DNA from: Siphlonurus alternatus
Taxonomy: Eukaryota > Arthropoda > Insecta > Ephemeroptera > Siphlonuridae
Assembly: GCA_949825025.1 (NCBI GenBank)
Contig: OX463788.1
Coordinates: 32,366,878 to 32,430,877, forward strand
DNA: 64,000 nucleotides
Direction of reading: 5' to 3'
The notes under the pieces were generated by a model that worked only from the letters and a program-made list of their open reading frames with translations, ran no database searches and was not told where the DNA came from. Position numbers and translations under genes: made by a program. This document shows positions 1-64,000 of this stretch, piece by piece. Each line of letters begins with the position of its first letter. The first letter of the stretch is position 1.

Positions 1-401
1 ACATCACTACACGTGCATTCTTTCTTTTCCATTTATATACTGGAGAACTAGCATGTTTCTAACATTTTTTTTTTTTAACATTTTTGATTACATCAGGAAC
101 TTGATGCATAAAATATAAAGATAAAGGATGTTGAATCTGTACAATTTTACAGATTTAATTTTTTTAAATTGCGGAAAATGACTGATTCTTTTCCTACTAT
201 AATCAATGAAAAAGAAGACATGTTCTTGATGTCCATAATATTTAAATTTTTTCTTGATGATGATAGCAAAAGTTTTTTTAAATATTTCCAATAAGTGAAC
301 CTCTCATTTACCAAACAGTAATAAAGAATTGGTGATGATTTCTTGAATGATTTTGTTTGTTAAATTATTTTAATATTTAACAACATTTTGTTATGATGCA
401 G

Positions 402-572
402 GTACCTTGAGTTCTATCACAAACCTTGCATCGAGTGTGGCACGCAACCTTGATCGGTGCTCATTGGACCGTGAGCATGTTGAGCGAGCAGAAGAGGCAC
501 GCAGGCAGCGTCCCCAGGGCATTGGGCAGGGTGTACTGCAGGGGCTTAGCAGCCTTGGCATCAGTTTGCTTG
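402..572 (+). CDS. VPS13B: VPS13B exon (first in window)
   Basis: The acceptor is ...gatgcag before 402 and the donor gtaagc follows 572. The exon begins with two bases completing a Gly codon and ends one base into the next codon. It encodes TLSSITNLASSVARNLDR and continues to GISLLG. The reading is supported by dense similarity to the VPS13B C-terminal region and by the phase match to the next exon. Confidence 0.88.
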
Positions 573-2471
573 GTAAGCAACCAACGCTTCATGTTAGTTA
601 AAAAATAATTAAAAGGGAAAACCTTGTAATATTCCATTTCCCCATTTATTCAATTTTTTAAGGAAAATAAATCATTCAGGTTGTGATATATTATTTAAAG
701 GAAAGGCAGGAAATACCAGTCAATCCGATCAAAAAATCACAGCAAGTGAAAATCAGGAAAATCTTGTGGTCGTAGGTACACTTTGAAAATATCAATTTAC
801 ACCCTATGAAATACATTTCACATCGTCGAGATGCTTCATCAGTCGCAAGTAGAGTTTGACTCAATCTCAACGATAAGAAACGTCTTTCATAATGTAAATT
901 AATATTTTCAAAGTGTACCTATGACCACAAGATTTTCACCTGCTGTGACTTTTTCGATTGGTCAAGCCTTGCTGGTATTTCCTGTCCTTTTCCTTAAATA
1001 ATATATTTCAATATTTTGTATTAATTTTACTTTTAGTTATTGCAGAAACAAGTTAACACAGATTATTAGCAGAAGTATCAGAATTTCAGAAACATATCTT
1101 ACTTTGTGAGTAACACCCGATATGTTAACTTAAGTTCAAGTTGTATAGTACAAATACAAAAAATATAAAGTACAATTATTTGAATTTGAGCTATAGTACC
1201 TATTTTTTTCTGTTTTTTGCTGTAATAAATAACAAAGTTGAAATTTCCTGTAACAAAATATGACACTGCGGAGTCTGACGATCAGAGTAATGTTGCAGGT
1301 GCTGTCAGTGGGATTGCTCACCACCCATTGCAGGCAATGGTTCACCAGCAATCTGGCTCGTCTCACCTCTCGGGGCTGGTGGCAGGTGTAGGTCTGGGGT
1401 TGGTCGGAGCTTTCACCAAGCCATTGAGTGGTGCTGCAGAGTTGGTGGCCCTCACTGGTCAGGGGCTGCTGCACGGAGCAGGCTGGAGTTCTCTACCTCA
1501 GGTATGCCACATTATACAGCCTGTTCACAGTATATTATTATATAACCTATGGAAGCTGAATAGATAATCCTTACAAGGTGCACAGTTTTGTATGTCTTTG
1601 TTTCATCTTTTCTCTACTTCCCTGAATTTCAGAGAAAATTGTAATTAGTTTTTTTACTAGGATTATAAGTTGTAAGTCACCCAATTATAGAGAAGTTTTC
1701 TAACTTTAAAGAAATGCTTATCCTACATTGTCAGTCATCAGTATAGGGAAACTTTTAAAATGCAGAAGCTACTGCAACAGGGGGAAAAAAAAAGTTTAAA
1801 AAAATTATTGAGGGCTTTCTCCCCGGCTTCCACCCAGTCAAAAATATTTGACATTTTGGACATATAATACACAAGATAGTATTTTAACACTAATGATTTG
1901 TGTATGAGGTTATTTTTTAATAGTTAACTAAGCTGAAATTGTCAGCAAAATTCCAAAACAAAATTTGCTAGATCACTGTGCAATGAACAAGTGAAGATGA
2001 CTTATGTTTGTTTGTAGACTCGACAGCTGCCTATAGTTGAGCAGTGCTGTTCCCGTGCTGGCGCTAGTTTACGCTACTCCTGGAAAGTGCTGCCGCCTGG
2101 TGAAGGTCCTGTATTACTGGCAGTTGAGGTGACGACAGTCAGTCCAGGTGGTCAGTTTGAGGCGGCTGCATTGGTGCTCTCCCCACAGTTACTGACTGTC
2201 GTGGCCACAGATACAGATCAAGTGCGCAGTGTCATCCCGGTGTGTCAGCTAAAAGCCATGCACATACCAGAGGACCCAACTCTCCTGTGCCTCTGCATGG
2301 ACCAGTTCAGAAGCTCCCCCGAGGTAACCATAGTTATATAGTAAAAACGTAGTACTCTCTCCCACTTAGCAAGAATGCATCATCGTGTTTCCTATGAAGT
2401 ATCAAAATCCTTACTTATCAATGTTTTGCTTATGTAGAAAGTACACATTTATTTTCACTGTTAAGTCCTCC

Positions 2472-2525
<54 letters not shown>

Positions 2526-3345
2526 TTAATTTCATTCCCTTAAAGCACTCGCCTAGTAGCTACAGAATATAGTTTAGTAGTTTCCACATAATACTAAATG
2601 GCTTAGCCTTCGCCTGGTCTTATTATTTCAATATGATTCCACATATTGAAAATATGTTATTAATGTAGGAGTTATTAGTTATTCCTGTGGTTATTGTAAC
2701 TAACGGTACATAAAAGAAGAACACCTTTCACCACTTATAAAAACGTATGGTGTATTATGTGTATTTCTGTATTATAAAAAAGACAATTTTACATTATTAA
2801 GGTTATTGTCGACCTGTGATTGAAGTAATATACTCGGTATTTATGATACTACTGTATAAGGTAATATGTTTTACAACTCGTATTTTTTGTATGCTATTTA
2901 TCAGTAGTATGTTCATGTACAGTAAATATGACAAATTGTTATGTAATTCATCACAGTTTTTTTTATTTTACGGGTATGCAAATATAAAGTCTGTTCTCTT
3001 AATCTTTTTTATGTTTCATAATGCTTGTAAAAAGAAGGTCAAAAGTGTTGTGTTAGTGTCAGAACTGTGTAAATTGTCACTTGTTTGGTGTTCCAGAGCC
3101 AAGAGTCTCCCCATGCCAGGGTAGAGGACTATGTTCGCCACACAGGACCTGTGTTTATCACGACTGACAGCAGTAGCGACGCTCTGCTCTCCAGCTCCTC
3201 AGCTGGCTCCGTGGGCTCCGGCTGCTCAGACGTTTTCCCCGGTGTACTGCGCTTCCATGTGAACCCTCAGTCACGGGACCATCTGCTGAGTGTCATTGTA
3301 CTGGCCCAGCGACAGGCACAGGGGCGGGGCTTTTCCACCCTATGA
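402..3345 (+). CDS. VPS13B: VPS13B-like gene, last four exons (5' partial)
   Basis: Vacuolar protein sorting 13B (COH1) is a very large bridge-like lipid-transfer protein of the Golgi. Four exons read in consistent phase: 402-572, 1299-1501, 2018-2323 and 3097-3345 (stop TGA 3343-3345). Each internal junction has an AG acceptor and a GT donor. The first two exons match the conserved C-terminal region of VPS13B (TLSSITNLASSVARNLDR; GLSSLGISLLG; GAFTKPLSGAAELVALTG; LLHGAG). The last two correspond to the C-terminal PH-like region and end QAQGRGFSTL, matching the conserved ...GFP-type end of the vertebrate protein. The rest of the gene lies upstream of the window. Identification as VPS13B rather than VPS13A/C/D rests on the remembered human C-terminus. 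Confidence 0.9.
699..993. mobile_element. TTAA-flanked palindromic MITE (GGAAAGG family)
   Basis: This lies in the VPS13B intron between the exons ending at 572 and starting at 1299. Arms of about 110 bp are inverted copies: CTTGTGGTCGTAGGTACAC on the left and its complement near 915-935 on the right. It is flanked by TTAA at 695-698 and 994-997. TTAA duplication is typical of piggyBac and Kolobok transposons. There is no coding capacity. Its outer TIR resembles that of the element at 8212-8540. Confidence 0.75.
1299..1501 (+). CDS. VPS13B: VPS13B exon
   Basis: The acceptor is ttgcag and the donor gtatgc. It encodes GAVSGIAHHPLQAMVHQQ, then the conserved LVGAFTKPLSGAAEL and LLHGAGWSSLPQ. The entry phase complements the previous exon and the exit phase is 0. 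Confidence 0.88.
2018..2323 (+). CDS. VPS13B: VPS13B exon
   Basis: The exon is exactly 102 codons, phase 0 at both ends, with acceptor tttgtag and donor gtaacc. It begins TRQLPIVEQCC and contains LRYSWKVLPPG, equivalent to the VKYVWK segment that opens the C-terminal PH-like region in the human protein. Confidence 0.85.
2477..2523. repeat. Poly(A) tract
   Basis: An uninterrupted run of about 46 A within the VPS13B intron between exons 2018-2323 and 3097-3345. It may be the tail of an otherwise unrecognised retroposed sequence. Confidence 0.9.
3097..3345 (+). CDS. VPS13B: VPS13B last coding exon with stop
   Basis: The acceptor is ttccag. The exon starts SQESPHARVEDYVRHTG (compare LVDYITKTS in human), has a Ser-rich linker, then GVLRFHVNPQSRDHLLSVIV and ends GRGFSTL-stop, matching the family C-terminus. 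Immediately downstream the +1 frame stays open to 3445, where a consensus-like donor (CAG/gtagat) occurs. A longer alternative product would need a frameshift or a 1-nt error near 3330, and I do not favour it. Confidence 0.85.
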   Translation, partial: SQESPHARVEDYVRHTGPVFITTDSSSDALLSSSSAGSVGSGCSDVFPGVLRFHVNPQSRDHLLSVIVLAQRQAQGRGFSTL

Positions 3346-3707
3346 CGCCGGTCTCAGGGGGCACCTCACCAAACAGTTGCCCCCTCCGGCCATGAGCGCT
3401 GTTGCCGCTGTAGACTTGCCTCAGAGTCGTCTGGAGACAGACCAGGTAGATCGGACTAAACATTATAAATTTTAAAATAACATTTATATATAACGTGTTA
3501 ACTGAGTTATAATACAGTATTTATTATTGTATTAATTGATATCAATGTATAGATGCAATATTATTAACTATAATTTATAAGGTACATAGCCTGTTTTTTT
3601 TTTTTTTCATTACTTTTAATGTTGTTACAATGCAACTCCAAATCAGGCAATTTAAAACTTGAGAACAGATTTTTGTCTGGACGTACATATTTTTTTAGAT
3701 TCAAAGG

Positions 3708-3712
<5 letters not shown>

Positions 3713-3762
<50 letters not shown>

Positions 3763-3796
3763 GTATATATATATATATATATACGTATATATATAT
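3713..3796. repeat. (AT)n microsatellite
   Basis: About 84 bp of alternating AT interrupted by two ACGT steps, just downstream of VPS13B. Confidence 0.9.
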
Positions 3797-4099
3797 AGTT
3801 ATAATATTTTATTGCTAGTAAGCTAGGCATTTAGAAGCATGATAATATTTATTATAATAAGAAATAATAATAAATTATTATTTCAAATTCTGTGATTGAG
3901 TGTGAAGTACTCTATATAAAATGAAACGATGAAATTAAATTATTGTGAGTGAAACTTGTTTGTGTTGTTTGTTTGGTTTATGGATCATTGTAAGAGGATA
4001 TGTGCATAGATGGGTTTATTTTATTATCATTTTATTATGTATTATCTATATTCCCCCTCCCCTAGTTAATAGCTTAAGGAAATGCAACAATCATCTTTC

Positions 4100-5695
4100 T
4101 TCAATTTTGCGCGATAGCGCCACATTTGCCATAGTCCTTAAAAACAGGTGAGAATAGTCAAAAGTTGCCCCATTTTGGGATTTTTTTTCTGAACGCTAAA
4201 CATTCCTGAAAGTGCAAACTCGCGATGGCACAAAGAAGTGTTAGAGAAAAAGTGAAAACATGTAAAATCGTCAAAAAAATAATAAAAATTATTGTCCAAA
4301 AAATAATTTTGAAACTCTCAAAGTTACCCGAAATTATCCCGATTTTTTCGATTTTTGAAAATTCGAAAAAAAATTTGACGAAAACTGGCCAAAGCTTTTT
4401 CGAGCCCGCCATTGGAACTTTTGTTCAGGGCAACGAGAGCTACAAGAAAACTGTTTTCACTAATTTCTCGTAAATCCGGGACGCTAATAAGGGCACCCCG
4501 AAAAAATCGCATATTCGGTATGCTGTAACTTAAGAGATATGCGCAGTAGCGCAAGGGTCCTATGAGACAAAATAGGCCTAAAAACCGTAACAATAGGCTC
4601 GATTTAAAAAAAGTCGAAAAAATTAATTTTTCTGGGGGGCGCAGTATTTTGAATTTTCAGCATAGGAAAATACGGCTTAAAAGGGGTCATTTTCGGACGC
4701 TATAGCTCAAAAAGTTGCAGAGATATCGAAATTTTGAGAAAATTTTTAGGTTTTTAAATTATCCAAACTACAAAACTGCTATTTTGAAATTTTTTAGTTT
4801 TGATTTTCAAAAACCCGGTTTTTCAGGACTCGTCCCCAAAAATCGGGCGAACCAGCAACAGTTTACACGTCGCAACCATGAAATAGTTGTGCGCCATAGT
4901 TTTTTACACCTTCTGTTAAATTTTCAAAACGATCGGACCACTCTTCGTTTAGTTGTGGCGCCCAAAAATTGAAATTTATTTTCGTCTCATTTCTCCATAA
5001 GGATTAACCCGGGAAATTTTGAGAAAATTTTAAATTCCCGAATTTCATGTTTTTATATTTTTTTCCGACGTAGTTTTTCACGAGGAATCCGAATATGGTC
5101 TCAAAATTGAGCTAGGACAAATAGAAAAAAATACACAAAATATTGAAATTTTTTTTGGACCCTCACTTTTTTCAAAAATTTGTTAATAACTCAAAATTTT
5201 GAACGTTTACCGCTTTTTCGTGGACACCGTTGGAAAACCAGGTAAATTTGGCTCCAGGAAAATAGAGTCCGAAGACTCCAAAAGTTTTCGAAAAAATCAC
5301 AATAAATCGTAAAATTGAAACATGATTTTTAGTGATTTTTTTCATTTCATAGAAATAGCAATTTCGGGTTGTTCTTTTTTAATAACTTTTTTGGTATCCA
5401 TTTTTGGGCAAAACGGTGACCACTCTTTGATTCAGGCTGCCTGCCTCAAATCTACTTTTTGGCGAGCTTTCTAGCGGTGTGCTCAAAATTAAAATCAAAC
5501 TTATGGTTTTCGACTTATGGCACGTTTTTGAAAAATGCAATCTTTCTCGGCGTCCCGGATTTTTTTTCGATACACCGAATTTTGAAACTCAATTTTCCTG
5601 ATCCAATTTTTATACGCTCTTTCGATTGGTGCCATAAAATTAGCCATAAATCCCATAGGAACGGAGATAATTGAGGGAGAAGGTTAAAAAACGTG
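4100..5695. other. AT-rich intergenic DNA, no gene seen
   Basis: The stretch is rich in aaaattttcgaaaa-like words. Short open frames exist on both strands, but none has family motifs, splice-consistent structure or codon bias that I can recognise. It may be an old degenerate transposon; I saw no terminal repeats. Confidence 0.5.
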
Positions 5696-5697
5696 GT

Positions 5698-5699
5698 TT

Positions 5700-5758
<59 letters not shown>

Positions 5759-5761
5759 TTA
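5698..5761. repeat. (TTTA)n microsatellite, likely LINE tail
   Basis: About 15 TTTA units directly precede an antisense LINE 3' fragment. Read on the minus strand this is a (TAAA)n tail at the LINE 3' end. Confidence 0.85.
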
Positions 5762-6245
5762 TATTTATTCAGAAAACAGACTACAGGTTAGGTAATCCGA
5801 TTATAAAGAATACAATAGTTCATACGTTCATGTTCATGTAGTTAAAATACACACGTACAAAAATTATTATATAACTAAAATCTTGGTAACATATAATTCA
5901 TTATATTTATATTACATAATTAAACATGCATTTGAATTATTTACATATCCTTGCAATTTCTTGCGAAGATTGTAGGAAAATGTCAAGCTCGTATTTACTG
6001 TACAGTTCATTGCAAAATGATTGAACTCTGGAAATAAAATAATATTTATCAATATCAATTCTTGGGTTTGGTATGTAGAAAAGATGAGATGATCTGTTTT
6101 GTCTCGCTGGTACATTAAAGACTGAGCTCAGCTAGAATTTCAGGACAGTCTAATTTTCCATCGATTAACTTCTTAAGAAAAAAGATATCGCTCATATCGC
6201 GTCTGCTGTATTTAAGTGTTGTTATTGCATATTTTTTGCACAATT
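5700..6245 (-). mobile_element. LINE ORF2 C-terminal fragment (pseudogene)
   Basis: On the minus strand two overlapping frames together give a typical LINE reverse-transcriptase C-terminus: ITTLKYSRRDMSDIFFLKKL, DGKLDCPEILAELS, then after a frame change near 6113 PNPRIDIDKYYFISRVQSF and an end at about 5940. The frameshift shows it is dead. The + strand (TTTA)n at its edge is the tail. It is distinct from the macro-domain LINE described below. Confidence 0.7.
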
Positions 6246-6318
6246 CAGGATAATTTTGTTTATTCTGAATTGTGCAAAAAATATGCAATACCAACACTTA
6301 AATACAGACGCGATATGG
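6190..6318. repeat. Inverted duplication (hairpin) at LINE fragment edge
   Basis: About 58 bp of the LINE fragment (ATATCGCGTCTG through TTTTTTGCACAATTCAG) is followed immediately by its complement. This gives a hairpin centred near 6252. It may result from inversion during insertion. Confidence 0.7.
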
Positions 6319-6336
6319 CGTTTAAAGGTTAAATAT

Positions 6337-6543
6337 TATATGTGTTATCGCAATAAATGTATGGATATTATTATGCAACCGCTGCTGTAACTTGAAATCT
6401 TATGGGACTAGCGTTGCCAAACTTTCACATAAGAGGCATAAATATGTTTTATCGCAATAAATGCATGGATATTATTATGCAACTGCTGCCATAACTTAAA
6501 ATCTTATGGGACTAGTGTTGCCAAACTTTCACATAAGATGCAT
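6337..6543. repeat. Tandem duplication, about 103-bp unit
   Basis: Two adjacent direct copies share TTATCGCAATAAATG, GGATATTATTATGCAAC and TTGCCAAACTTTCACATAAG, with a few substitutions. No coding potential seen. Confidence 0.8.
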
Positions 6544-6609
6544 AAGGAGGGCCTGCACCTATCCTGCTATGTTTTAGCCTTCCACCAATCGATCTTGCAA
6601 CAATTTTAA

Positions 6610-6900
6610 GCGAGGATCTTTGATCCGAGCGCCATTTGAGTGTACTTTGCATGCCTCGTCCACTCTCGAGCACTCTACATTTTTCAGCGAGGCTGCGTTA
6701 GCAGCCGAGCTGTGTTTGAGTGATACTAGGTTGTAATAGCTACCACTTACTAGGCTTCAATTTTAATTTAGTTGCAGTTTAGCAGCTTAGAAAGCGAGGA
6801 TCTTTGATCCGAGCGCTGTTTCACTGCACATTTGCATGCTATATTCACGCTTCACCCGCCCACAATTTACAGCGAGGCTGCATTAGCGGCCGAGCGCCAT
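6610..6900. repeat. Two copies of a double-hairpin repeat
   Basis: Each copy has the short hairpin GCGAGGATCTTTGATCCGAG followed about 85 bp later by GCGAGGCTGCRTTAGCRGCC. The stems are perfect inverted repeats and the copies lie about 185 bp apart. Function unknown. Confidence 0.7.
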
Positions 6901-7669
6901 TGAATTGGGCCTATGAATGTTGGCTAACCTTCGTCTGCCCGACAATTTTAAACATTTGCCAAAATGAAGCATAACGTTCTTCTAATAAAACGAATGTGTT
7001 GACATACTTACTTGAATAAAGCGACCAACCCTTTGAAACATTAACCCAGAAACTCTCTTCTTACCAAATCAATTAAAGACCGGAAGTTAGCGGTGAAGGC
7101 TGGAAATTCAAATCCTGGGACTGAATTTATTTAAATTATAGTTCTTTTGGTGTTTGCAATGTTGTTTGAATATATTGTTGCGGATGACGTCACCATTGTT
7201 GATTTTTGACTCCATGGCAACGAATTTTTTTATTGTTGGGCGAGCAGCAAATTCATTCTTTTTTTAAATTTCGCCGGCCGCCGTTGACGTTCTTCGACCT
7301 TTTACTCAAATTTTGGACATTTCAAGGTAATTTTGACCCACAAAATTTTAAAATATACCCTATATACTCCACCTAAAATCACCTCAGGAACCCTATTTTC
7401 AGGTTTTAAGACCTAATGTCAATAATTATGCCGCAAAATTCAAATTTTTTCTCTAATTCACCCTATTTCTTTGTTTTCGCCCATTGTGTTTAGTGCTAAC
7501 TTATAACTGACCACTTTATTAATGGCTACTGCATAGTAAGACAACTTTAAAGTGCACTTGTTTAATTTATTATTATTTCACTATTATTTACCAACATGCC
7601 AGTAATAATGTTGGAATGTGATGACGTTATTTTCAAATTTTAAAGTTTATCATATTTTTATTGTTATAA

Positions 7670-8025
7670 GGGTAAGATAACGCCACCAATGTTAAAAAAA
7701 ATCCCTCACACAAAAATTGTGAAAAAAATTGCAAATATTCTCTTCTACACCCCCTCTATCAGTAGCTAAAATACCAGGTATACAAATACAAGCTAGTTTT
7801 TGAGTTATTAATTTTTAAAGCTGACTAATTTAACATATATGGAAGTTCCATTTCTCCATGTTAAAGTATGAAGTCAACTTTAAAAATTGAAAACTCAAAA
7901 ACTAGATCGTATTTGTATACCTGATATTTTAGCTACTGATAGGGGGTGAAGAGGAGATCATCTTAATTTTTTTCATAATTTTTGTGTGAGGGATTTTTTT
8001 TAACATTGGTGACATTATCTTACCC
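7670..8025. mobile_element. TTAA palindromic MITE, family GGGTAAG (copy 1)
   Basis: Arms of about 160 bp are inverted, beginning GGGTAAGATAACGCCACC and containing ATCAGTAGCTAAAATA and CAAAAACTAGATCG. The right flank is TTAA (8026-8029); the left has diverged to ATAA. It is homologous to 23544-24006. Non-coding. Confidence 0.8.
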
Positions 8026-8211
8026 TTAAGTCAACAACTGACATGCATGTTATTCACTACATCATTGCCAGCATAATTATGTAAACAACAGAACATTAAT
8101 TGTTATTACTATTTTTTTTATTAATATTTTATTATTCCTATTAAATATATACTGTATAACTATATTATTATAAGGAAAAGGAAACCATTGCGGTTGGATA
8201 CTTTAATTTAA

Positions 8212-8540
8212 GGAAAGAGATAGGAATAAACCAACAAGCCTTTTACCACGATGAGATGTCCGCAGAAGGTGAATCTTGTTGGCACAGATGACACAAATAT
8301 TTAAACTTCGACCAACATTTAATGATGTGGTCTTTATCAATCACCAGAAGAAGAATGAGTGACTCATGAGAATTAGGACTCGTTCTTCTTCTGTGATTGA
8401 TAAAGACCACATCATTAAATGTTGGTCGAAACGTCTCAATAATGCATTTGTAAATATTTGTGTCATCTGTGCCAACAAGATTCACCTTCTGCAGACATCT
8501 CATCGTGGTAAGGCTTGTTGGTTTATTCCTATCTCTTTCC
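8212..8540. mobile_element. TTAA palindromic MITE (GGAAAGAG family)
   Basis: The TTAA flanks are at 8208-8211 and 8541-8544. Arms of about 150 bp are inverted repeats (GGAAAGAGATAGGAATAAAC at left; its complement at the right end), with GTGATTGATAAAGACCACAT near the centre. Open frames on both strands here are only the mirror images of each other. Confidence 0.8.
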
Positions 8541-9037
8541 TTAAATTAATATACATAACTATATTTATTCAGAAGATATGTTCATATACAGTAAAAACTT
8601 GTTATTACGTAACTTATTATAAGGTAAAAACGTTTAACTCGATATTGAGTAACAGAGTAAAGGTCCAGTAAAAAATAATTAGTATTGCAGGTATAGGAAA
8701 ATCTTGATATAAGGTATATACTCGATATAAGGTAAATCCAATTTCCTGGGTCCCTTAATTAACTTGACGCAATAAAAAGTTTTTACTGTATACAGTATAT
8801 TGTTTATAATATTTAATGTACACAAGACATGTTTCAAAAGAATATTGGACAAGTACAACCCAATGTGTATGTACTATGTAGCGTGCATATTATGTGATAT
8901 TTTTTGCAAGCAATATAATTTTCTTTAGACTTTCATTGCACCTTTGCAATACTTGCAATGCAATTCTATGTCTTATTTATATAAATGCATGTGAAGCCAA
9001 CAACCCAGAAACTTTCCCTTGTGGTAATATACTGTAT

Positions 9038-9462
<425 letters not shown>

Positions 9463-9463
<1 letters not shown>

Positions 9464-10388
9464 AGGGTGACCAGATATCTTGATGTCCAAAACGGTACAT
9501 GCCCCTAAGATAGAGGCCTGAAGGGCCAAAACCCCCGCCGGAGGCGCGATTTTTTTGGGTGCCACGCCCCCTTTTTTACTTTTTTTTTCTTAATAGATTT
9601 TCGAATTGTTTTTTTTTTTTATGAAGCCGTTTTTTCCGAAAAAATTTATTTTGTTTGAAAATCCATTAAAGAATTTTCGTTATAGATTATACGTAAGTAT
9701 TTTTTAATTGGTAGCATTGGTACCATAGTTCAAACGAAGTTGGAGTAAAACGGTGTTTTCTGTTCCATAAGGCTGCATGTTTAAGGGCTCAGGAAAACAA
9801 ACTTTAGGATTTTTTTGCGATGAAGCTATTTGAGATGAAATTTTTTGGTTTTCATTTCTCAATAAAGCAGGGAAGGTTAAAATATTTTAAGGAAATAAAA
9901 TAATAAATAATGCAATCGCTCACTCTACTTTGAATAATATAAATAAATAAATATAATTGCATTTTTTTTCTATATACATTTTTCATATAATTATATAGAA
10001 AAAAATATATATATATTATAGTCACCATGCAAGAAAACTGTGCCAGTGAGTTTTGCTTTCCTAAAATTAACCTTTTTTCTTGGCCTGGCCACGATCCTAT
10101 TATGTTGTAAAGTTGCATGTAAAATAAAAAGAAACAAAAGCAATACTGTAAAAGAAATTTACACTTAAAAAGCATAACTTCAAAGGATACTTTTCCAATA
10201 AAAAAAAAATATATTTAAATATTTTCAATTTATTTTATTATTTTTTTTTTAATTTTGTCATCAAATTTTCCGTCTCCATTCACAATATTTCTAAATGTAC
10301 GTGTTACTTAAATAATGCATTATATTTTTGTTTATAAATAAATAAAACTTAATATAATGTCACGAGATAAACTATACAAAAACAAAAC

Positions 10389-10419
<31 letters not shown>

Positions 10420-11160
10420 AGTATAAAGCAAGAAATTAATTTGAATTATATTATACTTTTTATCGAACTGTTCATTTTGCAAATAGTGTGAACTCTTGTT
10501 AGAGTGAAATAGCTGAAGAAGTTAAATTGAATAAATTTATAGCATTCAAATTGGACTTATATATAATAACAGCTGAAATTACTTGATTGTAATATGAATA
10601 ATATTTGTGGCGTTTTTCCCTCATATTATTTTCCATTTATTTACGTAATATCCATGCACGATTATTGTGAAGAAAAAGAAAAAAGAAAAGAGAGACATAG
10701 AAATTTTTGTCTAAGCCACGACACAATGCATAAGAATGATTTTTTATATTTTATTGGAAATTTCCATCAAGTGAATATCATCAATATCAATTTCATGATA
10801 TTTTTGTGTAAAGTTTTTTACTTATTTTTTATTCAAAATTTAATCGAAAAGTATATAGTGACTTCATTTCACGTAGGATATGCATACTTGGAAGAAATAT
10901 GCTGTTTTGCGAATGCGATCGAGAAAAAGGGTCATGGAGTTGCAAAATCATTTGCGTCCGTACATTTTCGTAAATATTCACAACCACATTCCTATGAAAT
11001 TTTTATTTTTTTAATGGTAAAATTTTTATAAAATGTCCCTTTTTTAAATTTTGTCCGAAAGCGGTACATTTAGGCGTCCCGAGAGCCTCTTTGGGGACAC
11101 CGGGACATGGTACTCTAAAACGGTACTGTACCGGTCAAAACGGTACGTCTGGTCACCCTA
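9463..11160. mobile_element. hAT-type non-autonomous transposon, 1.7 kb
   Basis: The termini are TAGGGTGACCAGA and its complement TCTGGTCACCCTA, which are classic hAT ends. They are bounded by a perfect 8-bp duplication ATATGGCA at 9455-9462 and 11161-11168. The interior is very AT-rich, with no transposase motif. The longest interior frame (10594-11031) has no recognisable domain. An internal module at about 9600-9900 (ending CATTTCTCAATA) recurs at 18380-18600 and 19130-19345. Confidence 0.88.
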
Positions 11161-11322
11161 ATATGGCAACACCTGTACAATCTTTTGCACAAAATTAGAA
11201 TTAACAATGTTATCGTTTCTAACTTAATTATCCCAGGTAGAAAGAGTCTTGTATTGACTAGCTGCATGGACAGGTCATGTGTTAATGTCAAGGATTTTGT
11301 ATATACAGTATAACCTATGGAT

Positions 11323-11542
11323 CAAGGTTGGCTTTATACAGGTTAAGCCACGTGCGTATTTCGTGCGTCATTTTTCCACTATTTCCAGGACCCATTGCAC
11401 CGCGAAAATTCAAAAATAGCATTGCATCATGGGCGCATTCAAAGTTTCGCGGCACGATGGGTCCTGGAATACTTGAATCTGATTGGCTAAGCCCGTTAAC
11501 ATTGGTCAAATTGGAGGCTTAACCTGTATAAAGCCAACCTTG
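11323..11542. mobile_element. Short TIR element with 8-bp duplication
   Basis: The termini are CAAGGTTGGCTTTATACAGG and its complement at the right end. The perfect flanking duplication is CTATGGAT at 11315-11322 and 11543-11550. At 220 bp it is a hAT-like MITE by duplication length. The middle carries a second inverted pair (AGGACCCATTG / ATGGGTCCTGG). Confidence 0.85.
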
Positions 11543-11559
11543 CTATGGATAGATGATGG

Positions 11560-13790
11560 TGCTGCCGTCGGTGAGGCACAGTAAAACAGTAAACAAACAA
11601 AACAAAATGAGATGCCCCTCCCCCCCATCCTACGTTGGGGAACTGCTTCCTGTAGTATAGGGATTAACCTCTATTCAGAGGTTATATAAAATATACAAAA
11701 TCCTTAAATTCATGGTTTTATTATTGTATCATTCAGTATGTATATACATTATAATTATATTTAAATATTTTATATTATAAATAAACTTGTACAAAAATAT
11801 TTGTAGTTTTATCCTTATTCAAAAGTTAAATTTTAGTCTCAATGACAAGCTTCAACTTAAAAATGCCGCAGCGCCGCATTCTGACATCGCTCCGTAAGGT
11901 TTTTGTTAGGAGAAAAATCTTATTCATTTTTTCATTCAAATTCTATGCTGCACAAAATCTAGAATATTTTTTATGTCGTGTAAAGTGATCTTTATTCCCG
12001 TGGCTCATATGAATTATTATAATAATCTTGCCCTTCATAAGAACCGTCGGAAAAAATTAAAAACCAGGTACCGCATGGGTTAAAGCTAGGATAGGAAGCT
12101 TGATAGAACATGTCGTCGCGCGCAGTTCGCGCGCTAGATTTTCATTGGCTGAGAGAATTGTGTTGTCAATGTTAAATTAATTAAGCTTCTCATTATAAGT
12201 GTCGTGCAGATAATTGATATTCAAATTCTTTTCATTTAAAGTTCCAAATAAAATTACAATTGGAAATGGATTTAATTTAATTATTATAATATATATAATT
12301 AAATATATATATGTACAAATTTTAACTTGATTTAATTAATCCAAAAAAGCAAATATTATATTATTTAATTGTTATATATTTTATTATAAAATTTTATTTT
12401 CATTTTATTATTTTTTTTAATGTGTTTATTCATAAAATAGACATAATTCATAATCATTTTATAGTTCATAGTACATAATCATATAATACATAAGAAAATT
12501 CTGTAGACCCCAAGAGTTTAAAAAACTCGTATACCGGGGGAAAGTTAATTTCATCATTTTAAATCTTTAATAAAAATTAAGCTTTATTATATATATAGGT
12601 CATAGGCAGCCCTCTGGTCCAAAAAGGTTCAATTAACTTGGAATATAAACCAGATATAAACATATATATATGCGTCCTGTGGCATTAGTGATGAGCATCA
12701 TCAGTGCCAGCTTCACAGTGGCGGTTCCGATCGGTTCTGTAAAAAGTATTGGATATCTTACTAAAATTCCGTACGATCAAGGATAATATTTCCTCTATTT
12801 CCGGCCCTCCATGCGTACGATGAAAAACCTGGCTGTGAAATGTGAACGCAGCATTATAATACATTTTGACTCGGAATTGATTGATATATTTTATTTTTTA
12901 TGTATTATTGAATTCGGGTCTGCGGACCATGCAAGCAGTCATATTATACGGGTCTTTCACCATACGTCACAAAAATATGACGTCACGTGAATGTAGGCAA
13001 AAAGCACCTATTTAACATGGTAGTAGCATACCAAAAACTATTTATTTTCTGCGATATGACAATCGTGGTACATTTGACAATTATGTTATTTGATAGATTG
13101 AGATGTCAAGTAAATGGAAAAAAATACAATATTTGCCAATGATATCTGTGAAAAATACAATAAATCATTAAATAAAATGTAAATCGACTCCAAATTTCAC
13201 GTCAATAATGACCATTTTACGACACTTATGCACTGATATTAACCCTAAGATTCTTAAAAAAATTCAGCCAATCACCGGCCATTGCTTTCCCCGCGGACTT
13301 TTGAATACGAGGGGGAAACGGAACAACAAAAAGTAATGATAAAGAATCTAGGTAAAATAAAAAAAAATGTATATGTTCAAGTTATGTACATTTATTTCTT
13401 ACGTATATATTTATATTGTTAAAAAAAATTAAAATATGTTAAATTAGGAGGAATAAATCAAGTGATTCCAGTTCCCTCTCAGCACCTACTGCTGAATGTA
13501 AACAACAACAACAAAGCCAAGCAAACGCTATATAGCTCATTAAATAGGTCTGTTCGTATATACAATATGCATGGCACAATCAGAACATTAGAAAGAATTG
13601 ATTATTTTTTATGAACCTTTTGTATACCGTTTCACACAAATAATCGATTCTTTCTGATTTTGTGTATAATTAATTTATATACGAAATAACGGCGTTGGAC
13701 AACATACATGAAAAAAATTTACTGCAGAAATGAATAGATATGGTACCAAATTATGCTACTCTGAATTTTTTCAGATTCTTTTGAAACCCG
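11560..13790. other. Intergenic DNA, nothing firmly identified
   Basis: AT-rich. 12420-12560 resembles an antisense 3' retroelement end (TTTATTCATAAAATAG). There are CRE-like words near 12980 and a weak inverted pair around 13590-13660. No supported gene. Confidence 0.45.
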
Positions 13791-13803
13791 GAACTATTTT
13801 TAA

Positions 13804-13919
13804 ATAATTATTGAAAGTCCTGTGATTTCAGTTGGCACCCCTGCAGCCTTAATAAAAAGGATGGAGACTGGACGCCTATTGACGCCTCCAGGGGGCGTGG
13901 CCGCACTTTCAATAATTAT
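13804..13919. mobile_element. Very short TTAA-flanked TIR element
   Basis: ATAATTATTGAAAGTCC at the left pairs with GCACTTTCAATAATTAT at the right, and TTAA flanks both sides. About 116 bp; the interior is GC-richer (GACGCCT repeats). Non-coding. Confidence 0.65.
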
Positions 13920-14382
13920 TTAAGGTATAACCTGAGAATTTGTCTGTCAAGGTCAAGAGGCGTGGCTATAGTGGCAACACTGTTTGCATTGGAATGAGCT
14001 TAAATTTTTAGGAGGGGGTGGTGACAACAGTCGGATCCTTGAGAACGTTGCCACATTTCTCATCACATATAGGAAACGATCATCGCCACGGTTCAAAATA
14101 TATGAAAACAATTCAGAAAAATAGTCTAAAAAATTAGGCTTTAGTAAAAAAAAAAAGTAAAAGAATCTGTTGTATAGTTTTTTTGCAATACTAATTAACA
14201 AATTTAACATTGGAAGGATACAAAATTCTCATTTAAATAAATTAATTATAATTAAACCAACGGTTAAAAAATTCCGAAAAAATTCAGAGCTAATTTGACG
14301 ATTGTTGTGAGTCCACCAAATTAATTTGAAGAAAATCTGTTGTAGCAAATTTTTCGTCCAAATTTCTCAGGTTAAGCCTTAA

Positions 14383-14770
14383 GGTAGAGATAACGCTGAA
14401 CAGCTGATCGACGTAATCCCCTTTGATTAACATGTAAACCTTAGCAAATTGACAAAAATTCTGAATTTTTTTGAGAGGCAGATATTAGTGCCTAAAAGCC
14501 ATAGAAAAAGTTTCAAAAACATTTAACGAGCCGATTTTTTTTAATTAATTTTTTAATTTGGCTCTCCATGGGAAAGCCCTATGCTGAAAATTAAAAAAAT
14601 TAATTAAAAAAAATCGGCTCGTTAAATTGTTTTGAAATTTTTTCTATGGCTTTTAGGCACTAATATCTGCCTCTCAAAAAAATTTCAGAATTTTTGTCAA
14701 TTTGCTAAGGTTTACATGTTAATCAAAGGGGATTACGTCGATCAGCTGTTCGGAACGTTATCTTCTAGTA
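14383..14770. mobile_element. TTAA palindromic MITE, family GGTAGAG (copy 1)
   Basis: The left TTAA is at 14379-14382. Arms include CAGCTGATCGACGTAATCCC, AGGCAGATATTAGTGCCTAA and ATTTAACGAGCCGATTTTTT, each found inverted in the right half. The right terminus is degenerate. It is homologous to the MITE split between 26142 and 47214. It lies about 170 bp upstream of the PRDX6 start codon. Confidence 0.78.
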
Positions 14771-14937
14771 GCGTAATACAACTAAGATCTGTTATACTGG
14801 TAAGACCAAGCAAAGGCCTTGGCAAAGGCTAAATCGATCAGGATTACCGGAAATATTACATACTCATAAGTCAGTGTTCTCATATTAATTTGCGTTTGCA
14901 TAATTATATTATATAAATATATCAACTAAGAAAAAAA

Positions 14938-15020
14938 ATGAAGCTTGGTGATAAGTTCCCAAATTTTAAAGCAGAATCAAGCATTGGCAAGATTGAGTTT
15001 TACGATTGGCTTGAAGACTC
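14938..15020 (+). CDS. PRDX6: PRDX6 exon 1
   Basis: The start ATG follows an A-rich stretch (aagaaaaaaa). It encodes [18 protein letters not shown] through LED plus two bases of a Ser codon; the donor is gtaagt. No in-frame upstream ATG continues the protein, and the length matches the family N-terminus. Confidence 0.93.
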
Positions 15021-17643
15021 GTAAGTTCACCACTTAATTACTATAATTTTATGTAAATAACTTGAGAGTTATCAAGAAATATCCCTTTTATGTTGACGTA
15101 TTTGTATATCGATCGGCACTTACATAATACAGTATGCATATATATGCATACGTACTGTACTATTTAATACCGTTAGTACGTATACTGTACTCTGTATGCA
15201 TATGCATACTTGCTCTGTACGTTTATTTTACAGTACATACAATTAAATACTGTAGTATATATTTATATATATATATATATATGCATATATACTGTATTGA
15301 ATTGAAATAATCTTTATTTAGCTTTCGCTATTCAGTACAAATATAGTTTATATATTATTTTAATTAAACAATATAAAACTGGTGGTTCATAAAATGTATG
15401 ATAGTTCATAGAATTTTATGCCTACAGTACAATATTTTTAGGATACAAAAAACCATCTTAATAATTATACATTTTATAGTTACCAATTATAGCTATATAA
15501 AAAAAATATATATTATTGACTTATTACATATAATTATAATCTTATACATTTATCTGGTATACACAAATTTTTCTTTAACAAATTCTATACATAATCTTTT
15601 AAACATTTTTTTTGTAGGACTTGTTTTTATATTAATAGGCAATAGGTGACTTGTCCTTACACTGATCCTCGCCATCTGTGCGAGTGGCGCTGCAACTTCG
15701 TGTACGGTCAAAGCATGTAGAAACGAAATAATACATTGCGAAGATGGGGGAAAAATTTTGTGAACCGCGAGTTAGGTACGAAAGAAAATAAAAAGTTAAC
15801 ATTTTTCACTGCCAAAACGTGGTATAACTATTCTAGTTTGCTTCAGTGCAATTGTTTTCACCCTAGCACTGCTCAATTCCAAATACTAGCGAGATAAAGA
15901 CAACTACCTCGGGCCACCGCGGCTCGCCATGCTGCCAAGCGATTCTGCGATTGGTTGACCACAGAGCAGCCATTGATGGGTTAGAACGGCATGACGTCAT
16001 GCTGTCAAGTGATTGGTCGACTTTGAACTGCAAGTTGCAAAAAGTTGCAGCGCCACTCACAGATGGCGAGGATCAGTGTAAGGACAAGTCACCTATTCAT
16101 TAAACAATTTTTTACCACAGTTATAAATAGGTGACTTGTCCTTACACTGATCCTCGCCATCTGTGAGTGGCGCTGCAACTTTTTGCAACTTGCAGTTCAA
16201 AGTCGACCAATCACTTGACAGCATGACGTCATGTCATTCTAACCCATCAATGGCTGCTCTGTGGTCAACCAATTGCAGAATCGCTTGGCAGCATGGCGAG
16301 CCGCGGTGGCCCGAGGTAGTTGTCTTTATCTCGCTGGTATTTGGAATTGAGCAGTGCTAGGGTGAAAACAATTGCACTGAAGCAAACTAGAATAGTTATA
16401 CCACGTTTTGGCAGTGAAAAATGTTAACTTTTTATTTTCTTTCGTACCTAACTCGCGGTTCACAAAATTTTTCCCCCATCTTCGCAATGTATTATTTCGT
16501 TTCTACATGCTTTGACCTTACACGAAGTTGCAGCGCCACTCGCACAGATGGCGAGGATCAGTGTAAGGACAAGTCACCTATTGATCCTTCTGATCTATGT
16601 TTGTTAACACATTTTCTAAAATAATTATTGCAGCCTCTTGTATTATAAATATGCATTTCACTATTCTTAATAAGCTCTTTTTTAAAATGAATTGGAAATT
16701 TATCAATAATATCATAAAAAAATAGCAGCACCTTTAATTTTTACAACCCAATACAATTTTCATGGCTCTGTTTTGCAGTCTCTGTAACATATTAATATTT
16801 CTCTTGTATTAAAAAACAATGATGCGCAATATAATATAATTATATATATATATTATACATATACATATATATGCGCAAATTTAATATAATTATATATTAA
16901 ATTAATGTATACTGCATCATATATGCATAATTATGATTGTAAGTAATGTGTTCTACAGGTGGGGAATATTGTTCTCTCACCCTTCAGACTTCACACCTGT
17001 TTGTACAACAGAGCTGAGCCGAGTAGCCAACCTACTGCCTGAGTTCCAAAAGCGAGGCATCAAAGTCATTGCTTTGTCCTGTGACTCTGTTGACTCCCAT
17101 CTGAAATGGATCAAAGTACGTTTGCCCTAATTATTCAATGTTTTACTAAATTATTTAAGAATATAAAACAGGTGTCAGGCTATTCAGATGTATATATATT
17201 GCGTGTTCTGACTGTTCTGAGACTCTTTGGCTGGGCTCTGTTAATTAAAGAAAACAGTGCGGCTAGGAATGTCTGAAAACCTCATTAATAAATGGGACAG
17301 GCAGTGTAGCAATTAAAATAAAGTTCCATGACATTCTGTATGCATTCCTTTTATTATTATAATATATATATTATGAGACTGCCAGTTTCAAAACAGGCTG
17401 TTTGATTTTCTGATAAAGTTTACCTTTTAGGTGGTTAATCTTTTCTTATCGAATAAAAGTAAAATTAAGAGCCGGTTTTGAAGCTGACGGTCTCACATAT
17501 GTTCAGTTTTGATCGGTTTTGACTCAAAAGACATTGACATGCACTTTTAACTATAAAGCTTGAAAAATATCAACCAAGCAGTTGCTCTCGGAACTTGATA
17601 CCCATTACCCCGCCGCGAGCTGGAAGCTCTTTGGGGGGTATCC

Positions 17644-17674
<31 letters not shown>

Positions 17675-20600
17675 GCAACACTGTGGTATATAGGCACATG
17701 TAAAGAGATTCACAGCTATTCCTCTTAATCTTGTCTGTGCCTGGCTGCCTAATATATGCGGTATTGCCTTTTTATGCTAGATCGAGCTCCGCAAGCAAAC
17801 TCTTGGGGGATATTCCGATTTGAACATACAGTATAATTATGTGTGAACTCCTGTGCATATGTATTCCTTGAATGCATCATCTCCTGTATCACAGCCAAGT
17901 ACCAGGAAACTACAGCACTCCTGATGTGCTGGTGCATCAGATCTGTGGCCTAATTTTCTTAGAATGACAATTAAGTATTGGTCGTGAAAATAGCTTCCTT
18001 CATGTGATTGCTTTGTTTTATATATCATGGTGGAACAGCAGAGAATGTACAGAGGCTGTTTTTGATGTTTCCGCAATTTGGATAAAAGTATAAATAAGAG
18101 TACAACATTTTCATTTAGAGCTCATTTAATTTCATGACTATCAATGAGATCCTGTTACCAAAGTATATCTCAAAACCAGTCTGTTTTTGTATTTTCTCTA
18201 TATTTTTAAGATATAACTTTTCAGTGGAATGTGAAAGAAAGGAAATGTAAATTGCTCTGCATGCAATCATACAGGTACACTCACAGCTGGAATAAATGCA
18301 TGAATATGCAGTTTTTCAATTTAATGTAGAGTGAGAAATTGTATTTTTTTTATTTATTATTATTATTATTTTTTTTTTAAAGATTTTATTTTCTAAAGAT
18401 TTTTTTTAATCTGCGCTCTATTGAGAAACAGAAAGCAAAAAATCTATCTCAAATAGCTTCATCACAAAAGATTCCCAAATTAGTGTTTTGGAGGCCTTTA
18501 GCACGCATCCTTATGGAACAGAAAACAGCTTTTTACTCCACACAACTTCATCTGAACTATGGTACCAATTAAAAAATACCTACTTAATCTATATATCGTC
18601 GTTGTAGCGCTCTTTTGACCAATCTAGCTTTATAAGTTTTGACTTTTTGACCAATCTAAAATTATAAGTTTTGACCTTTTGAACAATCTTTAAAAATTTT
18701 GGCAGGGACAAATGTCCAAAATCTCAAAAGTTACAACTTTTTTTTTATTGCGCCATTCGAAAGAGCGTAAAATTTGCCACAAGATGGCACCACTCGTACA
18801 AGAAATTAAGAAAATAATTGATTGGACAAAAGGTCATAACTTATAAAAAGAGATTGGTCAGAAGGTCAAAACTTAAAATTTTAGATTGGTCAAAAAGTCA
18901 AAACTTATAAAGCTAGATTGGTCAAAAGAGCGCTACAACGACGATATATGATGAATTCTTTAATGGATTTTTAATTTAAAAAAATAAATACGGAGCTGTT
19001 CCGGAAAAAAATAATGACAAAAAATCTATATATATATATATTGAAAATATATGGGAATTAACCAAATTTTACTTTTTTTTTCCGGAAAAACAGCTTCATA
19101 AAAAAAAATTTATATATATTTAAAAATCGATTAAAGAATTCATCATAGATTACGCCGGTATATTTTATTGGTGCCATAGTTCAGACGAAGTTGGAGCTGT
19201 TTTCTGTACCATAAGGCTGCATGCTAAAGGCCTCCACAACACCAACTTTGGGAATTTTTTGTAGTGAAGCTATTTGAGATGTAATTTTTGGGTTTTCATT
19301 TCTCAATAGAGGGCAGATTAAACTATTTTTAGAAAATAAAAAAAAAAAAAAAAAAAATCATTTACTCTACTTTAAGGGCAATGGTTGCTTGATGGTCTAT
19401 AGACCCGAAGTCACTACATCAATAGATTCAATTCAATGCAGTTTTGGAGTGCAGAATATTCTAAAACATAATCGTCATTGCCTCAGTTAATTTTTGCTTA
19501 GTTTACTTGAAAATTTAAATACATGTATAGCTCTTGTAACAACTAATGTGTACTGTACTGTTTTTTCAGGATATTGAGTGCTATGGGAAGCTTGATAGCA
19601 GTGCTGCCTTTCCATACCCTATTATTGCGGATGATTCACGGAGTCTGGCAACTACGCTGGGCATGCTGGATGACACAGATTTAGATGAGCGAGGACTTCC
19701 CTTGACTGTTCGAGCAGTGTTCGTGATAGACTCAAACAAAAGTCTACGCCTCTCCCTACTCTATCCAGCCTCTACTGGGCGTAACTTTGAGTATGTATAT
19801 GTCTGTAAATTTTTTGTGTAGGATATAAATTAATTTTAATAGTTGTTGTTAATTTAGTATAAAGTACATATTCATTCTTATCTTTAAACATGTAATATGA
19901 TAAGTACCGGTACCATTTATCTTAGCGCCAATTGAATTGTAACTTGTGGTTTCATATGTTTTTGTTTTTTTTAAAGGTGTTATGTTATATTACATATTAT
20001 AACTGCACAATTATCGAATTATGTAATCATTTTTGTAAATAATATTAATATTTTACAATTATTATAAAAATAATATGTACTACAGTATAACAAGTTTAAG
20101 CTTACGTCCGACTCTATGGCGCCAAGCTCCAGGCAGTCTAGACCGAATGGCAGCATCCATAAGAGCCTTAATATAAATCTCAAGACAACCGCCGCGCGCA
20201 GTTGAATCCACACGTAAACTAAGATTTGTAATACTGTAAATACAAAATTAAACAAATGTAGATAATATACTATTTCAGTAACACAAATCAATTCATGCTG
20301 TATAACATACAGTAAATAATGACATTTTATCAAAATAAAAATATGTTTCAGGTAAATTGTGTAATGAGAGTTTCCATATTGCAAGTTTTCATCATTAAAA
20401 TTTGTGCATAATTGTATAGCAATTCTTGCATTACAGTATTTGAGTATTTCTTTTAATTTCAGTGAAATTCTGAGGGCTCTGGATTCACTTCAGCTGACAG
20501 ATAAATACAAAGTTGCTACACCAGCAGACTGGAAGGTATTTATTCTGTCATTACGTATATATGCTTGTTAATTAAGGATGATATGCAAGATTGTGTTTAA

Positions 20601-21454
20601 GTATAGGTTTAACTAAGTGGCTATAAGTTCGAGTCAAATTCTTTATTAATTCAGGGTTCTACATTTTTTGAGAAATCAATTGTGCATCCGTTGCACTTGT
20701 GACTTAACTTTAAGTAATTTGACGTGGTTCAGCCCAAACAGCAAAGTTGCATCTGTACATTATTAGAAAATAAAGGTTGCATTGGCATGTTTCTACAAAA
20801 AGGCATATGTAGTTGCATTTGGCAATGTTCAGGAAATTTTCTTTTTTTAATTAATTTCAAGTTAAAAACTAAACAAATGTAATACATTGTGTTGTACCAA
20901 AATACAAATTAATAAATACGGAGTAAAAGTAAAATACAGTTTATTCATTTTAGATGTAATAAATTAATTTTCATTTGCAATAATAAAATAATAATAATTA
21001 AATTTGACAAAAAAAAAAAAACATTTCCCGAATGTTGTCAAATTCAATGTCGTCCTTTTGTAGAAACATAGAAACTTGCAGAGCAATGTTGCCACTTTCC
21101 AATAAAATACTGATGTAACTTCACTGTTTGGGTGGAACGGACCTAGTTGATTTATTAATTGGTTATATTTTTTTAGATACAGTAAATTATTGCTTTGAGT
21201 CGGCATTTTTATTATTGTTTTAATAGTTGTGTGTCATTTGCTTAGTTACTATATGCAATATGCATCTTGATCTGTATTAAAAGTGAAACCAATTGATATT
21301 ATACATGTATATGTTGCAGACTGGAGACAAGTGCATGGTTCAACCAAGCGTGAGCGCTGCAGACCAGACTGCCCTGTTCCCCAAGGGTGTGGAAACGATT
21401 GAGTTGCCATCGGGTCGACCTTACCTGCGCTCGACCCCCCAGCCTAATATTTAA
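14938..21454 (+). CDS. PRDX6: Peroxiredoxin-6 (1-Cys peroxiredoxin), complete, five exons
   Basis: This is a thiol peroxidase that reduces H2O2 and lipid hydroperoxides. Exons: 14938-15020, 16959-17115, 19570-19790, 20463-20535, 21320-21454. All junctions are GT/AG, phases agree, and 669 nt give 222 residues (human 224). Visible are [14 protein letters not shown] with the peroxidatic Cys at residue 43 and its His at 35, the conserved [15 protein letters not shown], and the C-terminal domain with [14 protein letters not shown] and LPSGRPYLR. No resolving Cys of the 2-Cys type is apparent. At the positions of the vertebrate phospholipase triad, Ser is kept (28) but His is Tyr (22) and the Asp after the VFV motif is Asn, so the PLA2 activity is doubtful. 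Confidence 0.95.
15643..16095. mobile_element. 453-bp TIR element, first of an inverted pair (PRDX6 intron 1)
   Basis: The termini are TAGGTGACTTGTCCTTACAC and its complement, with TIRs of about 55 bp reaching GCGCTGCAACTT. An identical-length copy lies in opposite orientation at 16128-16580. The TA at each edge is consistent with a Tc1/mariner-type TA target. The 65-residue open frames in the two copies are the same non-functional frame seen twice. Confidence 0.8.
16128..16580. mobile_element. 453-bp TIR element, second of an inverted pair
   Basis: This is an inverted copy of 15643-16095, separated from it by 32 bp. Together they form a palindrome of about 940 bp in PRDX6 intron 1. The pair differs by only a few substitutions, so one copy probably arose recently or the two are homogenised. 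Confidence 0.8.
16959..17115 (+). CDS. PRDX6: PRDX6 exon 2 (catalytic Cys)
   Basis: The acceptor is ttctacag and the donor gtacgt. It encodes [20 protein letters not shown], with the peroxidatic cysteine, through SHLKWIK. The entry phase completes the Ser codon from exon 1. Confidence 0.95.
17565..17674 (+). mobile_element. SINE 3' fragment with poly(A) tail
   Basis: ACCCCGCCGCGAGCTGGAAG, then GCTCTTTGGGGGGTATCCTT and a run of about 27 A. The same 3' end occurs in the 5S-derived SINE at 40490-41597. This copy supplies the empty site for the element inserted in that SINE. It lies in PRDX6 intron 2. Confidence 0.75.
18377..19345. repeat. Large inverted repeat in PRDX6 intron 2, with nested MITE
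   Basis: The left arm (from about 18377, TTTCTAAAGATT...CTCTATTGAGAAAC) and the right arm (ending GTTTTCATTTCTCAATAGAG about 19310) are inverted copies of a module also present in the hAT element at 9463-11160. The left arm is interrupted by the element at 18594-18946; the right arm retains the uninterrupted AATCTATGATGAATTC. Confidence 0.7.
18594..18946. mobile_element. Palindromic MITE nested in inverted repeat
   Basis: The ends are TATCGTCGTTGTAGCGCTC and its complement, with repeated GACCAATCTA/TAGATTGGTC blocks inside. Comparison with the other arm of the host repeat (AATCTATGATG) shows insertion at a TA dinucleotide. Confidence 0.75.
19570..19790 (+). CDS. PRDX6: PRDX6 exon 3
   Basis: The acceptor is ttttttcag and the donor gtatgt. 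It encodes [20 protein letters not shown] through [11 protein letters not shown] plus two bases. It holds the segment [11 protein letters not shown], where the vertebrate phospholipase-triad Asp aligns with Asn. Confidence 0.94.
20463..20535 (+). CDS. PRDX6: PRDX6 exon 4
   Basis: The acceptor is aatttcag and the donor gtattt. It encodes [20 protein letters not shown] then PADWK, which matches the family closely. Confidence 0.94.
21320..21454 (+). CDS. PRDX6: PRDX6 exon 5 and stop
   Basis: The acceptor is gttgcag. It encodes [36 protein letters not shown] and the final RSTPQPNI, with TAA at 21452-21454. This is the normal C-terminal domain end. Confidence 0.94.
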   Translation, partial: TGDKCMVQPSVSAADQTALFPKGVETIELPSGRPYLRSTPQPNI

Positions 21455-22800
21455 AAAGTAATGAACCGCCTTAGTTCAAGTACCATTAGTGTACAGCTTC
21501 TATTTTCTGATTGCTCTTCATGGAAAATACAAAATACTGATGGAAAATCAAATACTACAACAGTCCAGTATGCTGTGATTCATTCAAGTTATTATTTTAC
21601 CTAATATTTATTAGCCTGCCAAAATAGGAAGAGTGGGGGTGAGTTTAAGGGGGGGGGGGATTGGCCCCCTTAAGCCATTATTTTTAAGGTTGATGTGTTA
21701 GCTAAATTTCAATTAAATAACGGAAACATTGCCATCTTAGCCACCTTGCTATTCTATTAATGTTGAGCATTTTTCATTTTTTACAACTCTAAAAGTTTAA
21801 AGTGATATTCATGATTTCATATACTGCTATATAATTTATAAGTATATTTTTGTTTTTTATTCCTGCAGTCCTACAAACAAAATACTTCCACTAGAAGAAG
21901 ATGACAAAATTATATTATATAATTGACTATAACGTGCTAATCAAATTTCTAAGCAGGAATGTTGTAATTAAGAGACAGACATCATAGGTACTGTATAATC
22001 CTCACCCATGAGATCCTAGATCTAACGAGCAAAGAAAAAAATACGTGTCTCAAGCCTTGAAGTTGCTGCTTGCTGGAGACAACATGCATGTCACTCATCG
22101 TTCATTGTCTGGGCACTCACTCTGGGTTGTGATGTGTATAGGCTACATGCTCGCCATCATTTCTCTGCACCTCCCCGACAACCTCGAGTTGCTTGGCTTG
22201 CAATTTTAGCAGAGCTAACTTCAAAGTATCGAACACGAAGTTCCAACTTTGCTCGCCAGATCAATGGAACTTTTTGGAGGCGAGAGCTGTACATCCTAGG
22301 TGAAGTTTCAAAATTTGAATAGGAAGGCCATAACTTTATCATTGGGGAACGGTGAAGTAAACAACCTGCATTGTTTGTCTTTATTGCACAGGTGTAAAGG
22401 AACTCAAGAAAAGGGATGCCCTAGAGTTCTAATTCAAGCTTCTAATTTACCTGTGCGATGAACATCGAACATTAATTGCAAAAAAAGTTGCTTGTGTTTC
22501 ATACTTGCCGTTGATTATTATACTAGACTTTGCACTCTGTGATCTAAATTCTATTTGAGCTTTGATAAAGCTCATTATGAATCAGCATTCAGAAACAGGC
22601 ATACCAATTGTTTCGTGTTACTTATCGACGTGGAATTAGCCGCAGTCTTGTATACCAAAAAATGATTTCGGATATTTGGACATGGCATTACCACGATGAC
22701 ATACATAAAAGTTTCATTTACATTTTTTAAGTGTGCTTAAAGGCCTTATGACCATTTCACAGTATTAAGTCCATAGTTAGTATCCTTATATTAATCTAGA
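21455..22800. other. PRDX6 3' flank, no further gene seen
   Basis: 3' untranslated and intergenic DNA. Short overlapping frames on opposite strands around 22134-22342 have no recognisable motifs. Confidence 0.5.
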
Positions 22801-23083
22801 GACAGATTTGGCTGCCGCCGGCGTGCGCGGCAGGGTCTTCTTCCGATCGGGAAACGGAACACTTTTTCCCCTCTCGAGCCTCGAGACGATCAAAAAGAGG
22901 CTCCCCGTGGGTTGTCGATCCCTTATAGGCAGTTTCGCGGTTCCGCGAAACGCTGGTTAAATCATAAAGAAAAGCGGAAAAGCCTCGCGTTGGTGATTTT
23001 GCCCGCGCAAGTTTTCCGAAATTTCGTAAATCCTCGATTGCCCGTCCGACGAATTTTGGATATTTCTAACTAAGCGCGATCGC

Positions 23084-23105
23084 CCCCCCCCCCCCCCCCC
23101 CCCCC
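23084..23105. repeat. Poly(C) tract
   Basis: A run of about 22 C. The complementary strand is G-rich and could adopt G-quadruplex structure. Confidence 0.85.
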
Positions 23106-23489
23106 GGGCTGAAAAAAATTAGGAGGGGGGGAAAACGGGTATTTCGACGAAATCTCGATTTCAGACGTTTTCTAAAGGATATGGGCGAGGCGCACTTTCG
23201 AAAAAAGTGAGATAGCCCTGGGAAGGAAGACCGCCCCCTTTAAATATTCATATCATCACATTTTTTTTTTTTTTCGAAAAATTCGGAATTTTTCCTGGAC
23301 GTCCGAAGTCGGGTCCACGTGTTTTTAACGTTTTTTTAATCCGGCCAGATTGCCGCGATATGGGATGGGAAAAAGGACCATCGGGTGGCTGGGTGGCACT
23401 GAGTGGCAGGGACGTCGATGAAACCGCTAAATCGCGACCGAGTGGCAGAGTGAGTGGCAACGTAACGCGTGTTCGAGTACACTGTACTT

Positions 23490-24480
23490 GGGCAAACCCA
23501 ACTTCGGTCCTATGGGCAATTTTGAAAATCTGATCGTGATTAAGGGTAAGGTAATGCCACCAATGTTAAAAAAAATCCCTCGCACAAAAATTCTGAAAAA
23601 AAATTTAAAATGTTCTCCTCTACACCCCCTATCAGTAGCTAAAATATCAGGTATACAAATTCGATCTAGTTTTTGAGATATGAATTTTTAAAGTTGACTA
23701 CTTTAACATGGAGAAATGGAACTCCCATGTTAAATTAGTCAACTACAATATACCTAAAATATCAGGTATACAAATTCGATCTAGTTTTTGAGTTATGAAT
23801 TTTTTAAGTTGACTACTTTAACATGGAGAAATGGAACTCCCATGTTAAATTAGTCAACTTTAAAAATTCATAACTCAAAAACTAGATCGAATTTGTATAC
23901 CTGATATTTTACCTACTGATAGGGGGTGTAGAGGAGAACATTTTAAATTTTTTTCAGAATTTTTGTGTGAGGGACTTTTTTTAACATTGGTGGCGTTACC
24001 TTACCCTTAAGTTCGCATGGGCAAAAATAAAAACCTGGAGGGGTGACCCCCCCCCCAATTTTTTTTTTTTTTTTTCACTTTCTTTATTCTGGACGACGAA
24101 GTGACGGTAAAGTGAAAAAAATCCCCCCCCCCCTCCCGGGTCATGGGCAAAGTCAACTTCGGTCCTATGGGCAAATCTGCAAATCTAACAAGAGATTATT
24201 GTTACATGGGCAAAAAAAAAGTTTTGGGTGGGGGAAATCCCCCCCCCCCCAAATTTTTTCACTATCTGGATTTGGGACGACAAACTTTTGGTGAAGTGAA
24301 AAAAAAAATAGTCCCCCCCCCCCCCCTCATGGGTCATGGGCATAGTCAACTTCGGTCCCATGAGCAAATCTGCAAATCCGATTAGTGATTAATGTCACTT
24401 GGGCTAAAAATAAAGTTTGGGGTGGGGGGGGAAATTTTCTCCCCCCCCCCCCTCCCCAAAAAAAATTGTTTTCACTTTTG
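23490..24480. repeat. Tandem repeat, about 190-bp unit, with C-tracts
   Basis: The phrase AACTTCGGTCCTATGGGCAA recurs at 23499, 24155 and (variant) 24348. Each unit continues with an A-rich block, a run of 10-14 C and a TTTTTCAC stretch. The spacing between the first two is about 190 bp once the MITE at 23544-24006 is discounted. No coding role seen; frames across it are low complexity. Confidence 0.75.
23544..24006. mobile_element. TTAA palindromic MITE, family GGGTAAG (copy 2)
   Basis: TTAA lies at 23540-23543 and 24007-24010. The ends are GGGTAAGGTAATGCCACC and its complement. The interior carries an extra partial duplication of the ATCAGGTATACAAATTCGAT block. It is homologous to 7670-8025 and inserted inside the 190-bp tandem array. 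Confidence 0.85.
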
Positions 24481-24981
24481 AAAAGGAAATTTTTATGAAT
24501 TTAAAAAAAGTAATTTGCCCACTCCTACCCTATTTTAAAAGGCCAAAATCACTCGATATTGGACTTTCTTTTTCTTTTTTTTTTTTTTTGTGCGCCACTT
24601 TTAGAGGACAAGAAGACGATAGGGACCGACGTCTCGGTTTTCCGTTCCATTTTACGTGCGAATTGTTGAACGCGAGAACTCGGCCACCGTGCGCGTGGCG
24701 AGGAAAACGCATGATGTTGTTTCGACGGGGATTGCTTCGTAATCCTCAAAAAGCAAAAAAAAAAAAATACAAGTCCGTCGTCGAGACTGAACATGGGAGG
24801 AGCAAGCCCTCGCATGTGCGGGAAGGGCTCCCCTTAATGTTTTGGTGCATTTTAAATTGTTTCATTGGAAAAGCAAATTTAACTAATTTTTTTATCTGCC
24901 AGAAAACTTCAGAAACATCGGCGAGTGATGTGCGTTTTATAAGGACGGGCTTCCCAAACAAAACTGATTGTATTAGACTCC

Positions 24982-25385
24982 GTGCGTCAAATTGCCCATG
25001 ACAGACTTGGCCCGCCGAACCACAAACACCACGCCGAATTTCCTGCGCCAGACCTGCCTCACAGAATCACTTGCGCTTGGCTTTTCATGACGAACTGTTT
25101 GCGTTCTATTCGCCATGCCGGACCGCCCGCGTTTATCTTTCCACGCCATAATGCAATTTCACGTGACATGCACCCTTAAAAACAAGGCGGGTATCCCCCT
25201 GCTGAACTGCCCGTGTAGAATATCCCGCGTGGAACTGCCCATTACTGACTAATCACGCCATACCACCTACATTAGATAACCTAGCTTATGCCGAACTTCC
25301 CGCATACGACGTTTCCTGTCACGTTTGAGTCCCCATTCCGGACCGCCCGCGTTAGTCTTCCGACGCCAAACTGCCTTTTCCCCAA
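24982..25385. repeat. Degenerate 14-bp periodic array
   Basis: Successive 14-mers resembling CGCCGAACTGCCCG run for about 400 bp: CGCCGAATTTCCTG, CGCCAGACCTGCCT, CGTGGAACTGCCCA, CGCCAAACTGCCTT, with a few 12-18 bp variants. The period is not a multiple of three, so it is not a coding repeat. Function unknown. Confidence 0.65.
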
Positions 25386-25694
25386 ACACGCCTCATGAAA
25401 AATAAAAAAATATATACATAAACTAATCTGTTTGAGATGACGAATAGGCGGCAAGGACTGCCATCTCGATTTCATGTTCGACTTTCCGTGTATACCGTAT
25501 AACGTTGGACGCGAGAACTTGGCCAAAAGCCGACGAGCTCTCTCTCAACGGGTTTTGGTTTTTATGATTTGACCAGAACTAGTTGTGATCAAATTTAAAT
25601 GACCAATAGCCGAAATATTCGTTTATTTCGGTTTTTGGACAAAATGCAAAAACCACAACTAGAGGTTTGGTCACTTTTTTTGGACAATGTCCGA

Positions 25695-25711
25695 ATTCGA
25701 CTTTGGGCGCT

Positions 25712-25755
<44 letters not shown>
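25695..25755. repeat. (AT)n microsatellite
   Basis: About 60 bp of alternating AT. A small hairpin (TCCCAAAATAAC...GTTATTTTGGGA) follows at 25963-26000. Confidence 0.85.
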
Positions 25756-25764
<9 letters not shown>

Positions 25765-27604
25765 AGTAATTGCAATCTGTTGAGAGTATAATATGTCTGT
25801 TTTGTTACTATATATTAATGCTCAAAATTGTTTCCTTGATAAAATGTACAAAACACAATAAACTGCAATGTCATAATTTTCTCCATCTGTTTTTCATTTT
25901 GTTCTAAATTTCTTCTTTAGTTATATCTATAAAAGGCTTAAAAAGGTAGAAGGAGTCCCAAAATAACTTATATATATATATATATGTTATTTTGGGACTC
26001 GATCAGCCCTCTAAAATCTTCGGGCGCGATTTTTCCACTCGTCAGTCTTTTTCGTTAAATCCCAAGATAATACTACAAAATCAAGACAGAAACGTATTAT
26101 TAACGTGAAACATATCAAAGTGATGATAACTTATTAATTAAGGTAGAGATAACGCCGAACAGCTGATCGACGTAATCCCCTTTGATTAACATGTAAACCT
26201 TAGCAAATTGACAAAAATTCTGAAATTTTTTTGAGAGGCAGATATTAGTGCCTAAAAGCCATAGAAAAAGTTTCAAAAACATTTAACGAGCCGATTTTTT
26301 TAAATTAATTTTTTAGTTTGGCTCTCCATGGGAAAGCCCTATGCTGAAAATTAAAAAAATTAATTAAAAAAAATCGGCTCGTTAAATTGTTTTGAAATAT
26401 TTTCTATGGCTTTTGGGCACTAATATCTGCCTCTCAAAAAATTTTCAGAATTTTTGTCAATTTGCTAAGGTTTACATCATGGAGAAAATAGACAGGAGCG
26501 CACTCTATTGGAATCCGCCATGTTATGAAGGGAGATAAGAGTGTTAACCCAAAATAACTCTACAGAAGGTACAACCTTCCTGGTTGCTTTTTTGAACGCC
26601 CGCACGCAGCACCAGTCACGTGGTCTGTGTGACGTCATGATAGACGAGAGCTCAGTCAGCTGTTTCAGTGCATAGACTAACGCGTGTAAATTCTTTGAGT
26701 TAATTTATTTTTATATCTTTAAAATAAGTCGATTGTATGAAAATTGTTAAAAAAAAATTTGTTGTAAATATTACCTGATATATACGTAACTAATATTTGA
26801 ATTTAAAAGCTTTCATTAAGTCTTTTAAGTGCTTTAACAATGTGATAAATATGGCACTTAATTGTTTCCTTTTTGTGAAGTCTTCTTAAATTGTTCCCAT
26901 CGTTCTGATGCATCTTTTTATTGTGATAATTGGGTTCCAGCGTGGTTTCAGAATCAGGTAATGAACCGCATCTATGCATAAATAATTATATATATACGTA
27001 TGCATACATCGTACATTCCATTTATGCATAATGCTCATAAACATCAACGGGCTTACTGCATGCAGTACAGTACTGTACATACTGTATGATATATTAAACA
27101 GTATATATTATTAAAGTTTTTATTGAACACTCTTACAGTATACATATTACATAAACATAAAAAACATAAAATCTTATATTATACACATAACATGACAAAT
27201 CAATAAATAATAACTTATACACATATAAATAATATGACATTAAAAATTATTGAGCTAGGAACATAGAAAAAACAAATATTAAAAAACACAGTTATAATTA
27301 TTACTTGGAAATAATAATAATAATAAATTAACCCGTATAAATCATACATTATTAGCTAAATATGCTAAAGAATATATTCGTTTTGGACAAGACAGGGCAT
27401 GATATGTATAAACAGTATATATGCATACTGCATGGATCATATGCCTATATAGTCATCTGTCGAAAGAGCATTTTTTTTTCTTATTTTTTTCTTTTCACCT
27501 GCACCTTCATTAAACGTTTTTTTTTTTTTTAAATTTATTTATTACAAACAACTGGTTGTACAGGACAACATGATTCATGGCTATAAAACAATGTTTCTCC
27601 AGCC

Positions 27605-27990
27605 GAGGTGTTGTAAGGACGGCCACTCACTCCTCCCGGTGATTGGACCTTGGATTCAAAAAACAGTGTTCCCTACCCATTAAGCTCTTAGGGGTGTATC
27701 CTTGTAAAAAAAATATATATATATACAATATATATTTAGTATTTAATACTTACTTATTTACTCTTTTATTTATTTGCTTTTTTTTTTTACTTTTATCTCA
27801 TCGTTTTAGCCTCATCTCCAGGTTGCTTCACTCCTTCATCCCTTACCCCCTTTTACAAATTCTAATCATTTTTATGTTTCAGATGCGGCAGTACTTCAGC
27901 AGCAGCAGAGCGTTTCCTGCTCGGCGGCAGTAGAAGGATGTGAGCGAGGTCGCCGTGGCTGCGATCGAGTTCACTTTATATTATATAGTA
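27605..27990. repeat. Direct repeat A (copy 1)
   Basis: This shares CACTCACT..TCCCGGTGATTGG, CTCCAGGTTGCTTCACTCCT, CTTACCCCCTTTTACAAATT and ATGCGGCAGTACT with 28705-29035. It contains an inserted SINE 3' tail (TTAAGCTCTTAGGGGTGTAT, then A-run, at 27678-27712) absent from the other copy. The last block looks like an acceptor (tttcag) plus a short frame MRQYFSSSRAFPARRQ-stop; significance unknown. Confidence 0.65.
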
Positions 27991-28117
27991 GGCATATTTG
28001 TCACTATTTCCACCAGTAAATTTATATGCATATTGTATGATATAAGAATTGATAACTAACTGGTATGCATATTGGAGTTAAGAGAGGTTACGTGCAGAGG
28101 TGATCTGTGCTAATATC

Positions 28118-28274
28118 CAGGCACGGATCCAGAAAAGAAATTTGGGTTTGGGCTCTCTTCATAAGACCAATGTTAAATAAAAAATTGAGTGGAGAAAATG
28201 CCTATATTGTCCATGTTAAATCCGAAATTTGGGTTTGGGCCGCGGCCCCCCACCCCCCGCTGTATCCGTGCCTG
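28118..28274. mobile_element. Small hAT-like MITE
   Basis: The ends are CAGGCACGGATCCAG and CTGTATCCGTGCCTG. The flanks CTAATATC and GTAACATC agree at 6 of 8 positions, as expected for an aged 8-bp duplication. Inside, AAATTTGGGTTTGGGC occurs twice in direct orientation. Confidence 0.7.
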
Positions 28275-28416
28275 GTAACATCTGCATGTAATGTGTATGA
28301 TATGCATATATTAAAGTTGAAGACCATATATGCCCCTGTATGTGTATATAATGCATTATAATTATTATATAAGCCAAGATCAAAGTACAGTAGCTTATAA
28401 TGTGCATATTATACTG

Positions 28417-28453
<37 letters not shown>

Positions 28454-28704
28454 TTTTTTTTTTCACTGAAAGTCGGTTTTGTAATATTTCTATTAGAAAG
28501 CAACTTTCTACCTGAATCGTTTTTAGGCTAGTTTGATCTTCACGGTCTCATTAAAATAATAATAATAATAAAATAAATTAATTGCTTTTCAAAAGCATAG
28601 ATTAATTTTGTTTCCAATATTTACATCTGTACAGTCTGACTGGGGACTTAATTAAGAGTGCACACTAGTACACAGCCCTTACGGATTTCATGTTTGGCAT
28701 CAGG

Positions 28705-29035
28705 GTATTGTTAGGACGGGCACTCACTTGTCCCGGTGATTGGAACTCTTGGATTGCATAAACAGTGTTAATTTATTTCTTATTTAATACCTATTTACTT
28801 TTTTATTTATTTGCGTATTCATTTTTTTTTTTTTTTACTTTTATTCCTCATCATTTTAGCCTAATCTCCAGGTTGCTTCACTCCTTCCCTTACCCCCTTT
28901 TACAAATTCTAGTCAATTTTATTTTTCAGATGCGGCAGTACTCCAGCAGCGGCAGTGCGTTTCCAGCTCGGCGGCAGTAGAAGATGTGAGCGAGATCGTT
29001 GGCTGCGATCCAGTCATATCATGTGCGGCAAGAGG
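28705..29035. repeat. Direct repeat A (copy 2)
   Basis: This is a copy of 27605-27990, about 1.1 kb away and without the SINE tail. The short frame MRQYSSSGSAFPARRQ-stop is preserved relative to copy 1, with substitutions. Confidence 0.65.
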
Positions 29036-29497
29036 AATTTTCGGGATCTTCCAGCATTTGAGCCATTATATATATTGGTCATTGTGTATTCTATAGTTAT
29101 TGGCCAGCTGTATCATTTGCTGCTCGATCATGTTAAATAATAATTAGTCTACTTCTTCATTATAATGAATATTGCAGCTATAGTGAACTATTGGTATCAA
29201 TTAAGAGACTGTTTCTAATATCTACATAACTGTGATATATATCCCTTTTATAAAAAATAAAGAATGTGTATTATAATTAAGTTTTTTAATAATACTAACT
29301 GGTATTTCATATGAATATAATTAAAGAAATAAAATAAATAAAGTTTTGAGAGTATTGTTTCAGAAAACTGTAACTATAATAATTATATTTATACTGTATA
29401 GTGCTGAAAAAATGTATTTTTTTTTTTAATTGGTCATATATTACTATACATATGTAATACTATAGTATTGTAGTACTAATATAGTTATATTATTTAA

Positions 29498-29828
29498 TTC
29501 CAATGTGCTTTTTCGGTCATCGATATAAAATGTATCATAAATTTAAGTAAAAGTGTCCAAATAAAAATACTGATGTCTGCCAGCTATAATAAGGAATTGC
29601 GGATCAGAACCTGTGGCACCTCCTAATTTCCGTGCTGCCTTGAGTATCATATAATTAAAGTAAAAGTATAGAATTCAGTGGTGGGCTCCAGTGGCTCAGG
29701 GAAAAGAGCAGCCAACCGGAAATTGGAAGGTCCCAGGTTCAATTGCTGGCAGGGACCACTATTTTCTTTCGAATACTTTTACTTGGATTTATATGACACA
29801 TATCGATGACGGAAAAAACACATTGAAA
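29498..29828. mobile_element. TTAA-flanked TIR element carrying a tRNA-like segment
   Basis: TIRs of about 55 bp (AATGTGCTTTTTCGGTCATC at left; the complement with TCGATGACGG at right) lie between TTAA motifs (29494-29497, 29829-29832). The interior holds the tRNA-like stretch at about 29686-29769. Confidence 0.65.
29686..29769 (+). other. tRNA-like sequence (A and B box), not a functional tRNA
   Basis: GTGGCTCAGGGAAAAGAGCA resembles a tRNA D arm and GGTCCCAGGTTCAATTGCTG a T arm. The acceptor pairing is poor, so this looks like a tRNA-derived remnant rather than a tRNA gene. Confidence 0.55.
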
Positions 29829-30321
29829 TTAATTAAATAAACGTCATCTGATAGAGATAACATCTAGTCTACGGACTATAAAAAATCTAAAATAGTTAAT
29901 TATAATATTATGTTTTTTATCTTATATTATTTCTCGATCCCTTCTCCGACAAATATTTTGCTATTTCTTGTTATAATAACCCTATATGGTTAACTGATTT
30001 CTTTTGGATGAAGCGGGATTAAAGACCATTTACACTACAATTCTTTTTATCAGTGATATGAGATAAGAAAATAACCTTTGACTACAATATAATTGTATGT
30101 TTTTTAATCCCGTTTGATCCGCGGGCTCTCATTTAGTATAACAACTACATCAAATTAATTTACACCTCTGGCTGGACTGCAAGAACTTAATTAATACTCG
30201 TGCTTCTTGTGCTATATAGAGCTGCAGCTCCAATATAGACATAGATACATTTTGGGGCATGTAAGAAGAGCATATCTACTTCTATATTAAAAAAGTTTTG
30301 GTTCACTATGCACGCCTCTAT

Positions 30322-30458
30322 ACCCTAGTCGAAAAATAAGAGTGCTAAGTGATAATTTGAGCAGTAGTATATATAATATATACATAGTCAAGTAGGTTGA
30401 CTACTTGACTACTGCTCAAATTATCACTTAGTACTCTTATTTTTCGACTATATAGGGT
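30322..30458. repeat. Hairpin MITE-like element
   Basis: CCCTAGTCGAAAAATAAGAG through TTTGAGCAGTAGT is repeated inverted in CTACTGCTCAAA...CGACTATATAGGG around a short AT core. About 135 bp, non-coding. Confidence 0.7.
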
Positions 30459-31167
30459 AGACTTTGCAGCATATGCATTGCAACTGGAATAAATTTAATT
30501 TACAGCTATAATATTATTATTAAGTATCTCTGCAAGCTATTATGCTACGTGTGATTCATATGAAATGAGATGGGTACGTCGGTTGATTTTACATAATTCT
30601 ACATTTTTTTTTTTTTTTTACCACCACCTCGTATTCTGAATTAATGTTGGACTTGACTAACTCCAGCATAAAGTAAAAAGGTGAATATAACAAAAAATAC
30701 TTTGTCACCATTCAGACGTGTGCATGATTATAAGAGCGAAGTAAAAACATATGCTTATATATATACTGTATATAAATATATATAAATATAAAAGACTATT
30801 AATAAATTCTTATATAGTTTTATTATATATATATAATTATATATATATTTATCCGTAAATACCAAGATAATACTAAAAAATCAAGACAGAAACGAATTAT
30901 TAATTTGAAGCATATCGGAGTGATGATAACTTATTAAGTAAATATTACTAATTACTCTTTTAAGTTACAAAAAAGCAACAAATCTCATCCGGCCATGCAA
31001 CAAGTAAGATTGAGCTTACATAACAATTATTTGTGTATAAGTGGCTACAGTAAATGTAAAAACTATTCTGATTATGTCAGCCCTCTCACTACTTTTCTTG
31101 TTCTCATATAATTAAAAATTTAATTGATTATACCAGCATAAATTATCGATCATTAAAAAAAAAAAAA

Positions 31168-32634
31168 ATGGCATTGTCAACCTTAAATCCATATTACCAC
31201 ATTTCTCACCCACCAGCTCAACCAAACCCAAGTCCACTTCTGGACGTGAACTACCTCTATTTTGCCCTAACATCCTGTCTGCAACAAATTCATCTGCTTA
31301 GATGTCAGTTCGCCACACTGACACCGAATCAGTCACCCCACCCAGCACACCCCAACCCTCCCCCACCTCCCCAAGCAACAAAACAAGTATCATCAACCAC
31401 ACCTATCCTATCTCGTATGCGTACGAAAAGTCCCTTAGACCGTATGCAGACTCAGAATCTTCAGCCCAACTCAGATCACGTGAGATACCCAGAGCTCAAA
31501 GAATATCTAGAATTCCTTGCTGGCATCATTCCTCCCCCCAACATTCCCGAGTCAGACATCACTTGCCAAATCATAGAAAAAACAGGAAATATTTTCGACG
31601 TTCCCAGTTCCGTCGTAAAAGCTCATGCAGTCGCTGCTGACATCAAGATGAATGCAGGCATAGCCAAGAAATTTAAAAATATATACGGCAACTTGGAACA
31701 CCTCAGAAACAAACAAAGATTCCCTGGTGATATCGCTACACTGCAAGTAGATGGTGAAACCATTCTGTACATAATCACCAAGTTTAAGTCCAACCATAAG
31801 TATTCCCAAAACCAAAATCAATTTTTGAAGAATTTCCTTAAAGGCCTGAATGGCCTTAAAAATCACTGCGTCAAAAATCAAATTAAAAGAATCGCAATCC
31901 CTCGTATCGGCTCAGGACTAGATGGACTCAATTGGAATTATGTCAAGAGCAAAATCGAAGCTATCTTCATCAACGTGGACATCCTTATTGAGGTCTACTC
32001 TCTGAAGCAGAGGAGAAGTCCTCGCCATATGGCGTCTTCAACAACATCCCAAGGTGACAACCAAACCCACCCCAAAACTTTCCTATCTGATCAACACACC
32101 TCCTTATCATCAAACGATGGTCTCATGCACCCTCCTCAAATCTCCCCTCCAAATTCCCAATTCCCTAAACCTTCTGCCCCTCCTCCTTCCCCCAAAACTC
32201 CACCCACTACTCTCCCCAATCCCTCTGCCCCACCCCCCTCCTTATCCCCCCCCACAATGGCCCACCCCACCCCCCAAATTGTCCATCAACCCTCATCTCC
32301 CCCTAAGTCCCATCCTCCCGTGCTCACCCGTCTCTGCACTTCGCAGACAACCACCCCCATTCGCCCCTCATGTGTCACAAATACAAATAGTCCCCATCCA
32401 ATGCCATCAGGCCCTCCCCGCCTCATCAAGGCTCCCTACTACTACAGGCTCAACATGCTCTCTGAAAGTTTCAAGTCCCCCTCCAGCTCTCTTCAGCATT
32501 TCCACTACCCCTCTACCCCCCATCTCCCCAAAGTTAACAACCCGCCTCAACATATAATCAGCTCGCCCAATCCGAGCCCGCATTTTCGCGCAACCCTCTC
32601 TGCTCCACCCCGTCCAAAGTTGACGAGGTGGTAG
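31168..32634 (+). CDS. LINE ORF1 protein with TARG1-like macro domain
   Basis: 488 residues. Residues 1-129 form a Pro/Ser-rich leader (run of prolines at 63-68). Residues about 130-279 form a macro domain of the TARG1/OARD1 type: GNIFDVPSSVVKAHAVAADI, MNAGIAKKF, GDIATLQVDG, LYIITKFKSNHK, NQIKRIAIPRIGSGLDGLNW, IEVYSL. In TARG1 a Lys and an Asp (K84, D125 in human) remove ADP-ribose from glutamate; the equivalents here are Lys205 (IITK) and Asp252 (GLD). Residues 280-488 are a low-complexity Pro-rich tail with no zinc knuckle or coiled coil seen. Known LINE ORF1s usually carry RRM, zinc-knuckle or esterase modules, so a macro domain is unusual. Whether it hydrolyses ADP-ribose or binds RNA is not shown by the sequence. 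Confidence 0.9.
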   Translation: MALSTLNPYYHISHPPAQPNPSPLLDVNYLYFALTSCLQQIHLLRCQFATLTPNQSPHPAHPNPPPPPQATKQVSSTTPILSRMRTKSPLDRMQTQNLQPNSDHVRYPELKEYLEFLAGIIPPPNIPESDITCQIIEKTGNIFDVPSSVVKAHAVAADIKMNAGIAKKFKNIYGNLEHLRNKQRFPGDIATLQVDGETILYIITKFKSNHKYSQNQNQFLKNFLKGLNGLKNHCVKNQIKRIAIPRIGSGLDGLNWNYVKSKIEAIFINVDILIEVYSLKQRRSPRHMASSTTSQGDNQTHPKTFLSDQHTSLSSNDGLMHPPQISPPNSQFPKPSAPPPSPKTPPTTLPNPSAPPPSLSPPTMAHPTPQIVHQPSSPPKSHPPVLTRLCTSQTTTPIRPSCVTNTNSPHPMPSGPPRLIKAPYYYRLNMLSESFKSPSSSLQHFHYPSTPHLPKVNNPPQHIISSPNPSPHFRATLSAPPRPKLTRW

Positions 32635-35459
32635 TCTCAAACTCACCACTAAGGCTAAATATTCTCTTATGGAATGTGGAAGGCCTGAAAAAGCTAATAC
32701 CTTTAATCTCAGACAATATTCTTGAGAACCGAGATATTATTGTATTCACAGAGACCTTCTTACTTGAATCACTTGACATAAATGGCTACTACTCCTTCCA
32801 CAACCTTGCTTTCAAATGGCAGAGAGGGAGACCGTTTGGAGGCATCTCATGCTTCATAAACCCAAAACATGGTCCAATTTTAAATTTCTTAAAACTTAAA
32901 GATTTTATCATCATCAAAACTAAATTTTTTACAGTCATTGCCATGTACCTTAATCCATATTTTACAGTTCTCGAACTAATGGAGGTAGTACTATATGCAA
33001 TAAGCCTCACAGAAAATGATGCTAATGTAATTTTCACGGGCGATTTTAACTGTAGAATTGATCTTTCAAATGTCCCGAAACATCTACGAAACAAGACAGA
33101 TATTCTATTAGACATTTTAAATTCAAATGGCTACTTACTTTCTAATAGCCCCCTAGAAAAAACTTTTGTAAACGCAAATGGTTCAAGTACAATCGACCTG
33201 CTTTTTTATAAACCTAAAAATTTTATATTAATAAAACATGTCATTATTTCTGAGACAAACTCGTCACTGTTAAAGAGTCATCTACCCGGTGAAATTATTT
33301 TAAAATTTACCCCTAGCAATCCTCCCAATAAAAAACTTTTTTACAGATCAAATTATTCAAACAAAATTGATATTAGAAATTATAATGACCAAATTTATAC
33401 TTATGGTGATACCATAATTACTCATATCAATAATAAAGATGTAAATAGTCTAAATACTTTAATTACTAATGTCATTCTACATTCTACTATTGCAAAGAAA
33501 AATAATAAAAGAGTATCTAAACCCTGGTTTAATAGCGAATGTTATCTATCAAGGCAAGATCTTCTATCAAAATTTCATGCCAGCAAATTATATTTATTCA
33601 AAAACCCAAATTTGCATGAGCAATTTATTCAGGCAAGAAGCTGTTATAAGGCTTTATTGAAGCAGAAAGAATTAGAATTTAAAATTAAATCGGAAGATAA
33701 AATGATTAAAGACGCAGAGCTAGAACCATACACATATCTTAGGAAAGATAGACCACCAACTAAGTCATGCCCAATTAACATAGACAAATGGGAAAACCAT
33801 TTTACAAATATCTTAAATACAAATAAATTACAATCCGACCAAACTCTCAATCTTTTATCATTAACAAGAGACTATAATTGTAACTCAAATTATATTCCTC
33901 TTAATGAATTTGAAGTCTATAATTGTATGCAAAGCCTAAAAAACAATAAAGCTTCGGGCCCAGATTTTATTACGAATGAACATTTGAAGCTAGTAAGCAA
34001 GTCGTTAACCCCAACAATCACCAATATGTTTAACCTCTGTATTGAAACGGCTACAATTCCGGAATTGTGGCGGATCGCCTACCTAATGGTATTATACAAA
34101 GGGAAGGGTAACATTATGTCACCCGACTCATACAGAGGTATTATCCATGGTGATACCATGTACAAACTCTTCTCGAGATTAATTGCAAACAGGCTTTTTG
34201 ATTCCACCCACTATCTTATTCCAAAAGAGCAATACGGCTTTATGCCAGGACGTTCCACAATACAAGCTGTATCCACAGTATATAATCAAATTAAACTAGC
34301 ATTGGAGAAGCCAAAGGGTCATTTATATATTGCTTTTGTAGACTTCAGAAAAGCTTTTGATTCGGTCAATAGGAATTTGCTCATTGAAAAGCTGAAGTCA
34401 TTTAAAGTAATTCCTTCTGAAATTTTGAATATCTTAGCTGTTATTCTAAATATCAATTATGTATGTGTTCAAGATCGCTTATCATGTTCTAGTAATATTA
34501 TTCAATCTAACGGAGTTTTGCAAGGAGACCCGAGCAGCTCTCTTCTTTTCAATCTTTTTACTGCAGATATAACTGAGATTACAAAAGATATAAACTGTGA
34601 AAATGAAAATGATCAAGTCGTACTAAATTTATATGCAGATGATCTTGCTATTATTTCAAAGAGCAAAGTGAAGCTACAAAAAGCGCTAAATAATCTATCC
34701 ATCTGGGCCAAAACAAATGGTCTAGAAATTAACACAGAGAAAACCAAGGTTGTTAAGTTTAGAAGAGGCGGACCGTTATGCAAAAACGATGAAATTTATT
34801 GTGACGGTCAAAAGATTGAATTTCTAAATTCATTTAAATATCTTGGCATAATACTTCAAATGACAGGGCTTTCTTTTTCTAAACATATAACAGAAAGATG
34901 TAAGAACGCTATCACTGTTATGTACACTATCTCAGGGCTGTCTGGTCTATCCGTCAAAACAGGGCTCAAACTATTCAATTTAAAAGTCGCCCCTGTGGCT
35001 ACTTATGGTATTGAAATTGTATGGCCTCATTTATCTGTATCCGATTTTGATAAATTAGAATCAGTAAAAGCCATGTTTGTTAAAAGATTACTGTGTCTGT
35101 CAAAATTTACCGAAACTAGACTGGCCTATAAACTGATAGATTCCAATTATTTTATTACAGAAATCAAAGAAATGTTTAAACTTCCAACGACAGATCAATA
35201 TTCCAATTTTATAGCTGTCAGGTCGAATCAAAAAGCTCAGGATATTAATCCTGAGTTTTACAGCACTGATGCTATGACATGTAAATATTGGTGTCTGCCC
35301 CAATTGGATAGATCCAATGTTAGAAATGTTTTAACTCGCCAGGCTGTTCACGGCTTCCACTATCTAATTTGTAAATCTTCTGGTTATCATAAAGCTGAAC
35401 AATCTTCCCACGAGAAAATAAGAGTGAAAGCTCACAACAAATTCACTCGCACATATTGA
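32628..35459 (+). CDS. LINE ORF2: endonuclease and reverse transcriptase
   Basis: About 943 codons as read. The APE-type endonuclease domain spans residues about 9-220 (LLWNVEGL, FTETFL, FTGDFNCRID, STIDLLFY; the usual SDH motif reads KSHLPG). The reverse transcriptase spans about 430-760: NKASGPDFI, YRGIIHGDTMYKLFS, EQYGFMPGRST, FVDFRKAFDSVN, NGVLQGDPSSSLLFNLF, LYADDLAI (catalytic YADD), GLEINTEKTKV, FKYLGIIL. No RNase H is seen. There is no ATG before the endonuclease; the frame is open upstream and overlaps ORF1's end (stop 32632-32634) in the -1 frame, so initiation is unusual. Codons after 35406 belong to the inserted element at 35407; the real C-terminus resumes at 38662 and 39897. Confidence 0.9.
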   Translation: MVVSNSPLRLNILLWNVEGLKKLIPLISDNILENRDIIVFTETFLLESLDINGYYSFHNLAFKWQRGRPFGGISCFINPKHGPILNFLKLKDFIIIKTKFFTVIAMYLNPYFTVLELMEVVLYAISLTENDANVIFTGDFNCRIDLSNVPKHLRNKTDILLDILNSNGYLLSNSPLEKTFVNANGSSTIDLLFYKPKNFILIKHVIISETNSSLLKSHLPGEIILKFTPSNPPNKKLFYRSNYSNKIDIRNYNDQIYTYGDTIITHINNKDVNSLNTLITNVILHSTIAKKNNKRVSKPWFNSECYLSRQDLLSKFHASKLYLFKNPNLHEQFIQARSCYKALLKQKELEFKIKSEDKMIKDAELEPYTYLRKDRPPTKSCPINIDKWENHFTNILNTNKLQSDQTLNLLSLTRDYNCNSNYIPLNEFEVYNCMQSLKNNKASGPDFITNEHLKLVSKSLTPTITNMFNLCIETATIPELWRIAYLMVLYKGKGNIMSPDSYRGIIHGDTMYKLFSRLIANRLFDSTHYLIPKEQYGFMPGRSTIQAVSTVYNQIKLALEKPKGHLYIAFVDFRKAFDSVNRNLLIEKLKSFKVIPSEILNILAVILNINYVCVQDRLSCSSNIIQSNGVLQGDPSSSLLFNLFTADITEITKDINCENENDQVVLNLYADDLAIISKSKVKLQKALNNLSIWAKTNGLEINTEKTKVVKFRRGGPLCKNDEIYCDGQKIEFLNSFKYLGIILQMTGLSFSKHITERCKNAITVMYTISGLSGLSVKTGLKLFNLKVAPVATYGIEIVWPHLSVSDFDKLESVKAMFVKRLLCLSKFTETRLAYKLIDSNYFITEIKEMFKLPTTDQYSNFIAVRSNQKAQDINPEFYSTDAMTCKYWCLPQLDRSNVRNVLTRQAVHGFHYLICKSSGYHKAEQSSHEKIRVKAHNKFTRTY

Positions 35460-35925
35460 CTCCAATTAACCTAAATTTCGCCCCTTTTTGGAGTCAATAT
35501 GCGCGAGCGAATTAACGTGTATTGATGCACTTTGGCGATGTTTGGTACTTTATATTGACGCATTTTCACGTATATTGATGAATATTGACGAGTATTGACG
35601 TGAATGCCTGCCGAAATACTTCGCTCGACTTCACGCACTTTCAGGTATATTGGCTCGCGCATATTGACTCCAATTCACCTAAATTTCGCCCCTTTTTAGA
35701 GTCAATATGCGCAAGTGAATTAACGTGTATTGATGCACTTTGGCGATGTTTGGTACTTTATATTGACGCATTTTCACGTATTTTGATTAGTATTGACGTA
35801 AATGCCTGCCGAAATACTTCGCTCGACTTCATGCACTTTCAGGTATATTGGCTCGCGCATATTGACTCCAATTCACCTAAATTTCGCCCCTTTTCTGAGT
35901 CAATATGCGCGAGTGAATTTGATAT
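35444..35925. repeat. Tandem repeat, about 200-bp unit, 2.4 copies
   Basis: TATTGACTCCAATTMACCTA and the following TTTCGCCCCTTTT recur at about 35453, 35664 and 35865, with TATATTGACGCATTTTCACG and GCCGAAATACTTCGCTCGAC between them. It lies within the foldback element. Confidence 0.85.
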
Positions 35926-36049
35926 CATATATTGGCACATTTTCATGTAATTTGATTAATATTAACAAATATTGACGTAAATGCCTGCCACCAAAATACT
36001 TCGCTCGAATTCACACACTTTCAGGTATACTGGCTCGCACATTTTGACG

Positions 36050-36440
36050 CCTTTTCATGAACTTTCACACTTTCATTGATTAATTTTTTTCCTAAAGTCC
36101 ATTCATTCAAATTCACTCATTTTGACGCTTTTTCAGGAACTTTCACGCTTTTATCAACCATAATTTTTTTACAAAGTCCAGTCATTCAAATTCACTCATT
36201 TTGACGCTTTTTCACGAACTTTCACGCTTTTATCAACCATAATTTTTTACAATGTCCAGTCATTCAAATTCACTCATTTTGACGCTTTTTCATGAACTTT
36301 CACACTTTTATCAACCATTATTTTTTACAAAGTTCAGTCCTTCAAATTCACTCATTTTGACGCTTTTTCATGAACTTTCACGCTTTTATCAACCATATTA
36401 TTTTACAAATTCCAGTCATTCAAATTTAATATTTTTCAAA
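36050..36440. repeat. Tandem repeat, about 78-bp unit (left arm)
   Basis: About five copies of TCATTCAAATTCACTCATTT, then TGACGCTTTTTCATGAACTT and TTATCAACCAT. The complement resembles the unit repeated at 37700-38220. Confidence 0.85.
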
Positions 36441-37699
36441 CCTTTTCACGAAATTTCATACATTTAACAAGTAATTTTTTCACAAAGTCTATACATGCAA
36501 AATTCATTCATTCCCACGAATTTTCACACCATCATTTACCAAATTTTTACACATGGTCTCATGCATTTTTCGTCGCAGGCTAGCTCACCAAACCATTGGA
36601 AGTGAATGCAGTCCCATGGCCTCAGACCCCATGGATACCTGAAATGTACGAAAAATCCACAAAGAAACGCGCGCAAATTTTTACGTACAGTAATAAAGAT
36701 TGTTCTCATTTGTCAAACATCGAAAACAAAATAAAAACAATAATTTTTACAAACAGAAATATAGGCCGGTATACATGCAGATATACAGCTAGTATAAAAT
36801 GAGAGGCTTTTATAAAAAAAAAACTTACTATATAGGCTGACTATAATATATAGCAGTATAAGGTTTTCACTACTTTCCATAATTAATGATTCCTTTGAAT
36901 AATTTAACTATTAAAGGAATTATTTTTATACTTCGTCATAATTAAATAAATTAATAAGAACTGTTTTTACTTATCTGATAGAACTTCTCGTCGTGGCTTA
37001 ATCTTCGATATTTTATGCGACTCCAATTAAATCTGACATTTTGAAAACTCGACCGGCAAAAATGCAACATTAAATTTTCTCTTTTTACATCATAAAAAGT
37101 GCGAAAAAATGGCAAATATTAACACTGGACAAACGAATGGTAACCTAACTTCATTGTAATTAACTATTTAATGTTCAGGAATAAGTAAAACTTCACTTAA
37201 ACACCTCATAAATCACCATACACACACGAGGAGCTTTCTATAACCTCTCTGCGTCAGCCATCTTGTGTTACTACCAACCGCCAAGTCACATGACTTCCGG
37301 TCATGTGACCAGATTTGTAGAACATTTTTTTCATGAAGTCCCCTCATGCATATTCACGCATTTTCACACTTTTCCACGCACTTTCACCCATTTGTCGACC
37401 AACATTTTTCATTAAGTCCCTTCATGCATATCCACGCATTTTCACACTTTTTCACGCACTTTCACCCATTTGTTGACCTTTTTTTTTTAATAAAGACCAC
37501 TTATGTATTTTCACGCATTTTCACACATTTTTACGCACTTCGACCATTTGTCGACTAATTTTTTTCCTAAGTCCCCTCACATGAATAAAATTTTTTCACG
37601 CCTTGTTCCATGACGTCACTTGCTGGTCATGGGACGTCAAATTTCCTACTGAGAGATGCTGAAAATATGTTAAAATACATTAATATGCACTAAAGGATG

Positions 37700-38220
37700 T
37701 TGTTAAAAAAAATTGTCGAACAAATAGTTCAAAGTGCGTGAAAATGTGTGAAAATGTGTGAAAATGCGTGAAAAAACATTAGGGGTCTTTACTAAAAAAA
37801 AAAAATGGTCAACAAATGGGTGAAAGTGCGTCAAAATATGTCAAAATGTGTCAATTTGCATGAGGGGACTTTATAAAAAAAAAGGTCAGCAAATTGGTGA
37901 AAATGCGTCAAAATATGTCAAAATGTGTCAATTTGCATGAGGGGACTTTATAAAAAAAAATGGTCAACAAATTGGTGAAAATGCGTCAAAATATGTCAAA
38001 ATGTGCCAATTTGCATGAGGGGACTTTATGAAAAATAATGGTCAGCAAATTGGTGAAAATGCGTCAAAATATGTCAAAATGTGTCAATTTGCATGAGGGG
38101 ACTTTATGAAAAAAAATGGTCAACAAATTGGTGAAAATGCGTCAAAATATGTCAAAATGTGCCAATTTGCATGAGGGGACTTTCTGAAAAAAAATGGTCA
38201 GCAAATTGGTGAATGTGCAT
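37700..38220. repeat. 78-bp tandem repeat (right arm, opposite sense)
   Basis: About six copies of GTGAAAATGCGTCAAAATAT, TGTCAAAATGTGTCAATTTG and CATGAGGGGACTTTATGAAA. The copies differ by few bases, so amplification is recent. Confidence 0.88.
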
Positions 38221-38661
38221 GAAAAAGTTTCAAAGTGAGTGAACGTACTTTGCATCAAACTGGCTGAAAGTGCGTCAGTATACATGAACTGACTTTATAA
38301 AAAATGTTGGATCATAATTGGATGAAACTGCGTGAAAATTCATGAAAATGGGCGAGTGGAATCAACTCAATTTGCATCAATAGAGGTGAAGTTGATACTA
38401 AATTAAAAATACGTCAATTTATGTGAAAATGCGTGGAGTTGCTCTAGTCAACTATGTGAATATTAATCAGTATATGTCAATATGGATGGGCGAAATTGCT
38501 TGAAATACACTTATTTTGTTAAATTATTAAAAATTTGTTAAAATGCGTGAATGACGCATCAATCTGCATGAGAGAGTCGTCAATCGGCTTCAACATGTGG
38601 GAAAATGTGTGAATTTTTCACTCGTATTTACAATTTATTCGCATTTATTTTCTCGTGGGTT

Positions 38662-38695
38662 GTGTATGTAAATTATGTAATGAATATTGTAGCCA
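38662..38695 (+). CDS. LINE ORF2 C-terminal zinc-finger fragment
   Basis: Between the two nested elements, the ORF2 frame encodes VCKLCNEYC (start of a CxxC cluster), in phase with the codon split at 35406. The matching His/Cys half lies at 39897-39966. Confidence 0.75.
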
Positions 38696-39894
38696 CCCAG
38701 TGACCACATGGACATCCCGGGGACCTTGCGAACATCCCCGCAAGATCCCCCAACATCCCTGAACGTTTTACGTGCTAGTTTTCGAAACCCTTTAACTTTA
38801 AACATGTTTTCCATGTTCTAAAAATGGTTTTAGCTACACTTCGAAAATAAATTTCTGAGTTTTTTATTATTTTTATGAAAGTCTCTCAGAACATCCCCTG
38901 GGGATGCAACACGGCTGTCCCTTGAACATCCCCGGGGGACTTTGAAAAGACCCTTTATTCAATGTTTTCATTAAAATCATAATATGTGCTGTTCAATATT
39001 ATGTACTGATTTTAAAAATATACAAATATAATTAATATTATTTAAAGTATTATATTAAAATATTAATATTTAAAATACGACGGGAAATTTTACTTAATAT
39101 TAAAGTGCGTAATTTGCCCTGAAAAATAATTTTTTTTAATAAAATATCCTCGTAGAAAAAAATATATATGAAAAATAAACAAGGTCCCATCAAAGTCCCC
39201 CGGGGATTTTAGAGGGACCCTTGAACGTCCCACAAATGTCCTCGGAGGGACCTTTAAAAAATTCTAAAAAATTAAAAATATTTTTTTTTTAATGTCGAAG
39301 TTTGTTTACAATTAGAGATGCATTTGAGCGTTGCAATTTGTAATTAATTAATGTATAAACATGTTTTTATTAAAATTATAAAATTTTATTTTAATTTATT
39401 TTTAAAAAATTTAAATCTCAATATATTTAATGTTGTATTAAATAATAACAATCTCCCAATGTACCAGTTTGCTTAAAAAAATTAAAAACGCAACTTCGCT
39501 CGTAATATAAAAATATTATACAACACCCAAAACTTTACAATTTATATACCCAAATAAACCACACAATAGTAACGAAGAGCAATATCCAAGTTGTCTACGA
39601 CGTCGTCTATCAACCAAAAGGTCCGAGTTCGATTCCCGATGGACCCAAATTTTTTATTTGATAATTTTGTAGTCCTCATTCTAAAAGACCCTAAACTTCT
39701 TTAATATAAATTTCAAGATGAATTAATATATAATTGGCAAGTGAAAATTAGGGAACATCCCCGAGGGATGTCCACAGGACGTCCGCAGGGACGTCCTTTT
39801 TTGATGGACATGGGGGATGTCCTTGGGGACGTCCAATGGGGACCTTAGAGGGATGTCCCCGGGGCGTCCCGGGGACGTCCATGTGGTCACTGGG
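38696..39894. mobile_element. 1.2-kb TIR element with 2-bp duplication CA
   Basis: The ends are CCCAGTGACCACATGGAC and its complement (GTCCATGTGGTCACTGGG). CA lies at 38694-38695 and 39895-39896. The subterminal DNA is crowded with CCCCGGGGA/GGGGACGTCC variants in both orientations. A tRNA T-arm-like segment sits at 39625-39652. There is no coding capacity. It interrupts LINE ORF2 within a zinc-finger coding segment. Confidence 0.85.
39590..39652 (+). other. tRNA-like T arm (B box)
   Basis: GGTCCGAGTTCGATTCCCGA followed by TGGACC folds as a T arm with a consensus B box (GTTCGATTCC). The upstream D- and anticodon-arm equivalents are weak. A tRNA-derived remnant inside a TIR element. Confidence 0.5.
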
Positions 39895-39896
39895 CA

Positions 39897-39966
39897 ATAT
39901 CATTTAAATATCTGTAAATCTAGAATTAAGTCTATTAGCGATTATGCCAGGGGAGATTTCATATAG
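39897..39966 (+). CDS. LINE ORF2 final codons and stop
   Basis: Read in the ORF2 frame after removal of one CA duplication, this encodes YHLNIC (the His/Cys half of the finger) and ends DYARGDFI-stop (TAG 39964-39966). The 3' untranslated region follows to about 40285. Confidence 0.75.
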
Positions 39967-40851
39967 TCTATAGATTTTGAATAGCAATGAAGCAATAAGT
40001 TTTTTTTATTCTATCTATTTTCTATGTCATATTTTGTCTTATATATATGTGATTATATATATGATATATTATTATTATGATGTAACAGGCTGTTAGTATC
40101 ATCTGTTATTTTATTTTATATTGTTTTATTATCATTTTCTATTGTTCTATTATTCTGTAACTATTATATATGTTTTGTATGTATGTTTTATGTGTTCTAT
40201 TGTAATGTTTTTCTATAATGTATGTTTCTAGTGCTGTTAATATGTACACTTTCTGTGTTTAATAAAAGACTAATAATAATATAATTATGTTACTCGTGTT
40301 GTTTGCATGAAGATTCCCCCTGCAAATACTTTATAATCATAAATCACAGCATATATTATTATATTAACAAATTATATATATGATATAAAAAACATATAAA
40401 TTATATAAATTCTTATTTTTGAGCTACAATTATAGTGAATGTTTTTTATTAATTTAAATATATAATATATACATTTGACCAAAATGTGTCAATTGTGGCG
40501 CTGTGCATTGACCGGTTCTCGTTAGATCACCGAAGTCAGGCTACGTCGAGCGTGGTTAGTACTTGGATGGGTGACCGTTTCAAATAAAAAATACGCTGCT
40601 CCCTCCCTGGGGTGAATTCATCTCGCTTTCCACCCAGTGCAGTGGTGCACTTGTGTGTGGTTCCCCAGGCTTAATTTGGACATCGCTTTGGTCCATTGAG
40701 AAAAAGTAGAGGTGTCCGTCCTGACTGAGGTTTTCCACGGTTCCCTCAGTCTCACCTCAGCGAATGCTGGGACGCGTAAGCATGCCAGGCCGTGGCCACT
40801 ATCCGTTCCCTACCTTATTATCCCTACCCAGTACCCCGCCGCGAGCTATAA

Positions 40852-41561
40852 CCCAGCTAACACGCAGAAGCTGGCCAAGACCTGGCCAGATTCTGGCATG
40901 CCAGATTGGCAGACGCTTGGTCAGCCATTCATGGGCCATTTAATTTATGGCAAGCTGGGCTTAAAACGGCCAGAGGTTTTTGCCGTTCTTGGGCCAGGCT
41001 TGGCGGGCCAGGGTCATTGCATTTCACCTTTATTTCAGTAAAATTTGCTTCCCTCCCTTTTTTTTTGTATTTATTTATTATTTTCTACGCATTTGGGTCC
41101 CAAAAAAAAACAAAAAAAAATGTAAAAAATTTGGATGGGGAGAGAATCGAACTCGGCACCTTTGGATCCGCAGCTGAAGGTCCTTACCGCTAGGACACTG
41201 CCTTTCTTAGAAGAGAATGTTAAATTTAGGTTTATAAACTTTACATTTGGAATACTTAACAAAAATATTTTTATTCCGACCTAAGTTTTTAGCTACATTT
41301 ATTTTTTAAACGTTAATAATTATGTAACAACGATATGTTAATTACTTATTATTTATTATGTGAATATGTTATTGAAAATATTCTAAGTCCCTGTTACGGC
41401 TTGTGGTTTGAAGCCCCAGTCCGGCCCAGGTCTGGCAAGCCATTTACGGCTGACAGTAAGACGGCCAATGAATGGCCCGCTTCTGGTAGGCCATAGCCAG
41501 AAGCTCGCCAAGACGGCCACCAGAGGGCCAGCTCTGGCCCGGCCTGTTCGTGCTAGCTGGG
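40852..41561. mobile_element. 710-bp TIR element in SINE, 2-bp duplication AA
   Basis: The ends are CCCAGCTAACACG and CGTGCTAGCTGGG. AA lies at 40850-40851 and 41562-41563. The empty site GCGAGCTGGAAGCTCTT at about 17609 shows the precise boundary. Subterminal repeats are variants of CTGGCCAAGA/TCTGGCC. On the minus strand it contains a tRNA-like segment (41128-41205). Confidence 0.85.
41128..41205 (-). other. tRNA-like sequence inside TIR element
   Basis: On the minus strand GTCCTAGCGGTAAGGAC forms a perfect D-arm stem and GCCGAGTTCGATTCTCTCC a T arm with B box. The anticodon stem is imperfect, so a functional tRNA is unlikely. Confidence 0.6.
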
Positions 41562-41644
41562 AAGCTCTTAGGGGTGTATCCTTGTAAAAAAAAAAAATAT
41601 ATATATATCAACCATGCAACCAACCAACTATATATATAATATAT

Positions 41645-41678
<34 letters not shown>

Positions 41679-41755
41679 ATATTGTATGTGCATAATATAT
41701 GATATATCGATCATTATAACACACACGCATTAATATTAATTAATTGATGCAGCAC

Positions 41756-44161
41756 ACAGCACACAAAACTCAATATCTAGATATTTTTTGGATATTTTTT
41801 GTATATGCAGATATTAAGTGGATATGCCACAATTCAAGATAACGATATCTAATATTTATACAATATTTATCTAAAGTGCCGAGATAACATGTAGATATAA
41901 ATTGGATACTGCTATCTTTTGTCTTTGCTTATTTTGGAAGAGATATTAAATAGATAAAGTTATCCAAATTTTAAACATGCACATGACAGTTAAAATTTAT
42001 AATAATTAATACAATAATACAGATTTATTAGATTTATTGTATATAAAGTATAAAAAAAAAATGAACACAAATTATTATTATTTAATGTTAATATTATATA
42101 TATACTTATAAATAATAATTTTAATATATAAATTTTATGTACATATTTGTTTATTCCATTAATTGAAATTTTGAATAATTTAAATTTTGAAATCTAAATT
42201 AATTAAAATTTTCTTTAGTTAACGAATTAATTAATTAATGCGTATGTAAACTTTTTAAAACTGACTGCATATTTTATAGATAATTTTATCTATTATTTAT
42301 CTGAGGATATTTTTATCTAGATATTTTATAGATAATTTTATCTTTTCTCTATCTGGAGTGATTTTTTTGCATCGCGGGTACAATTTTTATGTGACGACGT
42401 CATGCGCACTTCGAAAATTCTGCATGTTTGTTGTAAACACAACGGTTTTTTCGTGAAATATATGTAAATTTCTCATCTAAAACCGAAAATATCTTCAAGT
42501 GGAAGGTAAGAAATCAATTATGAGTATTTTCTGCTCATAAATCTTTGGTCAGCTTTAACAATGTGTGTTCTTTTTGTCCAGAAAAGTGGGATTATATGGG
42601 CTGTGGCGGTTGACTGCATGCTGCACCTTGGAGTATTGGAGAAGCCATGCAGATTTCAAGTCGTCTAGTAATTTATAAGGTATTGCAATCATCAGGGTTT
42701 AATTATTACAATGTTTTTGCCAGTGTTAAAATTATCATTATTTCAGGCCAGCACTTGTACTTATATATTATAATATGCATATATTATTAACAATTTTAGG
42801 TTGTATTCCCCTCGACCGCGGTGCTTATGATATCATATGCATACTGTATACGTTTGGAGTATACGTATGCATACGTTTTACAGCTGTGTATTTATGGATG
42901 CTGTATTTTTACTATAATATTTATTACTAGAAATTTGTATACTGTAATGACTGTATACACAGTATAATTCTATAACAATATGTCACAATTAAGCAGCATA
43001 TTTATTTTAAATTTTCAGTCCAGTATTTCATATGCAGAGGTGCGCGCAGAATGCATACATATTTATATTATTTATATAAGTTTTCAGCACCTGCCTTATT
43101 GTTTTCCAGGAGCAAATTTCACATTGGCCGTACAGTGGCTATATTCATAATGACCAATGCAGCCATTCTGCTGCTTAAACATAAATATAGTGATATTAAT
43201 ATGTTTTGTTTTTTTACTTTACAGGTGCAGACATGTGACAGCATCCAATACCCAGACCCAGCTCATCTACCCAGCATGGCATAATTTATATAGTGCAACA
43301 TTTGGTTCTGAAAACTGCAGCCAGCTGTAATGGGCAATATATCACCAGATCATCACTACAGATCAGCAATGCTGACCAGCAAAACAAGCCAAGCAAGTAG
43401 GGAGAACAGTGTGTATATGTTTTTAAAATGAATATGTCAGATAATTTTTAATGTATGCATACTAAACTTAAGTTGTTTTAATTGTATTTTTATGTAGTCT
43501 TGCATATATATAAAAATTTAGTACATCTGTATTACTCAATTAAGGTTCTTTTACTTTTTTATAACAAAACACATATACAATGCATGCTGTATGCATACTG
43601 TTGTTTTATAGAGAATTTGTTATACTGTATGCATGCAATGACGACTATATATGGATTTAATATTATATATATTTATATATATTGAAATACTAATACACAT
43701 GCATACAGTATTATTTAATATAATATGTGTTTATGTTATAATATGTCAGCAGCAGTTAAGTCTTGTTAAAAATTGAAAACCACTTTAGTCATTATTTTTT
43801 TTATCATTGTACAAGTATGATGCATGATTTATTACAATATCTTTAAAATTTCCAATAATGTGTATGTTGATTCAGAAATGTTATAAATAATAAAAATTTA
43901 TGTTAATATAATTATTTATGTGTGTTTTTACTTAAAAATAGAAGCATAGTATATTTATAGGAGGATAATATAGCTAGATAAAAAATGTATAATTATAGGA
44001 TAAGATATTAACAAGATAACTTTATCCAAAAAATAGAGGACATTTAGCTAGAAAATATCCATGAAAGTTCATGGATAATATCTATATAATTTTTAGATAA
44101 GTAAAAAGTTCTATACAGATTTTATCTAGATATCATCCAAAAAATATCCATTGTGTGCTGT
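41756..44161. mobile_element. 2.4-kb TIR element with GATATTTT-rich ends
   Basis: ACAGCACACAA at the left and TTGTGTGCTGT at the right are followed inward by GGATATTTTTTGG/CCAAAAAATATCC and many AGATATTTTATAGATAA variants. No duplication was resolved. The middle (42390-43410) is less AT-rich and contains exon-like blocks. Confidence 0.7.
42390..43410 (+). other. Exon-like blocks within TIR element (possible captured transcript)
   Basis: Blocks bounded by splice-like sites: ...CAAGTGGAAG/gtaagaa near 42505; ttttgtccag/AAAAGTGG to ATTTATAAG/gtattg (42582-42679); ttttacag/GTGCAGACATGTG from 43226 on. No conserved protein can be read across them. They could be captured host sequence or a non-coding transcript. 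Confidence 0.3.
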
Positions 44162-44299
44162 ATTTTTTATAATTATATAATATATATATCTCAGCTTCAA
44201 AACTGGCTTCATTTGTATAATTGCACTTATTTCTGATGAATTTTCTGCACCTTTTTTAGTATATCAAGTATATAATAATATGTATTAGTACTTAGTACA

Positions 44300-44337
<38 letters not shown>

Positions 44338-45002
44338 TAATTATATGCTACATGATAAAAGAAATGTAAATACAGCAGACAGCACCGATATTATTGCAGA
44401 AAGAGCTCTAGTGCACAAATAAAGAGCTCTAGCTAGCTGGCATTTGCGGATACTATATTTTGCACTTTTTTTCTTTTTCATTTTTTTTCAGCAATTTACA
44501 TTCTAAATTATGGTGTAACTCTTCTGGAAAATGATCTGAACATACTTTTGCATATATTTAATGTCAAATTTGTCTCGTCTGACACATAACTTGAGCCATT
44601 GGTCACAGTATTTCTTTTCCTTAGGAAAACCGTAAAATTAACTTATATAATGATGAAGCTATTATACTTTGCTACACTTTATTCCCATCAGTCGAGTTTC
44701 TACAAGTAAGTACGGCACACCTCACCATATTTATTACATAAATTTATATTAAAATGAATAAAGAAATGATAAAGTACAAATTTTAACTATTATGTACTCT
44801 AATTTCACTTTAAGAAACGAATAAAATATAGTATTATAAATTGCGAATTGTATAAGTTTGAACTGCAGCGCAAAAATCTCGTCTCTCATGACGTCATCAG
44901 AACTCGTTCGTTCATCACGCCAAGCGCGCATCGTAAAACGAAGATGCTTTATGCGCAGTAGTTGGGAAGCGGCTACCTTATGTAGAGTTATTTTGGTGTT
45001 AA

Positions 45003-47097
45003 CCGATACTATCAGCTCTCGCGGTAGAATTTGGAAACAGAGAGGCTGACAAGCGCGCCATCTCTAGGTGATAAAAGGACTGAACGTAACATCGTAAAAC
45101 AATGTTAACTCCGGGTTGCGAGATCCGAAGTTCGATGGACGATTTACATTATTTTTTATTGCTAGACAACAGCTCAAATCACCGCGAAATGAAAAATATT
45201 CTCACATACCTTATTAAATTTCCAGTCTTCTACATGTGTTCTGGATACTCCAAGGTACAAATTTCACTGCCAAATAATTTACCGAAATAGCTTGTGTATT
45301 TGCTGGATTGCACCTATATGCATCACCCACTTATCTATGCTGTATTTAATTTCTGGCGTGATCTAAAAGGACAAAAAGCTCCTTATCGTTAATGGTAATT
45401 AAGATTGAAGCTAAAACAAAAAAAAAATGCACAATCAAGCCAATTAATTGAGCAAATGGAAGGTAATTAATTGACGTACGTGTTCACGAAAACTTCACAA
45501 CATAAACATGTGAGCGGAAGGCTGGCGGCAGCGAGCGAGCACTGCGAGCAGCCGGAGCAGCTAGCGCAGCAGAAGAGAGGGGAGGTCGGGGGAGGTAGAG
45601 GAGGGAGAGAGGCGGGAAATGTTCTACAGCTGCATGATATTTTGTAACATTTATCAAATTTTATTTGCGTATTCTTAACTGCAGCATAACAAAATAACCC
45701 TTATAGACAAGCTCTGTTGAATTTGTTTGAATATTAACAAAGTTCAATGACTTTATGTGTTTGTATTAAATTTGAAGTCTTGTAAATATTTATGTAATTA
45801 TAGTAATAAAATTAAAACCATTTTTCATTGAAACAAATTTTTTTACTACATCGATCATGATCCCGCTCGTTAATTCATTTTGATGCCTTTCATAAAATCG
45901 ATCGAAGTAACTAAAAGATGCACACTATATTAAGGTCGATTTTCCTACCGGTTGCCATGATAAACTAGCATTATATAATATATTATGGTGAATGGAATTT
46001 TTAAAGTCTTTTTCAATTAAAGTTATTTTTCATTTAACTGTCACTGTTCACTGTCAATTTCATTAAATGAAAAATAACTTTAATTGAAAAAGACTTTAAA
46101 AATTCCATTCACCATAATATATTATATAATGCTAGTTTATCATGGCAACCGGTAGGAAAATCGACCTTAATATAGTGTGCATCTTTTAGTTACTTCGATC
46201 GATTTTATGAAAGGCATCAAAATGAATTAACGAGCGGGATCATGATCGATGTAGTAAAAAAATTTGTTTCAATGAAAAATGGTTTTAATTTTATTACTAT
46301 AATTACATAAATATTTACAAGACTTCAAATTTAATACAAACACATAAAGTCATTGAACTTTGTTAATATTCAAACAAATTCAACAGAGCTTGTCTATAAG
46401 GGTTATTTTGTTATGCTGCAGTTAAGAATACGCAAATAAAATTTGATAAATGTTACAAAATATCATGCAGCTGTAGAACATTTCCCGCCTCTCTCCCTCC
46501 TCTACCTCCCCCGACCTCCCCTCTCTTCTGCTGCGCTAGCTGCTCCGGCTGCTCGCAGTGCTCGCTCGCTGCCGCCAGCCTTCCGCTCACATGTTTATGT
46601 TGTGAAGTTTTCGTGAACACGTACGTCAATTAATTACCTTCCATTTGCTCAATTAATTGGCTTGATTGTGCATTTTTTTTTTGTTTTAGCTTCAATCTTA
46701 ATTACCATTAACGATAAGGAGCTTTTTGTCCTTTTAGATCACGCCAGAAATTAAATACAGCATAGATAAGTGGGTGATGCATATAGGTGCAATCCTGCAA
46801 ATACACAAGCTATTTCGGTAAATTATTTGGCAGTGAAATTTGTACCTTGGAGTATCCAGAACACATGTAGAAGACTGGAAATTTAATAAGGTATGTGAGA
46901 ATATTTTTCATTTCGCGGTGATTTGAGCTGTTGTCTAGCAATAAAAAATAATGTAAATCGTCCATCGAACTTCGGATCTCGCAACCCGGAGTTAACATTG
47001 TTTTACGATGTTACGTTCAGTCCTTTTATCACCTAGAGATGGCGCGCTTGTCAGCCTCTCTGTTTCCAAAATCTACCGCGAGAGCTGATAGTATCGG
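45003..47097. mobile_element. 2.1-kb near-perfect palindromic TTAA element
   Basis: The arms are 45003-46037 and 46063-47097, mirror-symmetric about 46050 with a 25-nt loop and no net indel. Mismatches are rare (for example near 45316 and 45033). TTAA is duplicated at 44999-45002 and 47098-47101. The ends are CCGATACTATCAGCTCTCGC and complement. It interrupts the right TIR of the 20.7-kb insertion. The same 62-residue frame appears on both strands because of the symmetry and has no known motif. Confidence 0.9.
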
Positions 47098-47441
47098 TTA
47101 ACACTCTTATCTCCAGTTTGGAACCCTTCTTGGGAATCCTTCTATACATTATCCTTGGTTTACATGTTAATCAAAGGGGATTACGTCGATCAGCTGTTCG
47201 GCGTTATCTCTACCTTAAGTAAATACTACTAAATTCTCTTTAGAATCATAAAAAGGCAACAAATCTCATCCGGCCGTGCAACAAGATTGAGCTTACAAAA
47301 CAATTATTTGTGTATAAGTGGCTTCAGTAAATATAAGAACTTTTCTGATAATGTCAACCCTCTCACTACTTTTCTTGTTCTCATATAATTAAAAATTTAA
47401 TTGATTATACCAGCATTTATTATAGATCATTAAAAAAAAAA

Positions 47442-49289
47442 AATGGCATTGTCAACTTTAAATCCATATTACCACATTTCCCACCCACCAGCTCAACCAA
47501 TCCCAAGTCCACTTCTGGACGTGAACTACCTCTAGTTTGCCCTAGCATCCTGTCTGCAGCAAATACATCTGCTTAGATGTCAGTTCGCCACACTGACATC
47601 GAATCAGTCACCCCACCCAGCGCACCCCAACCCTCCCCCACCTCCCCAAGCAACAAAACAACTATCATCAAACACACCTATCCCATCTCGTATGCACACG
47701 AAAAGTCCCTCCGACCGTATGCAGACTCAGAATCTTCAGCCCAACTCAGATCACTGGAGACACCCAGAACTCAAGGAATATCTAGAATTCCTTGCTGGTA
47801 TCATTCCTCCCCCCAACATTCCCGAGTCAGTCATCACTTGTCAAATTATGGAAAAAACAGAAAATATTTTCGACGTTCCCAGTTCCGTCGTAAAAGCTCA
47901 TGCAGTCGCTGCTGACCTCAAGATGAATGCACGCATTGCCAAGAAATTTAAATATATCTACGGCAACTTGGAACACCTCAGAAACAAACAAGGATTCCCT
48001 GGTGATATCGCTACACTGCAAGTAGATGGTGAAACCATTTTGTACATAATTACAAAGTTTAAGTCCAACCATAAGTATTATATACCAAAACAAAAATCAA
48101 TTTTTGAAGAATTTCCTTAAAGGTCTGAATGGCCTTAAAAATCACTGCGTCAAAAATGAAATTAAAAGAATTGCAATCCCTCGTATCGGCTCAGGCCTAG
48201 ATGGACTCAATTGGAATTATGTCAATTAAGAACAAAATCGAATCCATCTTCATCAACGTGGACATCCTTATTGAGGTCTACTCTCTGCAGCAGAGCAGAC
48301 CCTTGTAAAAAGGAATTATACTTATTACAAATTAATAAAGTATAATTCCTATGCTTAATTCGTATAATTTAGTATAATTTCTGAATGATTAATATACTAA
48401 ATTACAGATCAATTATACTAGTTTTTATTTTATTATACTAAATTATAGAAAAGCATTTTTCCAAATTAAAAAAATAAGTGACAAATTGAACCATATATGG
48501 TTGCCTCGAAATGATTTAAAGAGGTATACTATTTATATAATTTAGTATAATAAAATTAAACTAGTATAATTAATCATGTAATTTAGTATATTAATCATTC
48601 AGAAATTATACTAAATTAATACGAATTAAGCATACGAATTATACTTTATTAATTTGTAATAAGTATAATTCCTTTTTACAAGGGGAAGAAGTCCTCGCCA
48701 CGTACGTGGCGTTTTCAACATCATCTGAAGGTGACAACCAAACACACCCCAAAACTTTCCTATCTGATCATCATATCTCCTTATCATCAAACGATGGTCT
48801 CATGCACCCTCCTCAAATCTCCCCTCCAAATTCCCAAAACCTTCTGCCCCTCCTTCCCCCAAAACTCCCCCCACTACTCTCCCCAATCCCTCTGCCCCAC
48901 CCCCTCCTTATCCCCACCCACAATGGCCCATCCCACCCCCCAAATTGTCCATCCACCCTCATCTCCCCCTAAATCCCATCCTAACGTGCTCACCCGTCTC
49001 TGCACGTCGCAGTCAACCACCCCCATTCGTCCCAAATACAAACAGTTCCCATCCAATGCCATCAGGCCCTCCCCGCCTTATCAAGGCTCCCTACTACTAC
49101 AGGCTCAACATGCTCTCTGAAAGTTCTAAGTCCCCCTCCAGCTCTCTTCAGCATTTCCACTACCCCTCTCCCCCCCATCTCCCCAAACTTAACAACCCGC
49201 CTCAACATATAACCAGCTCAACCAATCCGAGCCCGCATTTTCGCGTAACCCTCTATGCTCCACCCCGTCCAAAGTTGACAAGGTGGTAG
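47442..49289 (+). pseudogene. LINE copy 2 ORF1, macro-domain pseudogene
   Basis: Begins MALSTL like copy 1, then meets an in-frame TAG near 47533. The macro region is readable at 47692-48120 (GNIFDVPSS-type start altered, ITKFKSNHK retained) before frameshifts, and is then interrupted at 48300-48684. The Pro-rich tail resumes at 48706-49289. The end still overlaps the ORF2 frame as in copy 1 (GGTGGTAGTCTC). Confidence 0.8.
48300..48684. mobile_element. 385-bp palindromic MITE in LINE ORF1, 2-bp duplication GA
   Basis: The ends are CCCTTGTAAAAAGGAATTAT and its complement; the arms run through TTAATAAAGTATAATTC and are palindromic almost throughout. GA lies at 48298-48299 and 48685-48686. The matching uninterrupted site is in copy 1 at about 32010 (AAGCAGAGGAGAAGTCCTCG). 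Confidence 0.85.
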
Positions 49290-50528
49290 TCTCAAACTCA
49301 CCACTAAGACTAAATATTCTCTTATGGAATGTGGAATGCCTGAAAAAGCTAATACCGTTAATCTCAGACAATATTCTTCAAAACCGAGATCTTATTGTAT
49401 TTACAGAGACTTTTTTACTTGAATCATTTGACATAAATGGCTACTTCTCCTTCCACAATTTTGCTTTCAATAACAGAGAAGGAGACCGTTTGGAGGCATA
49501 TCATGTTTCATAAACCCAAAGCATGGTCCAATTTTAAATTTCTTAAGGCTTAAAGATTTTATTATCATCAAAACTAAATAATAATAATAATAATTGTTTA
49601 TTGGGTTAAAAATACATAATTTAGAGGGAAACATAATAATAAATAAATACCCATAACCCAATTATTTTATTTTATTATTTTAAATATTTTACAGTCATTG
49701 CCATGTACCTTAATTAATCAATATTTTACAGTTCTTGAACTAATGGAGGTAGTACTATATGCAATAAGTCTCACAGAAAATGATACTAATGTAATTTTCA
49801 CGGGTGATTTTAATTGTAGAATTGACCTTTCAAATGTCCCGAAACATTTACGAAACAAGACAGATATTCTATTAGAAATTTTAAATTCAAATGGCTATTT
49901 ATTTTCTAATAGCCCTCTAGAAAAAACTTTTGTAAACGCGAATGGGTCAAGTACAATCGACCTGCTTTTTTATAAACCTAAGAATTTCATATTCATAAAG
50001 CATGTTATTATTTCTGAGACAAACTCGTCAATGTTAAAGAGTCATCTACCCGGTAAAATTATTTTAAAACTTACCCCTAACAATCCTCCCAATGAAAATT
50101 TTTTTTACAGATCAAATTATTCAAACAAAATTGATATTAGAAATTATATTGACCAAATTTATACTCATGGTGATACTATAATTACACATATCAATAATAA
50201 AGATGTAAATAGTCTAAATACTTTGATTACTAATGTTATTCTTCATTCTACTATTGCAAAGAAAAACAATAAAAGAGTATCTAAACCCTGGTTTGATAGC
50301 GAATGTTATCTATCAAGGCAAGATCTTCTATCAAAATTTCATGCCAGCATATTATATTTATTCAAAAGCCCAAATTTGCATGAGCAATTCATTCAGGCAA
50401 GAAGTTGTTTTAAGGCTTTATTGAAACAGAAAGAATTAGAATTTAAAATTAAATCCGAAGGTAAAATGATTAAAGACCCAGAGCTAGAACCATATACATA
50501 TCTTAGGAAAGATAGACCACCAATTAAA
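49283..50528 (+). pseudogene. LINE copy 2 ORF2 fragment (endonuclease part)
   Basis: Endonuclease motifs remain (LLWNVECL, FTETFL, FTGDFNCRID, STIDLLFY). They are split by a short AT-rich insert at about 49578-49688 and a frameshift near 49490. The sequence stops before the RT at the foldback element starting near 50536. Confidence 0.82.
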
Positions 50529-50535
50529 TCGGTAT

Positions 50536-52630
50536 CACGTCAAAACAACGAAAACAAAAATCACGAAAGCATTTTCAACGACTGACTTTATCCCGAAAAC
50601 AATTACATCGAAAACAAATATAAACGAAATCATTTACCACGAAATTAAATTAACACGAAACAAAATAATAACGAGAACAAAAATCACGAAAACAATTTGT
50701 TCGAAAGTAATTTGACCGAAATTAAAAAGGACGAAAGTAAATTAGAACGAAATTATTTTCATACGAATTCAAAAAGCACGAAAACAATTTGACCGAAAGT
50801 TATTTGATCGAAAACATTTAAGACGAATACAAAAACCACGAAAACAATTTGACTGAAAAGTTATTTGAACGAAAACATTTAAGACGAATCAAAAAATAAC
50901 GAAAACAATTTGACCGAAAGTTATTTGAACGAAAACATTTAAGACGAATCAAAAAAGAACGAAAACAATTTGACCGACAGTTATTTGAACGAAAACATTT
51001 AAAACGAATGGAAAAATCACGAATACAATTTGAACGAACGCTATTGGACCGAAATAAAAAACACCGATGAAGAAAAATATTAATAAAAAATTATAACAAC
51101 ATTTTTAAACCAAAAAAATTTTTTAAATTAAAACGAATGCAATAAAGAAGCTATACAGACTGCATGAGCCAGAAATGGTGTTCCGAACCCATGCTAAAAT
51201 TTGGGCAGGTTAACTTTGAGGTAGAAATTTGAAATTTGGCATACGCATATAAAGCCATGCAAGGGTTCCAGATTCTTTTGACATGTATATACGTGTTAAA
51301 TGATTTTTAAAATTAATATTTCCTACCGTTTTAGGGTTTGATTCACGATTTGCATTTCTTCCTTATGGGATTTCCATGTTAAATTAAGTTGATTGAAAAA
51401 TTTTAGCCGATTTGCACCAAAATTAGTTTTTAAGGTTTTCAGAGCACTTTGAATTTAATGGTGTAATTTAAAAAGTGGTGAAAACAATCCCTAATGAGAT
51501 AATGACCCTTACTACATGAAAAAATGATGCTATCAAAATTTTGATTATGCCATTGAAACGGACTTATTTTTTTACCCCATAGTTTGAATTTTTTGAATCC
51601 GAGCAAGTTAACGATTTAATTTTAAGGGGTGAGGAAACACCATTAAATACAGCGTGCTCTGAAAACCTTAAAAACTAATTTTGGTGCAAATCGGCTAAAT
51701 TTTTTTTATCAACTTAATTTAACATGGAAATCCCATAAGAAAGAAATGCAAATCGTGAATCAACCCCTAAAACGGTAGGAAATATTAATTTTAAAAATTG
51801 TTTAACACGTATATACATGTCAAAAGAATCTGGAACCCTTGGCTTTACGTATGCCAAATTTCAAATTTCTACCTCAAAGTTAACCTGCCCAAATTTTAGC
51901 ATGGGTTCGGAACACCATTTCTGGCTCATGCAGTCTGTATATAGCTTCTTTATTGCATTCGTTTTAATTTGAAATTTTTTTTTTTTGGTTTAAAAATGTT
52001 GTTATAATTTTTTATTAATATTTTTCTTCATCGGTGTTTTATATTTCGGTCCAATAGCGTTCGTTCAAATTGTGTTCGTGATTTTCCCATTCGTTTTAAA
52101 TGTTTTAATTAATTCGTTCAAATAACTGTCGGTCAAATTGTTTTCGTTCTTTTTTGATTCGTCTTAAATGTTTTCGTTCAAATAACTTTCGGTCAAATTG
52201 TTTTCGTTATTTTTTGATTCGTCATAAATGTTTTCGTTCAAATAACTTTCGGTCAAATTGTTTTCGTTATTTTTTTATTCGTCTAAAATGTTTTCGTTCA
52301 AATAAATTTCGGCCAAATTGTTTTCGTGAATTTATTATTTCGTTTTAAATGGTTTCGTTCTATATTACTTTCGTTGTTTTCCAATTCGTTCAAATAACTA
52401 TCGGCCAAATGGTTGTCGTGATTATTGAATTCGGCTAAAATGTTTTCGCTGTAAATGCTTTCGTGTTTTTTAAGTTTCGTTATAAATGCATTCGCACATT
52501 TTCCATTTTGGTTAATTATATTTTCGTTTAAAATGTTTTCGTGTTAAATTACTTTCGTCCTTTTTGTTTTCGGTGTAATGCCTTTCGTATAAATTGTTTT
52601 CGTTCTTTTATTTTTCGTTCTTTTGACGTA
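50536..52630. mobile_element. 2.1-kb foldback element with CGAAAAC-repeat arms
   Basis: ACGTCAAAACAACGAAAAC at the left and GTTCTTTTGACGT at the right are inverted. The arms carry tandem units of about 50-60 bp (AATTTGACCGAAAGTTATTT, GAACGAAAACATTTAAGACG) in mirror orientation. The inner third (51140-51940) is a palindrome: ATGAGCCAGAAATGGTGTTC is repeated inverted around 51925. No transposase. A target duplication was not resolved. Confidence 0.75.
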
Positions 52631-52634
52631 GACT

Positions 52635-52960
52635 CGTAAGCAACAGAGAGAGAGTGAAATTGCAATATGGCACACTCCTTAAGGATTCTAGCTGGGATAT
52701 CATCAGGACCTGCATGCAGGCATATTGACCCTTAGTGATCTCAATGATTCACTCACAGAAGCAGGATCCAATTTTATATCAGATATCTTTGTAATATTCT
52801 TTTGAATTCTTGGCAAGTAATGCTCTCTCTTGTTGTCAGCTCTGAAATTATTTTTAAAGGCACTATTAAAGGCATGTTAGCAATATTTGATGGATCACAT
52901 GACATATTGTTATCAACAACAAAAGATTTTTGACCACCATTACTTTGCATACCATATTAT
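52635..52960 (-). mobile_element. Second LINE family fragment (RT), antisense
   Basis: The minus strand encodes GPDDIPARILKEC, the start of the reverse-transcriptase core in CR1/Jockey-like LINEs, preceded by a degenerate linker (KISDIKLDPASV-like). A 5'- and 3'-truncated pseudogene unrelated to the macro-domain LINE. Confidence 0.65.
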
Positions 52961-53065
52961 ACTATATTATAATATACTATACTATAATATATATCATATT
53001 ATATAATATATTATATTATATATAGTATATTATACTATATTTAATATATATATATATATATAGTA
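52960..53065. repeat. TATA-rich low-complexity tract
   Basis: Imperfect TATACTATA/TATTATA repeats. Confidence 0.8.
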
Positions 53066-54627
53066 TAAATATTTTCACTAAAAACAATCATGATGGTTGA
53101 ATAGTTCAACAATATCATTAGCATAGCTGGAAAAGTAAGTACTGAGATGAATTGGAGCACAGCAGAGAGTCGTAAAGCCTCCTTCCTTCTTGTCTGCTGG
53201 TATTTTTTTTGTTTTTGACGTTGATTCGGCCTGCTCTTTTAAGGAAATTAAGGAACTGGAAGTCCTGGAACTGCTGGCCTGATGTGCAGAACACGTGGGC
53301 GACAACATGTTTTTAGACCCCGTTTTCTTTGCTATACTGTACGAGTAAAATGTTGAGCAAAATTTTCAGTTATAATGTTATAGTTACTGTATAGCTTATA
53401 AAATTATAAAGGCGGATTCAGATGGCGACAACGGCGATGCGACGCGATTTTAACGTAAAAGGTAAAAGCAGGGCTATTCTCCTATAATAGAGGGTATACG
53501 CGCCACTGTCTGGCTTATGGCGCTAAATACTGAATTCTGATTGGCTTAAAAGTGGTCATTTGGAATTGCTCTGATTGGCCAAAATAAAGTTGTTGATTTT
53601 TTGCTAATTGGCTGAAATTTTAATTGTTGAAAATTTTCGAGCGATTTCATTGGTTAAAGAATGTCCACTTTTCAACCAATCAGAGAGCTGCAATAAAAAA
53701 ACACTTTGCTTGCCCATATTTTAATTTAAAAAAAACTTTTTACACCATAAAAAATAATTAAAAAATCATAAATGGTAGAAAATAGTATTATAAATTGTTA
53801 TATTTATTTATTTCAAAATATTAATTATTTATACAGGGACCAAGCGCAAATTTTCAACAATAGGAATTTGCAACTGAAAAAATCCAGGGCCGTCCCATGC
53901 GCACGGTGCATACGTTTAATTTTTTCTGCTCTATTATAGAGTTTTCCGTAAATTAATAGCCATGGCTTAGAAAAGCTGCGCAGAAACGAGTTTTAAATGT
54001 TAGTAGTCTACTGCGCATGGCTCCGCAAAGTGTGCATGATAAAAAAGCTTGAATCCAAATGAAGCTGCGCAAATGCTAGGTGACTAATCTGCGCACAGCC
54101 AATAGCAATTTTGTATGCTTTATGAACAAAGATACGAACTTCTACCCCAGATTGCTTGCGAATTGCAGTGTTTAAAAATTCTTTTAATACGTTACTGCAA
54201 CCGGTTTGGCTTGTAGTATTGCAAATAAATATCAAATTTGAGATGAGATAAAAAGCAACGTTCTCGCTAATGTTGAATAAAAACTCTGCTCCGGTAGGGG
54301 CCCCTCGTGCAGCGAAACAGCTGTTTTGAGCTCACTACGTGACGTCACCTTGGGTGTTTTTGGCCAAAATGCGCAGATCAGTCCAAATTCGTAGGGCTGA
54401 TGGACCTATCTATTATAGTTGTATCATGGAAAAAATCAACAAATTCTGATCAGCCAATCAGAAGCGTCCAACTTTTAATGCTTTAAAATCAATGATTTCA
54501 CTAAGTGAATGTCTCCATCGTCTCAAAAATCGTTCTTTTCACCCTGTAAAACCCCTAGGTGCATTTTGGTTAAGAATGTAAATCCTATGGAGCTCCAGAA
54601 AAAGTATCGAAAAAATCGATTTTAACC

Positions 54628-55116
54628 AGAGATGCAAATCTTCGCGCGAAACATGGTGCGCGAAACTTTCGCGAATATTCGCGAAACTTCGCGAAATTTA
54701 AAAAATGACTGTCGCAATGCGATTTTTGATATATTCATCTAAAAATTAAGAAACCAAGATAAAATGGCCCCTTTCATGACCTGCTGTCTCTCCTCGAATG
54801 TGTTAAATGATTTTAAAAATAATTAAAAGTAATTTTTAAAATTAATAAAATAGAAATAAATTTTTTTATATCTACTAAATTAAATTGAACTCTTTTTTAA
54901 TTCATTTATGCAATTAAACCTGTCATTAAAGCAAAATTAGGAAGAAAACGGCGTATTCATTAAATACGATTCGAAAAAGTAGAGCAGGAAATTCAAATAT
55001 GTCAATTTCGCGAAGTTTCGCGCGAAACTTTCGCGAAACTTGGCTTGCGAAACTTCGCGAATATTCGCGAAACTAGCGAAATTTCGCGCGAAGCTTCGCG
55101 AAGCGTTGCATCACTG
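54628..55116. mobile_element. hAT-like MITE packed with TTCGCGAA motifs
   Basis: The ends are CAGAGATGCAA and TTGCATCACTG. The perfect 8-bp duplication is ATTTTAAC at 54620-54627 and 55117-55124. Both subterminal regions consist of repeated TTCGCGAA palindromes (GCGAAACTTTCGCGAATATT). Confidence 0.88.
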
Positions 55117-55238
55117 ATTTTAACATTGAGTTACGTATCCCCAACAATGAAAATGTCCACTTTTTCTGATGCGCGTATACCCGATAACAATAGGAGAATA
55201 ACCCTGGGTAAAAGCTGTGAAATTCTATGCGGATCGAG

Positions 55239-55533
55239 CATTGAGCTCTATACAAGGCTAGAGGGCTAATCAGCTGTTTTAGGCGCGCACGGCGTCTGGG
55301 AGGAAAGTGGGTGGTGGTCGGTGCTATCGAATGCCTGGTTGACCAACCTAAGAAAGTTTCCTTATAAAATAAGTATTAAAAGTTACACTGCAGTTGGCAA
55401 TTCTGAGGAGAATACGTTGGAATGTGTGACGAAAGCGCAATCTCCCACCCACTTCCTCCCGCCGGACCGTGCGCACAGTTTAACATTGAGAAGTATAGGG
55501 CATTATCCCTCTAGCCTTGTATAGAGCTCAATG
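55239..55533. mobile_element. hAT-like MITE, 295 bp
   Basis: The ends are CATTGAGCTCTATACAAGGC and its complement, with a 27-bp TIR reaching TAGAGGG. The perfect 8-bp duplication is GGATCGAG at 55231-55238 and 55534-55541. Nested in the Harbinger-like element. Confidence 0.88.
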
Positions 55534-55835
55534 GGATCGAGGCGCCGGAGGCGAATCTGGCGAATTCGCCGGTAATCGCGTAAATTACGATGCTCTTTTT
55601 TCATTTAATCGCCCAACATGGGCGCCAATTGATGTTACAGCAAGTGCGCATTATTCGCGTCGCGTCGCATGGTAAAAATCGCCATCTGAATCCACCTTTA
55701 TTATGCAACTGTTTCTATAGTATTTATTCGCTTTCACATTAAAATAATTAACACTTGTTTTTCTGTCTAAAATCAGACGCAAAAATGTGGGGTTACCTCA
55801 AGTCTCTTCAAGCTTGTTCAAGATTACTCTACATA

Positions 55836-56006
55836 CTCTACATAAGGTTTGACGCTCCGCCATCTTGGCGCAGCTTTTGCTCGAGTCTGTGACGTCACGA
55901 CCAATCACTAACTGCATGAAATAGGCTCGAGAGTGACAGTTCTCTCTGATTGGTTCTGCGCGAACTGGACGAAAATGTGAACCTAAGCATCCAACCTTAT
56001 GTAGAG
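55836..56006. mobile_element. Short TIR element just upstream of CACNA2D
   Basis: CTCTACATAAGGTT at the left pairs with AACCTTATGTAGAG at the right. The interior has GTGACGTCACG. The terminal word and the CRE-like motif resemble the TIRs of the 20.7-kb insertion (ACTCTACAGAAGGTAC; TGACGTCA). It ends about 200 bp before the start codon, so it may lie in the promoter. Confidence 0.6.
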
Positions 56007-56206
56007 GGACCTTTTTACCCTTAATTAACAATTGACTATCGCGCTTAGAATAATCGATTGAGTCACAATCGATATAATAAATTGACATTTAAAGTAAAAA
56101 ATGGCTACTGTAAGTAGAAATGTGGTAGATGAACTCTATATATTAATGGATTTATAGAAGGTTTTGGGCGTGAAGTGGCAATTGGCAAGCAACAAAACGA
56201 AGGGCA

Positions 56207-56307
56207 ATGAGCAAATTAATTTATATTGGTTGTGCAATGATGCTGGCTGGTAGTCTTCTCAACTACAACGGCTGTCGAGCAGCCGGTCAGCTGCCCAGCC
56301 CTCAAAC
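56207..56307 (+). CDS. CACNA2D: CACNA2D exon 1 (signal peptide)
   Basis: The start ATG (56207) gives a hydrophobic leader followed by AAGQLPSPQ. The donor is gtgagt. The two leftover bases AC join G of the next exon. The exact start is chosen because it yields a clean signal peptide. Confidence 0.7.
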
Positions 56308-59300
56308 GTGAGTGTTAAAGTTGGGGTAGGCCTTCATTAGGATTTTTATGTTTACAACTATATACATATTCTGTCATAAGATTCATACTGCACCCAGAGT
56401 AATGAACATAATTTCGTACACAGTTACATAAACTTTCCTGAGAGGGCATGTTTTTAACTAACAACAGTGCATTCGTCCTATGTATACAGTATGCATATGT
56501 ATGCATATATATGTATACTGTATGCATAGTGCTTTTACATGATCGAAAATTGCTATGGAGTCCATAACAATGCCGCAAACCTTTCACATAATTTCGTTCG
56601 TTTGCGGCTACTGCAGCGGAAAATCATGTGAATGCCGTATGTAGCAAAATCAAAATGACTTTGATTTTTCTATGGAGCTCCATAGAAATGTCAAAAGCTC
56701 AACCTGATTTTTCTTTAGACCTCGAGGAGCTCGATCCGTATGCATACACAGCAATCTTGCCGGTACTGTAGGATTTGTGAAAGCACCTTCATTTAATCAT
56801 GTCTATTGATAATGTAAAACTTCATTAAAGCAACAGCAACGTTTGGGGGAAAAAAAATCCACCCTTCTCCTTCTGAGAATTTTAACAGCTAAATTTCAAA
56901 TGGAACCATCAATGCTGTCACATTCCCATGGCAAGAAAAAGTTGCAACACGTCGCTCGGCAATGCTTGCAATATTTTGATTGATGGGTTTTCTGGTGCAA
57001 AAGTAATCATTACATCAACATCAAAACTATTACAGTAAAACGATTATGTAAAATATAACAGCTGAGCTGTTTTTCTCCTTTTACTCAAATAATATATTGG
57101 TGTTGGGTATATTAGTGCCAGTCTGCTCTGATATGGTGTAGCTGCAGAGCTTGAAAGTTTTAGTTTGAAACTGAAGATTAATCTGGGATTCAAAACAAGC
57201 AAAATAATAATAATAATATTTGTGGCTGCTGCATCCCACACCACCTCATAAGGCACCACTGATTGTCACTAAGTGCCTTGTGTGACAACTTGCAGGCTTT
57301 CCAAGTGGAACTTCATGCTTGAGAGCAGGCTGACTCAACTGGCCACTGCTGTCACCGAAGTCAACTTTATTAGAGAAGTATAATATGATGCATTAACTCA
57401 ATACAGTATTTTAAAAAAAAGGGAAATTTATAAATTTACACTGGTAGTCAGATTCATTTAGGTTTTCGTCAGAAGTGCTGTACCTTGTCTTGAGTCAGCC
57501 ACTTATGTCTTTCTTTACAAGCCGGCTACCAAAGACTGAAGACGTTAAAAACACAATAATAACCTAAATGAATATGATAGCCAGTGTAAGTTAGTTAATC
57601 ATAAGATTCACCCTAAAAGTGCAAGCTTCTCTAACTGATGTGATTTTGTTGAATATTGTACATAGAGTACATATTTATGATTTTCACATTTTTTATACTC
57701 TTTTAAAAAGTTTCAAAAGTAACAAAGTACAAAAAGTGCTGTACTGTATTTTATTATAATTTGACTTTAGAATATTATAGCTAAAATTATTGTAAATAGT
57801 ATAAATATTAATTAAGGATAATGCCACATTTATTTGTGATATAGTTTCATTGATGCTTTGTATGTTATCCCCACCCCTTTTTTTTCTATTGTGTCCTATG
57901 CAATATGTATTTGGGTGAAATGAAAAAAAAAGATAATAATAAAAAAATAAGATAGCCACAAACCTTGCACATTTGGTTCTTGTCCTATATTTCGTCACCT
58001 CAGAATGCAAGTCGCGTAAGTACAAAAAAATTTGATGTAACTTTGAACCTTATCTCAATATAACTTAAAGCTCAAAGTCCCATCAAAATTTTTTGTACTT
58101 ACGCGACTTGCATTCTGAGGCGACGATTTATTCATTGGATTGTGCCCTGGGAATTAATTTCAGCATTATTATTCACAGACAAAAAATTAATTTTACTGTT
58201 AAATTTTAATGTTAAAATATTCAATGTTTTATTCATTCACTTGCCATCTTAAAGTGTAGATGGTGATTGGATTAGCATACCTAGATAGAAAGACATAGCA
58301 AAAAATCAAATTTTAACATGCAAGTATGAGTTGTGAAGAGTTAAAAAATAAGTTTTGAATGTTTACACCTTGTTGTTAGAAGCTCAAAATTTCTTAAGCA
58401 TAGATACGCTCCAGGAAGGTGTGTGTTCTTATCTCACATGAGACTGAAACAAATCTGTGAATTGCTTCACCTAGCTACTCACTGGTATGATTACAGTAAT
58501 CTTTCTTATATACAATTTTCATATTTATATATGTATTTTATTACATAAACACAAAAATTGTACATACATAAAGAATACAATTAATGTAAACATAGACATA
58601 GTTACTAAAATAGATATGTAGACAATAGTAGAATACAAACAAACAAGGAATACAAAAACAATGATGGGCGAATTTTCATATTTATATAAAATGGTTTAAC
58701 AAGACCATTTTAATAGCAGTAAGCAATGTTGTCATAATGTCGCCTCAGAATATAAGTGTCATATAAACCATAATGTTTTGTTTCAATTATAATCCGTACG
58801 CTAAATGTACATAAGGTCTATAATCATCACAAAACTTCTTGGTATATACAACACTTATATTCTGAGGCGGTGATAAATATATTTTCTTCATGTTTTAAAA
58901 AATAAACAAATAAAAATATTGATTTGATACCTTTTACTATTTTCATTGTACATAAACCTTATTTTGAAATTTCATTGTAAACCTTGTTTTGCAACTACAT
59001 ATTCACCTTGCACAGAACTATAAATACATGAAAATTAACATATAAATGTGGCCTTTAGGAATCCAGCACACGTGGTGCTAGGGAAGGGGGGGGGGGGGCT
59101 GGATCTCTGGATCTGTGCCTACTTGTAGCCCTTGCCTACCATAAGTACTATACATCTTGATAATTCGTTTTTCTGTGAGAAAAATAATGTAAATTTTCAC
59201 CCTGCTTTTATTGCAGCGCTATGTGGGAGATGTTCGTAATGTAAGGCTACGAGAGGTCAGAGGCATGGACACTCTTAAGCAGACCCTGTCTCGCATGAAG

Positions 59301-62300
59301 CGAATGCTTGAGAAGAAAGAAGCAGCACTACAGGTAACACATCAGAATATATCCTTACTGAAAACTGTTGAATGTTTTTTATTTTTTTATTACTGTTTTA
59401 TTATTAAGTGAAACGAAAGTGAACGTATGTCGCCACCTCCATTATGTTATGTAATTGTTTCACTACTCGCACTTATGGCATAGTCCCTTTTGTTATATAA
59501 TGAGCCTGCTGCATGCCTTGTTTTTAGTAGCGGAATTGAAAGAGGGGGTGCAGAAATGCAAGTGTGAATTTTATGCGAATTTTTTTAGCACTGCATCTTT
59601 GTGTAAATGCAGTTTGAAAAGATGCATTTCACCAGGAGGCCTACCACCTTTGACGTCATCGAAATGTCAGGTTCGGCTCACAATAGGTATGCATACCTGT
59701 ACACACCTGCATAACAGGTAGCCAATCAAAAACAATCTAGCTATAGTGACAAAAATTCAAAATTTCAAATGCCTAGCCTAGCGAAGTGGATGAGTTTTAC
59801 AACTTAAAAAATGCACATTATTCCATTATACACGTACTGTAAAAACACATTGGGAGATAAGTAATATTACAAACGTACCTTTCATTTTCATCATATTTAA
59901 ATAATTAAAATTGTTTCTCAAATAGTTTAATTTAAATGAAGAGAAGAAGCAATATCAAATCCTGCCATTACATTCTGATTAAATGATTGGCGCCGTCATG
60001 CAGCAATCAGCCAAAGAAAATGTGTAAATTTATCATACTGGACTCCTTCCGTATCTGCTGATTATCTATTGAATTATTTTATTAAACCTAAAACTGAGTC
60101 TCTTTTCTTATCTACGAAGATAGTAGGATGCCGTAGGATTCAATAATTAACTTTATTAAGACCCTTGAACCATAATTTTCAATGTCTTTTCAACCCCCTG
60201 TTTGCTGCTGCTAAAACCAGTAATGGATGGATTGAAAACTACATACAGTTTTAATTTCAACTTATCTGGCACGGGCGTATGTAGTCCAGTGGTAGAGCAC
60301 TCGCCTTTCAAGCAAGAGGTTTTAGGTTCGAATCCCCCCTGGTACATTTTACAATTTTACATTTTTAGTAGCTAGAATATATTTTTAATTCAGACGGGGT
60401 AAAAAAGTTTTGTATATAATTTTTTCTTATTAATTTTTCTATCATTGTATGAAACGTTTTTTTTTTTTTTTTTGCAAAGTTATTTATTTTTTAAGTGCAT
60501 ATGAATAAATATGAAAAAGTGTGACTTATAATTTGTCACCTCAGAATGCAAGTCGCGTAAGTACAAAAAAAATTTTATGCGGTTTTGAACCTTATCTCTA
60601 TATAACTTAAAAGTGAAAGTTCCATCAAAATTTTTTGCACTTACACGACTTGCATTCTGAGGCGATGAATTGTATAATATAGTTATATTGTAAGAAAAAA
60701 TAAGATTATTTTACCCTGTCTGAATTAAAAATATGAAATAAACTTCTTCGTGCTACTAAAAATTTAAAATGAACCAAGGGGGATTCAAACCTAAAACCTC
60801 TTGCATGAAAGGCGGGCGCTCTTCCACTGTACCAAATATGTCCATGCCAAAAAATTTTGAATTTAAACTGTATTTAGTTTTCAATCCTTCCATTACTGGT
60901 TTTAGCAGCAGCAAACAGGGGGTTGAAAAGACATTGAAAAATTGATTCAAGGGTCTTAATAAAGTTGAGTATTGAATCCTACGGCATCGTACTATCTTTG
61001 TAGATAAGAAAAAAGACTCAGTTTTAGGTTTAATAAAATAATTCAATAGATAATCAGCAGATACGGAAGGAGTTCAGTGTGATAAATTTACACATTTTCT
61101 TTGGCTGATTGCTGCATGACGGCGCCAATCATTTAAACAGAAAGTGATGGCAGGATTTGATATTGCTTCTTCTCTTCATTTAAATTAAACTATTTGAGAA
61201 ACAATTTTAATTATTTAAATATGATGAAAATGAAAGGTACATTTGTAATATTACTTATCTCCCAATCAGTGTTGCCAGGTCCAAAACACCGAGACCGCGG
61301 GCCGCGGGCAGAAAAACCGCAGAAAACCGCCGCCAGATGGCAAAAAAATGCAAGAAAAACCTCAGTGTGATTGGTCTAAAAAAAGCCGCGAAATTCAAAT
61401 TTTGTACGTTAAATTTGAATTTCGCGCTCTTTTTGCTGAAAATATTTGAATTTCGCGGTCTTTTTGCTGAAAAATTTGAATTTCGCGGTCTTTTTTTGCT
61501 GAAAACCGTGAAAACTCTGCGGGTTTCCAAAATCTTCCCGCAGAGAAAAGCTGAAAAAACGCTAGGTTTAGCGGGAAACCGCAGAGTCTGGCAACACTGC
61601 TCCCAATGTGTTTTTACAGTATGTGTATCATGGAATAATGTGCATTTTTTAAGTTGTAAAACTCATCCACTTCGCTAGGCTAGGCATTTGAAATTTTGAA
61701 TTTTTGTCACTATAGCTAGATTGTTTTTGATTGGCTACCTGTTATGCAGGTGCATACTTATGGTGAGCCGAACCTGAAATTTCGATGGCATCAAAGGTGG
61801 TAGGCGATGGGCTCCAGATGAAATGCATCTTTTCAAACTGCATTTACACAAAGATGCAGTGCTAAAAAAAATTGCATAAAATTTACACCTGCATTTCTGC
61901 ACCCCCTCTTTCGATTCTGCTACTAAAAACAAGGCTTGCAGCAGGCTCATTGCTGAACCTGAAACTCGCTCGTTAAAATTACAATTTCTAGAAATTAAAG
62001 ACAACTTAAACATCAATTGTTTTCCCAGCTAAACTGAAATATTTTGTGCAATTGTACTGTATTTGGTTATTAATTTTAATATTAATGAGCACTGCATTGT
62101 CTAAAGGGCTCATTTAAAAATATATTAATGTTTGTTTATCATTCATCAAATCTGTGAATACTGTAAATACATGTCATATGTTTACTTGTAGTTTCTATTT
62201 CTGTTTTGACCAATGTTTTTTTCTATAGAAACTAGTGAGTGCTGCAGAGAGAGCTGTAGCTCATCACGAGGAGGACTCCCAACTGTCCCTCAGTCAAGTG

Positions 62301-63017
62301 CCCTTCCTCAACATGAAGGAGGTAAAGAAGAATGACGAGCGCCTGCACTTCAGCTCACACTTTCTTCAAAACGTCACTTTTAATGAGTCTGGCGTTCACA
62401 TTCCACTGGAGATTTACGAGGGCTGTAAGTGCTGTATGTTGTTTGGTTCATAATGGTTCTAATGTAAGACTTTTATTTCGTCAAATGATTTTGTGAATGA
62501 TATTAAATGCATGAATTTATATTTATAGTTTGATATTTTCTATGTATACTTCCTACTACAATTAACAATGTTTTTATCAAAATATATTAGTGGATCCTAA
62601 ATAAAATATTTTATTTTCGTGTGTCTATATGTGTGTTAGGCCAGTTGGCTAATATAATTGTAGATTTTGTTTTTCTTTTACCCTCAATGCATTCTGCTTG
62701 TACTGTGTTATGGTTTGTTTTTAAGAGTCTTTTGTGTGTTGTGTTTTTGTCTTAAAAGAAAAATATGCATCTAGTGTTGACATTTGTTTAATAAGTTTGG
62801 TGTGGTCACATTTGATGTGGTGTCAGATAGCACTATGGAATGGTCTAATTGCTTGGCTCACTGTTATTGCCATTTACGACATTATTCCCAAGTCTAGTGA
62901 TTGAACCTAGAGTGAGTGAACTATGTATGAAGAATTGCTGGTGTTTTTGTTATCTTACAGTTCTCATCATGGCAGCAGCTGATTTTAAGTTCAGTGGTGA
63001 AGATATTTATAACAAAG
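56207..63017 (+). CDS. CACNA2D: Voltage-gated calcium channel alpha-2/delta subunit, 5' exons (3' partial)
   Basis: This is an extracellular auxiliary subunit of Cav channels, secreted and membrane-anchored, that promotes channel surface expression. Exons: 56207-56307, 57296-57377, 59217-59333, 62229-62424, 62961-63017; all GT/AG and phase-consistent. The product begins with a signal peptide (MSKLIYIGCAMMLAGSLL, then CRAAG). It continues with the helical VWA N-terminal domain (KWNFMLESRLTQLATAV, MDTLKQTLSRMKRMLEKKEA), then NVTFNESGVHIPLEIYEG, matching the VHIPTDIYEG signature of the family. NVT and NES are N-glycosylation sequons. The VWA/MIDAS and Cache domains lie beyond the window. The subtype cannot be assigned. 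Confidence 0.85.
57296..57377 (+). CDS. CACNA2D: CACNA2D exon 2
   Basis: The acceptor is cttgcag and the donor gtataa (weak +3/+4). It encodes LSKWNFMLESRLTQLATAVT then EVNFIRE, comparable to the KSWVDKMQEDLVTLAKTA region of vertebrate subunits. Confidence 0.8.
57993..58125. mobile_element. 133-bp MITE, CCTCAGAATGCAAG family (copy 1)
   Basis: TIRs of about 37 bp (CGTCACCTCAGAATGCAAGT, then CGCGTAAGTACAAAAAA). The 4-bp duplication is ATTT at 57989-57992 and 58126-58129. In CACNA2D intron 2. Confidence 0.85.
58738..58872. mobile_element. 135-bp MITE, CCTCAGAAT family (diverged copy 2)
   Basis: The ends are TGTCGCCTCAGAATATAAGT and complement. The 4-bp duplication is ATAA at 58734-58737 and 58873-58876. 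The interior differs from the other copies, so only the TIRs define the family. Confidence 0.82.
59217..59333 (+). CDS. CACNA2D: CACNA2D exon 3
   Basis: Exactly 39 codons, phase 0 at both ends, acceptor attgcag, donor gtaaca. It encodes RYVGDVRNVRLREVRGMDTL then an amphipathic helix ending KKEAALQ. Confidence 0.85.
60266..60347 (+). other. tRNA-Glu(TTC)-like sequence, left arm
   Basis: TAGTCCAGTGGTAGAGCA (A box/D arm), the anticodon loop CTTTCAA reading TTC, and GGTTCGAATCC (consensus B box). The acceptor ends pair poorly (GGGCGTA with CTGGTAC), so it is probably a tRNA-derived remnant. Confidence 0.55.
60534..60667. mobile_element. 134-bp MITE, CCTCAGAATGCAAG family (copy 3)
   Basis: The ends are TGTCACCTCAGAATGCAAGT and complement. 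The 4-bp duplication is AATT at 60530-60533 and 60668-60671. It is very close in sequence to copy 1 at 57993-58125. Confidence 0.85.
60772..60850 (-). other. tRNA-like sequence, right arm
   Basis: This is the complement of the left-arm segment with substitutions (GTACAGTGGAAGAGCG; TTTTAGGTTTGAATCC on the minus strand). The B box is degraded from TTCGA to TTTGA. Confidence 0.5.
61267..61599. mobile_element. hAT-like MITE, 333 bp
   Basis: The ends are CAGTGTTGCCAGG and CTGGCAACACTG. The perfect 8-bp duplication is CTCCCAAT at 61259-61266 and 61600-61607. The left arm of the surrounding inverted repeat (CACATTGGGAGATAAG near 59848) is the empty site. The interior repeats GAATTTCGCGGTCTTTTT units. 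Confidence 0.9.
62229..62424 (+). CDS. CACNA2D: CACNA2D exon 4 (VHIPxxIYEG signature)
   Basis: The acceptor is ttctatag and the donor gtaagt. It encodes KLVSAAERAVAHHEEDSQLS, then VKKNDERLHFSSHFLQNVTF and NESGVHIPLEIYEG plus one base. This is the strongest family signature in the gene. Confidence 0.9.
62961..63017 (+). CDS. CACNA2D: CACNA2D exon 5
   Basis: The acceptor is ttacag and the donor gtaatt after AAAG. It encodes LIMAAADFKFSGEDIYNK, in phase with exon 4. It corresponds to the segment before the VWA domain. Later exons are outside the window; 63018-64000 is intron. Confidence 0.75.
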
Positions 63018-63651
63018 GTAATTAATCTTTCTATCAACAAATTCTTGTGTTTATCTTTTCCAGATTTGACACCAATTTTTTGTTCTACTTGCCCCGTCAT
63101 AGTTAGATTAAAATGGGTTTGTCCAACGTAGAAACAATTTACATAATTTCTTTTTTAATTCATTTTTTAAATTTCCATCAAACCTTCTAGAACCAACACC
63201 AATGATAAAAACAATATTTTGTATTCTCAGTTAAATTTGAACTAGTAAATTAATATCTGATCTAATGGACATACAATTTGATAATACATATTTATACTAA
63301 TACAAAGAAACTTTTCACTTGGAACTAAGCCAAATTTGAATCTGAAAGAAAGTTTTATGGATGCCAAACTAACACTGTCTATCACACTGAAGTCCTCCTT
63401 CATCTTGATGAAAACAGTATGTTTAAATAAGTGAATATTCTGTGCAGCTACTTCCTATTTATTACCTATCATTAATAAAGAGTGTGTTGGTCTTAGTTCT
63501 AGTGTGAAAATTTGTGCACACTTTTTTATGATATATTTTGTTGAGTTGGTGCGTTATATTTCTATACTTCATGGTATTATGTATTTTAGCAAATTATTTC
63601 CTGATGTAAATGTTAGTACAAATCACCAGTCAAATAATTTATTACTACAGC

Positions 63652-63653
<2 letters not shown>

Positions 63654-63691
<38 letters not shown>
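63654..63691. repeat. Poly(A) tract
   Basis: A run of about 36 A in the CACNA2D intron. Confidence 0.9.
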
Positions 63692-63692
<1 letters not shown>

Positions 63693-64000
63693 AGAATCGT
63701 GTTTTTTGCTTTGTTTTTGCTCACTTTATATTTCTTTGAAAAATGCTATCTGTACCACAACAAATGTAACTACTTCCTGTTAGCTGGCTTAAATTTCCTA
63801 CATTATTAAACTATAATTATGTTCTAGGAAAGAAAAGTTAATTTTTAACAGAAATCAAATTATATTATAATTTAGTGCTGTTTCGTATCCAAAACAATAT
63901 TTTTATTATTGCTGTAGCCAAGTATACTGTAGAATGATTCATAATCTTTATTGCATCATTTGTAACCTCAAATAGCTTTCTTTGCAATTAGAGTTATTGA

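Follow-up and report, generated by a model that had tools for sequence, protein, structure and literature searches.

A LINE of Siphlonurus alternatus with a TARG1-type macrodomain in its first open reading frame

Introduction

What could a macrodomain of the TARG1 type be doing in the first open reading frame (ORF1) of a LINE? The question is raised by a locus in Siphlonurus alternatus, within a 64,000-nt stretch of DNA (OX463788.1, 32,366,878-32,430,877, forward strand; the whole stretch is called the window below). An initial annotation, made from the letters alone, had described there an intact ORF1 with a TARG1-like macrodomain and stated that no LINE clade with such an ORF1 had been described. 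To our knowledge, no retrotransposon is known to encode its own ADP-ribose-handling protein.

The ORF1s of Jockey-superfamily LINEs have been sorted, over 448 elements, into five types: RRM/CCHC, transposase 22, PHD, esterase and unclassified (PMC4120745). The word "macro" is absent from the text of that paper. No description of a macrodomain-bearing LINE ORF1 was found among the matches listed from open-licence papers, and within this scope the statement of the initial annotation agrees with both the literature and the published typing. Four papers were set aside as irrelevant to a macrodomain ORF1: PMC5434184, which mentions MACROD2 for the L1 insertion it carries, PMC8195603, on bacterial conflict systems, PMC12831279 and PMC9709290.

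Results

The features of the two copies of the element are collected in Table 1. The initial annotation had placed Pro-rich arms on both sides of the macrodomain and an endonuclease-reverse transcriptase ORF2 directly after ORF1. The frame of ORF1 is indeed open over all its 488 codons, and proline makes up 18% and 23% of the two arms by composition. A helix is predicted at residues 27-49 of the N-terminal arm (block pLDDT 53-71 there), and on this model it could serve self-association of ORF1. ORF2 gave a Pfam RVT_1 match (E 9e-37) and, ahead of the reverse transcriptase, endonuclease matches above the cut-off for PF14529 (E 3e-8) and below it for PF03372 (E 6e-4). Thirteen PDB sequences matched ORF2, too few to place the LINE in a named clade, the first being 8c8j (described only as "RNA-directed DNA polymerase"; E 3.7e-18), followed by four LINE-1 ORF2 proteins and then by R2-type proteins. 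Judged by its sequence, the element is a two-ORF APE-type LINE (non-LTR retrotransposon).

Table 1. Positions of the two LINE copies and their parts in the window.
Feature	Position	Strand	Basis
Presumed 5' untranslated region, copy 1	30934..31167	+	Similarity to copy 2 starts here (blastn block 30934-32016 vs 47215-48299, 92.6%; alignment)
ORF1, intact, 488 aa	31168..32634	+	Single uninterrupted frame, 488 codons
ORF1 N-terminal arm, residues 1-129, Pro-rich	31168..31554	+	Composition, secondary-structure prediction
TARG1/OARD1-like macrodomain, residues 130-281; Lys205, Asp252 at catalytic dyad positions	31555..32010	+	Sequence, predicted fold
ORF1 C-terminal arm, residues 282-488, Pro-rich, basic (pI 10.8)	32011..32631	+	Composition; no Pfam match up to E 10
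ORF2: APE-type endonuclease and reverse transcriptase	32628..35459	+	Pfam, PDB matches; last codons in tandem array
Second, decayed copy	47215..50527	+	5' region, broken ORF1 with macrodomain, broken ORF2 endonuclease part, then cut off
About 390-base MITE-like insertion, inverted ends starting CCCTTGTAAAAAGG, inside copy 2 ORF1	48295..48682	.	Alignment; bounds approximate
About 100-base A+T-rich insertion inside copy 2 ORF2	49575..49680	.	blastn, alignment; bounds approximate

The position of ORF2 needs one qualification: it overlaps ORF1 in the -1 frame, which is open from 32538, giving an overlap of 97 bases (32538-32634). Both copies share a GTG (32628 in copy 1) that lies four bases ahead of the ORF1 stop. 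Since the ORF2 frame has no ATG ahead of the endonuclease start, ORF2 is probably reached by a -1 frameshift or by reinitiation near this GTG. At 33273-33281, where APE-type endonucleases usually carry a Ser-Asp-His motif, both copies read Lys-Ser-His. No native 3' end is seen in either copy: copy 1 enters a tandem array at 35446, and the similarity of copy 2 ends at 50527. Because this array contains the stop codon of copy 1 ORF2, the true C-terminus of that protein may have been lost. The arrays (35446-38264) have units of about 198 and 78 bases with a 10-base inner rhythm, and a later array is partly the reverse complement of an earlier one, a foldback-like arrangement that starts inside the end of ORF2.

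The macrodomain pattern had been placed at about residues 130-279. With the full ORF1 as query, residues 135-279 matched human OARD1/C6orf130 (TARG1) at E 1.4e-27, and the macrodomain alone matched it at E 1.1e-28. With 20.1 bits on ORF1 (E 6e-4), the Pfam Macro model narrowly missed its cut-off of 22 bits. On the same stretch the NCBIfam DarG model NF048014 gave E 2.5e-12 (46.7 bits, far below the equivalog cut-off of 250) and the PADLOC DarG model E 9e-14. A PHROGs match was also obtained, to phrog_335 (E 5e-17), which is described as a phosphatase and fits phage macrodomains. Structure prediction and comparison with OARD1, a check proposed in the initial annotation, returned a macrodomain fold with TARG1 closest. 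Two known proteins are instructive here. From human TARG1 (PDB 4j5s) the LINE domain departs by the replacements D20N, C33A, S35A and G41N, by a six-residue insertion after the catalytic lysine loop, by a more basic character, and by sitting in a 488-aa ORF1 with Pro-rich arms. The macrodomain of the bacterial antitoxin DarG (PDB 5m31, 5m3i) is about 21% identical and has a toxin as its partner, whereas the LINE domain sits in a LINE; DarG is without the dyad aspartate (PMC9411070), which the LINE domain has as Asp252.

A macrodomain tree was also built. Relatives were taken from phage records (13 with a match), 2 plasmids, genome contigs (the best 80 of 131 relatives) and viral contigs (the best 80 of 144 relatives). 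With six of the 13 phage records and the two plasmids included, this made 168 loci, some of them duplicate records (such as L007 and L011). Adding the LINE and human sequences made 170 rows; the 25 rows whose cut stretch contained a stop were left out, and thinning at 75% identity reduced the rest to 90. In the tree, the sister of the LINE domain is human OARD1, the only animal sequence included (ultrafast bootstrap 99, SH-aLRT 85). The LINE domain sits on a long branch (1.92), one that the tree program marks as unsure. Tyr at TARG1 position 80 is common to the LINE and human domains, and Asn stands there in 87 of the 88 others. No ORF2 match was present in the 168 loci, of which only short flanks were covered. 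When ORF1 and ORF2 were used as queries against viral contigs, one pattern match each was obtained, and tblastn gave no relative.

Sequence, predicted fold and tree thus agree with the TARG1-like character proposed at the outset. By its sequence the domain is assigned to the ALC1-like class, nearest TARG1, and we regard it as nearly certain that the element is a LINE with a TARG1-type ORF1. The simplest reading of the sequence data is that the macrodomain was captured from an animal gene of the TARG1 (OARD1) lineage.

Such a capture could in principle be a recent chance fusion: a host OARD1-like retrogene taken up once, with the two copies being a duplicated single dead insertion. The initial annotation had argued against chance fusion from a second, decayed copy of the same layout, placed at 47442-50528. 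This copy begins somewhat earlier, since the shared part starts about 234 bases upstream of ORF1 (30934), and copy 1 aligns to it by blastn in three blocks, 30934-32016, 32014-32925 and 32921-33763, at 92.6, 91.4 and 94.0%. Copy 2 has suffered two insertions, indels and frameshifts, with one in-frame stop each in the ORF1 and ORF2 stretches compared; it ends at the equivalent of 33763 and is followed by other repeats. Just upstream of it (44996-47104) lies a perfect inverted repeat of two 1042-base arms, 100% identical and 25 bases apart, which either formed very recently as a palindrome or is an artefact of the assembly. Directly after its break (50545-52630) there are arrays of 30/60-base units in an inverted, foldback-like arrangement.

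A dN/dS analysis across the macrodomain had also been suggested. Changes between the two copies of the window were counted in copy 1 codons, gapped codons were dropped, and the neutral P allowed for transition bias. The dN/dS was 0.29 in the macrodomain (13 nonsynonymous and 11 synonymous changes over 152 codons; P 0.012), 0.40 and 0.41 in the two arms (P 0.077 and 0.031), 0.37 in the whole ORF1 (479 codons; P 0.0008) and 0.19 in the ORF2 part (373 codons; P 6e-6), and the 5' region, taken in a frame without coding meaning, gave P 0.53. The constraint on the macrodomain is not clearly above that on the arms (0.29 vs 0.40 and 0.41). The true constraint was probably stronger than measured, because one copy is dead and adds neutral changes.

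A chance fusion would fit the number of copies seen in the 64-kb window, which is two, neither with a native 3' end. Against it stand the purifying selection between the copies in both ORF1 and ORF2, the similarity that stops at one 5' point with unlike flanks beyond it, and the long branch with only 41% identity to human OARD1. Since the dN/dS between the copies shows constraint, we consider the fusion of one dead copy very improbable. The claim that the layout belongs to the element is borne out by its presence in two diverged copies with dN/dS below 1, and it is highly probable that the macrodomain ORF1 has a selected function.

The active site speaks to what this function might be. TARG1 is proposed to act via Lys84 and Asp125 (PMC9411070, PMC7050489; one review prints Glu125). 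In the alignment Lys205 of the LINE corresponds to Lys84 and Asp252 to Asp125, exactly as the initial annotation had claimed. Both residues of the dyad are also found in all 88 prokaryotic and viral relatives, a count that for the Asp is partly by construction: the scans that collected the relatives required the letters GLD, on which the conservation of Gly123-Leu124-Asp125 partly depends, and Lys84 was not required. TARG1 Gly43, Ile44 and Gly123 are kept in copy 1 as Gly164, Ile165 and Gly250, and the changes G43E, I44E and G123E each abolish ADP-ribose binding by TARG1 (PMC5928194). Copy 2, which is decayed, has Arg at the position of Gly43. The four pocket-region departures named above lie at positions where the TARG1-type residue is mostly kept in the prokaryotic and viral relatives (Cys33 in 87/88, Ser35 in 79/88, Gly41 in 87/88; position 20 is Asp in 68/88 and Asn in 18). 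We take Asp20 and Ser35 of TARG1 to contact ADP-ribose. On sequence grounds the departures may reflect weak or absent ADP-ribose binding, and hydrolysis of ADP-ribose by the LINE macrodomain seems plausible, an evenly balanced call.

If the hydrolase is active, it might serve counter-defence, a role suggested in the initial annotation: ORF1 would strip host PARP-type ADP-ribose from the LINE ribonucleoprotein, RNA ends or cDNA, much as has been proposed for viral macrodomains. The kept Lys205/Asp252 dyad is consistent with this, as are the reports that Asp/Glu, O-acetyl-ADP-ribose and nucleic-acid ends are all substrates for ADP-ribose removal by TARG1 (PMC7050489) and that ZAP/PARP13, a PARP-family protein, restricts human L1 (PMC4441479). 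We nevertheless rate this explanation as rather unlikely. The pocket could conversely have lost both catalysis and ADP-ribose specificity, leaving a fold with which the ORF1 protein would bind RNA in a general way or assemble. The basic character of the domain, the loss of the D20, S35 and G41 equivalents and the independence of TARG1 RNA binding from the pocket (PMC5928194) point in this direction; the dyad and the equivalents of G43, I44 and G123, residues whose mutation abolishes ADP-ribose binding by TARG1, are all kept in copy 1 and argue against it. We hold this second explanation to be unlikely.

The net charge of the LINE macrodomain is +11, where the other rows average 1.6 (sd 4.8) and 3 of 89 reach as high a value, and its pI is the highest of the 90 rows, the stretches compared being unequal in length and flank. 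In Pfam searches, of a kind that a very diverged RRM could escape, ORF1 gave no match up to E 1 for RRM, CCHC, transposase-22, PHD or esterase, and the arms gave none up to E 10; a pattern scan found no CCHC pattern in ORF1. By these searches ORF1 does not fall under the known LINE ORF1 types I-IV (RRM with CCHC, transposase 22, PHD, esterase), as these are given in PMC4120745.

Discussion

How might such an ORF1 work? Our preferred reading, offered tentatively and at somewhat less than even confidence, is that ORF1 is built round a TARG1-lineage macrodomain, that it coats RNA, and that its pocket meets ADP-ribose at the nick. The ORF1 protein would coat the LINE RNA via the basic macrodomain and the basic Pro-rich C-terminal arm, the two standing in for the usual RRM or zinc knuckles. 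The endonuclease would nick the target, where host PARPs would make ADP-ribose; the macrodomain pocket would bind this ADP-ribose, which could displace RNA, and the particle would be held at the nick. Less surely, the Lys/Asp dyad would also remove ADP-ribose from proteins or nucleic-acid ends.

We propose a ribonucleoprotein component that would hold RNA and meet PAR at the nick because the RNA binding of TARG1, which shows no clear sequence preference and does not use the pocket, is subject to competition by PAR (PMC5928194), because the LINE domain is basic and neither RRM nor CCHC was found in the searches of ORF1, and because PARP1 and PARP2 accumulate where L1 has nicked the DNA, L1 being less active when they are lost (review PMC8535693). 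The findings on mammalian L1 may fail to carry over to this LINE. Other points that count against this reading are the four pocket-region departures, the six-residue insertion after the lysine loop, the Arg of copy 2 at the Gly43 position and a macrodomain constraint that does not clearly exceed that of the arms. By analogy, binding of RNA plus ADP-ribose is a possible main job of the ORF1 macrodomain, although we would put this a little short of an even chance. It is tempting to go further and speculate that the element represents a new LINE ORF1 class, in which the macrodomain replaces the RRM or zinc knuckle and trades RNA for PAR at a PARP-marked nick, ADP-ribose signalling the hand-over to target-primed reverse transcription; this fuller version we consider distinctly unlikely.

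Enzyme domains in LINE proteins have precedents. The esterase-carrying (type IV) ORF1s, such as that of ZfL2-1, are likewise LINE ORF1s with an enzyme domain and no RRM, and they may contact RNA through basic peptides (PMC3905857). The plan suggested for the macrodomain ORF1 therefore has a parallel, although the ZfL2-1 ORF1 has an SGNH esterase and a coiled coil, a fold unrelated to the macrodomain. Insect LINEs with a captured viral-type RNA helicase (in ORF2 of TRAS and ORF1 of Jockey) show that a non-standard enzyme domain can be captured and kept (PMC5563155); there the domain is a helicase of viral origin, whereas here it is a macrodomain of the animal-gene type. The viral macrodomains, such as those of alphavirus nsP3 and rubella p150, have the same fold and also belong to RNA-based replicators, and the LINE domain would parallel these macrodomains of animal RNA viruses with one of the host-gene type.

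With the macrodomain, the reticulate assortment of LINE ORF1s would gain one more type of domain. The element also suggests that LINE mobility and ADP-ribose signalling may be directly linked, and would let the connection between PARPs and LINE mobility be tested through single residue changes in ORF1.

Other features of the window

Eight further open frames in the window gave no Pfam match above the cut-off, and ARAGORN found no tRNA genes in it. A marginal Rfam tRNA match at 60275-60346 (30.2 bits against a gathering score of 29), not seen by ARAGORN, is perhaps a tRNA-derived repeat, because it lies within an inverted repeat. By eye, the stretch at 29680-29780 resembles the tRNA-type promoter of a SINE, with words similar to box A and box B.
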